The notes beneath the pieces are model-generated. The model saw nothing but the letters and a program-made list of their open reading frames with translations. It searched no databases and had not been told where the DNA came from. DNA of 64,000 nt. Origin: Chryseobacterium paludis. Lineage in GTDB: Bacteria > Bacteroidota > Bacteroidia > Flavobacteriales > Weeksellaceae. Below are positions 1-64,000 of the stretch, in pieces (the stretch's first letter is position 1; each line of letters begins with the position of its first letter). Position numbers and translations under genes: made by a program. The DNA is taken from the NCBI RefSeq assembly GCF_025403485.1, contig NZ_CP099966.1, positions 4,986,392 to 5,050,391 on the forward strand. The letters are read 5' to 3'.

Positions 1-71
1 TCTACTACTTTATTTTGATTTGTATTCATATGTTGATATCATACCATTTTTCGATACAAATTTAGTGATTT

Positions 72-833
72 TTAATTCTTTATTGAATTTATAAAATCTA
101 TGGCATTGATCTTCCAATCTTTATTTTGCAATAATATATTCACGAAAGCAGTTCCTATAATTCCACCATCCGCTTTTTCGGTTACGTTTTCAAAATCTTC
201 TTTAGATTTTATTCCAAAGCCAATCATCACCGGATTTTTAAGCGGAAGAGAGGCTATCCTGGAAAGATAGTCTTCATTTTTCAAAACAGCATTTTTATTT
301 CCTGTTGTAGATGAGGAACTTACAGCATATAAAAATCCTGAACTTAGAGAATCCAAATATAAAATCCTTTCATCCGAAGTTTCAGGGGTGATTAAAAATG
401 TAAAATTGAGATCATACTTCTTAAGGATTTGCTGATAGTTTTTCTCGAATTCAATAGGAGGAAGGTCGGGAATAATTAAGCCTGAAACTCCACTTTCCGA
501 ACATTCTTTGCAGAAATTTTCGAAACCAAAACTTAAAACAGGATTAATGTAACCCATTAAAATAATCGGAATTTTGATCTCATTTTTAATGGATTTCAGT
601 TGTGAAAGTAGTTTTTTAATCGTCATGCCATTTTCCAGGGCCAGTTCATGGGCTTTCTGAATAACTGGCCCATCAGCGACAGGATCAGAATAAGGCATTC
701 CGATTTCCATCATATCCGCTCCGGAATCCTGTATTAATTTTATAATATCAGCAGTATCTTCCAGTTGTGGAATCCCCGCCGTGAAGTATATGTTGAGTTT
801 TTTCATAGAGTTAAATTGTATTGATGTATTCAT
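72..833 (-). CDS. trpA: Tryptophan synthase alpha subunit
   Basis: Cleaves indole-3-glycerol phosphate to indole and glyceraldehyde 3-phosphate and passes indole to TrpB; last step pair of tryptophan synthesis in the cytoplasm. The TIM-barrel protein shows the catalytic Glu/Asp region MEIGMPYSDPVADGPVIQ (about residues 42-59), then ITPETSDERI and the phosphate-binding region AVSSSSTTGNK. 253 residues is slightly short of the E. coli length but complete. The ATG at 833 gives nine extra residues; an ATG at 806 (MKKLNIYFTAG) matches the usual family N-terminus and may be the true start. It is the last gene of the trp operon, 106 bases after trpB. No terminator is visible in the 71 bases that follow. 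Confidence 0.96.
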   Translation of the reverse strand: MNTSIQFNSMKKLNIYFTAGIPQLEDTADIIKLIQDSGADMMEIGMPYSDPVADGPVIQKAHELALENGMTIKKLLSQLKSIKNEIKIPIILMGYINPVLSFGFENFCKECSESGVSGLIIPDLPPIEFEKNYQQILKKYDLNFTFLITPETSDERILYLDSLSSGFLYAVSSSSTTGNKNAVLKNEDYLSRIASLPLKNPVMIGFGIKSKEDFENVTEKADGGIIGTAFVNILLQNKDWKINAIDFINSIKN

Positions 834-939
834 GTATAATATATTGATGATATCTCCAGTGAATTATCATCTTAAATTAAAGAAGCATGATTTTCTTTGG
901 CAACTTTCAAAATCATTTTACATAAATACTTTTTACAGA

Positions 940-2118
940 TTAAAGATTAGCTAAGTACGTTTCCATATCCTTGTCACCACGTCCGCTTAAACAGATGACA
1001 ACAATATCATTTTCATTGAATTTCTTTTTATCTAAAACTGCCAGAGCGTGAGAGCTTTCCAATGCAGGAATGATACCCTCTAGTTTGGTCAGTTCAAAAG
1101 CACATTTTAAGGCTTCATCATCATTGATGCTGAAAAATTCAGCACGCTTTTCTTTAAATAAATGAGCATGAAACGGTCCGATTCCCGGATAATCTAAACC
1201 TGCAGAAATAGAGTGGGGCTCAATTACCTGCCCGTCATTCGTCTGCATAACAAGACTTTTACTGCCGTGTAAAACACCTAAAGTTCCAAGAAAAGTAGTA
1301 GCAGCTGATTTCCCTGATTCTACGCCGAAACCACCTGCTTCTGCGGCAATAATTTTTACACTTTCTTCTTCTACAAAATGATAGAAAGTTCCTGCGGCAT
1401 TGCTTCCACCACCCACACAGGCGATGACATAATCAGGGTTCTCTCTTCCGATCTGTTCCTTAAGCTGTTCCCTGATCTCTTTTGAAATAATACTTTGAAA
1501 TCTGGCAACAAGATCAGGAAAAGGATGCGGTCCTACCACACTTCCAATCACATAGTGGGTGGTTACCGGGTGGTTGATCCAATCCCTTAAGGCTTCATTA
1601 ACGGCATCTTTTAATGTCTTTGATCCTGAAGTTGCAGGAATCACTTCTGCACCCAACATTTTCATTCTTGCTACATTGGGAGCCTGTCTTTGAATATCTA
1701 CTTCACCCATATAAACGATGCATTCCAACCCAAGCAAAGCACAGGCTGTAGCTGTGGCAACACCATGTTGTCCAGCACCGGTTTCAGCAATGATCCTGGT
1801 TTTTCCAAGACGTTTTGCCAATAGTACCTGACCAAGTGCATTGTTGATTTTGTGTGCTCCTGTGTGATTGAGATCTTCTCTTTTTAAATAAATGTTCGTA
1901 TTGTATTTATTACTTAAATTCTTCGCAAAATAAAGTGGAGTAGCTCGTCCTACATAGTTTTTTAGTAAATCCTGATATTCTTTCTGAAATTCTTCAGATT
2001 CGATGATTTCAAGATAGTTTTTTTGGAGCTCTTCTACATTGGGGTAAAGCATTTCAGGAATGAAAGCCCCTCCGAATTCTCCATAATATCCATTCTTATC
2101 CGGGTTTTTATAATTCAT
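940..2118 (-). CDS. trpB: Tryptophan synthase beta subunit
   Basis: PLP enzyme that condenses indole with serine to make tryptophan, working as an alpha2-beta2 complex with TrpA. The PLP-lysine motif [13 protein letters not shown] lies near residue 90, followed by [10 protein letters not shown], the phosphate-binding glycine-rich GGGSNA and a C-terminal GRGDKD. The length of 392 residues is normal for TrpB1. It lies in the trp operon between the unknown 171-residue gene (167-base gap) and trpA. No key residue is missing. Confidence 0.97.
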
Positions 2119-2129
2119 TTTCTTTATTG

Positions 2130-2252
2130 TTATTGTATTAAATAATCGGGATCCGTTGAATCAAGCTGTTTGAGCAGGTTTTTATTTTCTTCAGATAAGT
2201 GAATAATTGAGATATCATTTTCTTTTCCCAAAGCTCTATGGGTCTTTTTATT
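2130..2252 (-). pseudogene. Possible decayed coding remnant in the trp operon
   Basis: The 167-base gap before trpB is unusually long for this operon. On the minus strand one frame is open for about 40 codons and reads like real protein (ALGKENDISIIHLSEENK, then a C-terminal [10 protein letters not shown] and stop), but it has no start codon. The bases just upstream continue in another frame (LADFKIK) across an A-run, as expected after an indel. I cannot name a parent family. It could equally be a chance open stretch, so this is a weak call. Confidence 0.3.
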
Positions 2253-2285
2253 TTAAAGTCTGCCAGCTATTCTGTCTTTTTAATA

Positions 2286-2801
2286 TTATAAATCATTGTT
2301 TACATTATTGATAAATGACAGATTATGATCAAACTGTTGTCTGGTGATCTGCTTGTTCATATATAAAAATTTTATTTTACTCGCTATACTGATTAAAGTT
2401 TCCATATCAAGTTTTGAGTGATACATTTTAAATATCAGTTCCAGATTGTCCAGTAAATAATAAGAGTCTAATTTTTCATATGATAGGAAGATCTTAAAGT
2501 ATATTTTCCCCAAATCATAGTTAACATTGGTTCTAACCGTGTTTTCCATAAGTTTGTCTGCGATCATCACCAGATGATATCCATCCCATAAATGAATGGT
2601 TTTAAAAAAATATTGAATGTCCAGTTCATCAAAATCTTTAATGATATCAATAAATTGGGATAATAAACCTCCCATTTCCCAGAAGTCCGTTGTACTATCA
2701 TTTTCGGATATAAATTGATAAAGTTTTTTTACATTTTTATTATCAAACCTTGGTGGAAACAATACCTGATAAAACTGTTTTTTTAATGATTTTATATTCA
2801 T
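2286..2801 (-). CDS. Unknown protein encoded inside the trp operon
   Basis: A 171-residue protein that I do not recognise. It has no signal peptide or clear membrane segment; it is rich in Asp, Leu, Phe and Tyr, looks largely alpha-helical, and carries the motif DFWEMGGLLSQFIDIIKDFD near residue 40. Its ATG overlaps the TGA of trpF (ATGA), so it is translationally coupled and must be co-transcribed with the trp genes. The 3' side is followed by a 167-base gap holding possible gene debris. A role linked to tryptophan synthesis is only inferred from position; it may be a passenger. Confidence 0.8.
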   Translation of the reverse strand: MNIKSLKKQFYQVLFPPRFDNKNVKKLYQFISENDSTTDFWEMGGLLSQFIDIIKDFDELDIQYFFKTIHLWDGYHLVMIADKLMENTVRTNVNYDLGKIYFKIFLSYEKLDSYYLLDNLELIFKMYHSKLDMETLISIASKIKFLYMNKQITRQQFDHNLSFINNVNNDL

Positions 2802-3454
2802 AGGTTTGAGTTTAATAGGTTAGACTTAAATAAACGTACTTTTTCCAAATCCTTAATTCCTGGTGTGATCTCAAATTTTGAATTGATATCCAGAGCAAAA
2901 GGCCTTTGATTCAGGATTTTTACGTTATCAATATTTTCTTCTGAGATCCCTCCACTTAAGAAATAGGGGATTTTTATTTCCAATTCATTCAATAATGACC
3001 AGTCAAATTGCTTTCCTGTTCCTCCAAATGACTGACTGTCTGTATCAAACAAAATGTAGTCCACATCGAATTGTAAATGTTTAATTGTAGACTTCAGCTC
3101 TTCTATTGTGTTGGCTATTCTAAATACTTTTATAATCTTAGTAGCAGGGTTTAGCTTTTTTCTTAATTCCGAAATATAATGCAGGCTTTCGTCACCATGA
3201 AGCTGAATGAAATTCAGATCAGCCTGTTTCGCAATTTCTAATATAATATCTGGTTCCGCATTTACAAAAACACCTACTTTTCCCTCATGAATAATTTTCG
3301 AAATATCTTTTAAACTTAAACGATTAAGTGCATATCTGGGTGATTTTTTATAGAATATAAATCCAAGGAAGTCAATATTCATAGAAATTAATTCGTGAAT
3401 TTGATCGAGTTCTGATAAACCGCAAACTTTTATATGTAAGTTGTTGTCTGTCAT
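2798..3454 (-). CDS. trpF: Phosphoribosylanthranilate isomerase
   Basis: Catalyses the Amadori rearrangement of phosphoribosylanthranilate to CdRP, the third step of the tryptophan branch. The N-terminal KVCGL holds the catalytic Cys; GVFVNA, the IQLHGDES strand, the catalytic Asp in LFDTDSQSFGGTG and the phosphate-binding FLSGGISEENI follow in family order. 218 residues is near the normal size. The start codon overlaps the trpC stop by one base (TAATG) and the 3' end overlaps the next gene by four, showing tight coupling. Confidence 0.95.
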   Translation of the reverse strand: MTDNNLHIKVCGLSELDQIHELISMNIDFLGFIFYKKSPRYALNRLSLKDISKIIHEGKVGVFVNAEPDIILEIAKQADLNFIQLHGDESLHYISELRKKLNPATKIIKVFRIANTIEELKSTIKHLQFDVDYILFDTDSQSFGGTGKQFDWSLLNELEIKIPYFLSGGISEENIDNVKILNQRPFALDINSKFEITPGIKDLEKVRLFKSNLLNSNL

Positions 3455-4233
3455 TATACAGCTACATTATCGATAAATTCCTCAAATGCCTTCGCAGGAT
3501 TTTCATTCTTCATAAAATATTCACCCATCAAAAATCCATCAAAACCCTTTTCTTTCAAATAATGAAAATCTTCAATATGATAAATTCCACTTTCTGCAAC
3601 AGATAAGACTTCCTTTGGTAGCTGATTTTTCAATTTAACAGAATGTTGTAGGTCAACTTTAAAATCTTTTAAATTCCTGTTATTTACTCCCACCAAATCA
3701 ATGGCAGAGTGGTAGTGCTTCAGTTCTTCTTCAGTATGGATTTCCAGTAGAACCTCCAATCCGAGCTTATGAGATAAATCTGTGAATTCCAAAACCTGCG
3801 CAGGAGAAAGACAAGCAGCAATTAATAGGATTACATCAGCACCCATATTTTTCGCTTCATAGAACTGGTATTCGTCGATCATAAAGTCTTTTCTAAGAAT
3901 AGGAACTGCAATATGATCCCGAACACTAAGGATATCTTCGAAACTCCCCCCAAAAAAATCGCTATCTGTCAGAATAGAAATTCCGCTTGCTCCAAAATTT
4001 TCATACGCAGAAACAACCTCTAAAGGAGAAACCTTGTTGTTGATAATTCCTTTTGATGGTGACTGTCTTTTAAATTCGGCAATAATTCCGCTTTTTTCTT
4101 TTAGCGACGTTTTTAAAGATTTGGTTTGTCTTCCAAAAAAAACAGAATCTTTTAATTCTTCAATGGAAATACTTGCCTTTGAAAAAGCAACCTCTTCCTT
4201 TTTTTTCGATATAATTTTATCTAATATGGTCAT
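3454..4233 (-). CDS. trpC: Indole-3-glycerol phosphate synthase
   Basis: Closes the indole ring by decarboxylating cyclisation of CdRP. Motifs in order are the catalytic Lys region IIAEFKRQSPSKG (about residue 50), LRKDFMIDEYQ, LLEIHTEEEL, VGVNNRNLKDFKVD and VAESGI. At 259 residues this is a free-standing enzyme, not the TrpC-TrpF fusion found in enterobacteria. Within the trp operon it sits 52 bases after trpD and overlaps trpF by one base. Confidence 0.97.
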   Translation of the reverse strand: MTILDKIISKKKEEVAFSKASISIEELKDSVFFGRQTKSLKTSLKEKSGIIAEFKRQSPSKGIINNKVSPLEVVSAYENFGASGISILTDSDFFGGSFEDILSVRDHIAVPILRKDFMIDEYQFYEAKNMGADVILLIAACLSPAQVLEFTDLSHKLGLEVLLEIHTEEELKHYHSAIDLVGVNNRNLKDFKVDLQHSVKLKNQLPKEVLSVAESGIYHIEDFHYLKEKGFDGFLMGEYFMKNENPAKAFEEFIDNVAV

Positions 4234-4285
4234 TTAATGTGTGTTTTTTTATGCTTTTATTTCAATCAAATCTTATCCATTGTTA

Positions 4286-5314
4286 TTATTCCAGTAATAG
4301 TTCCATACTTCTCAAAGCTCTACCACTTTGTAAACTTTCCTGAGCCAATAAAAGGCAATCATCATAACTCCCGAATTTTTCGGTATGATAAAGCGCAATG
4401 GAAGCATTTGCCAAAACCACAGAGTTTTGTGATTCTGTTCCCTTACCTTCTAAAATGTTTCTGAAAATAGTTGCCGCTTCCTGAATTGTTTTACCTGCCT
4501 GTATGCTTTCTGGAGTTACCGGATCAAATCCAAGATCTTCCGCTGAATAAATATTCTCACCTTTTTTGGTAATAATTTTACTGTCATGGGTTAAGCTTAT
4601 TTCATCATAACCATCCAGACCATGAACAAGAATAAACTCCTGGGAATCTTTTTGTAATAGATATTGATAAATCCTTGCAATCTCCAGATTATAAACTCCG
4701 ATCACGGAAAATTTTGGTTTAGCAGGATTTACCAACGGACCTAATAAATTAAAAAATGTTCTTAACCCTAGCGATTTTCGTAATGCACCAACAGATTGAA
4801 GGGCAGGATGAAAGTAGGGAGCATGTAAAAAGCAGATATTGGCTTTTTCAAGATCACGGCTTAGCTTTTCAGAGTCATTATTCATTTGATAACCGAGCTC
4901 TTCTAAAACATTGGAAGAACCTGTAACTGCTGAAGCTCCATAATTTCCATGTTTAGTTACTTTTTGCCCGGCTCCGGCAATAACAAAACTTGCCAATGTT
5001 GAAATATTAATAGTGTTTTTCCCATCACCTCCGGTTCCAACAATATCTATAGCATCACTGGCATCTATATTTACAGGAACAGCCATTTGTAACAATGCTT
5101 CTCTAAAGCCTTCCAATTCTCTCAACGTAATATTACGCATAAGGAAAACACTAATAAAGGCAGTGACCTCCGTTGTGTTAAACTTATTTTGAGCAATTTC
5201 AATCATGATAGCCTTAGCTTCAGATTTTGATAAGGTATGATGATTAAACAAATATTGCAAAATTTCTTTCATTTGTGGTGTTTTTATGGTTGAGGTGCTT
5301 TCTAATGTTTTCAA
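4286..5314 (-). CDS. trpD: Anthranilate phosphoribosyltransferase
   Basis: Transfers phosphoribose from PRPP to anthranilate. The glycine-rich PRPP-binding loop DIVGTGGDGKNTINIST is near residue 88, followed by KHGNYGASAVTGSSNVLEELG, both diagnostic. The length of 342 residues is standard and there is no fused TrpG domain. The ATG overlaps the trpG stop by four bases. All expected substrate-binding motifs are intact. Confidence 0.97.
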   Translation of the reverse strand: MKTLESTSTIKTPQMKEILQYLFNHHTLSKSEAKAIMIEIAQNKFNTTEVTAFISVFLMRNITLRELEGFREALLQMAVPVNIDASDAIDIVGTGGDGKNTINISTLASFVIAGAGQKVTKHGNYGASAVTGSSNVLEELGYQMNNDSEKLSRDLEKANICFLHAPYFHPALQSVGALRKSLGLRTFFNLLGPLVNPAKPKFSVIGVYNLEIARIYQYLLQKDSQEFILVHGLDGYDEISLTHDSKIITKKGENIYSAEDLGFDPVTPESIQAGKTIQEAATIFRNILEGKGTESQNSVVLANASIALYHTEKFGSYDDCLLLAQESLQSGRALRSMELLLE

Positions 5315-5925
5315 TGTAAAAGGAAGTTTTTAATGATTACTTCTCCATCAGGAGTTAAAATACTTTCAGGATGAAACTGTACACCATGTACATCATAGGT
5401 TTTATGCTGCAAGGCCATAATCATTCCATCTTTATCAACAGCTGTTATTTCCAGTTCTTCAGGAAATTGGTCGGGATCTACAGCCCAACTGTGATATCTT
5501 CCTACCTCAAGTCCTGAAGATAAATTTTGAAAGAGTTTTGTTTTATCTTTTGTCAGTTCAGCCGTCGTGGCTACGCCATGAAAAATTTCAGAAAGATTAA
5601 TTAGCTTTCCACCAAAAGCCTCGGCAATAGCTTGCTGCCCAAGGCAAACTCCCAGAATACTTTTTGTGGAGGCATATTTTCTGATTAAATCCAATAAAAT
5701 CCCTGATTCTTCAGGAATTCCCGGACCGGGTGACAGAATGATTTTATCATATTTGTCAATATCTTCTAAACTTATTTCATCGTTTCTGAAGACATCTACT
5801 TTTTGATCCAGAATTTTTTCAATAATCTGTACAAGATTATAGGTAAAGCTATCATAATTATCAAAAACTAAAACTTTAGCTGTTGATTGACCTTCTATAT
5901 TTTTATTCATCTCTTTATTTATCAT
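5311..5925 (-). CDS. trpG: Anthranilate synthase glutaminase component
   Basis: Class I glutamine amidotransferase that supplies ammonia to TrpE. After a short leader the protein begins VLVFDNYDSFTYNLVQ; LSPGPGIPEESG, the nucleophile motif GVCLGQQAIAEAFGG and the His-Glu pair GVQFHPES complete the triad. Of 204 residues, the first 15-17 exceed the usual N-terminus, so ATG 5910 (MNKNIEG) is an alternative start. It may also serve para-aminobenzoate synthase, as in other bacteria with one copy; this window shows no evidence either way. Confidence 0.95.
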   Translation of the reverse strand: MINKEMNKNIEGQSTAKVLVFDNYDSFTYNLVQIIEKILDQKVDVFRNDEISLEDIDKYDKIILSPGPGIPEESGILLDLIRKYASTKSILGVCLGQQAIAEAFGGKLINLSEIFHGVATTAELTKDKTKLFQNLSSGLEVGRYHSWAVDPDQFPEELEITAVDKDGMIMALQHKTYDVHGVQFHPESILTPDGEVIIKNFLLH

Positions 5926-5974
5926 TATTGGTTAGCATTTATTGTACAAAATTTTAACATTAAAGTACAAACAA

Positions 5975-7396
5975 CTAATAATTTAGTTTGTCAGCTTTTT
6001 CTACTGCCTTTTTTAATGCATTTAGTTTATTATTAACTTCCTGTAATTCACTTTCAGGGTTTGATTTGGCTACTAATCCTGCTCCTGCCTGATAAAATAA
6101 CGTATTGTTTTTACTTAGAAAAGTTCGGATCATGATTGCCTGATTACAGGTTCCATTAAGTCCCACCATTCCAATGCAACCTCCGTAATAGCCACGGGAA
6201 TCTTTTTCATATTTATTGATCAGCTGAAGAGCTTTGTGCTTGGGTGCGCCACTTAGAGTTCCTTGTGGAAAGGTGGATGAAACAACCTCAAAAGGATTCG
6301 TATCTCTTGGTAATTCCGCTGTAACTTCACTTACCATATGGATAACGTGAGAAAAAAGCTGAATTTCTTTCAATTTGGTAACGGTAATATTTTTCCCCAT
6401 TTTCCCAAGATCATTTCTTGCCAGATCCACCAACATGGTATGTTCTGCGTTTTCTTTAGGATCATTTTTTAATTCCTCAATAGACTGCAGATCGATATCA
6501 AAGTTTCCGGTTCTTTTGAATGTTCCGGCAATAGGGTGGATGATCGCTTTATGATCTTTAATAATTAACTGGCTTTCGGGACTGGATCCAAATAATTTAT
6601 AGTCTCCATAATCGAAAAAGAATAAATAAGGAGAAGGATTGATATTTCTTAAAGCTCGATACACATTGAACTCATCACCCAGGAATTTTTGCTCAAACCT
6701 TCTGCTTAGTACCAATTGGAAAACGTCTCCTCGCATACAGTGTCTCTGAGCTGTTTTTACCAATTCAAGATATTCTTCATCAGTAATGTTTGAAGTTTCC
6801 GCCCCCGTTTTTTCGAAAGGATAGACTACTGAGCTTTTGTTCTTTATTAAATTTTCCAACGTATAAAGTTCAGATTTAACACCTTCAATTTGATTTTCAA
6901 TAAAATGCATCTCATCATTGTAATGATTAATAGCAATGACATATTGGTATAGTCTGTATCTGACTAAAGGAATTTCAACCTCTTCACTTTGTGCTTTAAA
7001 ATTGACATTCTCAAAAAACTGAACTGCTTCAAAACTGGTATATCCAAAAAGATTTTGTGCAGTTTCTTCAATAGGATCTGCTGTTTTCTCACAGTCGAAA
7101 ACTGAAGAAAAATCATGCAGAATATCTGCTATCTTATGATCGATGATGAATTGTTTTACAGGTTCTGAATTGGGAAGCTTTATTTCAAACTCTTTTAGAT
7201 TCTTTACCTCAATTCCAGCAATGGCATTTACTGCAATAAAAGAAAAATTATTATCGATATTTTTAGAATCTGAACTCTCCAAAAGAATGGTATCTCTAAA
7301 TTTATCTCTGATTTGTAGATAGATATTCATTGGAGTCTGGAGATCCCCCAATGTTTTTTTCGAAACTGTTTTTACTTTTATTTTTTTGTTAAACAT
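5975..7396 (-). CDS. trpE: Anthranilate synthase component I
   Basis: Converts chorismate to anthranilate using ammonia from TrpG; first committed step and usual target of feedback inhibition. The inhibitor-site LLES motif is near residue 39, and the chorismate-binding domain carries GTFKRTGN, LARNDLGKMG, SHVIHMVSEV, GTLSGAPKHKA and GGCIGMVGLNG. I choose ATG 7396 (473 residues). A longer frame opens at 7444, but that codon lies inside the attenuator terminator hairpin, so it would seldom be a real start. Expression is controlled by the leader peptide and attenuator just upstream. Confidence 0.95.
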   Translation of the reverse strand: MFNKKIKVKTVSKKTLGDLQTPMNIYLQIRDKFRDTILLESSDSKNIDNNFSFIAVNAIAGIEVKNLKEFEIKLPNSEPVKQFIIDHKIADILHDFSSVFDCEKTADPIEETAQNLFGYTSFEAVQFFENVNFKAQSEEVEIPLVRYRLYQYVIAINHYNDEMHFIENQIEGVKSELYTLENLIKNKSSVVYPFEKTGAETSNITDEEYLELVKTAQRHCMRGDVFQLVLSRRFEQKFLGDEFNVYRALRNINPSPYLFFFDYGDYKLFGSSPESQLIIKDHKAIIHPIAGTFKRTGNFDIDLQSIEELKNDPKENAEHTMLVDLARNDLGKMGKNITVTKLKEIQLFSHVIHMVSEVTAELPRDTNPFEVVSSTFPQGTLSGAPKHKALQLINKYEKDSRGYYGGCIGMVGLNGTCNQAIMIRTFLSKNNTLFYQAGAGLVAKSNPESELQEVNNKLNALKKAVEKADKLNY

Positions 7397-7428
7397 TTGC
7401 TGTTTTATTTTGTTTGAGATTAAATAAT

Positions 7429-7463
7429 AAAAAAAAGACTTCAACGGAATCCGTCAAAGTCTT
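7429..7463 (-). terminator. trp attenuator terminator (3:4 hairpin)
   Basis: On the minus strand AAGACTT and ACGG pair with CCGT and AAGTCTT, joined by two G-T wobbles, giving a 13-bp stem with a three-base loop, followed at once by a run of eight T. It lies between the leader peptide and trpE and no gene ends here, so it is an attenuator. Its 5' arm (7450-7462) can pair instead with 7529-7540. Confidence 0.92.
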
Positions 7464-7506
7464 TGTATTTTGTTTTATCTTATTTTCTGTAAGCGTAGCT
7501 TAACAG

Positions 7507-7584
7507 TTAGCAACATGATAATAACTTCAGACCCGACGAAGAGTTTGAATGCCACCACCAAAAATTATTGCTCGTATTAAACAT
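7507..7584 (-). CDS. trpL: trp operon leader peptide with three Trp codons
   Basis: A 25-codon frame starting ATG at 7584 and ending TAA at 7507 contains FWWWH: three successive TGG codons at 7552-7560. Directly after them 7541-7549 can pair with 7526-7534 (hairpin 1:2), and 7529-7540 can pair with the 5' arm of the terminator (2:3). This is the arrangement of the enterobacterial trpL attenuator: stalling at the Trp codons frees segment 2 to block termination, while finishing the peptide places the ribosome over segment 2. The frame is too short for normal gene calling. The start lies only four bases from the -7 promoter box, so the mRNA may be leaderless. Confidence 0.9.
   Translation of the reverse strand: MFNTSNNFWWWHSNSSSGLKLLSCC
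7525..7551 (-). promoter_or_regulatory. trp attenuator segments 1 and 2 (anti-antiterminator hairpin)
   Basis: Minus-strand 7541-7549 (TTCAAACTC) pairs with 7526-7534 (GGGTCTGAA), eight of nine positions, with loop TTCGTC. The loop plus the first part of the 3' arm (7529-7540) is complementary to 7450-7462 with one bulged base, giving a 12-bp antiterminator. Segment 1 starts two bases after the last Trp codon, so a stalled ribosome would cover it. Confidence 0.85.
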
Positions 7585-7588
7585 GGCA

Positions 7589-7618
7589 CAAATGTAGATA
7601 ATTTTTTATTATCAAAAA
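7589..7618 (-). promoter_or_regulatory. Promoter of the trp operon
   Basis: On the minus strand TTTTTG (7613-7618), a 16-base spacer and TACATTTG (7589-7596) match the Bacteroidota -33/-7 promoter (TTG / TAnnTTTG). It is placed just upstream of the leader peptide and just after the end of the preceding gene at 7660. Confidence 0.75.
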
Positions 7619-7659
7619 CTAAAAAAAATGAAAATTAAAAAAACTTAAGATAAAATTAA

Positions 7660-8304
7660 CTATTTCAATTGTTTTAAATTATTCTTCAATTCTTCTAATT
7701 TTATGCTGTAATTTTTATCGTTATATACCTGTAAATAAGCCTCTAAAGCGGAAATGTATTCTTGTATAAATTCTTTATTGGTCGGATCTGCTTCATATTT
7801 AATTTTTGCAGTATTAATGGGAGCCTGCATTTCATATTGACGTAAGTTTTTACCTTCCTCAGATTCATTGTAAAGAATGACTATATTTTTCTCATAACCC
7901 GGAATGTATTTTACAGGAAAAGTCTTGTTTACTTGTGGGATACGAATGGCATTTTCAATAGGGTATATGGATGCTGAGGTGGTTGAAAAATTCGTAGTCG
8001 CATATTTTCCATCCTGTTTCTTTACAATGGCTTCATAATCATGGATATACTGATCATTTAAGGTAGAATTTGTTTCAACATCTGAAGTGATTATTGCTGT
8101 GCTTTCAATGCCGTATTTATTTAAAAACCATGCATTTAAAAACTGTCCTGCGAACCCATTTGCAATTGACAAAGGAATAATAGGAAGCAGCATCCACCAC
8201 TTTTTAGTAATAAATGACAGAAAACAGAAAAAAATAATAAGAAGTATCACAGTATAAAAACCATGATGGCTTGTGAAAAACAGAATTTTAGAAATAAAGA
8301 TCAT
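7660..8304 (-). CDS. Uncharacterised membrane protein
   Basis: A 214-residue protein I do not recognise. Two hydrophobic segments (about residues 15-33 and 37-57) form an N-terminal membrane hairpin; the rest is a soluble domain with VNKTFPVKYIPGYEKNIVI, which resembles the small extracytoplasmic beta domain of DUF3592-type proteins, and then a charged helical C-terminus. It stands alone upstream of the trp leader promoter. Function unknown; the DUF3592 resemblance is an impression, not an alignment. Confidence 0.8.
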   Translation of the reverse strand: MIFISKILFFTSHHGFYTVILLIIFFCFLSFITKKWWMLLPIIPLSIANGFAGQFLNAWFLNKYGIESTAIITSDVETNSTLNDQYIHDYEAIVKKQDGKYATTNFSTTSASIYPIENAIRIPQVNKTFPVKYIPGYEKNIVILYNESEEGKNLRQYEMQAPINTAKIKYEADPTNKEFIQEYISALEAYLQVYNDKNYSIKLEELKNNLKQLK

Positions 8305-8413
8305 GGTTTAAAATTAAAATTTTTATTTAAATATGCGACCATTTAATGATTATATTCCAGATAAATTATTATTAAAAGGGATATTTATCATCAGTTTAAA
8401 AATTTATTTTTTA

Positions 8414-8421
8414 TACTTTTG
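8414..8421 (+). promoter_or_regulatory. Bacteroidota -7 box for the lipoprotein-cytochrome pair
   Basis: TACTTTTG matches TAnnTTTG and lies 22 bases before the chosen ATG at 8444. No convincing TTG element is seen at the usual distance. Confidence 0.5.
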
Positions 8422-8443
8422 CTTAAATTTTATAGAAAAAATA

Positions 8444-8662
8444 ATGAAAAAAGTATTAGCACTTGCATTTATCGGAGGTTTATTAGTTGTAAACTGCAAA
8501 AAAGCCCCAGATCATTCATTACAAGACAGCAACACAATGCTTGAAGAACCTGAAGCAACGACTGTTGTAGATTCTACAAAAGCTAAACCTGCTACCGCTG
8601 CTGCACCTGTTGCTGCAACACCAGCACCAGCTGCTAAAACAGACTCTACTGCGAAAAAATAA
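8444..8662 (+). CDS. Small Ala/Pro/Thr-rich lipoprotein
   Basis: A 72-residue protein starting MKKVLALAFIGGLLVVNCKK, a type II signal peptide with lipobox VVNC, followed by a low-complexity tail rich in Ala, Pro, Thr and Lys that looks disordered. The frame is open upstream to 8333, but the lipoprotein signal places the start at ATG 8444, behind the -7 box. The stop overlaps the start of the cytochrome lipoprotein (TAATG), so the two are coupled. It may be a surface or periplasmic spacer protein; no function is assignable. Confidence 0.8.
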   Translation: MKKVLALAFIGGLLVVNCKKAPDHSLQDSNTMLEEPEATTVVDSTKAKPATAAAPVAATPAPAAKTDSTAKK

Positions 8663-9036
8663 TGAAGAAATTATTTTTGACAGGATGCATTGGATTTTTA
8701 ATTCTTTCCTGTTCCAAAAAAGAAAATACACCTGTTGACGCTTCCTCTTCAGAAACATCTGTTGTTTCGGAACCTGCAAAAACTAATCTTTCGGGAAGTC
8801 AGATTATTGAAACATTAGATTGTACAGGGTGTCATACGGTAAATGAAAGAATGATAGGACCTTCTTATCAGGAAATAGCAGATAAGTATTCTGAAAAAGA
8901 TATTGAAATGCTGGCTTCCAAAATTATAGAAGGCGGAAGTGGAGCTTGGGGAAGTGTACCCATGCAACCCCATCCTCAGGTATCTAAAGAAGATGCTAAA
9001 AAAATGGTAGAATATATTTTAAGTCAGAAAAAATAA
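8662..9036 (+). CDS. Monohaem c-type cytochrome lipoprotein
   Basis: A 124-residue protein with lipobox LSCSKK, a Ser/Thr-rich linker, one haem-binding CTGCH motif near residue 55 and a probable Met axial ligand in VPMQPHP near residue 101. This is the cytochrome c class I pattern (c551/c552 type), here tethered to the membrane by lipid. It should carry electrons in the periplasm, partner unknown. It is coupled to the small lipoprotein before it and is followed three bases later by rlmF, probably in one transcript. Confidence 0.9.
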   Translation: MKKLFLTGCIGFLILSCSKKENTPVDASSSETSVVSEPAKTNLSGSQIIETLDCTGCHTVNERMIGPSYQEIADKYSEKDIEMLASKIIEGGSGAWGSVPMQPHPQVSKEDAKKMVEYILSQKK

Positions 9037-9039
9037 AAT

Positions 9040-9969
9040 ATGACTACTGAAAAATCCAGTCTGCACACAAGAAATTTACATCGCAATCCCTATGATTTTG
9101 ATCAACTTATTTCTTGTGTGCCAGAACTGAAACAGTATGTTTTCATTAATGCTTATCAAAGGGTAACCATTAATTTCAGCCTTCCAAAGGCGGTTAAACT
9201 GCTTAATAAAGCTTTATTGCTGCACTTTTATAATATTAAGAATTGGGACATTCCTGAGGCTAATCTATGTCCACCCATTCCAGGACGAGCTGATTATGTA
9301 CATTATATTGCAGATTTATTATCCGAACAGCAAAGTGAAATTCCAAGCGGAATTTCGATATCTGGTTTAGATGTGGGAGTGGGGGCAAACTTAGTTTATC
9401 CCTTAATTGCCCATAGATCTTATGGATGGAAAATGTTGGGTACAGATATCAATAAAGATTCTTTGGAAAATGCCCAACGTATTTTAGACCATAATCCCGA
9501 TTTGTCATTTGCTATTCAATTAAAACAACAGTTGAAACCCAATAATATATTCAAGAACATTATTGGTGTTGGAGATCGGTTTGCATTTTCGATGTGTAAT
9601 CCTCCTTTTCATGATTCAGAAGAATCTGCACTAAAAGGAAATGTCAGGAAAACTAAAAATCTTAACAGGTCAAAAGTGCAGAAACCTTTACTTAATTTTG
9701 GTGGACAACAATCAGAATTGTGGTGCGAAGGTGGTGAACTGGCTTTCATTGCAAATATGATCAATGAAAGTACATTATACGGGTCTCAAATCCTCTGGTT
9801 TACCTGTTTAGTTTCTAAAAAGGATAATTTACATAAGCTAACCAGACTCTTAAAAAAAGTCAAAGTAGCAGATTTTAAAACCGTTGATATGGCTCAGGGA
9901 CAAAAGATAAGTAGAATACTGGCTTGGACGTTTATTCCTCAACAGGACCGAAAAGATTGGTTCTTGTAA
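9040..9969 (+). CDS. rlmF: 23S rRNA (adenine-1618-N6)-methyltransferase
   Basis: SAM-dependent enzyme that methylates A1618 of 23S rRNA. Family landmarks are the N-terminal LHTRNLHRNPYDFDQL, LCPPIPGRADYVHYIADLL, the SAM-binding strand GLDVGVGANLVYPLI and the catalytic NPPF followed by HDSEESA. 309 residues is the normal length. It starts three bases after the cytochrome stop, suggesting co-transcription without obvious functional linkage. Confidence 0.93.
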   Translation: MTTEKSSLHTRNLHRNPYDFDQLISCVPELKQYVFINAYQRVTINFSLPKAVKLLNKALLLHFYNIKNWDIPEANLCPPIPGRADYVHYIADLLSEQQSEIPSGISISGLDVGVGANLVYPLIAHRSYGWKMLGTDINKDSLENAQRILDHNPDLSFAIQLKQQLKPNNIFKNIIGVGDRFAFSMCNPPFHDSEESALKGNVRKTKNLNRSKVQKPLLNFGGQQSELWCEGGELAFIANMINESTLYGSQILWFTCLVSKKDNLHKLTRLLKKVKVADFKTVDMAQGQKISRILAWTFIPQQDRKDWFL

Positions 9970-10028
9970 AATAACTTTCTCTTTAACTGCATTTTTACAG
10001 AAATAAATTATATTTCTGGTAAAAGTCA

Positions 10029-10059
10029 TTGACAGTCAACTCAAAAATGCCTAAATTTG
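10029..10059 (+). promoter_or_regulatory. Promoter of lysS
   Basis: TTG (within TTGACA) at 10029, a 20-base spacer and TAAATTTG at 10052-10059 match the Bacteroidota consensus. The -7 box also lies in the loop of a short GCCTA/TAGGC inverted repeat (10050-10065), which I take as coincidence. Confidence 0.65.
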
Positions 10060-10081
10060 TAGGCTTTTAGAAAAATAAGAA

Positions 10082-11779
10082 ATGCAATTATCAGAACAAG
10101 AAATCATTAGAAGAGAAAAGCTTAATAAGCTTGTTGAAATGGGAATCAATGCGTTCCCTGCAGAAGAATACAAAATTACAGATACAACAGAATCTATAAA
10201 ACAGGATTTTTCTGAAAGTAAACAGGTGAAGATTGCTGGCAGATTGATGTCCCGAAGAATTCAAGGGAAGGCTTCTTTTGCTGAATTGCAGGATTCTACA
10301 GGTAAAATTCAGGTGTATTTCAACAGAGATGAAATTTGTACGGGAGAAGATAAAACCTTATATAATGAAGTTTATAAGCATCTTTTAGATATCGGAGATA
10401 TTATCGGTATTGGAGGTGATCTTTTTACCACGCAGGTAGGAGAGAAGACGGTATTGGTAAAGAACTTTACGCTTCTTACTAAATCTCTACGTCCTCTTCC
10501 ACAAGCGAAGACGGATGAGAATGGCGTAATACATGATGCGTTTAACGACCCTGAATTAAGATACAGACAACGTTATGTAGATTTAACAGTAAATCCTCAT
10601 ATTAAAGAGATCTTTGTAAAGAGAACAAAACTGTTCAATGCCATGAGGACTTTCTTTAATGATGCTGGATACTTTGAAGTGGAAACACCTATTCTTCAGT
10701 CGATTCCGGGAGGAGCTGCTGCAAAGCCTTTTATTACGCATCACAATGCCTTAGATATTCCTTTATATTTAAGAATTGCCAACGAACTATATCTTAAAAG
10801 ATTGATCGTGGGTGGATTTGATGGGGTATATGAGTTTTCTAAAAACTTCAGAAATGAAGGGATGGACAGAACACATAATCCAGAGTTTACAGCGATGGAA
10901 ATCTATGTAGCCTACAAAGATTACAACTGGATGATGCATTTCACAGAGAAATTATTGGAATTCTGTGCAGGTCAGGTGAACGGAAATGCAGAATCTACTT
11001 TTGGAGAACATACCATTAATTGGAAAGCTCCTTATCCAAGAGTTTCTATGACCGAAGCGATCCAAAAATATACAGGTTTTGATATTACAGGAAAGACTGA
11101 GCAGGAATTGTTTGTTTTTGCTAAATCTATCGGAATCGATGTAAATGAAACAATGGGTAAAGGAAAATTAATTGATGAGATCTTCGGTGAAAAATGTGAA
11201 GGAAACTTCATTCAGCCAACTTTTATTACTGATTATCCTATTGAAATGTCTCCATTAACGAAGAAACACAGAAGCAAAGAAGGCTTAACAGAGCGTTTTG
11301 AACTAATGGTTTGTGGAAAAGAAATTGCGAACGCATATTCTGAGTTAAATGACCCAATCGATCAGAGAGAACGTTTCGAAGCACAAATGACTTTATCAGA
11401 AAGAGGTGACGATGAAGCGATGTTTATCGACCAGGACTTCTTAAGAGCTTTGGAATACGGTATGCCGCCAACTTCAGGATTAGGAATTGGGATGGACAGA
11501 TTGATCATGTTCTTAACGGATAATGCATCAATTCAGGAAGTATTATTCTTCCCTCAGATGAGACCGGAAAAAACAGTTCCTCAAATTGAATTAGGTGAAG
11601 ATGAAAAAGTGATCCTTGAGATCTTAAACTCTCAGGAGGAACCATTCTCTTTAGCTGAAGTTAAAGAAAGAAGCCAGCTATCTGGAAAAAAATGGGATAA
11701 AGCATCTAAGACTTTAACCAAAAATAATTTAGTAAAAGTAGAGAAGATTGAGGATCAGGTTCTGATGAAACTGGTTTAA
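10082..11779 (+). CDS. lysS: Lysyl-tRNA synthetase, class II
   Basis: Charges tRNA-Lys. The OB-fold anticodon-binding domain covers about residues 50-150; the class II catalytic core shows motif 2 (FRNEGMDRTHNPEFTAMEIY, about residue 257) and motif 3 (GLGIGMDRLIMFL, about 465). The protein has 565 residues, longer than E. coli LysS by a tail of some 65 residues after the catalytic core; that tail looks like a small winged-helix module. It is a single-gene unit between a promoter and a strong terminator. Confidence 0.97.
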   Translation: MQLSEQEIIRREKLNKLVEMGINAFPAEEYKITDTTESIKQDFSESKQVKIAGRLMSRRIQGKASFAELQDSTGKIQVYFNRDEICTGEDKTLYNEVYKHLLDIGDIIGIGGDLFTTQVGEKTVLVKNFTLLTKSLRPLPQAKTDENGVIHDAFNDPELRYRQRYVDLTVNPHIKEIFVKRTKLFNAMRTFFNDAGYFEVETPILQSIPGGAAAKPFITHHNALDIPLYLRIANELYLKRLIVGGFDGVYEFSKNFRNEGMDRTHNPEFTAMEIYVAYKDYNWMMHFTEKLLEFCAGQVNGNAESTFGEHTINWKAPYPRVSMTEAIQKYTGFDITGKTEQELFVFAKSIGIDVNETMGKGKLIDEIFGEKCEGNFIQPTFITDYPIEMSPLTKKHRSKEGLTERFELMVCGKEIANAYSELNDPIDQRERFEAQMTLSERGDDEAMFIDQDFLRALEYGMPPTSGLGIGMDRLIMFLTDNASIQEVLFFPQMRPEKTVPQIELGEDEKVILEILNSQEEPFSLAEVKERSQLSGKKWDKASKTLTKNNLVKVEKIEDQVLMKLV

Positions 11780-11799
11780 AAACTTTACAATAATATATT

Positions 11800-11829
11800 A
11801 AATCCTGAACAATGCTTCAGGATTTTTTT
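11800..11829 (+). terminator. Terminator of lysS
   Basis: AAATCCTGAA and TTCAGGATTT form a 10-bp stem with loop CAATGC, followed by a T-run, 20 bases after the stop codon. Confidence 0.85.
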
Positions 11830-11881
11830 GTGCTATAAACTATAAGTTGATATTTCCCGTTATTTAGAAAACTCAATTTCG

Positions 11882-12703
11882 ATGAAACTCTTTGTTTTAT
11901 TTTTTTTGTTTTTATGTGTTGAAATTCATTCCCAAATGATTCAATCTATATATTTTGCTCACGGTTCGTATGAGCTTGATAAACAATCTGAAAAGAAATT
12001 AGATAGTTTGGCTCAGCTAAAGAACAATTTAAAATTCAGGATTTTTGGAAACTGTGATTCTGTAGGAAGTATCAATTATAATAGGATATTATCTGAAAAT
12101 CGAGCCAATACAGTTAGTAAATATCTAAAAACGAAAATTACGGATAACATAAAATTGGAAAATATTGTCGGTCTGGGTGAAGAAAAACAGATTAATGATA
12201 ACAGTTCAGAAGAGTTGCGTGGAAAGAATAGAAGAGTAGATATTTTTATTGATAGAGAATTTGCTGAAGGAGAAAAGATTTCAGGCAAAACTTTCCCAAG
12301 TTTTTTGGGCTTAAAAGTTTCTGAAATGAAGGTTCAGAATACTTATTCGCTTCCCAATGTCAATTTTATAGGAGGCAGACATATCTGGCTTTCCTCAGGT
12401 AACGAAACACTTTTCCAATTATTTAAGATATTGAGGGATAATCCAGCAATGGAGGTTGAATTGCAAGGACATATTTGTTGTGACTATGATAATTTTGATG
12501 GTAAAGATCTTGATTTGAATACTTTTAATCTTTCGTATACAAGAGCCAGCGCTATAAAAGAATTTCTTCAAAAGCAAGGAATAGAATCCAGTCGGATAAA
12601 AGCAAGTGGACAAGGGCATCTTGATCCAGTCGTTTATCCCGAGCAAACGGAAGTTGACAGGACCAAGAATAGGAGAGTTGTAATCGTTTTGCTTAAAAAA
12701 TAA
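11882..12703 (+). CDS. Secreted protein with two OmpA-like domains
   Basis: A 273-residue exported protein: a signal peptide ends near SQ at residues 17-18, then come two OmpA/MotB-type peptidoglycan-binding domains. The first (about 22-128) has YFAHGSYELDKQSEKKLD and ends GKNRRVDIFI; the second (about 160-270) ends RTKNRRVVIVL. The repeated RAxxVxxYL/RAxAIKEFL and NRRV motifs support both. Duplicated OmpA domains without a beta-barrel suggest a periplasmic cell-wall-associated protein. It converges on cydB with four bases between stops. Confidence 0.85.
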   Translation: MKLFVLFFLFLCVEIHSQMIQSIYFAHGSYELDKQSEKKLDSLAQLKNNLKFRIFGNCDSVGSINYNRILSENRANTVSKYLKTKITDNIKLENIVGLGEEKQINDNSSEELRGKNRRVDIFIDREFAEGEKISGKTFPSFLGLKVSEMKVQNTYSLPNVNFIGGRHIWLSSGNETLFQLFKILRDNPAMEVELQGHICCDYDNFDGKDLDLNTFNLSYTRASAIKEFLQKQGIESSRIKASGQGHLDPVVYPEQTEVDRTKNRRVVIVLLKK

Positions 12704-12707
12704 TTTT

Positions 12708-13712
12708 CTATTTTCTCAGTTTACTAAATGAGAACATCAGATAAAACAAAAACGGCAGAATAAATAATGAACCGAGCATTAATGCCCAGGCTAGTGCTGA
12801 GATTGTTTTTGGTGCGGCTACATGTTCTAATAAAGAAAGATGTTGTCCATTGCCTAATAAAATAATATCAGGATTATGTTGATAGGTTGCTGCAATTAAA
12901 ATCATAATTACCTGAAATCCAGCTAAAGCACGTACAGGAAGTAGTTTGCGTCGTTTCATAGCACGGAATATCAATCCTAAAGCAACAGTAGCAAAAGCAA
13001 TAGACATAATTCCCAGAGGTTTTGAGAAGACCCACTTTACTAAAGGAATTCCAGAAAGATAAGCGGAAAGAAATACCAATGCTCCCGTAATAACCACAAA
13101 TAGCATTGTTTGTTTAGATTTTCTGATCATCAAACTTAATTCTAATCTGTCTGTTGTTTCTCTTAACGAAAATATAGACGCCAGATAGGCGCAAAGTGAT
13201 ACTGTAAACAAACCTACAGCAACGCCAAACCAATTAAGCCAACTGAAAATATATAAGTCTAAAAAGGTGGTCGCATCAGGATTTATAGACTGAGAAACGG
13301 TAGCAGCAGCAATTAATCCCAAGAAAAAAGGAGTTAAAAGGCTTGCGTAATAAAAGATCTGTGTATATAAAAACTGCCAGTCATCCTTTACTGCATCATA
13401 ATGTCTGAAAGTAAAAGCTGTACCTCTTGCAATAATTCCTACCAGCATAAGAACCAAAGGAATATGCAAATAGGTGGACATGGTTGTATAAATTTCAGGA
13501 AAGCCTACAAATAAGATAACAATTGCGATGATCAGCCACATATGATTAGCCTCCCATACAGGAGCAATAGATTCATACATGATCTCCTTAGTTTTATGGC
13601 GTGATTTTTTATTGGTAAACAATTCTACAATTCCAGCGCCGAAATCTGCTCCTCCTAAGATTACATAAAGGCAAATTGAAAGCCAGAGAAAGCCAATAAC
13701 AACATAGATCAT
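12708..13712 (-). CDS. cydB: Cytochrome bd oxidase subunit II
   Basis: Membrane subunit of the quinol:oxygen oxidoreductase, with eight or nine transmembrane helices over 334 residues and the family N-terminus GADFGAGIVELF plus the segment PVWEANHMWLIIAIVILFVGFP. Its ATG overlaps the cydA stop (ATGA), so the two subunits are made together. No small CydX-type ORF is evident after it; the gene ends four bases from the convergent OmpA-domain gene. Confidence 0.93.
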   Translation of the reverse strand: MIYVVIGFLWLSICLYVILGGADFGAGIVELFTNKKSRHKTKEIMYESIAPVWEANHMWLIIAIVILFVGFPEIYTTMSTYLHIPLVLMLVGIIARGTAFTFRHYDAVKDDWQFLYTQIFYYASLLTPFFLGLIAAATVSQSINPDATTFLDLYIFSWLNWFGVAVGLFTVSLCAYLASIFSLRETTDRLELSLMIRKSKQTMLFVVITGALVFLSAYLSGIPLVKWVFSKPLGIMSIAFATVALGLIFRAMKRRKLLPVRALAGFQVIMILIAATYQHNPDIILLGNGQHLSLLEHVAAPKTISALAWALMLGSLFILPFLFYLMFSFSKLRK

Positions 13713-15052
13713 GATTTCGTATTTTTAGAATTAAACTGAGTATCTGTAGGGTCGTAAAGTTTCGGTACCATTTGGATCTGTCTTTTTAAAAGAAAAATTA
13801 AGATCAATGATAAGGAAACGAAAATTGCTGTGAAAAAATAGAATGAATACTGGATTCCCGGCATTGGAGTTACAGCATCAACGGTTCGCATGATCCCATA
13901 GATGATCCAGGGTTGCCTACCGACTTCAGTAACTGTCCATCCTGCTTCTAAAGCAATATAACCGAAAGGAGTAGCAATGAGAAAAGTCTTAAGAAACCAA
14001 TTTTTACTCAGCCATTCTTTTTTGAAAAATAGGGAATAAACATAAAGGATACCAATGCATATCATAACAACACCAAAAAAGATCATGATCTGAAAAGAAT
14101 AATGTACAACAGCAACTGGTGGCCACTCATCTCTAGGAAAATCATTTAATCCTTTTACTTCAGCATTGAAATCATTGCTTACCAGAAAACTTAATACTTT
14201 TGGGATCTTTAAAGCATATTTTATTTCGCCCTTCTTTTCATCAGGGATACCACCAATTACAAATGCAGCTCCTTTTTCTGTCTCAAAATGTGCTTCCATT
14301 GCAGCCAATTTAATAGGTTGTCTTTTCGCTACAGATTTAGCGGCAATATCACCACTTAAAGGAGCGCCAAAAGCACCGATCAAGGCGAAACCGGCAGCAA
14401 TTTTAAATGCTTTGGTATGGAACTCTACATTTCTCTTTCTCATGATTAAAAAAGCATGTACACCCGCAACGGCGAATCCGGTAGCACAAAAAGCAGCAAC
14501 TGTCATATGAAGTGCCTGCGGAAACCAAGCTTCGTTGAACATGGCTTTTATAGGGTCTATATTTAAATATTGTCCGTTGATATAATCAAAACCTGCCGGA
14601 GAGTTCATCCATGCGTTAGCGGCCACAACTAAAATTCCAGAAGCCAAGCCACTTAAACCTACTAAAAAGCCACAAAACCAATGAAACCATTTATTGAATT
14701 TATCCCATCCATATAGAAAAAATCCAATAGCTATTGCTTCAATAAAAAATGCCGTTCCTTCGAGGGAAAAAGGCATTCCGAAAATGGGTCCTGCATGTTT
14801 CATAAATTGTGGCCACAGAAGTCCTAACTCAAAAGAAAGCATAGTTCCGGAAACAGCACCAGTCGCAAATAAAATAGCTACCCCTTTACTCCAGGCTTTA
14901 GTGAGACCTTTGTAGACTTCATTTTTGGTCTTAAGGTATTTCCAGTGGGCAAAAGCCATTAAAAAAGGCATTACCATACCCACACATGAGAAAATAATGT
15001 GGAAGCCAAGGGACATGGCCATTTGGGCACGAGCGGCAATGAAATCGTCCAT
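13709..15052 (-). CDS. cydA: Cytochrome bd oxidase subunit I
   Basis: Haem-bearing subunit of the high-affinity terminal oxidase. The b595 ligand His is in SLGFHIIFS, a second His in QALHMTVAAF, the b558 Met in VVHYSFQIMIFFG, and the quinol-site signature GWTVTEVGRQPW is complete. From the preferred ATG at 15052 (MDDFIAARAQMAMS) it has 447 residues, shorter than E. coli CydA, consistent with a short Q-loop. The upstream ATG at 15085 adds an atypical 11 residues. It is divergent from gyrB. Confidence 0.94.
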   Translation of the reverse strand: MDDFIAARAQMAMSLGFHIIFSCVGMVMPFLMAFAHWKYLKTKNEVYKGLTKAWSKGVAILFATGAVSGTMLSFELGLLWPQFMKHAGPIFGMPFSLEGTAFFIEAIAIGFFLYGWDKFNKWFHWFCGFLVGLSGLASGILVVAANAWMNSPAGFDYINGQYLNIDPIKAMFNEAWFPQALHMTVAAFCATGFAVAGVHAFLIMRKRNVEFHTKAFKIAAGFALIGAFGAPLSGDIAAKSVAKRQPIKLAAMEAHFETEKGAAFVIGGIPDEKKGEIKYALKIPKVLSFLVSNDFNAEVKGLNDFPRDEWPPVAVVHYSFQIMIFFGVVMICIGILYVYSLFFKKEWLSKNWFLKTFLIATPFGYIALEAGWTVTEVGRQPWIIYGIMRTVDAVTPMPGIQYSFYFFTAIFVSLSLILIFLLKRQIQMVPKLYDPTDTQFNSKNTKS

Positions 15053-15116
15053 AATATCAATTTTTGAGTAAATAAATTTAAGCATTAATTATAGAAGAGC
15101 ATATGATTTAAAACAG

Positions 15117-15146
15117 TTGATATTGTTGAAATACGTGATAACTTTG
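15117..15146 (+). promoter_or_regulatory. Plus-strand promoter upstream of gyrB
   Basis: TTG at 15117, a 19-base spacer and TAACTTTG at 15139-15146 fit the Bacteroidota consensus well. It points towards gyrB but is followed within 20 bases by a hairpin plus T-run, so transcripts from it must pass a terminator-like element before gyrB. Confidence 0.55.
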
Positions 15147-15163
15147 TTATTTTTAAGAAAAAA

Positions 15164-15199
15164 AGAGCCTTCTTTACCATTGAAAGCTCTGTCTTTTTT
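15164..15199. terminator. Bidirectional hairpin between cydA and gyrB
   Basis: AGAGCCTTC (15164-15172) and GAAAGCTCT (15182-15190) form a nine-position stem with flanking T-runs on both strands: GTCTTTTTT on the plus strand and seven T on the minus strand. No recognised gene ends here, because cydA and gyrB are divergent. On the plus strand it could attenuate gyrB or end a short RNA; on the minus strand it would stop transcripts entering cydA from the right. Confidence 0.6.
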
Positions 15200-15273
15200 G
15201 ACATATTTTAACTTTCATATTTCGAAAAAAATCACGATATTTGTAGGTCATTGCGCTTAGCAAGATTTAATAA

Positions 15274-17214
<1,941 letters not shown>

Positions 17215-17243
17215 TTAATTTTTAAAATATAAGAACAAAAAAA

Positions 17244-17270
17244 AAGACTTCAGAAATGAAGTCTTTTTTT
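17244..17270. terminator. Terminator of gyrB
   Basis: AAGACTTC and GAAGTCTT form an eight-bp stem with loop AGAAAT; T-runs lie on both sides, so it can work in both directions. It starts 29 bases after the gyrB stop. Confidence 0.88.
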
Positions 17271-17309
17271 GTGCATGAAATTTAATTTTAACATTTGTTA
17301 AGATTTCGT

Positions 17310-17317
17310 TACTTTTG
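17310..17317 (+). promoter_or_regulatory. -7 box upstream of the DUF3857 pair
   Basis: TACTTTTG matches TAnnTTTG, 17 bases before the ATG at 17335. A TTTG at 17294 is closer than the usual -33 distance. Confidence 0.55.
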
Positions 17318-17334
17318 CTAAATTTTTGTAACCA

Positions 17335-19227
17335 ATGATGAAAATCCTGACCGTAGGAGCTGTATGTGTAGCTTCTGTTTACTACTCTCAGAATTACCCT
17401 GTGTCGGCAATTCCTGAAAATCTGAAGAAAGATGCTAATGTTGTTATTCGAAAAGATTATACAACTGTTCAAATTGAGAAAATTGATGAGATCAAATATC
17501 AGATCAATACTGTGACTACCGTTTTAAATAAAGATGGTGATTCTAAAGCACAAGCTTATATTCCTTATGAAAAAGGAGATCACATTTCAGATGTTAAAGT
17601 AATCGTTTATGATGAGTCGGGTAAAAAAGTAAAAACATATTCAAAGTCAGATTTTGGAGATTTTGCAAATAATTCCCAGGGAGTATTTTATTCTGATAGT
17701 CGATATTTAGCATTACCCTATACTCCAACACAATATCCGTATACTATTGAATTTTCTTATCAGATAACGAATGAAAATACCATTTTCATTCCTGACTTCG
17801 TTCCATTTACCGATACCAATACTTCAGTAGAAAACAGTCAGTTTAAAATAATAAATAATTCAGGTATTGAACTTCGTACAAAAACATATCCATCTCCGTA
17901 TAATTATGCATCAGTTACAGAGAGTGGGAGTGGAACAGGGAAAATGTATTCCTATAAGAATGTTCCTGCTATTGATGATGCCTTTTTGCTTCCAAAGCCA
18001 GTTGAAATTTTACCTAAAGTGAGTTTTTCACTTATAAAATTTAACCTTGAAGGAAAGCAGGGAAGTATAACCAATTGGAAAGATTTTGGATCGTGGTATT
18101 ATAATAGCATTTTACAGCCGGTATCTGTTTCTACACCTTCCATAAAAGCTGAAGTGGCAGCTCTTCAGCTGAAAGGTTCAACTGAAGAAAAAGTGAGAAA
18201 GATATATCAATATATGCAAAGTAAAACCAGGTATATAGCTGTTGGACTTGGGATTGGTGGTTGGCAGCCTATGATGCCTGATGAAGTTCAGAAAAAAGGA
18301 TATGGAGATTGTAAAGCTTTGTCAAATTATATGAAGATCTTACTTGATGAAGCTGGAATTCCATCATATTATTGTAAGATAAATTCAGATTCTTCACCAG
18401 TTTCTTTTGATAAGGATTTTCCAAAAATGGGTGGCAACCATATTATTTTAATGGTTCCTTCCGAAAAAGGAAATATCTGGTTGGAAAATACATCTCAGCA
18501 GATTGCTTTTAACCACTTAAGTTATAATACGACGGATAGGAATGTTCTTTTAGTTAGTAAAGATGGAATTGAAGTTGTTGATACTCCTTCTTATTCTGCT
18601 GAACAGAATAAAGAAAAACAAACATTGAAGATTAAGCTCAATGAGGATAACAGTATTACAGGACTGGGACAGTTTTCTTTCACAGGAATCCAATATGACT
18701 ATAGTTTAAGATATGCTTTGTTATCACCCAAAGAAAAAAATGAGGCTATAAAAAACCAATTGGGTCTTTTACATTTTGAAAAACTTGAAATGAAGGATTT
18801 TATTAACGATAGGGAAAATGCAGTGGCACAATACAGTCTTGATTTTAAAGCAAATAATTATTCTAAAAATGCTGGAAATAGTATGGTCTTCAGGGCTATT
18901 CCTATTTTTTCAGACAATAATTATAAAACTGATGAAAAGAGGGAATTGCCTTTCGAAATAATGCAGTCGTTTGAAGATGATTACCAGATCAGTTTTGAAA
19001 TTCCTAAAAATTATAAAATAGAAGAAGTTCCAGCCGATATAAAATTACCCTCCGAGTTTGGAACGTATCAACTAAACTTTGTAAAAAATGGAGAGGAATT
19101 AAAGGTAACCAGAACCATCAGAGTGAACAAAGGGATATATCCGAAAGAAAAGTACAACGAGTATATCAAATTCAGAAAAAAAACAGTAAACATGGATAAT
19201 TCTAAAATTTTAATTACTAAGATATAA
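17335..19227 (+). CDS. Secreted DUF3857 and transglutaminase-like protein, active-site Cys present
   Basis: A 630-residue exported protein: signal peptide about residues 1-19 (cut near YYSQ), a DUF3857 beta-sandwich over about 25-240, a transglutaminase-like core around 270-400 and a C-terminal DUF3858-like beta domain. The core keeps a candidate nucleophile Cys326 in GYGDCKALSNYM and His369 in GGNHIILMV; the acidic position is Glu384 in WLENTSQ instead of the usual Asp. Family members are common in Bacteroidota and poorly characterised. ATG at 17338 is an equal start. A paralogue follows two bases after the stop. Confidence 0.9.
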   Translation: MMKILTVGAVCVASVYYSQNYPVSAIPENLKKDANVVIRKDYTTVQIEKIDEIKYQINTVTTVLNKDGDSKAQAYIPYEKGDHISDVKVIVYDESGKKVKTYSKSDFGDFANNSQGVFYSDSRYLALPYTPTQYPYTIEFSYQITNENTIFIPDFVPFTDTNTSVENSQFKIINNSGIELRTKTYPSPYNYASVTESGSGTGKMYSYKNVPAIDDAFLLPKPVEILPKVSFSLIKFNLEGKQGSITNWKDFGSWYYNSILQPVSVSTPSIKAEVAALQLKGSTEEKVRKIYQYMQSKTRYIAVGLGIGGWQPMMPDEVQKKGYGDCKALSNYMKILLDEAGIPSYYCKINSDSSPVSFDKDFPKMGGNHIILMVPSEKGNIWLENTSQQIAFNHLSYNTTDRNVLLVSKDGIEVVDTPSYSAEQNKEKQTLKIKLNEDNSITGLGQFSFTGIQYDYSLRYALLSPKEKNEAIKNQLGLLHFEKLEMKDFINDRENAVAQYSLDFKANNYSKNAGNSMVFRAIPIFSDNNYKTDEKRELPFEIMQSFEDDYQISFEIPKNYKIEEVPADIKLPSEFGTYQLNFVKNGEELKVTRTIRVNKGIYPKEKYNEYIKFRKKTVNMDNSKILITKI

Positions 19228-19229
19228 AC

Positions 19230-21161
19230 ATGAAAAAAATATTATTAATCGCTTTTACATCAATAAATATTATTTTTATTGATGCTCAAAAACAGGAGTT
19301 TCTTAATACACCCAAATTTAACGAAGCTGATCTATCAAAACAAAAATCAGTACTTGATGAAAATGCACCCGCAGAAATATTATACAAATCTGTACATTTT
19401 AATATTGATTCAAATAATGGGACTCTTCAAAAAAAAGCTTTTTACAGAGTAAAGATTTATGATAAAGATAAAGCTGAAGACTGGTTAAATCTTGAAATTC
19501 CTCTTTATCAAAATGGCAGTGATAAAGAGTCAGTATCTAGAATTAAAGCATTTACATATAATCTTGAAAATGGGAGTGTTTTAACAACCAAAGTTGATAA
19601 GAGCTCAAAATATAAAAGCAAAGAGAATAAATACATAGAGGTAACCAAGTTTGCATTTCCCAATGTTAAGAATGGTTCGGTTATAGAATATGAATATGAG
19701 GTTACATCTCCATTTACATATGCAATTCCACAAATATTAATTGAATCGGATACTCCTTCATTATACACAGAATATGTATTGGATAGTCCTGCTAATGTAT
19801 CCTATAATGTAAATTACACAGGTTCTCTAAATCCTAAATACAGACAGGTTGAAGAAAAGATGTTGTACGGTACAAATTACAGAACCTATAGATTTGGATA
19901 TGAAAATCTTAAAGGTTTTAAGACGGAAAAGTTTATAAAAAACGATAGAAATTACAGAACTAAAATTAGTGCAGAATTACATTCTACCAATTTTAGAGAG
20001 CTGAAACTATACTCTTCATCGTGGGATAAGATCAAAGACAGATTGTATGAAAATGAAGATTTTGGAGATGAACTAAAAAGAACAAAACTGGCCAAAGAAA
20101 ATATGCCTGCCGGAATTCTAGATTTACATTCAGAGAGTGAAAAAGCTGATGCCATTTTTAAGTATGTTCAAAAGACATTTACGTGGAACAAATATTCTGG
20201 GGTAAGAACAGAAGATGGGATAAAAAAATTATTGGAAACAAAAACAGGAAATGCAGCTGAAATTAACCTTTTTTTAGTAATGATGCTTAGAGAGGCTGGA
20301 TTAAAAGCTGATCCACTATTGATTTCTACAGTAGGTAATGGAATGATCAATCTTGCATCTCCCAATGTTTCGAATTTAAATTTTGTTATTGCAACCGTTA
20401 AATTGGGGGATAATTTTCATTTATATGATGCTACTTCAAAGCAGTCTTCTATTGATATGTTGCCTCCAAGAGATTGGAATGGTCTTGGAATTTTACTTTC
20501 TAAAGATAAAGTACAGCAAATATCCATGACTAATGCAAAGCCTAGTTTTTCTTATCTTACTGCTGTTGCGAAAATGAATGAAGATGGAGGTATTAGTGGA
20601 ACCTATTCTGATAAAGATACAGGAAGTTATGCAATGTCTGCAAAAGAAAGTTATGATGATAATATGGAGAAGTATAAAAAGCAGTATAAAGACAACTTTT
20701 CCATAGATTTTACCAATATAGACTCTAAAGTGCTTGAAAATGGAGATTTTGAAAGTACAATGAACTTTACATCTGAAAACTTAATTGATAGGATAGGTAA
20801 GAAAATGATCATCAATCCAATGCTATTCCTAAATAAAAATTCTAATGAGTTTGATCAGACAGAAGAAAGAAAATATCCGATAGATTTTATTTCAGGATAT
20901 ACAAAAGCTAAGAAAGTGATTTTTGAAATTCCTGAAGGTTATGTGATTGAAGAAATGCCGAAAAATAAAAAAATTGTAACAGATGACAAAGAAATTGAGT
21001 ATAGTTATATGGCTGAGCAAAAAGGGAATAAGTTAGAAGTAACTTCAACGACAAAGGTTCTTAGTCCGGATTATCCCAAAGAATATTATCCTGCATTTAA
21101 ACAAATATGGGGGGTTGCTTCAAAAAGCGAGAACCAGGTTATAAGTTTAATTAAAAAATAA
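19230..21161 (+). CDS. Secreted DUF3857 protein with degenerate transglutaminase-like core
   Basis: A 643-residue paralogue of the preceding protein with signal peptide (cut near IDAQ), DUF3857 domain and transglutaminase-like core. The nucleophile position is lost: the motif that reads GDCKA in the neighbour is GNAAEIN here (Ala342 in place of Cys), and the His position reads LNFVIATV. The acidic motif FHLYDATS remains. It is therefore probably a non-enzymatic partner, scaffold or binding protein for its neighbour. Two-base spacing and a shared terminator make the two one operon. Confidence 0.88.
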   Translation: MKKILLIAFTSINIIFIDAQKQEFLNTPKFNEADLSKQKSVLDENAPAEILYKSVHFNIDSNNGTLQKKAFYRVKIYDKDKAEDWLNLEIPLYQNGSDKESVSRIKAFTYNLENGSVLTTKVDKSSKYKSKENKYIEVTKFAFPNVKNGSVIEYEYEVTSPFTYAIPQILIESDTPSLYTEYVLDSPANVSYNVNYTGSLNPKYRQVEEKMLYGTNYRTYRFGYENLKGFKTEKFIKNDRNYRTKISAELHSTNFRELKLYSSSWDKIKDRLYENEDFGDELKRTKLAKENMPAGILDLHSESEKADAIFKYVQKTFTWNKYSGVRTEDGIKKLLETKTGNAAEINLFLVMMLREAGLKADPLLISTVGNGMINLASPNVSNLNFVIATVKLGDNFHLYDATSKQSSIDMLPPRDWNGLGILLSKDKVQQISMTNAKPSFSYLTAVAKMNEDGGISGTYSDKDTGSYAMSAKESYDDNMEKYKKQYKDNFSIDFTNIDSKVLENGDFESTMNFTSENLIDRIGKKMIINPMLFLNKNSNEFDQTEERKYPIDFISGYTKAKKVIFEIPEGYVIEEMPKNKKIVTDDKEIEYSYMAEQKGNKLEVTSTTKVLSPDYPKEYYPAFKQIWGVASKSENQVISLIKK

Positions 21162-21164
21162 CTA

Positions 21165-21193
21165 AAAAGCTTCTAGTATATAGAAGCTTTTTT
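21165..21193 (+). terminator. Terminator of the DUF3857 pair
   Basis: AAAAGCTTCTA and TAGAAGCTTTT form an 11-bp stem with loop GTATA followed by T, starting four bases after the stop codon. Confidence 0.88.
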
Positions 21194-21194
21194 C

Positions 21195-21202
21195 TATATT
21201 TG
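21195..21202 (+). promoter_or_regulatory. -7 box of the DUF5684-like gene
   Basis: TATATTTG sits directly after the preceding terminator and 24 bases before ATG 21227. A TTG at 21200 that extends the reading frame is part of this box and is not used as start. Confidence 0.6.
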
Positions 21203-21226
21203 ACCAAACCAATAAAAAATAATAAT

Positions 21227-21640
21227 ATGTTAACTCTTTTACAAACAGATCCTTATGATGGGATGGATTCTGCTGCTGCGGCCGGAATTGGAATCGGAAT
21301 GATGATTTTCTATTTAATCATATATCTTTTTTATGGATATTGTATGTATAAAATATTCCAGAAAGCAGGGCGTGAGGATGCTTGGGCTGCTTTTATTCCG
21401 ATTTATAATATAATTGTTCTTCTTGGTATTGTTAAAAAACCAACTTGGTGGATTATCTTATTTTTTATACCATTTGTTAACCTATTTGCCTCTTGGATGG
21501 TTAATGATGGGCTTGCAAAAGGATTTAGCAAAGAAACACCATTGTATACTATTCTTTTATTCTTCTTAGGTTTTATCTTTATTCCGGTATTGGCTTTTAA
21601 TGATGATAAATTTGATAGCCAGAAAGTACCAGCTAGTTAA
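21227..21640 (+). CDS. DUF5684-type small membrane protein
   Basis: A 137-residue protein with four hydrophobic segments (about residues 22-43, 57-70, 75-92, 104-124). The segment GREDAWAAFIPIYNIIVLLGIVKKPTWW is typical of the small membrane family often annotated as DUF5684 or signal-peptidase-associated. I start at ATG 21227 because the upstream TTG start overlaps the promoter box. It is flanked by terminators on both sides, so it is a single-gene unit. Function unknown. Confidence 0.8.
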   Translation: MLTLLQTDPYDGMDSAAAAGIGIGMMIFYLIIYLFYGYCMYKIFQKAGREDAWAAFIPIYNIIVLLGIVKKPTWWIILFFIPFVNLFASWMVNDGLAKGFSKETPLYTILLFFLGFIFIPVLAFNDDKFDSQKVPAS

Positions 21641-21662
21641 GAAAAAAAATGAAAATAATTAT

Positions 21663-21690
21663 AAAACCATTCATCTTTTGAATGGTTTTT
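21663..21690 (+). terminator. Terminator after the DUF5684-like gene
   Basis: AAAACCATTCA and TGAATGGTTTT form an 11-bp stem with loop TCTTT, followed by T. Confidence 0.86.
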
Positions 21691-21714
21691 GTATTCATAT
21701 GAAAAATTTAAAAT

Positions 21715-22539
21715 ATGAAAAACATTATTGCTACTTTAGCGCTATCTTCTTTCTTTGTTTTTTCAGCATGTAAAAAGACAGATCCAAAAGATGCCGGGCA
21801 AACCCAAACGGAGACACAAGAGCCTCAAAAATTTATTGTAGACTCTGTGAAAGTAAATGATTCCACGAAGATCAGTGATTCTCTCTCTGTTCAATATTCT
21901 TCTAAATTCCTTGTTTTTCCAACAATTAAGGATAAAAAGCTTTTAGACAGTATTTATTTTGGTAACAAAGGCATTAATGATTTTTCAAAAGAGGGGCTTC
22001 AGAACCTTTTGCAAAAAGAAAAAAATGAATATTTTGCTTCTATAAAAAAGGATAGTAAAGATTTAGCATCTCTACCTTTCAACCAGGATTGGAATTCAGA
22101 TTTTACGATGACTTTGAAATCCAACAATAATGATTTTATGCATATAGAATATTTGTCGAGCTCTTATGAAGGTGGGGCACATGGTAATTATAATTATGCT
22201 GAAAGAGTTTTTGACCTAAAGAATAATAAAAAAGTTGAGCTTAAGGATATTACCTCAATGCCTAAAAATAAAATGGAAGGTATTTTAATGAAGAATATCA
22301 ATAAACTTAACAGTGGAACTACAGACGCTGATGGAGAAGTGAAAAATTCAGATATGCTTTTAGTTGAAGTGATCCCGGCATCTGATAACTTCTATTTTGA
22401 TGATAAAAATTTATATTTCCACTACAGCCCATATGAAATTGCAGCTTATGCAGCGGGAGATATCGTTATTCCTGTCTCATGGGAGGATTTAAAAGGAACT
22501 TTAATTCCAACATTTAAAGAAAGAATGAAAATTAAATAA
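21715..22539 (+). CDS. DUF3298/RsiV-like lipoprotein
   Basis: A 274-residue lipoprotein: lipobox FSACKK near residue 19, a polar linker, then a domain ending in DUF3298. Diagnostic stretches are SSSYEGGAHGNYNY near residue 150 and FHYSPYEIAAYAAGDIVIPVSWEDL near 240, as in the extracytoplasmic domain of RsiV-type and lysozyme-binding-like proteins. Whether this one binds lysozyme or any ligand is unknown; no sigma factor gene adjoins it. It has its own downstream terminator. Confidence 0.87.
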   Translation: MKNIIATLALSSFFVFSACKKTDPKDAGQTQTETQEPQKFIVDSVKVNDSTKISDSLSVQYSSKFLVFPTIKDKKLLDSIYFGNKGINDFSKEGLQNLLQKEKNEYFASIKKDSKDLASLPFNQDWNSDFTMTLKSNNNDFMHIEYLSSSYEGGAHGNYNYAERVFDLKNNKKVELKDITSMPKNKMEGILMKNINKLNSGTTDADGEVKNSDMLLVEVIPASDNFYFDDKNLYFHYSPYEIAAYAAGDIVIPVSWEDLKGTLIPTFKERMKIK

Positions 22540-22547
22540 GAATAATG

Positions 22548-22573
22548 CTTCCAAATCAGGAAGCATTTTTTAT
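22548..22573 (+). terminator. Terminator of the DUF3298 gene
   Basis: ATGCTTCC and GGAAGCAT, loop AAATCA, followed by six T (stem about 22545-22566). It overlaps the apparent upstream extension of the next frame, which is one reason to start that gene at 22584. Confidence 0.85.
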
Positions 22574-22578
22574 TTTTG
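22571..22578 (+). promoter_or_regulatory. -7 box of the lipid kinase gene
   Basis: TATTTTTG matches TAnnTTTG exactly and ends only five bases before ATG 22584, which predicts a leaderless or nearly leaderless mRNA. Confidence 0.55.
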
Positions 22579-22583
22579 CTCCA

Positions 22584-23435
22584 ATGGAAAAAGTAGCTTT
22601 TATCATCAACCCGTTTTCTGCAAAAAAAAATTATCAGCCATTTCTTAATGAACTGAAGAAAAAGGTTGAAAATCCTCTTTATTATATCTCTGAATCCATT
22701 CAGGGGACTGATGATTTTATTCAGCAATATTTCAATGAAATAGATATTTTTGTTGCGATAGGAGGTGATGGAACTATTTCTACTGTAGCTAGGCAGCTAA
22801 TCAATACCGATAAAATTTTGGCAATTTTCCCTGCAGGTTCAGGGAATGGTTTTTCCAACGAAACCCAGTTTAGCAAGAATTTGGATGAGCTGTTGGAAAA
22901 GATAAAAACCAAGAAATCTAGGAAAATTGATACTTTCACAGTAAATGATAAACTTTCCATTAATGTATCAGGGACAGGGTTTGATGGAAAAGTGGTGAAA
23001 GAATTTGAAAAAACAGATCGTGGTTTCAAAAATTATATTAAGGTTTCACTTAAAACATTCTTTAATTATAAACCGATTAAAGTGAAGTTTACGGATGAAA
23101 AATATCAAGAGTATAATGGCAGATATTTAATGTTGAATATTGCAAATACCCGACAGTTTGGTAATAACGCATATATTGCTCCGAATGCGAGTAAAAGTGA
23201 TGGGTTAGTTGATATGGTTTTGGTTAAAAAGTTTCCATTAACTTATTCCGCATTATTTGCTTACAGGATGTTTACCAAAAAATTGAAAGATGATGATTAT
23301 GTGACTTATCTTCCGGTTTCAGAAATTGAATTTAAGGTCAATACCAAAAACTGGCATTTGGATGGTGAATTCAACAAGATAAAGTCTCCCATTCATGTTA
23401 AAGTTCTTCCTGCCAGCCTCACCATTCTGATTTAA
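22584..23435 (+). CDS. Diacylglycerol kinase family lipid kinase
   Basis: A 283-residue cytoplasmic kinase of the DAGK catalytic/YegS/BmrU group. It begins MEKVAFIINPFSAKKN, has the nucleotide-binding IGGDGTISTVARQL and FPAGSGNGFSNE motifs, and a C-terminal GEFNKIKSPIHVKVLPASL. The frame extends upstream to 22545, but that region is the terminator of the preceding gene, so ATG 22584 is chosen. The lipid substrate cannot be told from sequence. It converges on dctA. Confidence 0.9.
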   Translation: MEKVAFIINPFSAKKNYQPFLNELKKKVENPLYYISESIQGTDDFIQQYFNEIDIFVAIGGDGTISTVARQLINTDKILAIFPAGSGNGFSNETQFSKNLDELLEKIKTKKSRKIDTFTVNDKLSINVSGTGFDGKVVKEFEKTDRGFKNYIKVSLKTFFNYKPIKVKFTDEKYQEYNGRYLMLNIANTRQFGNNAYIAPNASKSDGLVDMVLVKKFPLTYSALFAYRMFTKKLKDDDYVTYLPVSEIEFKVNTKNWHLDGEFNKIKSPIHVKVLPASLTILI

Positions 23436-23489
23436 AATCCCCCAATTCAAATAAGAAAAAATTCTTTTGATAACTTTGAATGCTTTATA

Positions 23490-24770
23490 CTAAACTTCTA
23501 GTTTTTTTTCCATCTCTTGTGGATGATTTAAAGAATATTTCAGCTGATCTTTGTCTAATTGCTTTTCCCAGTTGGCTACGACTACGGTAGCAACTGAATT
23601 ACCAATAACATTGGTTAGAGCTCTACATTCGCTCATAAATTTATCAATTCCAAGGATCAGGGTCATTCCTGCGATCGGAATTTCAGGAACAACAGCTAAT
23701 GTTGCAGCCAAAGTAACAAAACCTGCTCCAGTAACTCCAGCAGCACCTTTAGAGCTTAACATAGCAACAAGTAATAGCATTAATTGTTTCTCAAGAGGTA
23801 AATGAATATTGAGTGCCTGTGCGATAAATAATGAAGCCAGGGTCATATAGATATTTGTGCCATCAAGGTTGAAAGAATAGCCTGTAGGTACTACCAATCC
23901 TACAATTGCTTTTGAGCAACCTGCCTTCTCGAGTTTTTCCATAATTCCCGGAAGGGCAGATTCTGAAGAGCTGGTCCCTAATACCAAAAGGAGCTCTTCT
24001 TTAAGATAATACATTAGTTTAAAAATGCTAAAACCATTGTACCACGCCACTGCACCCAATACCAGGACAACAAATAAAATTGAAGTGATATAGAATGTAC
24101 CCACTAAAAATATGAGATTTAAAACAGAGTGAAGTCCGTATTTTCCAATCGTAAAAGCCATTGCCCCAAAAGCTCCGATAGGGGCTAGCTTCATAAGCAT
24201 ATGAACTATTTTGAAAATAGGAGTTGAAAGATCTTGTAGGAAATTTGTTATTTTCTGGCTTTTCTCTTTTGTAAGAACAAGAGCTACTCCCATTAAAATG
24301 GCAACAAGCAGAACCTGAAGAATATTCTCACCAACCAATGGACTGAACAATGTTTCAGGAATAATATTCATCATAAATCCGGTAAGTGTAGTGTCGTGGG
24401 CTTTCTGCTGATATTGTGAAACATCTCCCGAAAGAGTGGCAGGGTCAATATTTAACCCAGAACCAGGTTGTAAAATGTTTCCAACGATAAGACCGATGAT
24501 CAAGGCTAAAGTTGAAAATGTAAAAAAATAGATCATTGCTTTTACAGCAATTCTACCAACTTTTTTAAGATCAGTCATATGAGCAATTCCCAATGTCAGA
24601 GTAATAAAGATCACTGGAGCAATAATCATTTTTACAAGTTTAATAAAACCATCACCTAATGGTTTCATTTTTTCTCCTAATTCAGGATAAAACCTGCCTA
24701 AAAGTATACCTGCAATGATGGCTATAATTACTTGGAAATAAAGCTGCTGATAAAATTGTTTTGCTTTCAA
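23490..24770 (-). CDS. dctA: C4-dicarboxylate/proton symporter, DctA-like
   Basis: Dicarboxylate/amino acid:cation symporter (DAACS) family, 426 residues with about eight transmembrane helices and two re-entrant loops. The substrate loop [21 protein letters not shown], then [21 protein letters not shown] and [24 protein letters not shown], are close to the DctA type rather than glutamate carriers. It probably imports succinate, fumarate or malate. It is a single gene; the 140 bases upstream, shared with the end of ggt, hold no clear promoter. Confidence 0.88.
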
Positions 24771-24910
24771 TGGAGATGTATTACATTATTAAAGGATGAA
24801 AAATAAGAAAAAAATGTTACGATTTGTGATAGATATCATAAAAAATACTCTTTTTTCCTTAATCCATCCTTTTGTATTTTTGTTGAAGGTGCTTATTAAT
24901 AAATAGAAAA

Positions 24911-26599
24911 TTATTCTGTGGCAACAGAATCGTCTCCACGCCCATCTGCAACAGCGTGAATATTTCCATTGTTATCAATGACGATCATTTCTGTCTTTCC
25001 TATCTGTTTTATTTTTTCGATAACATAGTTTTTTGCTTTCAAATCATTAATGGTAGACTCTGGAAAATCATTTTCTACCGTTACGGTCTCTGGAAGCCAC
25101 TGATGGTGAAATTTAGGAGCATTTACAGAGATATTAGCATTTAATTTAAAATCCACCACATCCACAATAGACTGATAAACTGATGTAGCTATCGTTGTTC
25201 CACCAGGTGTTCCAACTACCATAAAAGGTTTTCCGTTTTTTAATAAAATGGTTGGTGTCATTGAAGAAAGCATTCTTTTATTTGGCTGAATAGAATTCGC
25301 TTCACCACCTACAGCTCCAAACATATTTGGAACACCAGGTTTAATTGAGAAATCATCCATCTCGTTATTTAGAAAGAATCCTGCACCAGAAACAAAAACC
25401 TTACTTCCATAATATCCATTAAGGGTTGTAGTAACGGATGCTGCATTTCCATCTTTGTCAATGACTGAAATATGAGTGGTTTCTGTAGATTCTTTAGGTT
25501 GTTTAATGATCTTTCCTACTTCAGAACTTGGAGTTGCCTTTGAGAAACTAAAGCTTTTCCACCTGTTTCTTAGGTAGTCATCAGAAATCAGATAGTTTGT
25601 TTTATCAGCTATAAAATCAGGATCACCCATATATTCTGCTCTGTCTGCATAAGCCCGTCTTTCAGCTTCCACCATGATCTGTACCGCAGGCGTAGAGTTA
25701 AGCTGATATTTTTCCAGATTTTCATAACTGGCCATTCTAAGCATTTGAGCTAGAAGAATCCCCCCACTTGATGGCAGCGGCATAGAAACGACATTGTTTC
25801 CCTTATAGTCGAACTCCAGGGCTTTTCTTTCTGCTACTTTATAATTTTTTAAATCTTCAGAAGTAATTATACCATTTCCTTTTTTCATCTCGGAAACAAT
25901 TAGGTCAGCTGTTTTTCCTTCATAAAAACCTTTGGCTCCCAATTTTTGGATGAGTTTTAAAGTCTCTGCAAGCTCTTTCTGAACCAGTAAATCCCCAGCT
26001 TTCCATGGGGTGTTTTTTACAAAAATAAAGGTTGATTTATTATTTTTTTTAAAACTTTCTTGATGAGTGTTCAGCATATCTGCTTCTTTTTCTGTAATAG
26101 CAAATCCTTTTTCTGCTAGATCAATAGCTGGCTGGATAATTTTATCCATAGGAAGTTTACAGTATTTTAAAGTAGCAAAAAATCCTGCAATGCTTCCGGG
26201 AATACCTACTGCTAATCTGCCGTTTTGAGAAAGATCTGTATTCGCCTTTCCTGTTTTGTCGATATACATGTCCTTTGATGCATTTTTAGGAGCTGTTTCC
26301 CGATAATCTATAGTGAATTTTTCACCATTATTTTTTACACCTACTAAAAAACCACCACCACCGATATTTCCGGCTTGAGGGTATACAACGGCTAGCGCAT
26401 ATTGTGTGGCGACAATAGCATCATAAGCATTTCCACCCAGCTTCATCACTTTTGCGCCCGCTTCACTGGCTAAAGGATGTGCAGAAACCACAACTCCCTT
26501 ATTTTTTACTTTAACTTCTTTTACGATGTTGAAATCGGTAAACTGACTCCAATAAAAATTTGTACTTAGAATTATTGCTGCGAATAATAACTTCTTCAT
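24911..26599 (-). CDS. ggt: Gamma-glutamyltranspeptidase
   Basis: Exported Ntn-hydrolase that cleaves gamma-glutamyl bonds such as in glutathione. Signal peptide about residues 1-19; the precursor is cut autocatalytically before the Thr in ESTETTHISVIDKDG (about residue 375), giving large and small subunits. GGGGFLVG near residue 80 and the oxyanion/substrate stretch of the small subunit (FLNNEMDDF, SSMTPTILL) are intact. 562 residues is normal. Single gene, divergent from the TonB receptor. Confidence 0.95.
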   Translation of the reverse strand: MKKLLFAAIILSTNFYWSQFTDFNIVKEVKVKNKGVVVSAHPLASEAGAKVMKLGGNAYDAIVATQYALAVVYPQAGNIGGGGFLVGVKNNGEKFTIDYRETAPKNASKDMYIDKTGKANTDLSQNGRLAVGIPGSIAGFFATLKYCKLPMDKIIQPAIDLAEKGFAITEKEADMLNTHQESFKKNNKSTFIFVKNTPWKAGDLLVQKELAETLKLIQKLGAKGFYEGKTADLIVSEMKKGNGIITSEDLKNYKVAERKALEFDYKGNNVVSMPLPSSGGILLAQMLRMASYENLEKYQLNSTPAVQIMVEAERRAYADRAEYMGDPDFIADKTNYLISDDYLRNRWKSFSFSKATPSSEVGKIIKQPKESTETTHISVIDKDGNAASVTTTLNGYYGSKVFVSGAGFFLNNEMDDFSIKPGVPNMFGAVGGEANSIQPNKRMLSSMTPTILLKNGKPFMVVGTPGGTTIATSVYQSIVDVVDFKLNANISVNAPKFHHQWLPETVTVENDFPESTINDLKAKNYVIEKIKQIGKTEMIVIDNNGNIHAVADGRGDDSVATE

Positions 26600-26845
26600 A
26601 TCATTTTGTTTTTCCTTGAAGCAAAATTATATATTTTTTAACAAAATTTTCCTTTTCTAACCCATAACTATTAAGTGAAAATAGGGATTTAGTTAAATTT
26701 GTTTCATTTGTACAGAAATGTGGATAATGTTATATTTTGTTTATTATTTGTTAGGTTTAAATAATTATAATTTAATAAAATTGACTTTTAATTGTGTTTA
26801 AATTGTTTTTTAAAGATAATTCATTACTTTTGGAAAAAAAGCAAT
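26600..26845. other. Divergent promoter region between ggt and a TonB receptor
   Basis: An AT-rich gap of 246 bases. It contains the -7 box of the receptor gene near its right end; otherwise I see only A/T tracts and no hairpin or small ORF that I can support. Confidence 0.5.
26825..26832 (+). promoter_or_regulatory. -7 box of the TonB receptor gene
   Basis: TACTTTTG matches TAnnTTTG, 13 bases before ATG 26846, and supports that start over the upstream ATG at 26792. Confidence 0.6.
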
Positions 26846-29692
26846 ATGATTAAAAATTACCAAAAAGCTATTTCCTTAGGCTCATTATTTTTAGTTTCCA
26901 TGTATGCGCAGGCGCAAACAGATTCTACAAAAACAAAAAATATAGAAGAGATCAAAATTACATTAGGATCCCGGAATAAAGCGAGGGTAGCGACAGATAC
27001 TCCTGTGCCTGTTGATGTTATCAATATTGGCTCACAATCTGTTATGACTCCGCAGATGGATCTTAATCAAATTCTTAATTACGCCGCTCCTTCATTTACA
27101 TCAAATTCCACGACAGTTGCCGATGGAACTGACCATATAGATCCCGCACAATTAAGAGGGTTAGGACCAGATCAAGTACTGGTTCTATTGAACGGCAAAA
27201 GAAGACATACTTCATCTTTAGTTAATGTAAATGGTTCGCCCGGTAGAGGTTCTGTGGGAACAGATCTAAATGCATTACCAGCTTTTGCAATAGAACGTTT
27301 GGAAGTATTAAGAGATGGTGCTTCAGCTCAATATGGTTCTGATGCTATTGCGGGTGTTATTAATGTGATCATGAAAAAAAACACCAATGCATTAAGTGCT
27401 GCGATTACGGCTGGAGGTTTTAATAGTAATGGCTCAAATGATCATACTGGAGGTTGGGATGGAGGTAAATATCAGGTAGACCTTAATTATGGTACTGGAC
27501 TAGGGAAAAATGGATTCATCAACTTCACGGCAAGTTTAATGAAAAGAGACGAGACGAGAAGAGCTAATACGGCAACAGGTAATATTTTTAATGCATATAA
27601 TGCTATTGAACGAAGAGCATCAGAAAATGGAGTTAATATTTCTTCTCTTTTTGGTAATATAGGAAATACACCTAATCAGCAACAAATCGTTGATTACATT
27701 CATCAATACGCCCAGGGCGTGAGCTATTTTAATCCTTCTTTTCAGTCACAGATTCAAAACACAAATAATATTGCTGGATTGCAGGATCTTTTGCGCACAG
27801 ATTTTACAGAAAATGAATTGGCCTACAGAGGGCTGACAAGAAATGATTTTAATATGAGGGTTGGACAGTCCAGGTTGACATCGGGACAATTTTTCATGAA
27901 CTCTCAATTTGATTTATCTTCCTCTATACAGGGCTACGCTTTTGGTGGAATTTCTTACAGAAGTGGTAACGCTGGTGGATTTTTCCGTAGACCGAATGAG
28001 GGCAGGGCTTCTACTTCCATTTATCCCAATGGTTTCTTGCCTGAAATTGCTTCTGATGTAATTGATCTTTCTTTCGCTGCTGGTTTTAAAGGAAAAATAG
28101 GAAATATAAATTATGATATAAGCAATACTTTTGGACGTAATACATTTGATTACACCATAAAAAATACAGCTAATGCTTCGATGCCTTATCCAAGTAAAAC
28201 AGAATTTAATGCCGGAGGCTTAAATTTTTCACAGAATACCATTAATGCAGACTTTGATACAAAAGTTGACTGGCTTCAAGGATTTAATATTGCTTTTGGT
28301 GGTGAGGCTAGGTTTGAAAGGTATAAAATTACAAGCGGAGAGCAGGATTCGTGGGCATTATATGATATTAACGGCAATGTTCAAAATGCTTCAACTCCTG
28401 ACAATTTAAAACCAACTGATTTTTTGGGAACAGTACGACCAGGAGGAGCACAGGTTTTTCCGGGATTCAGGCCTGCAAATAGTTTAAACAAGGGAAGAAG
28501 TTCCATTGCCGGATATCTGGATACTGAACTTGATATTACGGATAAATGGCTTGTGAGTGGTGCAGTAAGGTTTGAAAATTATTCAGATTTTGGGTCTACA
28601 TTTAATTATAAAATAGCTACCCGATATAAGCTTACTGATCAGATTAATGTTAGGGCTGCGCATTCCACTGGATTTCGTGCTCCATCTTTGCAGCAGATTT
28701 ATTATAATGCAACATCTACACAGTTTGTAGGTGGGACGGCTTTTGAAGTAGGAACCTTTTCTAATGATTCTCAAATAGCAAAGAATCTGGGGATTCCTCA
28801 ATTAAAACAGGAAGAATCTGTAAGCTATTCTGCAGGTTTTACAGCTAAAATACCTACGGCTAACCTTACGCTTACGGTAGATGGATATTATATTAAAATT
28901 AAAAATAGGGTGGTTCTTACTGATCAGTTTTTGAGACCCAATGGAACTTATCCAGGTGGAAGTTTTCTATATGATCTTCAGGTTGAATTTGATAAAGCCA
29001 ATGCCAATGCAGCAACATTCTTTGCCAATGCTATTGACACCCAAACAAAAGGCTTGGAGGGTGTAGTTTCACATAGAGCTAAATTCTCTCCAAAAGTTTC
29101 ATTGAACTCTGACCTGGCAGTAACTGTTTCTAAAACAAATAGGGTAGGGAATATTCACGGTTCAGATCTTTTAATCAATGCAGGACAGATCAATCGTTAT
29201 TATTCTGAAACAAGTCGTATATATATTGAAGAAGCGGTTCCAAGATTTAAGGCTTCACTTAATAATGCCTTGGAAATCAATAGATTTAGCGTTTTTCTAA
29301 GAAATGTTTATTTCGGAAAAGTGACTGATCCAAATACGATGGACGTTAATGGGGATGGTAAAATTGGTTATGAAATGATCAATGGGAGTGTTGTTGAGAC
29401 AGAGCATCCGGTGTGGGGTGCAAAAATAATAACTGATCTTTCAGTAGGATATAAGTTCAATAAAAGTTTTATTTTGACGATTGGTGCAAATAACCTGTTT
29501 GATATCTATCCGGATAAAAATTATGGGCCAACAGCTGTTCAAAGGGCTTCTATGAATACTTCGGGAAATATAGAATATAAGCCAGCTACTATTGATCTCT
29601 CTAATCAGAATCAGTTTGTGTATTCAAGAAATGTATCACAGTTCGGGATGAACGGCAGGTTTCTTTTTACAAGGCTTAATTTAAATTTTTAA
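26846..29692 (+). CDS. TonB-dependent outer membrane receptor
   Basis: A 948-residue receptor: signal peptide about residues 1-23 (cut near AQAQ), plug domain about 40-170 with QLRGLGPDQVLVLLNGKRRH and AIERLEVLRDGASAQYGSDAIAG, then a 22-strand barrel ending in the aromatic C-terminus FTRLNLNF. No carboxypeptidase-like N-terminal extension and no adjacent SusD gene, so it is not a classic polysaccharide-utilisation receptor. The substrate is unknown; iron chelates or another small ligand are possible. Bounded by its own promoter and terminator. Confidence 0.92.
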   Translation: MIKNYQKAISLGSLFLVSMYAQAQTDSTKTKNIEEIKITLGSRNKARVATDTPVPVDVINIGSQSVMTPQMDLNQILNYAAPSFTSNSTTVADGTDHIDPAQLRGLGPDQVLVLLNGKRRHTSSLVNVNGSPGRGSVGTDLNALPAFAIERLEVLRDGASAQYGSDAIAGVINVIMKKNTNALSAAITAGGFNSNGSNDHTGGWDGGKYQVDLNYGTGLGKNGFINFTASLMKRDETRRANTATGNIFNAYNAIERRASENGVNISSLFGNIGNTPNQQQIVDYIHQYAQGVSYFNPSFQSQIQNTNNIAGLQDLLRTDFTENELAYRGLTRNDFNMRVGQSRLTSGQFFMNSQFDLSSSIQGYAFGGISYRSGNAGGFFRRPNEGRASTSIYPNGFLPEIASDVIDLSFAAGFKGKIGNINYDISNTFGRNTFDYTIKNTANASMPYPSKTEFNAGGLNFSQNTINADFDTKVDWLQGFNIAFGGEARFERYKITSGEQDSWALYDINGNVQNASTPDNLKPTDFLGTVRPGGAQVFPGFRPANSLNKGRSSIAGYLDTELDITDKWLVSGAVRFENYSDFGSTFNYKIATRYKLTDQINVRAAHSTGFRAPSLQQIYYNATSTQFVGGTAFEVGTFSNDSQIAKNLGIPQLKQEESVSYSAGFTAKIPTANLTLTVDGYYIKIKNRVVLTDQFLRPNGTYPGGSFLYDLQVEFDKANANAATFFANAIDTQTKGLEGVVSHRAKFSPKVSLNSDLAVTVSKTNRVGNIHGSDLLINAGQINRYYSETSRIYIEEAVPRFKASLNNALEINRFSVFLRNVYFGKVTDPNTMDVNGDGKIGYEMINGSVVETEHPVWGAKIITDLSVGYKFNKSFILTIGANNLFDIYPDKNYGPTAVQRASMNTSGNIEYKPATIDLSNQNQFVYSRNVSQFGMNGRFLFTRLNLNF

Positions 29693-29711
29693 GAAATCTT
29701 ATAAATGTTCT

Positions 29712-29739
29712 AAAGGTGTGTTTTTACACACCTTTTTTT
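29712..29739 (+). terminator. Terminator of the TonB receptor gene
   Basis: AAAGGTGTGT and ACACACCTTT form a 10-bp stem with loop TTTT, followed by T, 19 bases after the stop. Confidence 0.88.
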
Positions 29740-29761
29740 ACTATGGTAAGCATGATTTTTT

Positions 29762-29769
29762 TACTTTTG
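29762..29769 (+). promoter_or_regulatory. -7 box of the threonine dehydrogenase gene
   Basis: TACTTTTG matches TAnnTTTG, 28 bases before the ATG at 29798. Confidence 0.55.
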
Positions 29770-29797
29770 TAAAGTTCAAAATCTAAAAGATATAAAA

Positions 29798-30763
29798 ATG
29801 GAATCCTATACGGAAAAAATACTGATTACAGGTGCTTTAGGTCAGATCGGCACTGAACTTACCAACAGACTTGTTGAAATCCACGGAGCTGAAAATGTTG
29901 TAGCATCTGGATTAGACAGATGGCAGAAAGGAATTACTTCTGCCGGATACTATGAGAGAATGGATGTTACCAATACTCAATTGGTAAGACAGGTTATCAA
30001 GGATTATGACATTACTACAGTTTATCACTTGGCGTCTTTACTATCCGGAACCTCAGAAAAACAACCGGTTTTTGCATGGAAACTGAATCTTGAGCCTCTA
30101 CTTCATTTTTGTGAAATGGCAAAAGAAGGATTGCTTAAAAAGATCTTCTGGCCAAGTTCAATTGCTGTTTTTGGTAAAGGAATTCCTAAAGAAAATGTAG
30201 AGCAGGATGTTGTTTTGAATCCAACTACTGTATATGGTATTTCTAAAATGGCGGGTGAAAAATGGTGTGAATATTATTTCGATAAGTATGGGGTAGATGT
30301 AAGAAGTATTCGTTATCCTGGATTAATTTCATGGAAGACCCCAGCTGGAGGTGGAACCACTGATTATGCAGTGGAGATTTTTTATGAAGCGATCGAGCAA
30401 GGAAAATATACAAGTTTCATTTCCGAAAATACAGGAATGCCTATGTTGTATATGGATGATGCCATCAATGCAACTTTGAAACTAATGGATGCTCCAAAAG
30501 AAAGTTTAACAGTTCGTTCTTCTTATAATTTAGGAGGGATGTCTTTTACTCCAAAAGAATTGGCAGAAGAAATCAAGAAAGAAATTCCAGAATTTACAAT
30601 CGATTACAAGCCAGATTTCAGACAACAAATTGCAGACTCTTGGCCAGCTTCAATTGATGATTCAATTGCAAAAAAGGACTGGGGACTTACTTATGATTTT
30701 GGAATTTCTGAGATGACAAAAGATATGATCAAGAATCTTAAAGTGAAATTAGATAAAAATTAA
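29798..30763 (+). CDS. L-threonine 3-dehydrogenase, SDR type
   Basis: NAD-dependent extended short-chain dehydrogenase that oxidises L-threonine to 2-amino-3-ketobutyrate. The Rossmann motif ITGALGQIGTEL starts near residue 9; the catalytic pair is Tyr and Lys in VYGISKMAGEKW, with Ser in WPSSIAVFG. The region ISWKTPAGGGTTDYAVEIFY and the C-terminal SWPASIDDSIAKKDWG are typical of the UDP-galactose-epimerase-like threonine dehydrogenases known from flavobacteria. 321 residues is normal. A general NAD-dependent epimerase is the alternative. Confidence 0.87.
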   Translation: MESYTEKILITGALGQIGTELTNRLVEIHGAENVVASGLDRWQKGITSAGYYERMDVTNTQLVRQVIKDYDITTVYHLASLLSGTSEKQPVFAWKLNLEPLLHFCEMAKEGLLKKIFWPSSIAVFGKGIPKENVEQDVVLNPTTVYGISKMAGEKWCEYYFDKYGVDVRSIRYPGLISWKTPAGGGTTDYAVEIFYEAIEQGKYTSFISENTGMPMLYMDDAINATLKLMDAPKESLTVRSSYNLGGMSFTPKELAEEIKKEIPEFTIDYKPDFRQQIADSWPASIDDSIAKKDWGLTYDFGISEMTKDMIKNLKVKLDKN

Positions 30764-30847
30764 TTACTTTAAGTTTAGCTTTAATTAAAAGTGTTTTTAA
30801 CGTCTCATTTTTAATTGTTTATGAATTTTATATAAAATTAACTTTAA

Positions 30848-31600
30848 ATGATATTATTGACTTTTAACATCGTAGATATTGAAGCAGAAGCCAAAAATGG
30901 AGTTCAGATTTCCAATGATGACAGGTTAAAAATAACAAATGACAATACAAAAGCTATTCTTAGAATTTTAGATATTCACGATACCAAAGCAACATTTTTT
31001 GTTGAAATTTCTATCATTGAAAAACTTCAAAATCTTATAAAAGCAATTTCAGGCCGCGGGCATGAAATTGCTTTTTATAATAAAAACTCTACCCTTCACG
31101 AAATTGAAAAATTGAAGAAATATATCCAGGAATGTTTTGGAAAACAGATCCGGGGAATTCGTCAAAAAGAGGTGAAGTTCCCCCAGGAGAATTTGAAATT
31201 ATTGGAGTTCAATTATGTTTCAAATATTGATAATGCAAATATTCTTTTTCCTTTAAAACGATTAAAAAGAGACACTGAAATTTCAGAAGAAGACGGATTA
31301 AGTATTATTCCTGAAAGTATATCTCCGTATAGTCAATTGCCATACAATGATTTTGTATTTCAAATATTGCCAATGAAGTATTATCAGAATATGGTCTTTG
31401 AAACCTTGAAGAATGATGACTTTGTTCTGATCTATTTAAATTCGTGGCAGTTCACCGATTTTAAAACCTATCCTTTTGAGATTCCATTTTACAGGAAATT
31501 CTTTTCAGGAAAAAAAATGGAGGACAAATTAAATGCCCTCCTTACCTGGATTAATGAGAAGGAGCTTGCTACTTCCCGCATGAAAGATTATATTTTTTAA
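30848..31600 (+). CDS. Degenerate NodB-like (polysaccharide deacetylase fold) protein
   Basis: A 250-residue cytoplasmic-looking protein whose first 110 residues follow the polysaccharide deacetylase layout: LTFNIVDIE at the N-terminus, ILDIHDTKATFFVEISIIEKL and ISGRGHEIAFYNKNS. The metal-binding Asp that normally follows LTF is Asn, and the usual HSxxH after GHEI is absent, so deacetylase activity is doubtful. No signal peptide is visible. It converges with a methyltransferase gene five bases away. It may be an enzyme of unknown specificity or an inactive relative. Confidence 0.75.
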   Translation: MILLTFNIVDIEAEAKNGVQISNDDRLKITNDNTKAILRILDIHDTKATFFVEISIIEKLQNLIKAISGRGHEIAFYNKNSTLHEIEKLKKYIQECFGKQIRGIRQKEVKFPQENLKLLEFNYVSNIDNANILFPLKRLKRDTEISEEDGLSIIPESISPYSQLPYNDFVFQILPMKYYQNMVFETLKNDDFVLIYLNSWQFTDFKTYPFEIPFYRKFFSGKKMEDKLNALLTWINEKELATSRMKDYIF

Positions 31601-31605
31601 TCCTA

Positions 31606-32430
31606 TTATTCATTTTTACAGATTACTAATAAATCTGTAGAATATTGCATATCTTTTTTAAAGAGAATATCTTTAAAGGAATATTCTGATAAAAAATAGT
31701 TTTTAGCAGTACTTGGTACAGAGTTTTTCTGATTGTTGGATTTTGATTTTTTTATAAAATCGAATAATTTTTTTTGAAGTTTTAAAAGGAAAACTCTTAA
31801 GAAATAAGGATAAAAAAACAGAGTTGACGGCAACGTGATTGTTCTTTGTTTTTTTGTTCGTTTAATCTCCTCCAAAACCAAGTCCGACTCAGAACCTATT
31901 TTTAAAATTTCTACTTTTTTAAAATGTTTTAAAAGCATTTTTTGCAAACTTTCAGGAGTGTATTCTTTGAGATGGAAGATATTCCAGGGCTGTTGTATAT
32001 ATCTAAAAAGTCTGTGCTTTTTATCCGGAGTTGAAATAATCAGAATGCCACCAGGATTCAACATCTTTTTTAAATGGGCAGTATATTCACGATCGTTGGG
32101 AACGTGCTCTATAACTTGAAAAGATGTTATAACATCAAATTTTTCATTTTCCAATTCAGAAATTGTCATAAAGCGTAAATTAGAAGCGCTATATTCTTTT
32201 TTTGCATACTCAATAGCTTCATCACTTATATCAGCGCCAATAATGCTTTCTGTGTTCTCTGATAGCATATGAGTACCATAACCTGAACCACATCCGTAGT
32301 CCAAAACCTTTTTGTTTTTTACAAAGTTTCTGGCATATTCATAAGTAGCAATATGCATCAAATGAAGATATAATTCAGATTTATTGTTGAAATTTTCATT
32401 TAAAATATGCCTTTCTCCAGTGTCTTTCAT
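31606..32430 (-). CDS. Class I SAM-dependent methyltransferase
   Basis: A 274-residue protein with SAM-binding motif I VLDYGCGSGYGTHML near residue 43, motif II GADISDEAIEYAKKEY and a post-motif ITSFQVIEHVPNDREY, followed by NPGGILIISTPDK. This is the Methyltransf_11/23 type whose members often act on lipids, polyprenols or sugars; the substrate is unknown. The C-terminal 90 residues are basic with a hydrophobic patch (FFYPYFLRVFLLKL) that may touch the membrane. It follows the phosphoesterase gene by 36 bases. Confidence 0.88.
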   Translation of the reverse strand: MKDTGERHILNENFNNKSELYLHLMHIATYEYARNFVKNKKVLDYGCGSGYGTHMLSENTESIIGADISDEAIEYAKKEYSASNLRFMTISELENEKFDVITSFQVIEHVPNDREYTAHLKKMLNPGGILIISTPDKKHRLFRYIQQPWNIFHLKEYTPESLQKMLLKHFKKVEILKIGSESDLVLEEIKRTKKQRTITLPSTLFFYPYFLRVFLLKLQKKLFDFIKKSKSNNQKNSVPSTAKNYFLSEYSFKDILFKKDMQYSTDLLVICKNE

Positions 32431-32466
32431 ACTTATAATATTTTGATTTCTACTAAAATATACAAT

Positions 32467-33672
32467 TTAAGACAACTCAAAAAGAGTGATCTCCGGTAAT
32501 ACACCCACTCTTCCAGGGTATCCTAAAACTCCGAATCCTCTGTTTACATAAAGAAACTTACCTTCACTTTCATAAATATCAGCCCATTTCGGATAACGAT
32601 ACTGAACAGGTGACCATTTTATGTTTTTTAAGTCCAATCCGAACTGCATACCATGAGTATGTCCTGATAAAGTCAGTTGGACGTTTCCGGGGTGTTGTTT
32701 TACGACGTAATCAAAATGAGTAGGGTCATGGCTCATTAATATTTTTGCTGCTGATTCAGGGACGCTTTCAAGTGCTTTGTCCAAATCTCCAAATTGTGGA
32801 AATGGTTTTAATCCCCAGTTATCAACTCCTAAAATATAGAGTTTTTCACCATTCTTTTCGATGACTCTATGTTCATTTCTCAACATATCGAACCCTGCTT
32901 GTTTTTCGTAATCGATAAGTGTGTCAAGATTCTTTTTCTTGGCATCCAAAGAAGACCATGTTACATAATCTCCGTAATCGTGATTTCCAAGTACTGCCAA
33001 TTTACCATCTTTAGACTTGATTTTTGAAAACAAAGGAATGAAAGGCAGGAATTCTTCCGAAACATTATTTACCATATCTCCGGTAAACAAAACCAGATCT
33101 GGGTTCTGTTCATTGATCAGTTCGATGGCGTGTTCCAGTTTACTTGGGTCGGCAAAACTTCCACTATGGACATCTGAAATCTGTATAATTTTGTACCCTT
33201 TAAAGCTATTCGGAAGATTGGTGAGTTTTACTTTTACCTTTCTTACTTTATGGCGATATTTTCCAAAAGTAATTCCATCAATAAAAAGTGCGGATAGTAC
33301 TCCGCCTAACCCCAGTCCCATTAAACTTAGAAACTTTCTTCTTTCAGGAAAAAAATTCTCCGCCGGATTTCTAAAACCTAAAATATAGGTTCCTGTTCTG
33401 AAAATATCATCGATCAATAAAAACAGGACAATGAAAATTTTTGGGAGAATGAAAATCAGAAAAAGAGACATCATCCATTGGATTCTAATAGAACTTCGAT
33501 CTGATTTCTGAAAATGAGTGATCTCATAAGCGAAAATTCCATAAATAGCTAGTGATAACACGCAGTAGCCGATTTTTACCCAGGAATTGTCTGTTAATGT
33601 TCTTATTGCCTGGTAAATATATACTTCCAGGAATAGAAAAATAGCGGCAATAATTAAAAAATTTTTTTGCAT
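32467..33672 (-). CDS. Membrane-anchored calcineurin-like metallophosphoesterase
   Basis: From ATG 33672 the protein has 401 residues: four hydrophobic N-terminal segments (about residues 3-115), then a calcineurin-like domain. Metal ligands are visible in order: QISDVHSG, LFTGDMVNN, VLGNHDYGDY, LMSHDPTHF and LSGHTHGMQFG. This is the YkuE/YaeI-like group, acting on an unknown phosphoester at the membrane. ATG 33693 would add seven residues. It lies directly after the terminator of the KAS III-like gene and appears to lead into the methyltransferase gene. Confidence 0.9.
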   Translation of the reverse strand: MQKNFLIIAAIFLFLEVYIYQAIRTLTDNSWVKIGYCVLSLAIYGIFAYEITHFQKSDRSSIRIQWMMSLFLIFILPKIFIVLFLLIDDIFRTGTYILGFRNPAENFFPERRKFLSLMGLGLGGVLSALFIDGITFGKYRHKVRKVKVKLTNLPNSFKGYKIIQISDVHSGSFADPSKLEHAIELINEQNPDLVLFTGDMVNNVSEEFLPFIPLFSKIKSKDGKLAVLGNHDYGDYVTWSSLDAKKKNLDTLIDYEKQAGFDMLRNEHRVIEKNGEKLYILGVDNWGLKPFPQFGDLDKALESVPESAAKILMSHDPTHFDYVVKQHPGNVQLTLSGHTHGMQFGLDLKNIKWSPVQYRYPKWADIYESEGKFLYVNRGFGVLGYPGRVGVLPEITLFELS

Positions 33673-33682
33673 AATCAGATTT

Positions 33683-33717
33683 AAAAAAAGCACAAAAGAA
33701 AAATTCCCTTTGTGCTT
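33683..33717 (-). terminator. Terminator of the KAS III-like gene
   Basis: On the minus strand GCACAAA and TTTGTGC (33690-33696 and 33709-33715) form a stem extended by AAAA/TTTT, followed by seven T. It lies between the KAS III-like gene and the phosphoesterase start. Confidence 0.8.
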
Positions 33718-33742
33718 TTTAATATTTTTAAATTATTTATTC

Positions 33743-34810
33743 TTAAGGAAATTTATAAACGATCGCATTGATGTTCATTCCGGCACCTACCGAAGTCATA
33801 ACAATGTTCCCTTTATCTTTAAACGATTGACCATCCATTTTTCCTTTAATTATTAAATTAAACATGGTAGGAATAGTTGCTACAGAAGAATTTCCAAATT
33901 CCTGAATCGTCATAGGAGATATAGAATGATCATAATCTTTAACGTCATAAAGCTTATGGAGTCTTTCTATCATTGCATAATCCATTTTTGCATTAGCCTG
34001 GTGGATAAGTATTTTATCAATGTCCTCAATAGAAAGTCCTGCGTCATCAATAGTCTCTTTAATTGCTGCAGGTACATTTTTTAAAGCGTATTCATAGATC
34101 TTTCTTCCCTGCATTCTTACAAAAAGACGTTTTTGGTCTGCGTCTTTATTGATAGATGGGCCATTTTCCAGGTAACATAATTCAGGACCATTATCACAGA
34201 TCGTATTGTGTGCTATAATTCCTACATTCTCTTCATCTGTTGCTTTTACAACTACTGCACCAGCACCATCAGCAAAGATCATTCTGTTTCTATCATGCGG
34301 ATCAGTAACACGGCTTAAAGTCTCAGCTCCAATAACAAGAATCGTTTTGGCAGATTGAGCTTTGATCAGATTATTAGCGAGGATCATTGCTTCAACCCAT
34401 CCCGGACAACCAAAAATCATGTCATAAGTAATACACTTTCTATTTTGTATTCCCAATTTATTTTTTACTCTTGCAGCCATATTAGGCATGAAGTTTACAT
34501 AGCCATCCACTGTAACTTCCCCGAAATTACTTGCGTAAATAATATAATCTAAATCTTCAGCATCTATTTTTGCATCCTCAATAGCAGCTTTAGCTGCTTC
34601 ATATCCAATTTTTGAGTTGGACAGGTCCTCTTCAATAAACCTTCGGTTTTCTATTTCGGTAATTTCTACAAACTTTGCAATAACTTCTTCAGCAGGCTTT
34701 TCTATCTTCTCACCTTCATCTGTATAGAACTCAGAATTCATGAAAAAGTCTCTACCTATAATTCTATTAGGAATATAAGATCCAGAACCTATAATGATCG
34801 TATTCGGCAT
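33743..34810 (-). CDS. 3-oxoacyl-ACP synthase III family protein
   Basis: A thiolase-fold condensing enzyme of 355 residues. The triad is present: Cys in MIFGCPGWVEAM (about residue 130), His in ILIHQANAKMD (about 270) and Asn in EFGNSSVATIP (about 306). It is longer than FabH and has an insertion around residues 22-45 (FYTDEGEKIEKPAEEV), so it is probably not the housekeeping FabH but a relative using a different acyl starter. No ACP or other fatty-acid genes adjoin it. Precise product unknown. Confidence 0.87.
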   Translation of the reverse strand: MPNTIIIGSGSYIPNRIIGRDFFMNSEFYTDEGEKIEKPAEEVIAKFVEITEIENRRFIEEDLSNSKIGYEAAKAAIEDAKIDAEDLDYIIYASNFGEVTVDGYVNFMPNMAARVKNKLGIQNRKCITYDMIFGCPGWVEAMILANNLIKAQSAKTILVIGAETLSRVTDPHDRNRMIFADGAGAVVVKATDEENVGIIAHNTICDNGPELCYLENGPSINKDADQKRLFVRMQGRKIYEYALKNVPAAIKETIDDAGLSIEDIDKILIHQANAKMDYAMIERLHKLYDVKDYDHSISPMTIQEFGNSSVATIPTMFNLIIKGKMDGQSFKDKGNIVMTSVGAGMNINAIVYKFP

Positions 34811-34880
34811 TCGCTTAAATGATTTTTTAAAAACGCAAAGTTAATAATTAATCTTAATAAGAAAGAATTAAAAATATTAT

Positions 34881-34888
34881 TAAATTTG
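34881..34888 (+). promoter_or_regulatory. -7 box upstream of the ubiE cluster
   Basis: TAAATTTG matches TAnnTTTG, 22 bases before the ATG at 34911; it probably drives the membrane-anchored protein, ubiE/menG and porT together. Confidence 0.55.
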
Positions 34889-34910
34889 CAAAAATTGTAC
34901 TTTACAGTCT

Positions 34911-35480
34911 ATGAAAAATAATCCATCCTTAAAAGGCTTAGCTATTGCCGTTGTGGCGTTTATAATTGCCTTTGGGATTTATTTCCTTTTTTTAGCTAAG
35001 AAAAATTATTACTTAGTGGATAACCCAACTCCTAATACTTATTACTATAGAATTAATAATGGTTCTGAAGGTATTATTTCAGCAGGGCAGTCGGTACCCG
35101 TCGATTTAAATCAAGGAAAAAATTCTATTAAAGTTTTCGACCAAAACAAAAAAATACTTTACGATTCTGCTTTCCAGGTAAATAAGATTCGTGGGCTTTT
35201 AAACATCGCTCATCAGGATTATTATATTAACCGACAATATTATGGATACAATCTTAAAAAAGATTCATTACTTTTGGAGCTTAATAAAACCGTAATAGAC
35301 GGAAAAGAATATTTGGGCGGAGCTAAACATTTCAATAAGCTTTTTACAGATGACTTTTATTATAATGTAGATGAGGATTATGATAAATTAATCAAGAATA
35401 TTGATAAAGTGGAATCCCGTTCAAAAATCTTCAGAAAACAAGATTACCTTAATTACTATAAAGAATATTACAAGTTTTGA
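34911..35480 (+). CDS. Uncharacterised membrane-anchored protein
   Basis: A 189-residue protein with one N-terminal transmembrane segment (about residues 8-28) and a Tyr- and Lys-rich periplasmic domain (NTYYYRINN, HQDYYINRQYYGYN). I do not recognise a family. Its TGA overlaps the TTG start of ubiE/menG, so it is translationally coupled to menaquinone synthesis and probably sits in one operon with ubiE and porT. Function unknown. Confidence 0.85.
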   Translation: MKNNPSLKGLAIAVVAFIIAFGIYFLFLAKKNYYLVDNPTPNTYYYRINNGSEGIISAGQSVPVDLNQGKNSIKVFDQNKKILYDSAFQVNKIRGLLNIAHQDYYINRQYYGYNLKKDSLLLELNKTVIDGKEYLGGAKHFNKLFTDDFYYNVDEDYDKLIKNIDKVESRSKIFRKQDYLNYYKEYYKF

Positions 35481-36208
35481 CAAAAGATATCAACCAAGTA
35501 ACCCCCTACAATTCTGAGGCTACAAAAAAAAGCCAGGTAGAGGATATGTTCGACAATATTGCACCCAAATATGACCTTTTAAATCGTGTTTTATCAATGA
35601 AAATTGATATCATATGGAGAAATAAATTGGTAAAATGGATGAAAAGTGATAACCCCCAAGAAGTGCTGGATGTGGCTACAGGAACGGGAGATCTGGCAAT
35701 CACAATTGAAAAAGGAACCAGTGCAAAAGTAATTGGTTTAGATTTATCGCAACAAATGTTAAATGTTGGCGTTATTAAAATAAAAAAACTTAATTTAGAC
35801 GGCAAAATTTCCATGCAGAAAGGGGATGCAGAAAATTTACCTTTCGAGGACAATAGATTTGATTCTGTTTCCGTTGCATTTGGAGTAAGGAATTTTGAAA
35901 ATCTTACAAAAGGTTTATCAGAGTTGAGAAGAGTAGTTAAAGATAACAAGAGTGTTTTTATACTTGAGTTTTCAAAGGTTGAGGGGTTTTTGGGACCATT
36001 TTATATGTTTTATTTTAAAAATATATTACCTGCAATAGGCAAGTTGGTTTCTAAAGATAATAGGGCATATACATACCTTCCGGATTCTGTAAATGCTTTT
36101 CCTTTCGGGGAAAAGATGAGACAAATTCTTTTAGATACAGGATTTAAAAAAGTTGAATATAAAAAACTAAGTTTAGGTATAGCCACAATTTATAAAGCAA
36201 CAAAGTAA
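35477..36208 (+). CDS. ubiE: Demethylmenaquinone methyltransferase, UbiE/MenG
   Basis: SAM-dependent enzyme making menaquinone from demethylmenaquinone, the last step of the main respiratory quinone in this group. Motifs: TPYNSEATKKSQVEDMFDNIAPKYDLLN at the N-terminus, SAM site VLDVATGTGDLAI near residue 65, VAFGVRNFENL near 135 and FPFGEKM near the C-terminus. The start is a TTG overlapping the previous stop; homologous N-termini begin at this point and the next ATG would delete the conserved region. 243 residues, normal length. Confidence 0.94.
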   Translation: MTKDINQVTPYNSEATKKSQVEDMFDNIAPKYDLLNRVLSMKIDIIWRNKLVKWMKSDNPQEVLDVATGTGDLAITIEKGTSAKVIGLDLSQQMLNVGVIKIKKLNLDGKISMQKGDAENLPFEDNRFDSVSVAFGVRNFENLTKGLSELRRVVKDNKSVFILEFSKVEGFLGPFYMFYFKNILPAIGKLVSKDNRAYTYLPDSVNAFPFGEKMRQILLDTGFKKVEYKKLSLGIATIYKATK

Positions 36209-36211
36209 CCT

Positions 36212-36994
36212 ATGAATAAATTTTTATTAAAAGTACTGGTTTTAGCCTCAGTAAATATTGCAATCTTTGCAGATGCGCAATTTAGAACTCGAAACAGAAT
36301 GGATAAGTTGGAAGAGTTTGATCAACAAATCTTTAGTTGGGGTTTTTATCTGAATGGTAATTTACTAGACTACCGTATAGTACTTAACCCAAGATACGGT
36401 ATGAATGGGAATCATAATCTTGTTTCATCTAAAAGTAGCACAAGCTTCGGAGCCGGACTGATCGGAAAATGGAGATTGAATGACTATTTGGATCTAAGAG
36501 TTGAACCAGGCTTACAATTTGCTCAAAGGGAACTAACTTTTAATACACAATCGAATGATCAGTATGCAGCTGGTACATTAACAAATCCTCCTTTTACTCC
36601 GATTCTTTTACACGAAAAGGATAGAGTAAGAGAAGTGAAATCAACTTTAGTGGATATTCCGGTAATGTTGGAACTTCATGGGCAGAGATGGTATAATTCA
36701 AGACCATATGTTGCTGCAGGGGTAAACTATATCGTTAACCTGCAGTCCAATTCTGATTCTACTGATGACAATTTGCAACAGGTCTTCAGATCCACAACGC
36801 ATAACTTTGCATGGTCTGCGGAAATGGGAATTCAGTTTTATTTCAATAAATTTAAGCTGACTCCAGCGATCAGAGGAACATTCATTATGAATAACGAAAT
36901 AGTTTCGGATAATGCGAATACGCCTCCTTATTGGTCTGCTGCAGTATCTACTTTACAAACCAGAGCAATCATGTTTGTACTGAAATTTGAATAG
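36212..36994 (+). CDS. porT: PorT/SprT-like outer membrane beta-barrel protein
   Basis: A 260-residue exported protein with signal peptide (about residues 1-22, cut near ADAQ) and alternating beta strands ending RAIMFVLKFE, typical of a small barrel. The motif SWGFYLNGNLLDYRIVLNP and its place directly after ubiE match the PorT/SprT genes of flavobacteria, a component of type IX secretion needed for gliding and secretion in Flavobacterium and Porphyromonas. The assignment rests on synteny and general pattern. A strong terminator follows. Confidence 0.78.
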   Translation: MNKFLLKVLVLASVNIAIFADAQFRTRNRMDKLEEFDQQIFSWGFYLNGNLLDYRIVLNPRYGMNGNHNLVSSKSSTSFGAGLIGKWRLNDYLDLRVEPGLQFAQRELTFNTQSNDQYAAGTLTNPPFTPILLHEKDRVREVKSTLVDIPVMLELHGQRWYNSRPYVAAGVNYIVNLQSNSDSTDDNLQQVFRSTTHNFAWSAEMGIQFYFNKFKLTPAIRGTFIMNNEIVSDNANTPPYWSAAVSTLQTRAIMFVLKFE

Positions 36995-37016
36995 AAAATT
37001 TACTCTAAATAGATAT

Positions 37017-37043
37017 AGGAGATGCAAAAGCATCTCCTTTTTT
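37017..37043 (+). terminator. Terminator of the ubiE-porT operon
   Basis: AGGAGATGC and GCATCTCCT form a nine-bp stem with loop AAAA, followed by six T, 22 bases after the porT stop. Confidence 0.9.
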
Positions 37044-37097
37044 GTGCATGATATCAAAATATAGAGACATTTATTTTTGTTAATGTCATTATTTTTA

Positions 37098-37105
37098 TAT
37101 TTTTG
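37098..37105 (+). promoter_or_regulatory. -7 box of the zapB-like/zapA operon
   Basis: TATTTTTG matches TAnnTTTG, 28 bases before the ATG at 37134. Confidence 0.55.
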
Positions 37106-37133
37106 CTAACAGTTAGAATATATAAAACCTGAA

Positions 37134-37436
37134 ATGCTTCAAGATTTAGAAAATAATTTTTCAGAGCTGGAAAAAAAGATTTTGAATTTACATAAAAACT
37201 ATCAGAATCTCAGTGAGAAATTTACGGAATTGAATACAGAGCATGATGAATTGAAGAAGAGATATGATGAGGAAAGAAAGAAAAGTCAGGTATTAGCAGA
37301 AGAACAAAAAAAGATAAAACTTTATTCAGCAATATCAGGAAATCCTGAACACAATAGATTAATGAAAAACCATATCAACCGATTGGTAAAAGAAATTGAC
37401 TTTTGTATTGCTCAGCTTCAAAACAGTGGATTATAA
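37134..37436 (+). CDS. Small coiled-coil protein upstream of zapA
   Basis: A 100-residue protein, almost entirely charged heptad repeats (residues about 5-65: LENNFSELEKKILNLHKNYQ, ELNTEHDELKKRYDEERKK), with no membrane segment. The stop overlaps the zapA start (TAATG). Position and shape suggest a cell-division accessory coiled coil comparable to ZapB, but sequence homology to ZapB itself cannot be shown by eye. Probably works with ZapA. Confidence 0.82.
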   Translation: MLQDLENNFSELEKKILNLHKNYQNLSEKFTELNTEHDELKKRYDEERKKSQVLAEEQKKIKLYSAISGNPEHNRLMKNHINRLVKEIDFCIAQLQNSGL

Positions 37437-37723
37437 TGGAGGTAAGAAGAATAACCATAAACATTGCGGGAAGAGTATATCCGCTGAACGTACCAGCCGC
37501 GGAGGAAGAAACTTTGCGTAAAGTAGGGAAGCAGATTGAAAGTATGATTAAAGATTTTGAACAAAACTTCGATGTTAGAGATAAACAGGATGCTTTGGCA
37601 ATGTGTGCCCTGAAATTGGGAACTAATGCAGAGGTTGTATCTCTTAACTACGAAAAGAATATAAATTCAACCAACGAAAGATTAGCGAAAATTAATCTGA
37701 CGCTGAATGAAATTGGGAAATAG
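37436..37723 (+). CDS. zapA: Cell division protein ZapA
   Basis: A 95-residue FtsZ-binding protein that bundles protofilaments at the division ring. It starts MEVRRITINIAGRVYPLNV, followed by EEETLRKVGKQIESMI and a C-terminal helix with DALAMCALKLGTNAEVV, all typical of ZapA. ATG 37436 is chosen; the open frame upstream reads across the preceding gene and is not conserved-looking. It is followed directly by a 6S-type RNA, as in many bacteria where zapA adjoins ssrS. Confidence 0.88.
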   Translation: MEVRRITINIAGRVYPLNVPAAEEETLRKVGKQIESMIKDFEQNFDVRDKQDALAMCALKLGTNAEVVSLNYEKNINSTNERLAKINLTLNEIGK

Positions 37724-37744
37724 ATTTTTTTTCCTGAAACAACT

Positions 37745-37912
37745 GCCTACAATAATTCTAACACATTAAAGGTAAACTCAACGCTAAACAATTACCGAAC
37801 AAATGTCCATCGAATGGCGTGCCGGTTCTCCGGATTACAGACAGTGGAAATCAGTTCAAATCGTGTTGATTAGGAGTTTACTCTATATCACTGGATTATT
37901 GTAGGCTTTTTT
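37745..37912 (+). ncRNA. ssrS: 6S RNA (6S-Flavo type)
   Basis: The 225-base gap between zapA and rny holds a long closed structure. GCCTACAATAAT at 37745 pairs with ATTATTGTAGGC ending at 37906 (14 bp with one wobble), and T6 follows, so the RNA ends as a terminator. Between the arms are a weakly paired AT-rich left part and a GC-richer central hairpin region (CCGGTTCTCCGG near 37832). This open-bubble layout next to zapA fits 6S RNA, which mimics an open promoter and binds the vegetative RNA polymerase holoenzyme. Rfam describes a 6S-Flavo class in this phylum. Called from structure and synteny. Confidence 0.78.
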
Positions 37913-37948
37913 ATTTTAAATATTAAAGACAATTAAAACTCAATATAT

Positions 37949-39517
37949 ATGACAACAGCCATTATAGTCGGCGTTATTTGCTTGGTGATTGGTGCAGTAA
38001 TAGGGATTCTTTTCTCTAAAAGCTCACTCAATGCTAAGGGAAAATTTATTATAGATGATGCAAAGAAAAATGCTGAAAACCTTATAGAAAAAGCTAACGT
38101 ACAAGCCGAATCCATAAAAAAAGAAAAGAACCTTCAAGCTAAAGAAAAATTCCTTGAATTGAAATCTCAACATGATGCTGATATTCAGGTTCGTGAAAAG
38201 AAGATCCAAGAGGTTGAAAAGAGAACAAAAGATAAAGAAAATAAGCTGAATGATGAGCTTAGTAAGACTGGAAAGCTTGAAAAGGATCTGGATAAACAGA
38301 TTGCAGATTATGCTAAGAAAATTGAGATCTTAGATAAGAAACAACAAGAGTTAGATTCTGTAACTTCTAAAAAAGTTGAGATTCTTGAAAAGATATCAAA
38401 TTATACTGCTGAGGAAGCTAAAGCTGAATTGGTAGAATCAATGAAAGCAGAAGCTAAGACCAGAGCTCAGGCGCATGTTCAGAGTATCATGGAAGAGGCT
38501 CAGTTAAATGCTAAAGGAGAGGCGAGAAAGATCGTTATTCAGACGATCCAGAGAATTGGAACAGAACAGGCCATTGAAAACTCTGTATCTGTATTCAATA
38601 TTGAATCTGACGAAGTAAAAGGCAGAATTATCGGTAGAGAGGGTAGAAATATCCGTGCATTGGAAGCGGTAACAGGAGTGGAAATTATTGTAGATGATAC
38701 CCCGGAAGCTATTCTACTTTCATGTTTCGATCCTGTAAGAAGAGAGATCGCAAGATTATCTCTTCACAGATTAGTTACGGACGGAAGAATTCACCCTGCG
38801 AGAATTGAAGAAGTTGTAGAAAAGACAAGAAAACAGATTGAAGAGGAAATTATTGAAGTTGGAAAAAGAACAATTATAGACCTAGGAATTCATGGATTAC
38901 ACCCTGAATTGATTAAAATCGTAGGTAGAATGAAATACCGTTCTTCTTATGGACAGAACCTATTACAGCACTCCAGAGAAGTAGCAAACATAGCTGCAAC
39001 AATGGCCGCTGAATTAGGATTAAATGTAAAATTAGCTAAGAGAGCAGGTCTTTTACACGATATTGGTAAAGTTCCTGAACAGGAATCTGAACTTCCACAT
39101 GCTTTATTAGGAATGCAGTGGGCTGAGAAATACGGTGAAAACCCAGAAGTAATCAATGCGATTGGAGCTCACCACGACGAAGTTGAAATGACCTCTTTAT
39201 TATCACCGATTATTCAGGTCGCCGATGCTATCTCAGGAGCAAGACCAGGAGCGAGACGTCAGGTATTGGAATCTTATATTCAAAGACTGAAAGATCTTGA
39301 ATCTGCAGCATTAAGTTTTGAAGGTGTATCCAGTGCTTATGCTATTCAGGCAGGGAGAGAGCTAAGAGTAATGGTTGAAAGTGGAAAAGTAAATGATGAG
39401 ATCGCTTCTCAGTTATCTTATGACATTTCTGAAAAGATCCAGAACGAATTAACATATCCTGGACAAGTAAAAGTAACAGTAATCAGAGAGACGAGAGCTG
39501 TGAATATTGCCAGATAA
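37949..39517 (+). CDS. rny: Ribonuclease Y
   Basis: Membrane-anchored endoribonuclease of mRNA turnover. Residues 1-25 form a transmembrane anchor, about 28-190 a long coiled coil, about 208-270 a KH domain ([19 protein letters not shown]) and about 335-430 an HD domain with the metal site [11 protein letters not shown] and [11 protein letters not shown]. 522 residues is the normal length. It is followed by a strong terminator. Confidence 0.96.
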
Positions 39518-39540
39518 TAATTTAATAAAGATATTCTATA

Positions 39541-39570
39541 AAAACCTTTCAAGAAATTGAAAGGTTTTTT
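39541..39570 (+). terminator. Terminator of rny
   Basis: AAAACCTTTCAA and TTGAAAGGTTTT form a 12-bp stem with tetraloop GAAA, followed by T. Confidence 0.9.
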
Positions 39571-39605
39571 ATTTTTATCAAAATTTAAAAATGCAAGAAC
39601 TATCC

Positions 39606-40834
39606 ATGTCTTCAAAACTGAAGTACATTTTCTCTATTCCAGTAATTATTTCTGCCTTAGGCTATTTTGTAGATATTTATGACCTCCTTTTATTTGGTAT
39701 TGTAAGAATTCCCAGTTTAAAAGCTTTGGGTCTAAATCCCGATGTTGATGGTACCTTTATTCTAAATTGTCAGATGATAGGTTTGCTGATTGGTGGTGTT
39801 TTCTGGGGTATTTTTGGAGATAAAAAAGGAAGACTTTCCGTATTATTCGGTTCTATTCTTGTTTATTCTTTAGCAAATATAGCCTGCGGGTTCTTGCCAT
39901 ACTTTCCAAAAGAACATTTGGTATATCAATATGCAGGATTAAGATTCATTGCAGGTATTGGACTGGCTGGAGAGCTGGGAGCTGGAATTACACTGGTTTC
40001 TGAGAGCCTTCCTAAAAGCCTGAGAGCAATTGGAACATCTGTTGTTGCTGGCTTCGGATTAATGGGAGCTGTAGTTGCACAACTAACTGTGGAGCTGGCA
40101 GGAAGCTGGAATATTTCTTATATCATTGGTGGTGTTTTAGGTATTATGCTCTTATTTTTAAGGATAAGTGTCTCCGAATCTGGTATTTATAAAAACATTG
40201 AACATAAAACGACCGTTTCAAAGGGAAACTTTCTTTCTTTTTTACCAATAAAGATCGTTTTATACGTTATATTAAGTGTATTGCTGTTGGCCTTCCAACA
40301 TGGTATTGCATTGGTATTCTTGCTGTTTTAGCCAATCAGTTTGCACCTGAGATGGGGATAAAAGAAATAAACCCAGGAAAAGCAATTATGTGGGGTTATG
40401 TTGGGATCTCAATAGGCGATCTGATGAGTGGATTTATTTCACACCTCTTGAAATCAAGAAAAATGGCCATTTTTTATATGCTTGCTTTCACTTTAGTTGG
40501 GGTGGTAATAATGCTTTTTGGAAATACAAATACGGAAACCAAGTATTACATTTTCTGTGTATGGCTGGGATTGGGAACAGGATATTGGGCTATGTTTGTA
40601 ACCCTGGCTGCAGAACAGTTCGGAACCAATATCCGAAATACAGCGACCACTACGGTTCCTAATATGGTAAGAGGATTGGTACCTGTAATGATCTTAGCAT
40701 TTGATCTCCTTAAACATAATTTCACAGTGATCATAAGTGCTGCCATTGTAGGACTGGTCGTTTTTGGGCTTGCATTTTATTCTGCGATCACTATTTCCGA
40801 AACACATAATAAAGACCTTGAATTTACCGAATAA
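39606..40834 (+). pseudogene. MFS transporter interrupted by a one-base frameshift
   Basis: Two adjacent frames together encode one 12-helix major facilitator of about 410 residues. The first (ATG 39591 or 39606, to a stop at 40331) holds helices 1-6 with DIYDLLLFGIVRIP and GDKKGRLSVLFG. The second frame, open from before 40290 to 40834, holds helices 7-12 and begins VGLPTWYCIGILAVLANQFAPEM. The reading switches by -1 near 40281-40290 (around TTGCTGTTGGCC), equivalent to one lost base; no slippery heptamer is present. The pattern resembles metabolite:H+ symporters. It is a recent pseudogene or a sequencing error. Confidence 0.8.
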
Positions 40835-40933
40835 TATGAGGTGTTTAATATTTTATTGCATTGATTTTTATATAGTTAATTTAATAACTATTAGAATATA
40901 AATTAATTATGAATTTTTTCATAAAACTATGCC

Positions 40934-40961
40934 TTGAATATTAATTATTTGTTTAAATTTG
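40934..40961 (+). promoter_or_regulatory. Promoter of the first GG-leader peptide gene
   Basis: TTG at 40934, a 17-base spacer and TAAATTTG at 40954-40961 fit the Bacteroidota consensus, giving a 5' leader of about 35-40 bases before ATG 41003. Confidence 0.65.
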
Positions 40962-41002
40962 AAATCACTAAACTATATTGTTCAATCTCAAAATCAAATC
41001 AC

Positions 41003-41194
41003 ATGTCAAACAACATTTTTAAAAACGCTAAGAAATTAAACAAAGGAGAGCTTAAAAACATCGTAGGTGGTATAGGTAATCCAGATCTTTCTTTATGTGG
41101 ATGCAGTTGCTCAGGATCTGTAACCGGTCCAAAATACTGCATTCAGTATATTGCTTGTCCACAAGTATATACTTGTGATCAATCAGCGATCTAA
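41003..41194 (+). CDS. Small GG-leader, six-cysteine (bacteriocin-like) peptide
   Basis: A 63-residue precursor. Residues 1-24 form a charged double-glycine leader (FKNAKKLNKGELKNIVGG); the predicted mature part has about 40 residues with six Cys (LCGCSC, YC, AC, TC) and little charge. GG leaders of this style are frequent in Chryseobacterium and are removed by C39-peptidase ABC transporters during export; no such transporter or modification gene is in this window. The frame extends upstream to 40934, but ATG 41003 fits the leader and promoter. A secreted disulfide-rich peptide of unknown activity. Confidence 0.8.
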   Translation: MSNNIFKNAKKLNKGELKNIVGGIGNPDLSLCGCSCSGSVTGPKYCIQYIACPQVYTCDQSAI

Positions 41195-41237
41195 GAACTA
41201 TTTCAATAAGAAATAAACATTTCCACATTTAATATGC

Positions 41238-41275
41238 AAAAGCCCTTTGGTTATCCAAAGAGCTTTTGTTCTTTT
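41238..41275. terminator. Bidirectional terminator between the GG peptide and yeiH-like genes
   Basis: CAAAAGCcCTTTGG and CCAAAGaGCTTTTG pair with one internal mismatch and loop TTAT, followed by TTCTTTTT on the plus strand and A-rich sequence on the other side. Confidence 0.8.
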
Positions 41276-42231
41276 TAATGAATAATATATAATAAGCTTC
41301 CAATACTTATTGTAATCCATAACAGTATAGCTACAGCTAGTGGTTTTAAACCTATTGTTTTTAATGTCTGTAGTGAAAGGGTAGAGCCAATTAGGAATAG
41401 TGTTAAATTTAGTCCGGATTTTGAAATGGATGTTATTATCGAGCTGAAGTTTTCAAAAAATGGAATGTAAGTATTTAATAATATTGCCAGAATAAAGTAC
41501 GCGATAAACCATGGAATCTTAATTTTTGATTCTTTATTTTTAAAAATAAACATAGTGATTATAGAAACAGGAATAATCCACAAGGCACGAGCCAGTTTTA
41601 CAGTTGTTGCTATTTTTAATGCCTCATTTCCGAATTTACTGGCTGCTCCTACTACAGAACTGGTATCATGAATGCCTATTGCGCACCACAATCCAAATTG
41701 TTCCTGAGATAGGTGTAAAGCGTTTCCAATAGCAGGATAAACAAATAAAGCGATTGAATTTAAAGTGAAAACGATGGCCAATGCTAAGGAGATTTGCTTA
41801 GTACTAGGCTTAATAATAGGAGAGGTAGCTGCTATAGCACTTCCCCCACAAATTGCAGTTCCCACTGAAAGTAAATAGGTTAATTGCTTTTCAAGTTTAA
41901 AGACTCTTCCTAAAAAGTATCCTAAAATCATTACCGTTGAAATACTGATAACAGTTAATATCAATCCTGTTTTTCCAGCTTGTAATGCTTCATTAAGTTT
42001 CAATCCGAAGCCTAAACCTACAATTGATATCTGAAGCAGCAAATGGATGTATTGATGAAGATACTTTTCAAACGGATTGCCTAAAAATACCGCCAGTATA
42101 AACCCTAATGCTAAAGCAATTGGTGATGAAACCCATGGAATGAGGGTAGCAATTGCTAATCCAATAAAAATTATTTTTTTTGTGCTCTCATTTTGAATGA
42201 AACCGATCGTGTTGTAAAGTTTTGAATTCAT
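41275..42231 (-). CDS. YeiH family putative exporter (UPF0324)
   Basis: A 318-residue integral membrane protein with about ten transmembrane helices. Family marks are QISIVGLGFGLKLNEALQAG, VGTAICGGSAIAATSPIIKP and AIGIHDTSSVVGAASKFG. YeiH-type proteins are annotated as putative sulfate exporters; experimental support is thin. The LysR-type regulator 62 bases upstream on the same strand is the usual neighbour (YeiE-like) and probably controls it. An inverted repeat TAACT/AGTTA overlaps the regulator stop at 42285-42297. Confidence 0.9.
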   Translation of the reverse strand: MNSKLYNTIGFIQNESTKKIIFIGLAIATLIPWVSSPIALALGFILAVFLGNPFEKYLHQYIHLLLQISIVGLGFGLKLNEALQAGKTGLILTVISISTVMILGYFLGRVFKLEKQLTYLLSVGTAICGGSAIAATSPIIKPSTKQISLALAIVFTLNSIALFVYPAIGNALHLSQEQFGLWCAIGIHDTSSVVGAASKFGNEALKIATTVKLARALWIIPVSIITMFIFKNKESKIKIPWFIAYFILAILLNTYIPFFENFSSIITSISKSGLNLTLFLIGSTLSLQTLKTIGLKPLAVAILLWITISIGSLLYIIH

Positions 42232-42293
42232 GCTTCAAAATTCTACAATTTATAATTACAAAGTAAATCGTATTTTGTTATATTGGATAACTT

Positions 42294-43175
42294 TTAGTTA
42301 TAACTGATGAATTTTAAAAAGAGTTTTATGAGTTCAGATTGATCTCCTTTTGGAAGGATGTAATGAAAATTTCTTTCGATACTGAAATTTTTAATATCAA
42401 TGATGCTTAACGTATTGTTTTTCAATTCATTCAAAACAGTACTGATGGATAAAAAAGCCATGCAGTCTGAATGTAATAAATAGTTTTTAATACTTTCACT
42501 ATTTCCTAATTGCATGATTACATTAAGATTTTCAATATCAATTCCTTTTTCCTTTATGCGGTTTTGAATAAACTCCTGTGTTCCTGAACCCTGTTCCCGG
42601 AAAATTAAATCTATAGTATATAGATTCTTTAGATTCAAAGTTTTGTTTACCAGTGGATGATTGGCTTTTGCCACAAGTACAATCTCATCTGCTTTAAAGA
42701 TTTCATAATTAAAATAAGCAGATTGAGATTCCCCTTCTATGATACCCAGATCTATTTTGCCGTCTTTTAAAAGTGTTGATATAACTTCTGTATTATAAAT
42801 TAACAGTTCAATTTTTATATCCCGATAATAAGAATGAAATTTGGCGAGGACCTCAGGAAGAATATATTGGGCAACTGTTGTGCTCGCCCCGATTATTAAT
42901 TTTCCTTTATGTTCTGAGTTCAGTTGATGAATTTCAAACTCGAGATCTCTGTAAATATTCCGAATTTTTTCTGCATATTCATAAAGTACGATTCCACTGC
43001 GCGTTAGTTGAATAGAAGTACCTTTTCTGTCAAATAATTTAGTATTAAGTTGATTTTCTATTTCTTTAATATGTTTTGTGACTGCTGGTTGTGAGATATT
43101 CAACTCCTCAGACGCTCTTGTAAAGCTCAGCCTTGAAGCAACTGTATAGAAAACCTTGAGTCTGTAATCAAACAT
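42294..43175 (-). CDS. LysR-type transcriptional regulator
   Basis: A 293-residue regulator: winged helix-turn-helix over residues 1-60 (FYTVASRLSFTRASEELNIS, QPAVTKHIKEIENQLNTKLFDR) and a periplasmic-binding-like effector domain from about 90. It resembles the CysB/CysL/YeiE branch. ATG 43175 is chosen because the -7 box at 43185-43192 lies nine bases upstream; the ATG at 43202 would lie upstream of the promoter. It probably regulates the adjacent YeiH-family exporter gene, perhaps in response to a sulfur compound (inference from family). Confidence 0.92.
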   Translation of the reverse strand: MFDYRLKVFYTVASRLSFTRASEELNISQPAVTKHIKEIENQLNTKLFDRKGTSIQLTRSGIVLYEYAEKIRNIYRDLEFEIHQLNSEHKGKLIIGASTTVAQYILPEVLAKFHSYYRDIKIELLIYNTEVISTLLKDGKIDLGIIEGESQSAYFNYEIFKADEIVLVAKANHPLVNKTLNLKNLYTIDLIFREQGSGTQEFIQNRIKEKGIDIENLNVIMQLGNSESIKNYLLHSDCMAFLSISTVLNELKNNTLSIIDIKNFSIERNFHYILPKGDQSELIKLFLKFISYN

Positions 43176-43184
43176 TGTAAAGTG

Positions 43185-43192
43185 CAAATTTA
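43185..43192 (-). promoter_or_regulatory. -7 box of the LysR regulator gene
   Basis: TAAATTTG on the minus strand, nine bases before ATG 43175. Confidence 0.55.
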
Positions 43193-43232
43193 GAATACAC
43201 AAACTTACTTAAATTGATCATAAGAATTTTAA

Positions 43233-44537
43233 TTAAAGATCAGAAAAGCTTTTGTCCTGATCACTCTCATATCTGCTATTCTTAGATTGTCCAATTCTTT
43301 GTTTGAGGTAGATACTATTTCGCCCGGATAATAAATAAGAAACGATACATGAAATTGCGATATAGATTCCGGACTCAGCTCCAAACAATTCTATACCCAT
43401 AAGCATACAGGCTAAAGGAGTATTCGTGGCGCCAGCAAAGACGGCTACAAACCCCATTCCCGCTAAAAGACCTACAGGAAGCGGTATAAATAATGATAAA
43501 GCACTTCCCAGAGTAGCGCCAATAAAGAATAAAGGTGTTACTTCACCACCTTTAAACCCGGCGGCTAGAGTGATGATGGTAAAAATCATTTTTAAAGCAA
43601 AATCATAAACCGGAAGTTGAGTATTAAATGATTCAACTATGGTAGGAATTCCTAAACCGATATATTTTGTGGTTCCAATTGCAAATAGGGCAATAGCAAC
43701 AATACTGCCACCTACGATAGGACGAAATGGAGGATATTTAATGTTTGATTTAAAAATAGTTCCGATCCAATGAATCATTTTACTAAACGTTGCAGCACAA
43801 ATTCCAAAAGCGATTCCCGCCAGAATACTATAGAGAATAGGCGAAAGTTCAAGTTTGGGAATAAGGTCAATATGATAGTGCGTATGTTTAGCCTGCCAGA
43901 GATTTGTGACCCAGTCTGCAAAAATAGCAGAAGTAAAAGCCGGAAAGATGGCATTATAGCGTATTCTTCCTATTAAAAAAACTTCCAAACCAAATAATGC
44001 TCCGGCTAAAGGAGTTCCAAAAACAGAACCGAAACCAGCAGCAATGGCAGAAATAATTAAGATCCTTCTTTCAGTTTTATCTAATCTAAAAGGTTTGCTG
44101 AGCTGATCTGCGATTGCCCCGGCCATTTGTATTGCCGTTCCTTCCCGACCAGCTGAACCTCCGAAAAAATGAGTGACTATTGTTCCAAGGTATACAAAAG
44201 GAGCCATTTTGAAAGGAATGGTTTCTTTGGGATCATGAATAGTGTCAATCAGTAAATTATTACCTGCTTCAACATTCTGTCCAAAGTAATGATATAGTAA
44301 GCCTATTAAAAATCCTGCAACAGGCAGAAAAGCAATGATCCAAATATGATTTTCCCGAAAATCTGTAGCCCATTCCAACGACTTTAGAAAACCTGCAGAT
44401 GCACTTCCCGCAGCAGCTCCGATAATAATACTGATGCAAAGCCATTTTAATATATAAGGAATTGCAGGAAATTTCCTAAAGAAAAACCTTGAGTGAAATC
44501 GTACTTTTCTGTTTACTGTTCGTGAATTTTTAGACAT
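43233..44537 (-). CDS. CLC-type channel/antiporter, probable fluoride exporter (CLC-F)
   Basis: A 434-residue CLC protein with about ten membrane helices. Instead of the chloride filter GSGIP the first filter region reads EAGNNLLIDTIH, and the gating segment is GGSAGREGTAIQMAG; both suit the fluoride/proton CLC-F clade rather than chloride CLCs. FGSVFGTPLAGALFGLEV and GATNTPLACMLMGIELFG are further family motifs. A fluoride riboswitch precedes the start, which strongly supports fluoride export as the role. It acts in the inner membrane as a resistance determinant. Confidence 0.9.
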   Translation of the reverse strand: MSKNSRTVNRKVRFHSRFFFRKFPAIPYILKWLCISIIIGAAAGSASAGFLKSLEWATDFRENHIWIIAFLPVAGFLIGLLYHYFGQNVEAGNNLLIDTIHDPKETIPFKMAPFVYLGTIVTHFFGGSAGREGTAIQMAGAIADQLSKPFRLDKTERRILIISAIAAGFGSVFGTPLAGALFGLEVFLIGRIRYNAIFPAFTSAIFADWVTNLWQAKHTHYHIDLIPKLELSPILYSILAGIAFGICAATFSKMIHWIGTIFKSNIKYPPFRPIVGGSIVAIALFAIGTTKYIGLGIPTIVESFNTQLPVYDFALKMIFTIITLAAGFKGGEVTPLFFIGATLGSALSLFIPLPVGLLAGMGFVAVFAGATNTPLACMLMGIELFGAESGIYIAISCIVSYLLSGRNSIYLKQRIGQSKNSRYESDQDKSFSDL

Positions 44538-44543
44538 AATAAT

Positions 44544-44578
44544 CCTGATTAATTACGGTTGATAATCTATTAATCAGG
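44544..44578 (-). promoter_or_regulatory. Switch hairpin of the fluoride riboswitch
   Basis: On the minus strand CCTGATTAAT (44569-44578) pairs perfectly with ATTAATCAGG (44544-44553), 10 bp, just before the start codon at 44537. The 5' arm shares its first bases with the aptamer pseudoknot strand (ACGCC), and the 3' arm contains the only AGGA-like ribosome site. The two foldings are mutually exclusive, suggesting translational control. Confidence 0.7.
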
Positions 44579-44630
44579 CGTCATCAGCTTTTGTAAAGCG
44601 GTTGGGTAAGGAAGAACACCATTTCCTTTT
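44571..44630 (-). promoter_or_regulatory. Fluoride riboswitch (crcB motif)
   Basis: The minus strand contains the crcB-motif pattern: GGAAATGGTGTTC, UUCC closing the first stem, AACCGC, a GCTTT/AAAGC hairpin and GCTGATGACGCC. The pseudoknot GGTGT with ACGCC can form. These are the conserved blocks of the fluoride aptamer. It lies between a -7 promoter box and the CLC-F gene. Confidence 0.92.
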
Positions 44631-44636
44631 CGGTTA

Positions 44637-44644
44637 CAAAGATA
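44637..44644 (-). promoter_or_regulatory. -7 box of the riboswitch-CLC gene
   Basis: TATCTTTG on the minus strand matches TAnnTTTG and ends 10 bases before the first aptamer stem. Confidence 0.65.
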
Positions 44645-44654
44645 GAAATTAATA

Positions 44655-45491
44655 TTAATTTTTGTAGTGCATCGCCTTATTAATCTCAATCGGATTATTG
44701 TATTTTTTTATGACCTCCTGCATACTTTTGGTCTGCGTGTTGAGCTCATCTACGGTGTGTATTTCTTTTCCATTGATGTTGATATTCAGATTAGTATTGG
44801 TTTTACTGAAATTCGTTCTTTCAAATGCAAAAGGGTCATTGTAAAACTCCAACATTAGTTTCTGTTTTTGCTTCTCATTAATAGGGATCGCTTTGTTTCC
44901 GAAATTGGATTCCAGAAAATCTTCGGTTGAGAATATTCCGGTAAGTTTCTCGCTCTTTACAAGGTGATAGATAAAATTTTTATTTGAATCTGATAATTCA
45001 AAAATTAAGCCCGGCAATCCACGAAATTTGAAAGGTCCCTCATTAAACGGAATATCTTTGCAAAACCATGCGATCCAGTTTCTTCCTCCAAAGTTTGTGG
45101 TCGCTTTCTGTAAAGTATAATTCTCAACCTTTTTGATTTCATCAGATATATTCCAGTTAATCTTGTCGGTAGTTTTAAATGAGTAGTAGCCAGCTTTTAT
45201 ATTAATGAAGTTTTCATTATCAAAAGAATTAGTTTTTCTCTTGACAACCTGTCCGGACATATCAGTATGACTGGAATTCATTCCAAATTTTTTATTTAAG
45301 GAATCTGTAGTCATCAGGTTTTGCCCATAAAATTTAACTTCTTTGGGGGTAATATCCAGAATCATATTTAGCTTTTCATAGCCCGTTTCCGTAGAATCCA
45401 TTTTATACTGGAGTTCATAAATAAAGCGATGAGTCTGAGACTGCAAGAAAACGATAACAAGTACCGCAAATAATGTTAGAATATTTTTCAT
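44655..45491 (-). CDS. GLPGLI family secreted protein
   Basis: A 278-residue exported protein with signal peptide (about residues 1-18, FLQSQTHRF) and the name-giving motif in FRGLPGLIFELSDS near residue 157, preceded by WIAWFCKDIPFNEGPFKF. GLPGLI proteins are confined to Bacteroidota and have no established function; they often stand near TonB receptors or beside each other, but this copy is solitary. It ends 11 bases from the fluoride riboswitch promoter. Confidence 0.92.
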   Translation of the reverse strand: MKNILTLFAVLVIVFLQSQTHRFIYELQYKMDSTETGYEKLNMILDITPKEVKFYGQNLMTTDSLNKKFGMNSSHTDMSGQVVKRKTNSFDNENFINIKAGYYSFKTTDKINWNISDEIKKVENYTLQKATTNFGGRNWIAWFCKDIPFNEGPFKFRGLPGLIFELSDSNKNFIYHLVKSEKLTGIFSTEDFLESNFGNKAIPINEKQKQKLMLEFYNDPFAFERTNFSKTNTNLNININGKEIHTVDELNTQTKSMQEVIKKYNNPIEINKAMHYKN

Positions 45492-45606
45492 GATAGGGGC
45501 AGGATGTTTTATTATATATAATTATTACATATCGTTTTTCATGTATCTTATTATCACATTCTCAACTTCGTTCATATGAATCGCATACCTCGGAGCTTGA
45601 ATTTTG

Positions 45607-46074
45607 TCACAAAAAAGGTTTCATCTCATCTTCAATCTGAGTTCTAAGATCCATTAATCGTTTAGCATACTGCTCTTGTTGCTTTTCAGTTTCAGTTTCA
45701 GGAATCCATTTTCTGACAGGCAATTTTTTACCATTTTCATCAACAGCAACAAAAACAATAATACAATGTGTTTTTTTATCAAAAGTTGGCTGTTTAAGAT
45801 TTCTTGAAAATACATTAATAGAAATATGCATACTCGAAGAACCCGTATAAATTACCTGGGCCTCTACTTTTACAATTTCTCCGATCTTAATAGGTTCATA
45901 AAAACGAATTCCACCCACATAAACAGTTACCGAATAATTTCCACTCCATGTTGTAGCACAAGCATAGCCTGCCTGATCGATCCATTTCATCACGCTTCCT
46001 CCGTGAACATTTCCTCCATAATTAACATCTGACGGTTCCGAGATAAATTGAAACGTAATAGGCTTGTTCTCCAT
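45607..46074 (-). CDS. Acyl-CoA thioesterase, hotdog fold
   Basis: A 155-residue single-hotdog thioesterase of the YciA/BACH type. From ATG 46074 it begins MENKPITFQFISEPSDVNYGG; the active-site region is VNYGGNVHGGSVMKWIDQAGYACA with the conserved Asp, followed by VYVGGIRFYEPIKIGEIVKVEAQ. The ATG at 46113 would add 13 residues outside the fold. It hydrolyses medium or long acyl-CoAs in the cytoplasm; chain preference is unknown. Confidence 0.9.
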   Translation of the reverse strand: MENKPITFQFISEPSDVNYGGNVHGGSVMKWIDQAGYACATTWSGNYSVTVYVGGIRFYEPIKIGEIVKVEAQVIYTGSSSMHISINVFSRNLKQPTFDKKTHCIIVFVAVDENGKKLPVRKWIPETETEKQQEQYAKRLMDLRTQIEDEMKPFL

Positions 46075-46130
46075 TTTTATAAAATTTGAATAAAGATATT
46101 TAATAATTTTCAAAGTCCTGGATTAAATCA

Positions 46131-46138
46131 TAATTTTG
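46131..46138 (+). promoter_or_regulatory. -7 box upstream of the ArsC/Spx-like gene
   Basis: TAATTTTG matches TAnnTTTG, 54 bases before the ATG at 46193. A seven-bp hairpin (AAAGCTT/AAGCTTT) lies just downstream. Confidence 0.5.
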
Positions 46139-46192
46139 AAGAATCAAAGCTTACAAGAAGCTTTTTAAGACAATTAAAAATCATAGTAAAAG

Positions 46193-46546
46193 ATGAAAAA
46201 AGTATTCCATCTAAATACCTGCGATACCTGCAGAAAAATATTAGCACAGTTTGATCTCTCAGGTTGGGAGCTTAGAGAAATTAAAAAAGAACCAATTACG
46301 GAAGTAGAATTGGCTGAGATGTATAAAAAGACAAAATCTTATGAAGCGTTGTTCAGCAAAAAATCTACTCAAATAAAATTAAGGGAATTAGATGTAAAAT
46401 CTTTAAAGGAAAATGACTTCAAAAATTTATTATTGGACCATTACACATTTTTAAAACGTCCAGTTTTTATTACTGATACAGAAATTTTTGTAGGGAATGA
46501 TAAGACCAATGTTGATAATCTTAAAGAGTTTTTTAAGGTTAACTGA
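46193..46546 (+). CDS. ArsC/Spx/YffB-like thioredoxin-fold protein
   Basis: A 117-residue thioredoxin-fold protein with N-terminal redox motif CDTC (VFHLNTCDTCRKIL), then EIKKEPITEVELAEM and the C-terminal RPVFITDTEIFVG with the conserved cis-Pro arginine segment. This is the arsenate reductase-like superfamily; lack of other ars genes and the CxxC favour a YffB/Spx-like protein or glutathione-independent reductase over a true arsenate reductase. Single gene followed by a hairpin. Confidence 0.87.
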   Translation: MKKVFHLNTCDTCRKILAQFDLSGWELREIKKEPITEVELAEMYKKTKSYEALFSKKSTQIKLRELDVKSLKENDFKNLLLDHYTFLKRPVFITDTEIFVGNDKTNVDNLKEFFKVN

Positions 46547-46864
46547 TTGAAATCATTTGACTTATAAAATTAAAATTGTATTCACGAATTTTAATAAAAA
46601 CTTAAAATTACAGTTGATTTCAAATTTAATTTCTGATTTTAAATATTTTAGACTATAAATAAATATAAACTAAATAATATCCAGTAAGATCTACTGGATA
46701 TTTGCTTTTCTATAGAAATTTAATCAAAATTTCGAATTTTATTTTTTTTGTATGTTCGCAATGATGAAAAAATAATTCCCTTCTTAATTCTTTTAAGGCT
46801 ATAAAGTCTGTATTAAGTATTTTTTTTCATCAATAATTATAAAAACACAAATAAAAATAAAGTT
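46547..46864. other. Intergenic stretch after the ArsC/Spx-like gene
   Basis: 318 AT-rich bases without a supported gene. The notable element is a 10-bp hairpin ATATCCAGTA/TACTGGATAT (46677-46701, loop AGATC) followed by a moderately T-rich run, a possible terminator for the upstream gene. I find no clean promoter box for the next gene. Confidence 0.5.
46677..46715 (+). terminator. Possible terminator of the ArsC/Spx-like gene
   Basis: Ten-bp perfect stem with a five-base loop, followed by TTGCTTTTC. The T-tract is imperfect and the distance from the stop is 130 bases. Confidence 0.45.
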
Positions 46865-47590
46865 ATGATGGAAAAAGAATTTAATCCTGTAATTAAAGCT
46901 GTACAAAGCTTAAGAAAGCTTAGTGTAGATATTAGATTGAGTAATCTGGAAATAAAGGACAGTAATGATGAAGCAACAAAGCAGATTTCTGAAGCCGGAA
47001 AATTAATAGTTGCCAGTAATGATAGTATTGTCATTAATTTATGGATCAATGAAAAAGCGAAATTGTTAGAAAACACTTCTATACTGCTGGGTATCCTTCA
47101 AAGTCTCGAAGATAAATTTAAAAATAAAGATTGCTCGAATCTGTTGGAAATCTGGCAGACTCATGATCATTATAGGGAAATTGTAATCAATACTTTAGAA
47201 GAATTACAAAAGATTGGGAATGTAATTTTTATCAAAGAAAATCTTCAAAAATGGGAAGATATATGGCAGATTATTTCAGCTAACGTTGGGCGTATTTTGT
47301 CAATAGCAGAGACTTATAAGCTGAAGCTTGCGATGATGGAAGCTTTAAAACCTGAAGAAATTGATATGTTGACGAATGATATTCTCAAGCATATTCCTTG
47401 GAATTATTCTGATGATGAGGCTTACAAATATGAGAAAGAATACTTAGAAGCTTATAATGAACTGAAAGAATCTCAATCGAAGAAAAAGAGTTTATGGGAT
47501 AAAGTACTTGATGTTTTAGCAGGTGGAGTAGAAGAAACTCCAGCGCACAGGGTACAGATGAGAAGATGGATGGAAGGTGCTCCCGCATAA
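46865..47590 (+). CDS. Unknown helical protein beside a GG-leader peptide
   Basis: A 241-residue protein that I do not recognise. It has no signal peptide or membrane segment, is predicted mostly helical, and ends in a distinctive basic tail (ETPAHRVQMRRWMEGAPA). Residues about 10-70 look coiled (SLRKLSVDIRLSNLEIKDSND). It lies on the same strand 139 bases before the second GG-leader peptide gene, but that peptide has its own promoter box. A link to peptide immunity or maturation would be speculation. Confidence 0.8.
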   Translation: MMEKEFNPVIKAVQSLRKLSVDIRLSNLEIKDSNDEATKQISEAGKLIVASNDSIVINLWINEKAKLLENTSILLGILQSLEDKFKNKDCSNLLEIWQTHDHYREIVINTLEELQKIGNVIFIKENLQKWEDIWQIISANVGRILSIAETYKLKLAMMEALKPEEIDMLTNDILKHIPWNYSDDEAYKYEKEYLEAYNELKESQSKKKSLWDKVLDVLAGGVEETPAHRVQMRRWMEGAPA

Positions 47591-47659
47591 TTAATTCTTT
47601 GAACTTTCGAAATAAACGATTTTGTTTTATAAGTCTTTATTTCAGTTATTTAGCATTAA

Positions 47660-47667
47660 TATTTTTG
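47660..47667 (+). promoter_or_regulatory. -7 box of the second GG-leader peptide gene
   Basis: TATTTTTG matches TAnnTTTG, 62 bases before ATG 47730. Confidence 0.55.
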
Positions 47668-47729
47668 TAGTGAATATAAATGGTATAGGTGAAAACTCTA
47701 TATTTGTTAATACCAAAAAAAATATTATC

Positions 47730-47918
47730 ATGATTACAAATGTTCAAAAAATCAAAAGCTTAAGCAGAGCAGACTTGAGGCAAATTAATGGTGGTGTAAG
47801 ACCTCCGGTCCCAAATTGTGACTTCTTATGTGGCGGTGGAGGCGGAGTGGTCTCTAACACACCTGGAGTTGGGGATGTATGTACTCCAGATAGAAGACTC
47901 TGCTGTATATGTAGATAA
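47730..47918 (+). CDS. Second small GG-leader, six-cysteine peptide
   Basis: A 62-residue precursor with a GG leader of about 22 residues (KIKSLSRADLRQINGG) and a mature part of about 40 residues: VRPPVPNCDFLCGGGGG..., with six Cys (NC, LC, VC, LCC, IC). Its leader matches that of the peptide at 41003 (L-K/R-x-I-x-GG), while the mature parts differ. The frame is open upstream to 47622 but the leader style places the start at ATG 47730. A strong terminator follows at once, so it is a single-gene unit. Activity unknown. Confidence 0.78.
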   Translation: MITNVQKIKSLSRADLRQINGGVRPPVPNCDFLCGGGGGVVSNTPGVGDVCTPDRRLCCICR

Positions 47919-47923
47919 TTTAG

Positions 47924-47959
47924 AAAGAGATTGTATTGTTTACAGTCTCTTTTCTTTTT
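47924..47959 (+). terminator. Terminator of the second GG-leader peptide gene
   Basis: AAAGAGATTGTA and TACAGTCTCTTT form a 12-bp stem (one T-G pair) with loop TTGTT, followed by TCTTTTT. Confidence 0.87.
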
Positions 47960-48082
47960 AATTCTAGCTAATAGAAAAGTAAACCTTTTTAGCAAAATTT
48001 GTTCACTGATCTGCGTACATTGGAAGAAGCCTGTATTACTTTGTAATGTTGAGCAGGGATATAATGATCCAACATTAAAAAT

Positions 48083-48117
48083 AAAACACCGTAGAAACAA
48101 TTCTACGGTGTTTTTAT
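48083..48117. terminator. Terminator of gcvT (bidirectional)
   Basis: AAAACACCGTAGAA and TTCTACGGTGTTTT form a 14-bp stem with loop ACAA and T-runs on both strands, 20 bases beyond the gcvT stop. Confidence 0.9.
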
Positions 48118-48134
48118 TTAAAATATTATTTTAA

Positions 48135-49211
48135 TTATACAAAAGGAGCTTTCACCACTTTTGCAGGAATATTCTTGTTTCTAACCTGAATAAAGATCTC
48201 GGAACCTAATTTAAAGTGTGGTTTAGCAACATAAGCTAATCCCAACCCAATTTTTTTCATTGGAGATTGTGTTCCGGATGTTACTTTTCCAATAACATTT
48301 CCTTCGGCATCTACCACAGGGTAATCATGTCTTGGTACCCCTTTGTCCTGAAGTTCAAAGGCTACTAATTTTCTGGTAACCCCTTCCTCTTTTTGTTTTG
48401 CAAAAGTATCTTTAGAAATAAAATCCTTATCAAACTTTGTGATCCATCCTAAGCCAGCTTCAATAGGAGAAGTAGTATCATCGATATCATTTCCATACAG
48501 ACAGAATCCTTTTTCCAGTCTTAAAGTATCTCTGGCAGCTAATCCACAAGGGATGATTCCTTCTGCTTCTCCAGCTTTGATTATTGCATCCCAAAGTGTT
48601 ACAGCATTTTCATTTTTGAAATAAATTTCAAATCCTCCGCTTCCAGTGTAACCTGTATTCGAAATAATAACGTCATTTATTCCTGCTATAGATCCTACAG
48701 TGAAATTGTAATAAGGAATCTCAGATAGGTTTACATCAGTTAACTTTTGAAGAATTGCTGTAGCATTAGGACCTTGGATTGCTAAAAGAGACATATCATC
48801 AGAAGCATTGGTCATTTTAGCACCAAAAGTGTTGTATTTTGAAATATGATTCCAGTCTTTATCTATGTTTGAAGCGTTTACAACCACGAAATATTTTTCA
48901 TCGTCCATTTGATAAACGATAAGATCATCTACAATTCCACCATCTTCATTAGGAAGACAAGAATATTGAGCTTTTCCTTTTTCCAAAGCATCTACATTGT
49001 TTGTCGTAACGAATTGTAAAAGCTCTTTAGAACCAGGTCCTTCAATAAAAAATTGTCCCATGTGAGAAACATCGAATATTCCCGCTTTTTCTCTTACTGC
49101 AAAATGTTCTTCCGTAACTCCGGAATATTGTACAGGCATTTCGAAGCCTGCGAAAGGTACTATTTTCGCTCCTAAAGAAACGTGTTTGTCGTACAAGGCT
49201 GTTTTCTTCAT
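48135..49211 (-). CDS. gcvT: Glycine cleavage system T protein (aminomethyltransferase)
   Basis: Transfers the methylene group from lipoylated H protein to tetrahydrofolate during glycine breakdown. N-terminal [20 protein letters not shown], then [20 protein letters not shown], folate-site [11 protein letters not shown] and [15 protein letters not shown] are the family blocks. 358 residues is normal. gcvH and gcvP are not in the window; no glycine riboswitch is seen in the short upstream gap. A strong terminator follows. Confidence 0.95.
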
Positions 49212-49222
49212 ATTTATTTCTA

Positions 49223-49693
49223 TTACTTTATTTTAAAACTATTGAAAGTCTCGTTGAAAAGGTTCATATAATTACCGTTCCAATATTTTTGTCCACAATT
49301 TATGGATATAAGAAACAGGTTTTTGTCCTTTTGAAAAACTTTGGTGATCCAGAACAGTTTATCATGTTCATCAAAATACTCATAAAGGTATTCAGTATAT
49401 CCTTTCTTACCTTTGCTGGCTTTTATTTTACTTTCTTCGTCCTTGGATTTATAAAGAGCAAGGATGAATTTTTTTGTTTCTTCCTTTGGAATATTAAGAT
49501 CGTGATATTCTGAAATAGTGATGGCTCCGATCTCATTGGTTGGAAAAACATTTACAATGCCCTCGTCATTGGTTGATTTCCATCCTTCGGGAACATTAAT
49601 TGAATAGTTGGCACTTTCATAAGTGTTTGCTTTCTGAGCAAATGAAAGGCATCCAAGCATACATGTAATTACTACTATCAGGTTCTTTTTCAT
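49223..49693 (-). CDS. Secreted PsbP/DcrB-like protein of unknown function
   Basis: A 156-residue exported protein: signal peptide about residues 1-19 (cut near SFAQ) and a compact alpha/beta domain starting [16 protein letters not shown], the type of opening seen in PsbP/DcrB-like and DUF1795 proteins. It starts directly after the idi stop (no gap), so the two are probably co-transcribed. Function unknown. Confidence 0.82.
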
Positions 49694-50203
49694 CTAAAAA
49701 TGATGTTTATATTCTTCCAGAATGATCTTAAACCATTCTGTGAAATTTGTTGGATTTTCGAGGATCTCCTTGTCCAGGTCATTCATGGAAATATACCTTA
49801 CCTCGTCAACTTCTTCTTTATTTAAATTAAAATCAGCACCATAATTTCCTACAAATACATGATCTAATTCATGCTCCCATAGCCCACCACCAACATCAGC
49901 TTTATAAATAAAGTTGAATTTTTCTGAAAGCTCAGTTTCTATTCCTAATTCTTCTTTTACTCTACGTTTTGCACCTTCCAAATAGCTTTCACCATTTCTT
50001 GGATGTGAGCATACGGCATTGGTCCATTGGTTAGGAGAATGATATTTTTTAGAAGCTCTTTTTTGCAAAAGCATCTCTCCTTTATCATTAAATAAAAATA
50101 CTGAAAAAGCACGGTGTAGCAAGCCGTTAACGTGAGCCTGCTGTTTTTCCATCAAACCTAAAACATCGTCGTCGTGATTTACTAAGACTACCAATTCTTC
50201 CAT
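49694..50203 (-). CDS. idi: Isopentenyl-diphosphate delta-isomerase, type I
   Basis: Interconverts IPP and DMAPP for isoprenoid synthesis. A Nudix-fold protein of 169 residues with the catalytic Cys in TNAVCSHPRNGE, the Nudix-like box GAKRRVKEELGIETEL and the catalytic Glu in LWEHELDHVFVG. All metal-binding His/Glu positions appear intact. It is followed without a gap by the secreted protein gene. Confidence 0.95.
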   Translation of the reverse strand: MEELVVLVNHDDDVLGLMEKQQAHVNGLLHRAFSVFLFNDKGEMLLQKRASKKYHSPNQWTNAVCSHPRNGESYLEGAKRRVKEELGIETELSEKFNFIYKADVGGGLWEHELDHVFVGNYGADFNLNKEEVDEVRYISMNDLDKEILENPTNFTEWFKIILEEYKHHF

Positions 50204-50314
50204 TCCTACAAATGTAAGTTTAATAAATGTATTTTGGAAATTTTTGGTAAAACATCATATAAGAGTGAACTACAAAGAGAAATAGTGAAATTTAAGAACT
50301 CATTGAACGTACTG

Positions 50315-51142
50315 CTACTTTTCCTCTTTTCTTAATGCAGATGAAGAGAGTCCAAAATGCTTTTTTAAAGTTTTATTTAAATGGCTCCCATCTGTAAAAC
50401 CTAAACTCCAAGCAATCTCCTGCAAAGGATTTTGGGTGTATTTTATCCTGTTAACTGCTATCTGCAGCCTTGTTTTCTGAATATATTCCTTTAGTGATTC
50501 ATCAGATTTCCTTCGAAAATACTCACTGAAATATTTATTGGAAATATTAAATTTTTCAGAAAGATAGGCAATGGATAATTGATCTTCATTGATGATATTT
50601 TGATTGATATGTTGAATGATCTCTGAAAATTTATGATCACCTTTTTCTTTTTCGCTGATTAATTTTGAACTTATTATTGTTAGTATGGATGAAAGTGAAT
50701 TGGCTACCAGTGTTTCTGAATATTCTGAAGCCTGATCCTTTTCATTAGCAATTATTTCAAACAATCTTTTTACCTGATCTCTTTCTTTGATATTGTTAAA
50801 AGGAAGTCCCAGACTGAAGTTATAAAATCCGATAATATAGTTTAGTTTGCTATACCACAGGGAATAATTGATCTTCGTGTTTTTAAGATTTTTAAAATAA
50901 TGTTCTGTAAACCGAATAAATAAAAACTTTGTGGGTTCAATAATCTCATATGCGTGACACTCTGAATAGGGTAGAAGAAAAAAATCATTCGGCTTGTAAT
51001 CCTGGGTTTTATATTCAATACTTTGTATTCCTTTTCCATCAAGTATAAATACCAATTCAAAGAAACTATTTTTACGAAAACGATCTTTCCATTCTGATAA
51101 TTCTATTATTTCTATTTCAATAAGCTCTCGTATATGGTCCAT
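50315..51142 (-). CDS. AraC family transcriptional regulator
   Basis: A 275-residue regulator with an N-terminal cupin-like sensor domain (about residues 1-150) and two C-terminal helix-turn-helix motifs: LSIAYLSEKFNISNKYFSEYF and LQEIAWSLGFTDGSHLNKTLKKHFG. The ATG at 51142 is chosen; the longer frame starts with a TTG that lies inside the -7 box at 51164-51171. It is divergent from the AhpD-like gene 107 bases away, which is its most likely target. Confidence 0.9.
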   Translation of the reverse strand: MDHIRELIEIEIIELSEWKDRFRKNSFFELVFILDGKGIQSIEYKTQDYKPNDFFLLPYSECHAYEIIEPTKFLFIRFTEHYFKNLKNTKINYSLWYSKLNYIIGFYNFSLGLPFNNIKERDQVKRLFEIIANEKDQASEYSETLVANSLSSILTIISSKLISEKEKGDHKFSEIIQHINQNIINEDQLSIAYLSEKFNISNKYFSEYFRRKSDESLKEYIQKTRLQIAVNRIKYTQNPLQEIAWSLGFTDGSHLNKTLKKHFGLSSSALRKEEK

Positions 51143-51163
51143 CTCAACATTGATTAGATCGTA

Positions 51164-51171
51164 CAAAAGTA
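51164..51171 (-). promoter_or_regulatory. -7 box of the AraC regulator gene
   Basis: TACTTTTG on the minus strand, 21 bases before ATG 51142; it overlaps the TTG that would extend the frame. Confidence 0.6.
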
Positions 51172-51231
51172 AATCTTTTATTTGTACTCAATGTTCTCTT
51201 TTTTATACCCTTTCAAAGGCAGGAATCTCTA

Positions 51232-51239
51232 TAATTTTG
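51232..51239 (+). promoter_or_regulatory. -7 box of the AhpD-like gene
   Basis: TAATTTTG matches TAnnTTTG, 10 bases before the ATG at 51250. Confidence 0.55.
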
Positions 51240-51249
51240 TAAAAAAAAG

Positions 51250-51666
51250 ATGGATTATAAAAGTATTGCAAAGCAAACGGTAGGGCATTTATATCAGGCT
51301 CATTCAAGTATTAGAAATTCTGAAATTGATAATCAGCTTATTGCATTGGCTGAACTAAGAATATCTCAATTAAATGGATGTGCTTATTGTTGTAGTTTTC
51401 ATTCTGCTGAATTGAGAGAAATGGGAATTGAACAATCTTTAATTGATAAAATACCAGGATATAAACATTCCATATCATTCAATGATAAACAACTCTTAGT
51501 CTTAAGATGGGCAGATGCCGTAACGGGTTTAACAGAAGACATTGATCCCTTACTAAGAGAATTAAAGTCAAAATTTTCTGAGAAAGAAATTGTAGAACTT
51601 ACCTCCAGTATTTCTTTGATGAACGCTTTGAACCGTTTAAGAATTAGTTTAGGAGAAAAATTCTAG
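51250..51666 (+). CDS. Carboxymuconolactone decarboxylase/AhpD-like protein
   Basis: A 138-residue all-helical protein with the redox motif CAYCCSFHSAELREMG near residue 46, the CxxC...H pattern of AhpD-like alkylhydroperoxidases in the CMD family. It probably reduces peroxides or acts as a related redox protein in the cytoplasm. The divergent AraC regulator suggests inducible expression. A 16-bp inverted repeat begins 20 bases after its stop. Confidence 0.9.
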   Translation: MDYKSIAKQTVGHLYQAHSSIRNSEIDNQLIALAELRISQLNGCAYCCSFHSAELREMGIEQSLIDKIPGYKHSISFNDKQLLVLRWADAVTGLTEDIDPLLRELKSKFSEKEIVELTSSISLMNALNRLRISLGEKF

Positions 51667-51686
51667 ATGATATTAATTGTTTGCAT

Positions 51687-51730
51687 AATTCCCGGAAATA
51701 ACTTTAAAATTGAGGTTATTTCCGGGAATT
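51687..51730. repeat. 16-bp perfect inverted repeat
   Basis: AATTCCCGGAAATAAC at 51687-51702 and GTTATTTCCGGGAATT at 51715-51730 are exact reverse complements separated by 12 bases. Neither side has a T-run, so a simple terminator is doubtful. It follows the AhpD-like gene. Confidence 0.85.
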
Positions 51731-51871
51731 GAATTGAGCCATAACAGAAAAATTTCAATCAAAATTATGAAATCAGTAGTAATATTGTTTATTTTATTCA
51801 TTGAATAGCGATTATAATGGTTTAAATTCAATATAAATCAAGTTTAACAATAGTCTTCACCGTAAAAATTG

Positions 51872-51879
51872 TAACTTTG
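51872..51879 (+). promoter_or_regulatory. -7 box of the HAD-like gene
   Basis: TAACTTTG matches TAnnTTTG, 14 bases before the ATG at 51894. Confidence 0.55.
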
Positions 51880-51893
51880 TAATTCAAATTTTT

Positions 51894-52301
51894 ATGATGG
51901 AGCTAGAATATATCGAACACATAAGTCCAATACTTAAGGACGGAGTAAAAAACTATTTAATAGATATTGATGGAACAATTACAGACGATGTTCCTAACGA
52001 AGAACCTGAAAGAATGGTTACTTGTGAGCCTTATCCAGATGCTTTGGAAACGGTAAACAAGTGGTATGATGAAGGACATCAGATCTGTTTCTTTACTTCA
52101 CGTACTGAAAATTTAAAACAAATTACAATAGATTGGCTGGATAAACACGGATTTAAATATCATAGTGTTTTATGTGGAAAGCCGAGAGGTGGCAATTATC
52201 ACTGGATCGATAACCACTTGGTGCGAGCTACAAGGTATAAAGGGAAGTTTACAGATTTGGTAGAAAAGCAAGTGACCATTGAAGTTTTCAAAGAAGATTA
52301 A
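51894..52301 (+). CDS. HAD-superfamily-like phosphatase
   Basis: A 135-residue protein with HAD motif I NYLIDIDGTITDD near residue 20 (two Asp), a motif II candidate in CFFTSRTENL near residue 66 and a C-terminal KPRGGNYHWIDNH carrying the acidic motif. It is short and has no cap domain, like the LNS2/small HAD phosphatases. Substrate unknown. ATG 51897 is an equal alternative start. It stands 95 bases before serA on the same strand and could share its transcript. Confidence 0.83.
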   Translation: MMELEYIEHISPILKDGVKNYLIDIDGTITDDVPNEEPERMVTCEPYPDALETVNKWYDEGHQICFFTSRTENLKQITIDWLDKHGFKYHSVLCGKPRGGNYHWIDNHLVRATRYKGKFTDLVEKQVTIEVFKED

Positions 52302-52396
52302 AAAATATAATTCAAAGATTTAAAGATTAAACGAAAAAGTAATACACTTGATTTTTTAATTTTTAAATCTTTTCACTTTAAATATAAACTGTATTT

Positions 52397-53356
52397 ATGA
52401 AAGTTTTAGCAAATGACGGTCTGGATCAATCTGGAATTGATGCATTAACTAAAAAGGGGTTTGAAGTAATCACAGCGAAAGTTCCACAGGAGTTTTTGGT
52501 AGATTATATTAATGAACATAAGATCCGCACTTTACTGGTTCGTAGTGCAACTCAGGTAAGGAAAGATATTATCGATAACTGCCCATCTATTGAAATTATT
52601 GGTAGAGGAGGTGTTGGTATGGATAATATTGATGTAGATTATGCAAGAGAGAAAGGGATTCATGTGATTAATACGCCTTCTGCTTCATCAGAATCAGTTG
52701 CTGAATTAGTATTTGCACATTTGTTTTCTGGAGCAAGATTTTTACAGGATTCCAACAGAAAAATGCCTTTAGTAGGTGATACCGAATTTGCAGGCCTTAA
52801 GAAAGCATATGCTGAGGGAATTGAACTAAGAGGAAAAACGATTGGAATCGTTGGTATGGGACGAATCGGACAGGAAGTTGCAAGAATTGCTTTAGGTCTT
52901 GGGATGAGGGTAATTGCGGCTGATAATAACGTGGGACGCGCCAGTATTAAAGTAAAATTCTATAATAACCAGTTCATCAATGTAGATATTGAAACTGAAC
53001 CTTTGCAAGAGGTTTTAAAGCACTCAGATTTTATTACATTACACGTTCCTGCTCAAAAAGAAGGGTATATGATAGGAAAGAATGAGTTTGAAATCATGAA
53101 AGATGGAGTAGCGATTGTTAATTGTTCCAGAGGTGGAGTAATTGATGAAGCAGCTTTAATCGAAGCATTGAATTCAGGAAAAGTGAAATTTGCCGGATTA
53201 GACGTTTTCATTAATGAACCGACGCCTTCTAAAGAAATCCTTAACCATTCAAAAATCTCTTTAACTCCACACACGGGAGCATCAACATTAGAAGCTCAGG
53301 ATAGAATTGGTCTTTCCTTAGCAGAACAAATTTCAAGTATACTACAGATTCACTAA
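52397..53356 (+). CDS. serA: D-3-phosphoglycerate dehydrogenase, short form
   Basis: D-isomer 2-hydroxyacid dehydrogenase; in flavobacteria this 319-residue form is taken as the first enzyme of serine synthesis. NAD-binding motif GIVGMGRIGQEVARIALGLG is near residue 150; catalytic Arg in NCSRGGVIDEAAL, Glu in FINEPTPS and His in LTPHTGAST. There is no C-terminal ACT domain, so serine feedback is not expected through that route. Another 2-hydroxyacid substrate remains possible. Confidence 0.87.
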   Translation: MKVLANDGLDQSGIDALTKKGFEVITAKVPQEFLVDYINEHKIRTLLVRSATQVRKDIIDNCPSIEIIGRGGVGMDNIDVDYAREKGIHVINTPSASSESVAELVFAHLFSGARFLQDSNRKMPLVGDTEFAGLKKAYAEGIELRGKTIGIVGMGRIGQEVARIALGLGMRVIAADNNVGRASIKVKFYNNQFINVDIETEPLQEVLKHSDFITLHVPAQKEGYMIGKNEFEIMKDGVAIVNCSRGGVIDEAALIEALNSGKVKFAGLDVFINEPTPSKEILNHSKISLTPHTGASTLEAQDRIGLSLAEQISSILQIH

Positions 53357-53384
53357 TTTATTTAGGAATTATTAAAATAAAAAG

Positions 53385-53408
53385 AAACACCTCAATTGAG
53401 GTGTTTTT
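53385..53408. terminator. Terminator shared by serA and mscL
   Basis: AAACACCTCAATTGAGGTGTTT is a near-continuous palindrome with T on the plus side and A/T on the other; it lies between convergent genes. Confidence 0.82.
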
Positions 53409-53411
53409 CTA

Positions 53412-53795
53412 TTATATGTTATTTTTATTTTTTAGCAAATCTCTGATTTCCATTAATAATTTTTGATCATCAGTGGGTCCCGCAGGAGCAGGTTCTTCCT
53501 TTGGTTTTGATATTTTGTTAATTCCTTTAATCATCATAAATAAAACCAAGGCAATACATAAAAAGTTAATGACTGCAGCTAAAAAGTTACCATAAGTAAC
53601 ACCATTCCAGGCCAATGTTTTGATATTGTCAGCACCTGCAGCTTTCATAGCTGGATTAAGTAAAAGAGGTGTAATTACATCTTCTACAAATGATGAAACA
53701 ATTTTTCCAAAAGCTGCACCAATAATCACCCCTACTGCAAGATCAATGACATTGCCTTTGACTGCAAATTCTTTAAATTCTTTTACAAATCCCAT
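53412..53795 (-). CDS. mscL: Large-conductance mechanosensitive channel
   Basis: Pentameric membrane valve that opens under hypo-osmotic stress. 127 residues with N-terminal [31 protein letters not shown] (TM1), the periplasmic loop, TM2 around residues 70-92 and a charged C-terminal helix. Glycines and Ala of TM1 that line the gate are in place. Confidence 0.95.
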
Positions 53796-53824
53796 AATTT
53801 ATTTTTTTAAAGTTGTGTATAACA

Positions 53825-53832
53825 CAAATATA
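53825..53832 (-). promoter_or_regulatory. -7 box of mscL
   Basis: TATATTTG on the minus strand, 29 bases before the mscL ATG. Confidence 0.5.
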
Positions 53833-53959
53833 AATAAAATTGTTATTTTTTTCGCTTTTGTGGGATATTTATTTATATTCTTTTTAAATAAAATGAATGT
53901 AGGATAATGGCCTTTACATTATTAAAAAATATTATAAATTAGTCGCATACTAATATGAA

Positions 53960-55477
53960 ATGAAAATATTTACGAAGGAGCAAATAAGGGAGTGTGACCA
54001 ATTTACAATACTGAATGATCACATTTCATCTATAAAATTAATGGAGCGTGCCGCCCAATCATGTGCACACTGGATATCAGAACACTGTAAAAGTCATAAA
54101 AAGTTTGTGATCTTCTGTGGAAACGGAAATAATGGTGGAGATGGGTTTGCTATAGCAAGATTACTGCATACTGAAGGCTTTGATGTAGATGTGTTTGTGA
54201 GCAATCCAAAATCAAAATTTTCTGATGATGCCCAGGTTAATTTTGAAAGATTAGAAGGGGTGTCAGGAATTTCAGTTAAGAAATTTGACGAAGTTGATCA
54301 ATACAGTTTCGATCATGAAACTCTTATCATTGATGCTCTTTTTGGAACCGGTTTATCTAGAGTTCTCGACAGTGAATTTAAAGATCTTATTGATTATTTA
54401 AATACAATTAATACCGTTAAAATCTCTATTGATGTCCCTTCCGGATTATTTGCTGATGGAATTTGTGATGATAACTCTTCTGTTTTTAAGGCGGATTACA
54501 CATTGAGCTTTCAATTCTGGAAGAAGAGTTTTCTACATCCCGAAAGTGGAAAGTTTACAGGAAAAGTTGAAGTTTTAAATATTGACTTAAATAAAGATTA
54601 TATCACGACTGCAGAAACTTCTGATTTTGTCATTGATGATGACCTAATCAAAGGGGTCTTTAAACCTAGGCTTGAGTTCTCTCATAAAGGGACCTACGGA
54701 AAAGTAACTATTGTTGCCGGAAGTTATGGAAAAATGGGAGCCGCAGTACTTTCAACAACAGCTGCTTTGAAAACAGGTGCTGGACTTACTTTTAGTCTTG
54801 CTCCGGACTGTGGATACAATATTTTGCAGACTTCATGCCCCGAAGCAATGTTTATAAAAGGAGGGGATCAATATATTGATAATTTTGAGATTGATGAAAA
54901 TTCATTTTGTGGTATAGGTCCTGGTATAGGTACAGGTGAAGAAACTCAAAAAAGTTTTTTACAATTTCTAAAAGAACATTCTAAGCCGTTGGTTTTAGAC
55001 GCAGATGCCTTGAATATTATTTCAGAAAATAAAAAGAACTTAAAGCTTATTCCGCAAAATACAATTATCACACCTCATCCGAAAGAATTTGAAAGACTAT
55101 TTGGAGCTACTGAAAATTCTTTTGAAAGGTTGGAATTGGCTCGCAAGAAAGCGAATGAATTTCACATTTATATTGTTTTGAAAGATCATCACGCCCAAAT
55201 AATTACTCCGGAAGGAAATGTATATTACAATATTACCGGAAATGCAGGTTTAGCTAAGGGCGGAAGTGGTGATGTTCTGACAGGAGTGCTAACGTCCTTA
55301 TTGGCACAAGGATATTCTGAGGAAGAAGCTGCTATTTTTGGGGTATGGTTACATGGAAAGGCTGCCGATTATGCGGCTGAAAAATATTCTAAAGAATCAA
55401 TGCTTCCAACTGACCTTATCAATGAATTTGGTAATGTGTTTGAGAGGATTAATAAGAAAATTGCTCGTAAATTATAG
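53960..55477 (+). CDS. nnr: Bifunctional NAD(P)H-hydrate epimerase/dehydratase
   Basis: Repairs hydrated NAD(P)H. The N-terminal YjeF_N epimerase domain (about residues 1-215) has CGNGNNGGDGFAIARLL and IDALFGTGLSR; the C-terminal ADP-dependent dehydratase domain (about 225-505) has KGTYGKVTIVAGSYGKMGAAVLS, LDADALNI, TPHPKEFERL and the catalytic NAGLAKGGSGDVLTGVL. 505 residues is normal for the fused form. It ends at a clear terminator. Confidence 0.95.
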   Translation: MKIFTKEQIRECDQFTILNDHISSIKLMERAAQSCAHWISEHCKSHKKFVIFCGNGNNGGDGFAIARLLHTEGFDVDVFVSNPKSKFSDDAQVNFERLEGVSGISVKKFDEVDQYSFDHETLIIDALFGTGLSRVLDSEFKDLIDYLNTINTVKISIDVPSGLFADGICDDNSSVFKADYTLSFQFWKKSFLHPESGKFTGKVEVLNIDLNKDYITTAETSDFVIDDDLIKGVFKPRLEFSHKGTYGKVTIVAGSYGKMGAAVLSTTAALKTGAGLTFSLAPDCGYNILQTSCPEAMFIKGGDQYIDNFEIDENSFCGIGPGIGTGEETQKSFLQFLKEHSKPLVLDADALNIISENKKNLKLIPQNTIITPHPKEFERLFGATENSFERLELARKKANEFHIYIVLKDHHAQIITPEGNVYYNITGNAGLAKGGSGDVLTGVLTSLLAQGYSEEEAAIFGVWLHGKAADYAAEKYSKESMLPTDLINEFGNVFERINKKIARKL

Positions 55478-55514
55478 GTTATAGTATTCTATTGATTTGA
55501 GTTGATCTACAAAA

Positions 55515-55542
55515 AAAGCCACAATTTAATTGTGGCTTTATA
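55515..55542. terminator. Terminator between nnr and lgt
   Basis: AAAGCCACAAT and ATTGTGGCTTT form an 11-bp stem with loop TTA between convergent genes; T and A tracts flank it. Confidence 0.83.
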
Positions 55543-55560
55543 TATTATTGGAAAATAATT

Positions 55561-56829
55561 TTATTCTGGTTTAGCATTTTGCTCCGGAGTAATTTTAAAT
55601 TTCTTAGAGATGATCATGATCACAACTCCTGCAATCATAAATGGAATAGAAAGTACCTGTCCCGTATTTAAACCTCCAATCTGGATAAATTCGTCTCCCT
55701 GAGGTTCTTTTAAAAATTCTACAAAGAATCTGACAGCCCAAAGAATGATAAAGAACAATCCGAATAACCATCCTTGTTGGTATTTTTTATCTGTTTTCTT
55801 ATACAGAACCCATAATAAGATGAACAGGCAAACGTAGCCAAATGCTTCAAATAGCTGTGTAGGATAACGCGGAACTGTAATACCATATTCACTGCTTTGT
55901 TGTGGGAAAAGTAAAGCAAATGGTGAGCTAGGATCAACAGGCTTGCCTACGATCTCTGAATTGAAAAAGTTACCCATTCTTACAAAGGCACCCCCTAAAG
56001 CAACCACAATACCTATTCTGTCATATACCCAAAATGGATTCTTTTTGATAATTTTAAATGAATAATAAAGTGTAGTAAAGATCAATGCAATAGTTGCACC
56101 GTGACTTGCCAATCCTGAAAAACCCGTGAATTTCAAGCCATTTTTAGTGCTAATTGGTAAAAATACACTCCAGAAATCTTCTTTAAATAATTCCGGCTGA
56201 TAGAAAATAACGTGCCCTAATCTTGCACCCAGAATAGTTCCTATTAAAGTCCATGTAAAAAGAGGTTCTAAATATTTTATATTAACATTATCAATTTTGA
56301 AAATTCTTGCCATTATAATATAGCCAAGTCCAAAAGCAAAAATGAACATCAGACTATAGAAATGAAGTGTAATCGGACCTAACTGAATTCCATTTGAAGG
56401 ATCCCATATTTTAAAAGGAGTTTTCAGCTCAACTTGATCAGCAGCTGTAATTGGTTTGTTTGATTTTACAGCATATTTTAAAGTTTCTATATTTTCCTTA
56501 GTAATAGCAGTATTTATCAGCTTGAAGTGTTTATCAAAAAATTGATAATTAGCATTCTTATATTTGATCAGAATTAGAGAGCTGGAATCATAATAAGCAG
56601 GCTCAAAGTTTGATTTATTCAGAATTACCAGAACATTATTGCTAATCGGCTGATCAACAAAAGAGCTTAAATTCACTACTTCAGTTGTTGAATAGATTTT
56701 TACGGGAATTTCGGTAGAATTCACTTTTAAAGTTCCGTCTGATAGACCTCCCGGGTATTCCTGTGCAAAAAGACATTGGGTAATGAATGCAAATGCGACA
56801 AGGTAAATTCTGAAAAAAATATTACTCAT
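55561..56829 (-). CDS. lgt: Prolipoprotein diacylglyceryl transferase with N-terminal extension
   Basis: Transfers diacylglycerol to the lipobox Cys of prolipoproteins. The Lgt core occupies about residues 145-410: GPITLHFYSLMFIFAFGLGY, GARLGHVIFYQPE, SHGATIAL with the key His, RMGNFFNSEIVGKP with the key Arg and Glu, and VRFFVEFLKEPQ. The first 140 residues are extra: a signal peptide (about 1-22, LFAQ) and a beta-rich domain unknown to me. Total 422 residues against about 270-300 usually. The start at 56829 is 32 bases after yidD, so a long true protein is likely. Confidence 0.9.
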   Translation of the reverse strand: MSNIFFRIYLVAFAFITQCLFAQEYPGGLSDGTLKVNSTEIPVKIYSTTEVVNLSSFVDQPISNNVLVILNKSNFEPAYYDSSSLILIKYKNANYQFFDKHFKLINTAITKENIETLKYAVKSNKPITAADQVELKTPFKIWDPSNGIQLGPITLHFYSLMFIFAFGLGYIIMARIFKIDNVNIKYLEPLFTWTLIGTILGARLGHVIFYQPELFKEDFWSVFLPISTKNGLKFTGFSGLASHGATIALIFTTLYYSFKIIKKNPFWVYDRIGIVVALGGAFVRMGNFFNSEIVGKPVDPSSPFALLFPQQSSEYGITVPRYPTQLFEAFGYVCLFILLWVLYKKTDKKYQQGWLFGLFFIILWAVRFFVEFLKEPQGDEFIQIGGLNTGQVLSIPFMIAGVVIMIISKKFKITPEQNAKPE

Positions 56830-56861
56830 TTCTATTTTTTTGATAGTTTATATTGAATTTT

Positions 56862-57104
56862 TTATTTCTTTGGGGGAACAGGATCATATCCACTTCCTCC
56901 CCAAGGATGACATTTTGAAATTCTTTTTATACCTAACCAGAAACCTTTAAAAATACCATGAACCTGCAATGATTCCACCATATAATGTGAGCATGTGGGT
57001 TCATAACGGCAGTTTTTAGGAAGTAAGGGCGAGATAAACCATTGGTAAAATTTAATTAAAATTACCAAAGGAAAAGTAATGATTTTATTGATTGTTAATT
57101 TCAA
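56862..57104 (-). CDS. yidD: Membrane protein insertion efficiency factor
   Basis: An 80-residue YidD (Haemolytic domain) protein that assists YidC-mediated insertion. Conserved stretch [29 protein letters not shown] with three-Cys pattern and [13 protein letters not shown]. The start is a TTG: no in-frame ATG precedes it and the family N-terminus ([16 protein letters not shown]) follows. A -7 box ends seven bases upstream. lgt follows in the same direction. Confidence 0.92.
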
Positions 57105-57111
57105 AACAATG

Positions 57112-57119
57112 CAAAAATA
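57112..57119 (-). promoter_or_regulatory. -7 box of yidD-lgt
   Basis: TATTTTTG on the minus strand, seven bases before the TTG start of yidD; predicts a very short 5' leader. Confidence 0.55.
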
Positions 57120-57142
57120 GGGTAAAAAAATGAAAATTAGTT

Positions 57143-57150
57143 TAAATTTG
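57143..57150 (+). promoter_or_regulatory. -7 box of rarA
   Basis: TAAATTTG matches TAnnTTTG, 55 bases before the TTG start of rarA. Confidence 0.5.
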
Positions 57151-57205
57151 TTAGAAGTTTCAGGCTTTTAAAACTGAAACATTCAAACAAAAATTGTAAA
57201 ATATC

Positions 57206-58483
57206 TTGAATCAAAATATTCCATTAGCTGAAAAATTAAGACCTAAAACTTTAAATGAAGTTTTAGGGCAGGAGCATCTTACCGGAGATAAGGGAACGAT
57301 AAAAAAAATGATCGAGAATGATGCTTTGAATTCTCTTATTTTGTGGGGACCGCCGGGAACAGGAAAAACAACATTGGCTGAGATAATTTCTGAAAAATCA
57401 GGTCGGAAATTTTATAAACTTTCCGCTGTTTCATCAGGTGTAAAGGATGTTAGGGATGTGATAGATGAAGCTAAAAAACAGAATCTGTTTTCTGGAAAAT
57501 CTCCTATTTTATTTATTGATGAAATTCACCGATTTAATAAATCGCAACAGGATTCTTTGTTGCATGCTGTAGAAAAAGGATGGATTGTATTAATTGGTGC
57601 TACTACAGAAAACCCCAGTTTCGAAGTAGTTTCTGCTTTACTTTCAAGAAGTCAGGTCTATATTTTAAAGGCTCTGAGCTATGAAAAATTGGAAGAGCTT
57701 GTTGATATTGCATCAGAAAGATACAATGAGGAAGAGAAAACCGAATTTAAGATATTAGAAAAAGAAGCATTTATTCAGTATTCCGGAGGTGATGCAAGAA
57801 AGCTTATAAATTCTGTAGAACTGGTTTTGGGTCAATATAAAAACTCTGAAACGAAAGAAATTCTGAATGAAGATGTTCTTGCTGTTCTGCAGGAGACTAT
57901 GGCTCTGTATGATAAAAATGGAGAGCAGCATTATGATATTATTTCTGCTTTTATAAAATCTATGCGTGGTGGAGATCCTAATGGAGCAGTATATTGGTTA
58001 GCAAGAATGATTGCGGGGGGTGAGGATATTAAATTTATTGCCAGAAGAATGTTAATTCTTGCTGCTGAAGATATTGGTCTGGCCAATCCGAATGCATTGG
58101 TGATTGCCAATAATTGTTTTCAGGCAGTAAATGTAATTGGTAATCCGGAATCGAGGATTATTTTGAGTGAGACAGCGGTATATCTAGCCGTTTCGCCTAA
58201 AAGTAATTCCACTTATATGGCTATTAATGAAGCGCTAGCTTTGGTTAAAAAAACAGGAAACCTTCCTGTGCCTCTACATCTTAGAAATGCACCTACGAAA
58301 CTTATGAAAGATCTCGATTATGGTAAAGATTATAAATATGCCCATTCTTATGAAGGAAGCTTTGTAGAGCAGGATTTTCTTCCGGAAGAAATCAAAGACA
58401 TGAAGTTATATGAACCCGGAAATAACGCCACAGAAAAAAAGATTCATGAAGAGCTTAAGAAAAAATGGAATGATAAATACTAA
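57206..58483 (+). CDS. rarA: Replication-associated recombination protein A
   Basis: AAA+ ATPase (RarA/MgsA/WRNIP1 family) acting at stalled replication forks. Walker A GPPGTGKTTLAEI near residue 53, Walker B LFIDEIHRFNKSQQD near 100, sensor 1 GATTENPSFEV and sensor 2 SGGDARKLIN are intact, followed by the tetramerisation domain. The start is TTG at 57206 (NQNIPLAEKLRPKTLNEVLGQ), which matches the family N-terminus; the first internal ATG would remove Walker A context. Confidence 0.94.
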   Translation: MNQNIPLAEKLRPKTLNEVLGQEHLTGDKGTIKKMIENDALNSLILWGPPGTGKTTLAEIISEKSGRKFYKLSAVSSGVKDVRDVIDEAKKQNLFSGKSPILFIDEIHRFNKSQQDSLLHAVEKGWIVLIGATTENPSFEVVSALLSRSQVYILKALSYEKLEELVDIASERYNEEEKTEFKILEKEAFIQYSGGDARKLINSVELVLGQYKNSETKEILNEDVLAVLQETMALYDKNGEQHYDIISAFIKSMRGGDPNGAVYWLARMIAGGEDIKFIARRMLILAAEDIGLANPNALVIANNCFQAVNVIGNPESRIILSETAVYLAVSPKSNSTYMAINEALALVKKTGNLPVPLHLRNAPTKLMKDLDYGKDYKYAHSYEGSFVEQDFLPEEIKDMKLYEPGNNATEKKIHEELKKKWNDKY

Positions 58484-58487
58484 AAAT

Positions 58488-58516
58488 AAAAGGATACTCG
58501 GGTGAGTATCCTTTTT
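58488..58516. terminator. Terminator after rarA
   Basis: AAAAGGATACTC and GAGTATCCTTTT form a 12-bp stem with loop GGGT and T on the plus side; it also serves the convergent gene at 58539. Confidence 0.9.
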
Positions 58517-58538
58517 AATTATATTTTAAAATCAGTTC

Positions 58539-58976
58539 TTATTTTTTAGTAGTTGTAACGAACAATGATTTTTTACCATTATAGTCCTTTACTTCAACTT
58601 TTGCTAAAATATCACCAAAGACACGTGTATCCATATTAGTGAATTCATACCCTTCAATCATTACAGGAGTTTCTTTTGGTAGATTGTTTAAAGTGTTAAG
58701 CTCTCCAAGCGTTAATCTATCCAGATTTTCATAACCTTTTTTAATCTTAACTTCTGCTAATCCATTTTCTGCGATATAGCCGAATTTTTTAAGATTCTGT
58801 GGTAAGTTAGCTGGAGTTTTATAAAGATTCATGCTTTGAACGAAATCTTTTTTAGTATTGAACATATCTACTGTTCCAACAATATCATTTGCCACAGCAA
58901 ATTTAGTAGCAGGGTTCTTCTGACCAAATAAACAAGCCGAAGAGAATAGTAAGAAAGAATAGAGGATTTTTTTCAT
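58539..58976 (-). CDS. Secreted protein of unknown function
   Basis: A 145-residue exported protein: signal peptide about residues 1-19 (ACLFGQK) and a single small domain (NDIVGTVDMFNTKKDFVQSM, PVMIEGYEFTNMDTRV). I do not recognise a family. It is a single gene converging on rarA with a shared terminator. Confidence 0.82.
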   Translation of the reverse strand: MKKILYSFLLFSSACLFGQKNPATKFAVANDIVGTVDMFNTKKDFVQSMNLYKTPANLPQNLKKFGYIAENGLAEVKIKKGYENLDRLTLGELNTLNNLPKETPVMIEGYEFTNMDTRVFGDILAKVEVKDYNGKKSLFVTTTKK

Positions 58977-59087
58977 AATCTATAGAATAAGGTAACTATT
59001 AAAAACTTGTTAAATATAAGTATTTTTAATAAAATCTGAAAAGGAAATTGGTGTAAATTAAAAATTATGTATAAATAATGAATTTTA

Positions 59088-61325
59088 TTACGATTCTAAA
59101 TTTTTACTTTCATCAGTTTCTTCCTTTTTATCAACAAGATTTTTAATCATATTTTTTAATCTCTGGAACATAAATGAACTTAGTAATAAAATGACTCCTA
59201 ATAAGATAAATGCAATGATTCTGGAGATATTGTCCATCTGCCAGACGTCATATGCATAGAGTTTTACTACCATGATACCTATCAGAACAAACCCAATTCT
59301 ACTAAATTCGGAATTGTCTTTTTTTAGTCCAACATAAATAAAGATACTTGCGAGAATAGCCCAGATGATCGGTAAATATAAAATACTAAAGTGTTTTTGA
59401 AGTTCATAAAGTTTTGAAAAATCTACCGCATTTCCTAAGATATATAGGTGATAAAGTTCACAACTGATAACGATAACCAAAGCACATGCCGCCAACCAAT
59501 ATGCAATTTTTGTTCTTAAAAAATCTAAAGTTGGGAAGCGTTTCCAATACAGATAAATAAAAGGAATCAGATATAAGAGGTAAATGCCATAAAAGGTAAT
59601 TGACGACTCTTTTAATAGAATGGAGATAATCAGTTCTGAACCACATGATGAAACATGAATAACGGTAAGTACTAAGAAAATATATATTAACCCTGTATCA
59701 AACAGCTTGTTTATTTCCAGCTTCTTACTTAATAATAATAGAATAATGATGTAATACAGACTTAATAATAATCCTAAACTGGCTATTATTACAAAAGGTC
59801 TTTCAGATACTTGATAAATCAGCTCAAATAGCAATGCAAAGTAAATAATAGCATAGCTTAATAATTTGAATACATTTTCGAAGAAGTTGTTTTCAGACGA
59901 ATCTTTTCCTGGTAATTTTTTTAGTAAAACTAAATTAGCAAGTGTTGTGATAATGGTAATAAAGCTTGTAAGAAAAACAGGGTTGAAAAATAAAGTAAGA
60001 TTTTTTAAAGTGAAATATTGTGACCATGTAATGATCTGAGCGATTATAACCAATGGAAAAAGGATATAAAAGAATATTTTGAAAATATTGAGTTTTGTTT
60101 TTTTCCATATGAAAAGAAGTAGTGTAGCCTCAATTGCCCAAATACTGGTAATTAAATGAGTTTTAAATTGTAAAGCGACGGCAATTGTGATAAGACTTAC
60201 TGTGATTCCGGCAAAAACTGAATAATGACTTCCAAAGTTTTTCTTTGTGTATTCTTTAAATAATAAGAAACCATTAATAACAGCAAAAATAAGAGGGAAA
60301 ATTATTACAGGTTCATATCCAAGCTTATTAAAAATATAGATCAGACTTAATGTACTAAAGAAATTTACCAGTACCAGCAATACAATATCAAGAGAAGAAA
60401 GAATATTTTTCTTTATATAATTCAGTAATGCAAATGCATAGAAGATCACATAACTGATAAGGTAGAAATAAACGCTAAGTATTTCAGGCTTTTCTACAAT
60501 CCAGTATAATAAATAAAGATGAGTGAAAAAGAAAGCGATTCCGCCAACACTTTTCCAGTGTTTTAAGAATGTAATGATCAGCATTCCAATATTTAAAACA
60601 GAGATGTACGTGAATAAAAACAAATAGTTGCTCTGACCCGTACTTATCATTAATGGAGCTAAAAACCCTCCGAATAATGAGAAAATAATAAGGACTTCAC
60701 TTTTATAATAATAAGAAAGAATAATGGAGAGTAAGGTAATACAGCATGTGATTATGAAAGCTGTATTTTGAGCAAACAAATGATACTCCCGGAATGCTAT
60801 GGTAGTCGTAAAATATAAGATCGCAATGCCACCACCTAGAATAATGGATGAAAAGATCGTGTAGTTTTTTCTTAAAAAATGACCAGTAATAATGATGACA
60901 GAACCTATAGAAAATCCAATACCAGCTCTTGCAATTTCGCCGATCCAGTTTTTATCAATTGCATATTTTACAAAATAACCTATTCCGAGAACAAGAGTGA
61001 AAATTCCAATAATGGCTAAGATATTTTGTTTGAAAAAAATGAAAATAGGTTCAAGCCAGTCTTTTTGGTTATCTGTTGGAAAAACTTCGGATTGAACAGT
61101 TTTTTCTTCGTTTGAAAGTAATTGCGGTTCCTGTTGGATTTCCGAAGATGCAGCTATTTGTGGAGAAAGTTTTTGTTCTTCTTTTGTATAAGTTTTTGTT
61201 TCAGTATTGCTATTCTTCTCCAGATCTGAAATCCTGTCTTCAAGTTTCCGTATTTTATTATTCAGTTGGTTGTAAATAACTATAACCAATACAATACACA
61301 TAATAATTAGGAAATTTTCTGCCAT
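59088..61325 (-). CDS. DUF2339 multi-pass membrane protein
   Basis: A 745-residue integral membrane protein. An N-terminal anchor (about residues 4-20) leads into a short coiled coil (NKIRKLEDRISDLEKNSN), a polar linker and then over twenty hydrophobic segments from about residue 95 to 735, with the opening EPIFIFFKQNILAIIGIFTLVLGIGYFVKYAIDKNWIG typical of DUF2339. A charged tail ends the protein. Function unknown; the family is widespread and may handle lipids or cell-envelope material, which is not shown. Confidence 0.88.
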   Translation of the reverse strand: MAENFLIIMCIVLVIVIYNQLNNKIRKLEDRISDLEKNSNTETKTYTKEEQKLSPQIAASSEIQQEPQLLSNEEKTVQSEVFPTDNQKDWLEPIFIFFKQNILAIIGIFTLVLGIGYFVKYAIDKNWIGEIARAGIGFSIGSVIIITGHFLRKNYTIFSSIILGGGIAILYFTTTIAFREYHLFAQNTAFIITCCITLLSIILSYYYKSEVLIIFSLFGGFLAPLMISTGQSNYLFLFTYISVLNIGMLIITFLKHWKSVGGIAFFFTHLYLLYWIVEKPEILSVYFYLISYVIFYAFALLNYIKKNILSSLDIVLLVLVNFFSTLSLIYIFNKLGYEPVIIFPLIFAVINGFLLFKEYTKKNFGSHYSVFAGITVSLITIAVALQFKTHLITSIWAIEATLLLFIWKKTKLNIFKIFFYILFPLVIIAQIITWSQYFTLKNLTLFFNPVFLTSFITIITTLANLVLLKKLPGKDSSENNFFENVFKLLSYAIIYFALLFELIYQVSERPFVIIASLGLLLSLYYIIILLLLSKKLEINKLFDTGLIYIFLVLTVIHVSSCGSELIISILLKESSITFYGIYLLYLIPFIYLYWKRFPTLDFLRTKIAYWLAACALVIVISCELYHLYILGNAVDFSKLYELQKHFSILYLPIIWAILASIFIYVGLKKDNSEFSRIGFVLIGIMVVKLYAYDVWQMDNISRIIAFILLGVILLLSSFMFQRLKNMIKNLVDKKEETDESKNLES

Positions 61326-61382
61326 ACTTTCATTTGTTTAATCAAATATAGATAAATGTTTGGTATGATTGGTTATAAACAA

Positions 61383-61414
61383 TTAATCCATCATATCTGC
61401 ATATGATGGATTAA
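61383..61414 (-). terminator. Hairpin terminator of the secreted surface protein gene
   Basis: TTAATCCATCATAT and ATATGATGGATTAA form a perfect 14-bp stem with loop of four bases, 31 bases after the end of the upstream minus-strand gene; followed by TTGTTTATAA rather than a pure T-run. Confidence 0.7.
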
Positions 61415-61445
61415 AGGTGTATAGTGATTAAATTAAATAAAAGTC

Positions 61446-62153
61446 TTAGTTAGACACTTTGTAAATGTAGAATGAAGCAACACTTGATCCTAATAAACCT
61501 ACGTCAAGAACTGATGATCCAACAAGTCCGAATGAAATTTTATCTCCGGTTTGTAAAGAATACAGCGAGTTCAAGCTAGATTCTGAAATTGTTAAGCTTA
61601 ATAAAATTAAGTTGGCACCACTGAACGCACGGCTATCTATTGTTGTAGCTACACCTGCTCTTGTTCTTACGATCCCTACTCCAGGAGAGTTTGCTAATAT
61701 CGAAGCCTGTAATCCAGTACCGTAACGGAACGTAAACCCAATTGCATAAACCCCATCTGATGGAATTGTATACGTGTTGTCAGTATCCGAGAATAATGCA
61801 GCACTACCAAGTGTTCTTTCAGCGTTAAGGAAATTTACTGCTCTGAATCCACTAGGAAATAATCCTAAGCTTAATAAACTGATCCCAGCTGTCTTCTTTG
61901 CTGCATAAAGAGTTGGGTTAGTACTGGAAGCACTGGCCAATAATGCAGGATTCGCTTGTTCAACTTCTGATGATGCTGTATTGTACATTAATACGTTGTA
62001 CCCTGTTGTCGTTGCCGTCGTAGGAACCGTTCTTACTTTCACGTCTCCGTTTACGTCTAGGGTAGCTGCTGGTGTTGTTGTGTTGATTCCTACCTGTGAA
62101 AATGCCTGAACTGCTATCAAAGATAGAATTAGAGTGGAAATTTTAGTTTTCAT
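61446..62153 (-). CDS. Secreted surface protein with C-terminal C1q/TNF-like domain
   Basis: A 235-residue exported protein: signal peptide about residues 1-19 (VQAFSQ), the opening VGINTTTPAATLDVNGDVKVR that is common in flavobacterial tail-fibre- or adhesin-like surface proteins, and a beta-rich C-terminal half (about 90-235) with TYTIPSDGVYAIGFTFRYG, a typical jelly-roll (C1q/TNF-like) start, ending FYIYKVS. Codon use is slightly more GC-rich than its surroundings. Role unknown; probably extracellular. Confidence 0.82.
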   Translation of the reverse strand: MKTKISTLILSLIAVQAFSQVGINTTTPAATLDVNGDVKVRTVPTTATTTGYNVLMYNTASSEVEQANPALLASASSTNPTLYAAKKTAGISLLSLGLFPSGFRAVNFLNAERTLGSAALFSDTDNTYTIPSDGVYAIGFTFRYGTGLQASILANSPGVGIVRTRAGVATTIDSRAFSGANLILLSLTISESSLNSLYSLQTGDKISFGLVGSSVLDVGLLGSSVASFYIYKVSN

Positions 62154-62233
62154 GTTATAAAAGTTTAAATTGTTATGGTTGACTCTAGTTAGTTTTGTTG
62201 TTATACAGCAAAAATTATGCCTGCGTGTTATAT

Positions 62234-62263
62234 ATTATATAATATTAATCTATCGTTTGTCAA
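62234..62263 (-). promoter_or_regulatory. Sigma70-like promoter of the surface protein gene
   Basis: On the minus strand TTGACA (62258-62263), an 18-base spacer and TATAAT (62234-62239) match the E. coli-type consensus exactly, unlike the TAnnTTTG boxes elsewhere in the window. The second box is part of an AT-palindrome, so chance is possible. Confidence 0.4.
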
Positions 62264-62406
62264 AAATTTTTAACAATTTATAAATTATATTTAAGATATT
62301 ATTACGTATTTATACTATGAGTGTTTATACTTAAATTATTTTTGGATTAAAGATAATGAAATAATTCTAATAAATCCCTTTTAGTTGAATAATTTTTTGT
62401 TAACAT

Positions 62407-62440
62407 AAAAAAAAAGCTGTCACATTTTGTGACAGCTTTT
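62407..62440 (-). terminator. Terminator of pheA
   Basis: AAAAGCTGTCACA and TGTGACAGCTTTT form a 13-bp stem with loop of three bases; on the minus strand nine T follow. It lies 65 bases beyond the pheA stop. Confidence 0.9.
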
Positions 62441-62504
62441 GCTTAAAATAGTGACATTAATGCATCATAATGCCATTATTACATGATTTTATTAAAGTGT
62501 GAAA

Positions 62505-63353
62505 TTAGCTTTCCAAAAGAAACTCCTTGTAATTGCCTAAAAAGTCAACTGTTGCTTGTATGGATTCCAGCTCTAGTATTGCATTTTCATGCAAAATTGG
62601 TTGCCATTCTCCTGCTACATTGATGTAGAAAAAATAATTTCCAAGTCCGGTTTTTAAAGTTCTTGATTCAATTTTACTGAGGTTCATTTTTCGCCATGCA
62701 AATACAGAGAGTACCTGATGTAAACCTCCTGCATGATCTTCCGGAAGGGTAACTAAGAGTCCGGACTTTTCTCCCAGAATGTCAAGGTTTTCATTTTTAT
62801 AAAAATGTCCTTCTTTAGAAATAACAATGAAGCGGGTATGATTCTGTTCGAAATCCTGGATATTTCGATTGATGATCTCTAAACCATAAAGATTAGCCGC
62901 AAACTGATTGGCAACAGCCGCAATCTTATTTTCTGGATTTTCGGAAACATATTTAGCCGCCGCCGCAGTGGAAGAAAAGTCTTGCCTTGGGACGTTTTTA
63001 TAATGAGTATCTAAAAAGTGAAAACTTTGTGCTAAAGCCTGTGGATGAGAATAAATCCTCTCAATATCTTCAATATTGTTATCAGGATGAATCATTAAAT
63101 GGTGGGCTATAGGCATTACAGCCTCAGCTTCAATTTTTATAGACGGAGTTTTATATAAATAATCCAATGTCATAGAAACTGTACCTTCTATGGAGTTTTC
63201 CAAAGGAACTACAGCTTTATCAACATCTCCGTTTTCTACTGCAGTAAAACAGTCTAAAATATTAGCCTGTGGTAAAAGATCTTCGTTTGGAAAAAGCTGT
63301 GTAGTTGCAAGCTGAGTAAAGCTCGCGTGTGGACCTAGAAATGCAATCTTCAT
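62505..63353 (-). CDS. pheA: Prephenate dehydratase
   Basis: Converts prephenate to phenylpyruvate for phenylalanine synthesis. 282 residues: catalytic PDT domain (about 1-185) with FLGPHASFTQLA, VPLENSIEGTVSMTLDYL and the TRFIVISKE motif, then a regulatory ACT domain (about 195-275) with ESRTLKTGLGNYFFYIN, where the usual ESRP reads ESRT. No chorismate mutase domain is fused. A Phe-rich 20-codon ORF ends 12 bases before the start. Confidence 0.93.
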   Translation of the reverse strand: MKIAFLGPHASFTQLATTQLFPNEDLLPQANILDCFTAVENGDVDKAVVPLENSIEGTVSMTLDYLYKTPSIKIEAEAVMPIAHHLMIHPDNNIEDIERIYSHPQALAQSFHFLDTHYKNVPRQDFSSTAAAAKYVSENPENKIAAVANQFAANLYGLEIINRNIQDFEQNHTRFIVISKEGHFYKNENLDILGEKSGLLVTLPEDHAGGLHQVLSVFAWRKMNLSKIESRTLKTGLGNYFFYINVAGEWQPILHENAILELESIQATVDFLGNYKEFLLES

Positions 63354-63365
63354 GTATCTATTTGA

Positions 63366-63428
63366 TTAAAATCTAAAATTAATGTTTAGCAAAGGAAAGA
63401 AATTATTTATTTTAATAAAGAATCTCAT
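63366..63428 (-). CDS. Possible Phe-rich leader peptide of pheA
   Basis: A 20-codon frame, ATG 63428 to TAA 63366, with six Phe codons (MRFFIKINNFFPLLNINFRF), two of them as FF pairs. It lies between the thioesterase stop and pheA, ending 12 bases before the pheA ATG. No terminator hairpin lies between it and pheA, so classic transcription attenuation is not supported; ribosome stalling affecting pheA translation is possible. AT-rich DNA favours TTT, so chance must be considered. Confidence 0.35.
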   Translation of the reverse strand: MRFFIKINNFFPLLNINFRF

Positions 63429-63449
63429 GGCTAATTATGCAACATATTA

Positions 63450-63863
63450 TCATTCTGTTTTCCAGTTTTCTTCAATAAGCCTTAGAAGATAATCTGGGCA
63501 TTTGATGATTTTATTGGTTTTTGAATCTAAAAAAAACAGAGTAGTGGAGGCTTCCGTGATTTTTATACCCTCTTCATTATAGATTTCATAATCAAATTCT
63601 ATTCTTACTCCAGGTATTTTTTTTATATATGTATGAATTTCTAATTTTTGATCATACAAAGCTGGTTTTAAATACTTAATTTTATAATCAGAAACTGGTA
63701 ACCAAATTCCTTGATTTTCAATTTCATCATATGATATTCCTATGGCTCGAAATAGCTCAACTCGGCCAATTTCGAAATACGCTGCATAGTTGCCGTAGTA
63801 TACATATTTCATTGGGTCTGTTTCGGCGTAACGTACTCGTATTGAGTGTTTTGTATGTATCAT
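63450..63863 (-). CDS. YbgC/FadM-type acyl-CoA thioesterase
   Basis: A 137-residue 4-hydroxybenzoyl-CoA-thioesterase-like hotdog protein. From ATG 63863 it begins MIHTKHSIRVRYAETDPMKYVYYGNYAAYFEIGR, with the catalytic Asp in AETDPM and the YYGNY motif, followed by KYLKPALYDQKLEIHTY and a C-terminal EASTTLFFLDSKTNK. The ATG at 63884 adds seven unconserved residues. It lies 96 bases upstream of pheA on the same strand and could share its transcript. Confidence 0.9.
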   Translation of the reverse strand: MIHTKHSIRVRYAETDPMKYVYYGNYAAYFEIGRVELFRAIGISYDEIENQGIWLPVSDYKIKYLKPALYDQKLEIHTYIKKIPGVRIEFDYEIYNEEGIKITEASTTLFFLDSKTNKIIKCPDYLLRLIEENWKTE

Positions 63864-63940
63864 TTTGGGTCTCAAATTATACATACAAATATATTTTTAA
63901 ATAATCAATACCTGCAATATTTTTTTTTGAAAATAAAAAA

Positions 63941-64000
63941 TTAGACCTTTGTCTTCCTTCTAAACACAGTACTAACTAAAGAATTAATCGGGGCATAAAT
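63941..64000 (-). CDS. Possible 3' end of a gene running off the window
   Basis: The last 60 bases are open on the minus strand and end in TAA at 63941, reading IYAPINSLVSTVFRRKTKV, which looks like a basic protein C-terminus and is less AT-rich than the following gap. Twenty codons are too few to name a family. Confidence 0.35.
   Translation of the reverse strand: MYAPINSLVSTVFRRKTKV

Follow-up and report, generated by a model that had tools for sequence, protein, structure and literature searches.

The 64,000-nt stretch of Chryseobacterium paludis DNA analyzed here (the window) very likely carries a ribosome-mediated transcription attenuator of the trp operon on its minus strand, directly ahead of trpE. 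Three adjacent tryptophan codons in a short leader ORF are followed by RNA segments that pair as helix 1:2, antiterminator 2:3 and terminator 3:4. A sequence-only reading had likened this region to the enterobacterial trpL attenuator, and the TGG run and the covarying helices support that proposal.

Genomic context of the leader

The leader precedes an operon with the order trpE-trpG-trpD-trpC-trpF-(171-aa ORF)-trpB-trpA, all on one strand. The gene for anthranilate synthase component I, trpE (5975–7396, minus strand), heads the operon, and the remaining genes, named from their best NCBIfam matches, occupy positions 72–5925 (minus strand). TrpE matched TIGR00564 best, at 403.3 bits against a cut-off of 517.7, and the top NCBIfam match of the trpF product was also under its cut-off, so both names rest on best match and operon context. 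Within the named collection, TrpE came closest to that of C. paridis, with a best-segment identity of 96%. We note that the 171-aa ORF between trpF and trpB (2286–2801, minus strand) had no NCBIfam match. By eye, no leader of its own was seen for ilvD, which lies directly behind another coding frame.

Conservation of the leader ORF

The leader ORF (7507–7584, minus strand) consists of 25 codons and a TAA, with its ATG at 7584 and its stop codon at 7509-7507. It encodes MFNTSNNFWWWHSNSSSGLKLLSCC, a peptide of 25 residues including WWW, and the three adjacent TGG codons lie at 7560-7552, as the sequence-only reading had described. The motif TGGTGGTGG occurs three times in the window compared with 0.09 expected from shuffle controls; the other two copies fall in long open frames, where they are read as Gly.

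Of the 81 rows formed by the window and 80 close loci, 80 have a leader ORF complete with its start; the exception (L034) runs off a contig end. Codon and ORF-hairpin counts omitted four of these rows (L079–L082), leaving 77. Across these 77 Chryseobacterium rows, the codons TCA AAC TCT TCG TCG GGT CTG were fixed, save for one TCC. Since Ser has six codons, constraint on the peptide alone would not freeze these seven core codons.

Leaders with tandem tryptophan codons extend well beyond the genus. Among 40 regions sampled from the family outside Chryseobacterium, 39 had a WW leader upstream of trpE (none in L142), as did 19 of the 20 sampled from the order's other families (none in L185), which makes 58 of 60 for the order beyond the genus. 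In other families of the class, a WW leader was present in 19 of 20 regions, and other classes of the phylum had a TGGTGG leader in 14 of 20. All these regions were hand-picked for spread: 40 of the 115 other-genus genomes of the family with a match, 20 of 105 at the order level, 20 of 26 at the class level, and 20 of 155 at the phylum level. In one member of the class set (L228), the WW leader lies 1.4 kb upstream of trpE, before an apparent trpB. In L185, from a 0.6-Mb genome (G297), a promoter-like box and a hairpin with a T run seem by eye to be left 5' of trpE, possibly as the relic of an attenuator in a reduced genome. In L143 (G065), the trp leader is closely preceded, on its own strand, by a 5S rRNA and the 3' end of a 23S rRNA.

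This distribution bears on the idea that the hairpin is a plain terminator of the upstream gene preceded by a chance ORF. The upstream neighbor, a 214-aa ORF ending at 7660, is on the same strand as the leader and could in principle use such a terminator. However, a promoter box sits between that ORF and the leader, and the WW leaders recur across the order, which makes this idea barely credible.

Three helices and their covariation

Helix 1:2 (7526–7549, minus strand) pairs 7549-7541 with 7534-7526 through eight pairs and one A·C mismatch. Antiterminator 2:3 joins segment 2 (7529–7540, minus strand), its 5' side, to segment 3 (7450–7462, minus strand), its 3' side, as 7540-7529 with 7462-7450, with 12 pairs and one bulged U. 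Segment 3 is also most of the 5' arm of the intrinsic terminator 3:4 (7429–7464, minus strand), in which 7464-7451 pairs with 7447-7434 around a 3-nt loop; three T of the T run (7436-7429) are inside the stem. Helix 1:2 and the 12-bp antiterminator were found where the sequence-only reading had placed them, and so was its terminator with a T run before trpE, although the stem has 14 pairs, not the 13 given there.

The terminator and helix 2:3 stand out from controls. The window contains one terminator-like site, compared with 0.1 in shuffles, and when the peptide was recoded at random with synonymous codons, only 58 of 5000 variants reached the energy of native helix 2:3 (−11.6 kcal/mol). In the close, family and order sets, 137 of 141 rows have a hairpin with at least five T after the TGG run, and two of the four rows lacking it pass with four T. 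Terminator-like hairpins were likewise present in 17 of 19 leaders of the class set, that of L215 being weak (−4.8 kcal/mol), and in 13 of 14 from other classes of the phylum.

We measured covariation on an alignment of 57 rows (A1), comprising the window, 27 of the 80 close loci as representatives, and 29 of the 40 other-genus family rows; the 11 rows left out were L141, L142 and L143–L151. In A1, 93.6% of cells were paired for helix 1:2, 92.0% for helix 2:3 and 95.3% for helix 3:4, compared with at most 56.8%, 52.4% and 54.8%, respectively, for slid versions. Changes on both sides of a pair affected four of the eight pairs of helix 1:2 (24 such cells, 5.5 in shuffles), five of the 12 pairs of helix 2:3 (29 cells, 8.8 in shuffles) and six of the 14 pairs of helix 3:4 (37 cells, 12.6 in shuffles). 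The number of double-change pairs was not above shuffles for helices 1:2 and 2:3, where 178 and 241 of 500 shuffles, respectively, reached the native count, but the remaining four measures did exceed shuffles for both. For helix 3:4, none of 500 shuffles reached the native count.

Swap tests gave further evidence for helix 2:3. When segment 3 was permuted among 73 representatives, a comparison that is free of alignment but includes kinship, none of 20,000 permutations reached the native total for helix 2:3. The same was true of 5000 permutations among 22 representatives of other genera in the family. Within Chryseobacterium, 2285 of 5000 permutations did so, but segments 2 and 3 are nearly invariant there, so the test within the genus is uninformative. 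The sequence-only reading had asked for conservation of the TGG run and covariation of the three stems among relatives; the three TGG codons are kept in 81 of 81 rows, and covariation was found in each of the three helices.

We also considered control of trpE translation by occlusion of its start, instead of control by termination. The trpE start lies 32 nt past the T run of the terminator, in principle within reach of the leader structure. However, the structure that covaries is a terminator, and the hairpin with its T run follows the TGG codons in nearly all rows, so we regard translational control as very unlikely.

A hairpin across the leader ORF

Helix 1:2 is only the tip of a hairpin that spans most of the ORF (7509–7572, minus strand), which the sequence-only reading had missed. 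The outer stem pairs 7572-7566 with 7515-7509, and a second stem, here called the Trp-codon stem, pairs 7560-7551 with 7525-7516. In the fold of the untranslated leader, the tryptophan codons thus pair with codons near the ORF end, and the two Cys codons, together with the initial base of the stop codon, pair with codons in the 5' part of the ORF. Folding gave a z-score of −5.03, with none of 200 shuffles as stable, and the stability of the ORF's own fold was reached by 31 of 2000 random synonymous recodings.

Pair counts over the 77 rows were high for both stems. The outer stem was paired in 95.2% of cells, above the mean (93.5%) and maximum (94.8%) of 1000 species shuffles. The Trp-codon stem was paired in 91.6% of cells, almost no gain over the species-shuffle mean of 91.4%; this stem cannot covary because its UGG side never varies. 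Slid controls paired at most 75.5% (Trp-codon stem) and 70.3% (outer stem) of cells, and slides by 3 still paired 61–76% because the codon runs are repetitive. By parsimony, one outer pair changed from G-C to A-U six times and to G·U five times, though the double-change outer pair is unpaired in 11 of 77 rows, and one of the ten pairs of the Trp-codon stem forms in just 52% of rows. RNAalifold, run on an ungapped ORF alignment of 53 distinct rows, recovered the tip hairpin and not the longer stems, which therefore rest on the window fold and the pair counts. Beyond the genus, the arms flanking the tryptophan codons coevolved too, with 0 of 5000 permutations reaching the native total for the 22 family representatives and 9 of 5000 for the 17 drawn from the order's other families; within Chryseobacterium, 143 of 5000 did so.

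The hairpin also helps to interpret the end of the peptide. On the trpE tree, tail codons 13–16 (counting the first Trp as 0) had 29 synonymous and 13 non-synonymous changes, where 75% non-synonymous changes are expected under neutrality (p = 1.8e-9). Together with the precedent of peTrpL in Sinorhizobium meliloti (PMC7298713), this excess could indicate that the leader peptide acts in trans, with attenuation secondary or additional. However, the tail pairs with the tryptophan codons and codons of the 5' part of the ORF, and most variants keep these pairs. Selection at the peptide level on the tail LSCC, which looked strong, is largely explained by this RNA pairing. Moreover, the core codons hardly vary even at synonymous sites, and constraint on the peptide does not account for this. 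We therefore consider a role of the peptide in trans unlikely.

Proposed switch

Under the proposed mechanism, ribosomes would load at the 5' end of the RNA without a Shine-Dalgarno site. When tryptophanyl-tRNA is scarce, a ribosome would stall at the UGG run, opening the ORF hairpin and masking segment 1, and segments 2 and 3 could then pair before segment 4 exists. With helix 2:3 formed, no terminator would arise and trpE and the genes downstream would be transcribed. When tryptophanyl-tRNA is plentiful, the ribosome would reach the UAA, helix 1:2 would re-form behind it, and helix 3:4 would end transcription. If the leader is not translated, the long hairpin would hide segment 2 and the terminator should form as well.

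Fold predictions for these states, made with general background values for the ribosome footprint, agree with antitermination only while the transcript is growing. For a transcript reaching up to segment 3, the predicted probability of helix 2:3 was 0.20 without a ribosome, with helix 1:2 at 0.76, and rose to 0.89 once a ribosome sat on the first, second or third UGG codon. In the full transcript without a ribosome, helices 1:2 and 3:4 had probabilities of 0.98 and 0.97, and helix 3:4 likewise had 0.97 with a ribosome at the UAA. Helix 3:4 was also at 0.97, and helix 2:3 at 0.00, when the full transcript was equilibrated with a ribosome on the tryptophan codons. Since the terminator wins in every equilibrated state of the full transcript, the switch must be kinetic, as is the enterobacterial one.

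Searches for other regulators of trp genes were negative in this genome. TRAP (PF02081) and TrpR (Trp_repressor, PF01371) had zero matches, with positive results in the control genomes of B. subtilis and E. coli, respectively, and the T-box covariance model (RF00230) had zero matches at E ≤ 0.001. The absence of TRAP and T-box control claimed from the sequence alone thus agrees with the genome searches. These results also bear on whether the leader is instead a riboswitch that binds a ligand or protein (TRAP, T-box or a new aptamer), with incidental tryptophan codons. The very high conservation of the core inside Chryseobacterium would suit such an element. However, conservation falls on the pairing segments, and the TGG run stays while stem sequences vary, which together with the lack of matches makes a riboswitch extremely improbable. 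A fluoride riboswitch (RF01734, 51.6 bits) was found elsewhere in the window, at 44568–44635 (minus strand), directly upstream of a 434-aa ORF (43233–44537, minus strand) that looks by eye like a CLC-type anion channel.

Promoter box and predicted leaderless start

The promoter geometry was not seen in the sequence-only reading. A −7 box of the form TAnnTTTG (TACATTTG, 7589–7596, minus strand) lies just before the leader start, and a TTG at 7615-7613 (minus strand) is a candidate upstream promoter element. Of 80 leaders, 76 have the end of the box exactly 4 nt before their start, three have it at 5 nt and one at 2 nt, with the caveat that the script chose, among in-frame starts, the distance nearest 4, which favors tight spacing. 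Among the window's 62 ORFs of at least 100 aa, taken from their first ATG as a control, one had a box at 5 nt and none at 4 nt. In the 39 leaders of the family outside Chryseobacterium, the box was at 4–5 nt in 27 (8 at 4 nt, 19 at 5 nt) and at 6 nt or more in eight, and four had none. Of 19 leaders from other families of the order, 17 had a box at 5–20 nt (5 nt in four). The wider spacing in those families suggests that tight spacing is mainly a trait of the window's family, and the exact 4 nt one of Chryseobacterium.

In the promoter map of F. psychrophilum, the sigma-A box is at −12 to −5 (PMC9723704), which would put the first transcribed base here at 7584, the A of the leader ATG. Judged by this map from another genus, the leader mRNA is probably leaderless, starting at the A of AUG, and ribosomes would then load on its 5' end. 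Leaderless transcripts make up 5.5% of mapped mRNAs in F. psychrophilum (PMC9723704), and in S. meliloti a trp leader, trpL, is already known to be leaderless (PMC7298713). Flavobacterial mRNAs are largely without Shine-Dalgarno sites (PMC9723704), and the present leader opens a textbook mechanism to direct tests in a phylum with this property. The predicted leaderless geometry also raises the question of how attenuation keeps step with RNA polymerase when translation begins at a 5' end.

A second candidate leader-peptide attenuator lies upstream of hisG in the same genome (L252:1156–1282), where a short ORF, MKPNFLTLHHYYHHLC, begins at 1156 and is followed by a hairpin and T run at 1253–1282. 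By eye, its TAnnTTTG box is 18 nt before the ATG, so the hisG leader would not be leaderless. A structured 5' element at hisG has been reported in flavobacteria (PMC9723704).

Two antiterminator topologies

The partner of segment 2 differed between families. In the window's family, segment 2 coevolved with the 5' arm of the terminator (0 of 5000 permutations), whereas its coevolution with the terminator loop and 3' arm was not clear (450 of 5000). The pattern was reversed in the 17 representatives from the order's other families, with 0 of 5000 permutations for the loop and 3' arm versus 187 of 5000 for the 5' arm.

Pairing energies gave a similar picture when a margin of 2 kcal/mol was required and rows within it were called ambiguous. 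Close rows, including the window, favored the 5' arm in 69 of 81 cases, with 12 ambiguous, and the 29 other-genus rows of A1 did so in 24 cases, with two for the loop and 3' arm and three ambiguous. The nine rows L143–L151, from genera of the family with diverged terminators, favored the 5' arm in two cases and the loop and 3' arm in seven. In other families of the order, none of 18 rows favored the 5' arm, 14 favored the loop and 3' arm, and four were ambiguous. Both topologies occurred at the class level (16 rows: seven 5' arm, six loop and 3' arm, three ambiguous) and in other classes (13 rows: seven, five and one, respectively).

The window's own preference for the 5' arm depends on where the pieces are cut: the segment 2 region gave −11.9 (5' arm) versus −9.2 (loop and 3' arm) as separate pieces and −13.5 versus −13.7 when the second piece kept four bases of the 5' arm, while segment 2 proper gave −11.1 versus −6.7.

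Taking these patterns jointly, we tentatively suggest, while leaning somewhat toward doubt, a history in two parts. The trp leader of the family may have become leaderless, with an ORF that is nearly one hairpin and with 5'-end loading replacing the Shine-Dalgarno site as the device that times the first ribosome to RNA polymerase. At the same time, the orthologous attenuator may have switched between the 5'-arm and the loop and 3'-arm topologies more than once inside Bacteroidota, with leader and terminator kept.

Comparison with known systems

In the trpL leader of enterobacteria such as E. coli, a short leader ORF has tandem tryptophan codons in or next to segment 1, helix 1:2 is followed by an antiterminator 2:3 that uses the 5' arm of the terminator, and a terminator 3:4 with a T run precedes trpE, the first gene. 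The window shares the leader ORF, the tandem tryptophan codons, the three helices with the T run, and trpE in first place. It differs in having three UGG codons, a predicted leaderless start without a Shine-Dalgarno site, and a stop codon about 20 nt beyond segment 2. The hairpin arms in Chryseobacterium also reach nearly both ends of the ORF, and the genome, unlike those with enterobacterial trpL, has no TrpR match.

Within Bacteroidota, this kind of control is not new, as trp attenuators that work by a leader peptide are already recognized there. Bacteroid-trp (RF01692) appeared in 2010 among the candidate cis-regulatory RNAs of Bacteroidetes (Weinberg 2010, PMC2864571), and a 2019 paper placed it at the trp operon of F. 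psychrophilum and likened it to the E. coli leader (PMC6414381). A 2021 paper described strong clues for leader-peptide attenuation at amino-acid operons of F. psychrophilum, although its main text, in the parts cited here, does not mention trp by name (PMC9723704). Given these reports, the statement in the sequence-only reading that such architecture is much less studied in Bacteroidota was overstated. The matches listed from a title and abstract search, in which subscription journals are thinly covered, included no experimental study of a Chryseobacterium trp leader. What is new lies in the details: the box 4 nt from the leader start, the folding of nearly the whole ORF, and a topology that differs between families.

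Like Bacteroid-trp, the window's leader lies upstream of trpE in a member of Bacteroidota and has its TGG run inside a long hairpin. The Rfam model, however, stops in the 5' arm of the terminator and draws neither helix 2:3 nor helix 3:4. At its cut-off (49 bits), we found no match in the window or genome, nor at any of 20 other Chryseobacterium loci taken from the 80. The cut-off was reached by seven of 40 other-genus regions of the family (in four of 18 genera), by 11 of the 20 regions from the order's other families, and by 24 of 247 genomes in the phylum sample. The model thus misses all 21 Chryseobacterium sequences tested and 14 of the 18 other genera of the family that were sampled, and the antiterminator and terminator missing from it are now supplied. 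We consider the window's leader to be probably homologous to Bacteroid-trp, though outside its model.

F. psychrophilum belongs to the same order as the window, and the reports on it point to the same kind of control. In the rows sampled from other families of that order, the loop and 3' arm are mostly the best partner of segment 2, and the promoter box is 5–20 nt from the leader start compared with 4 nt here.

The S. meliloti trpL leader is similar in having an RNA that starts at the AUG, as predicted here, with tryptophan codons and attenuation of trpE (PMC7298713). In contrast, S. meliloti is from an unrelated phylum, its leader peptide has 14 aa, and roles in trans are known for both its leader RNA and its peptide.
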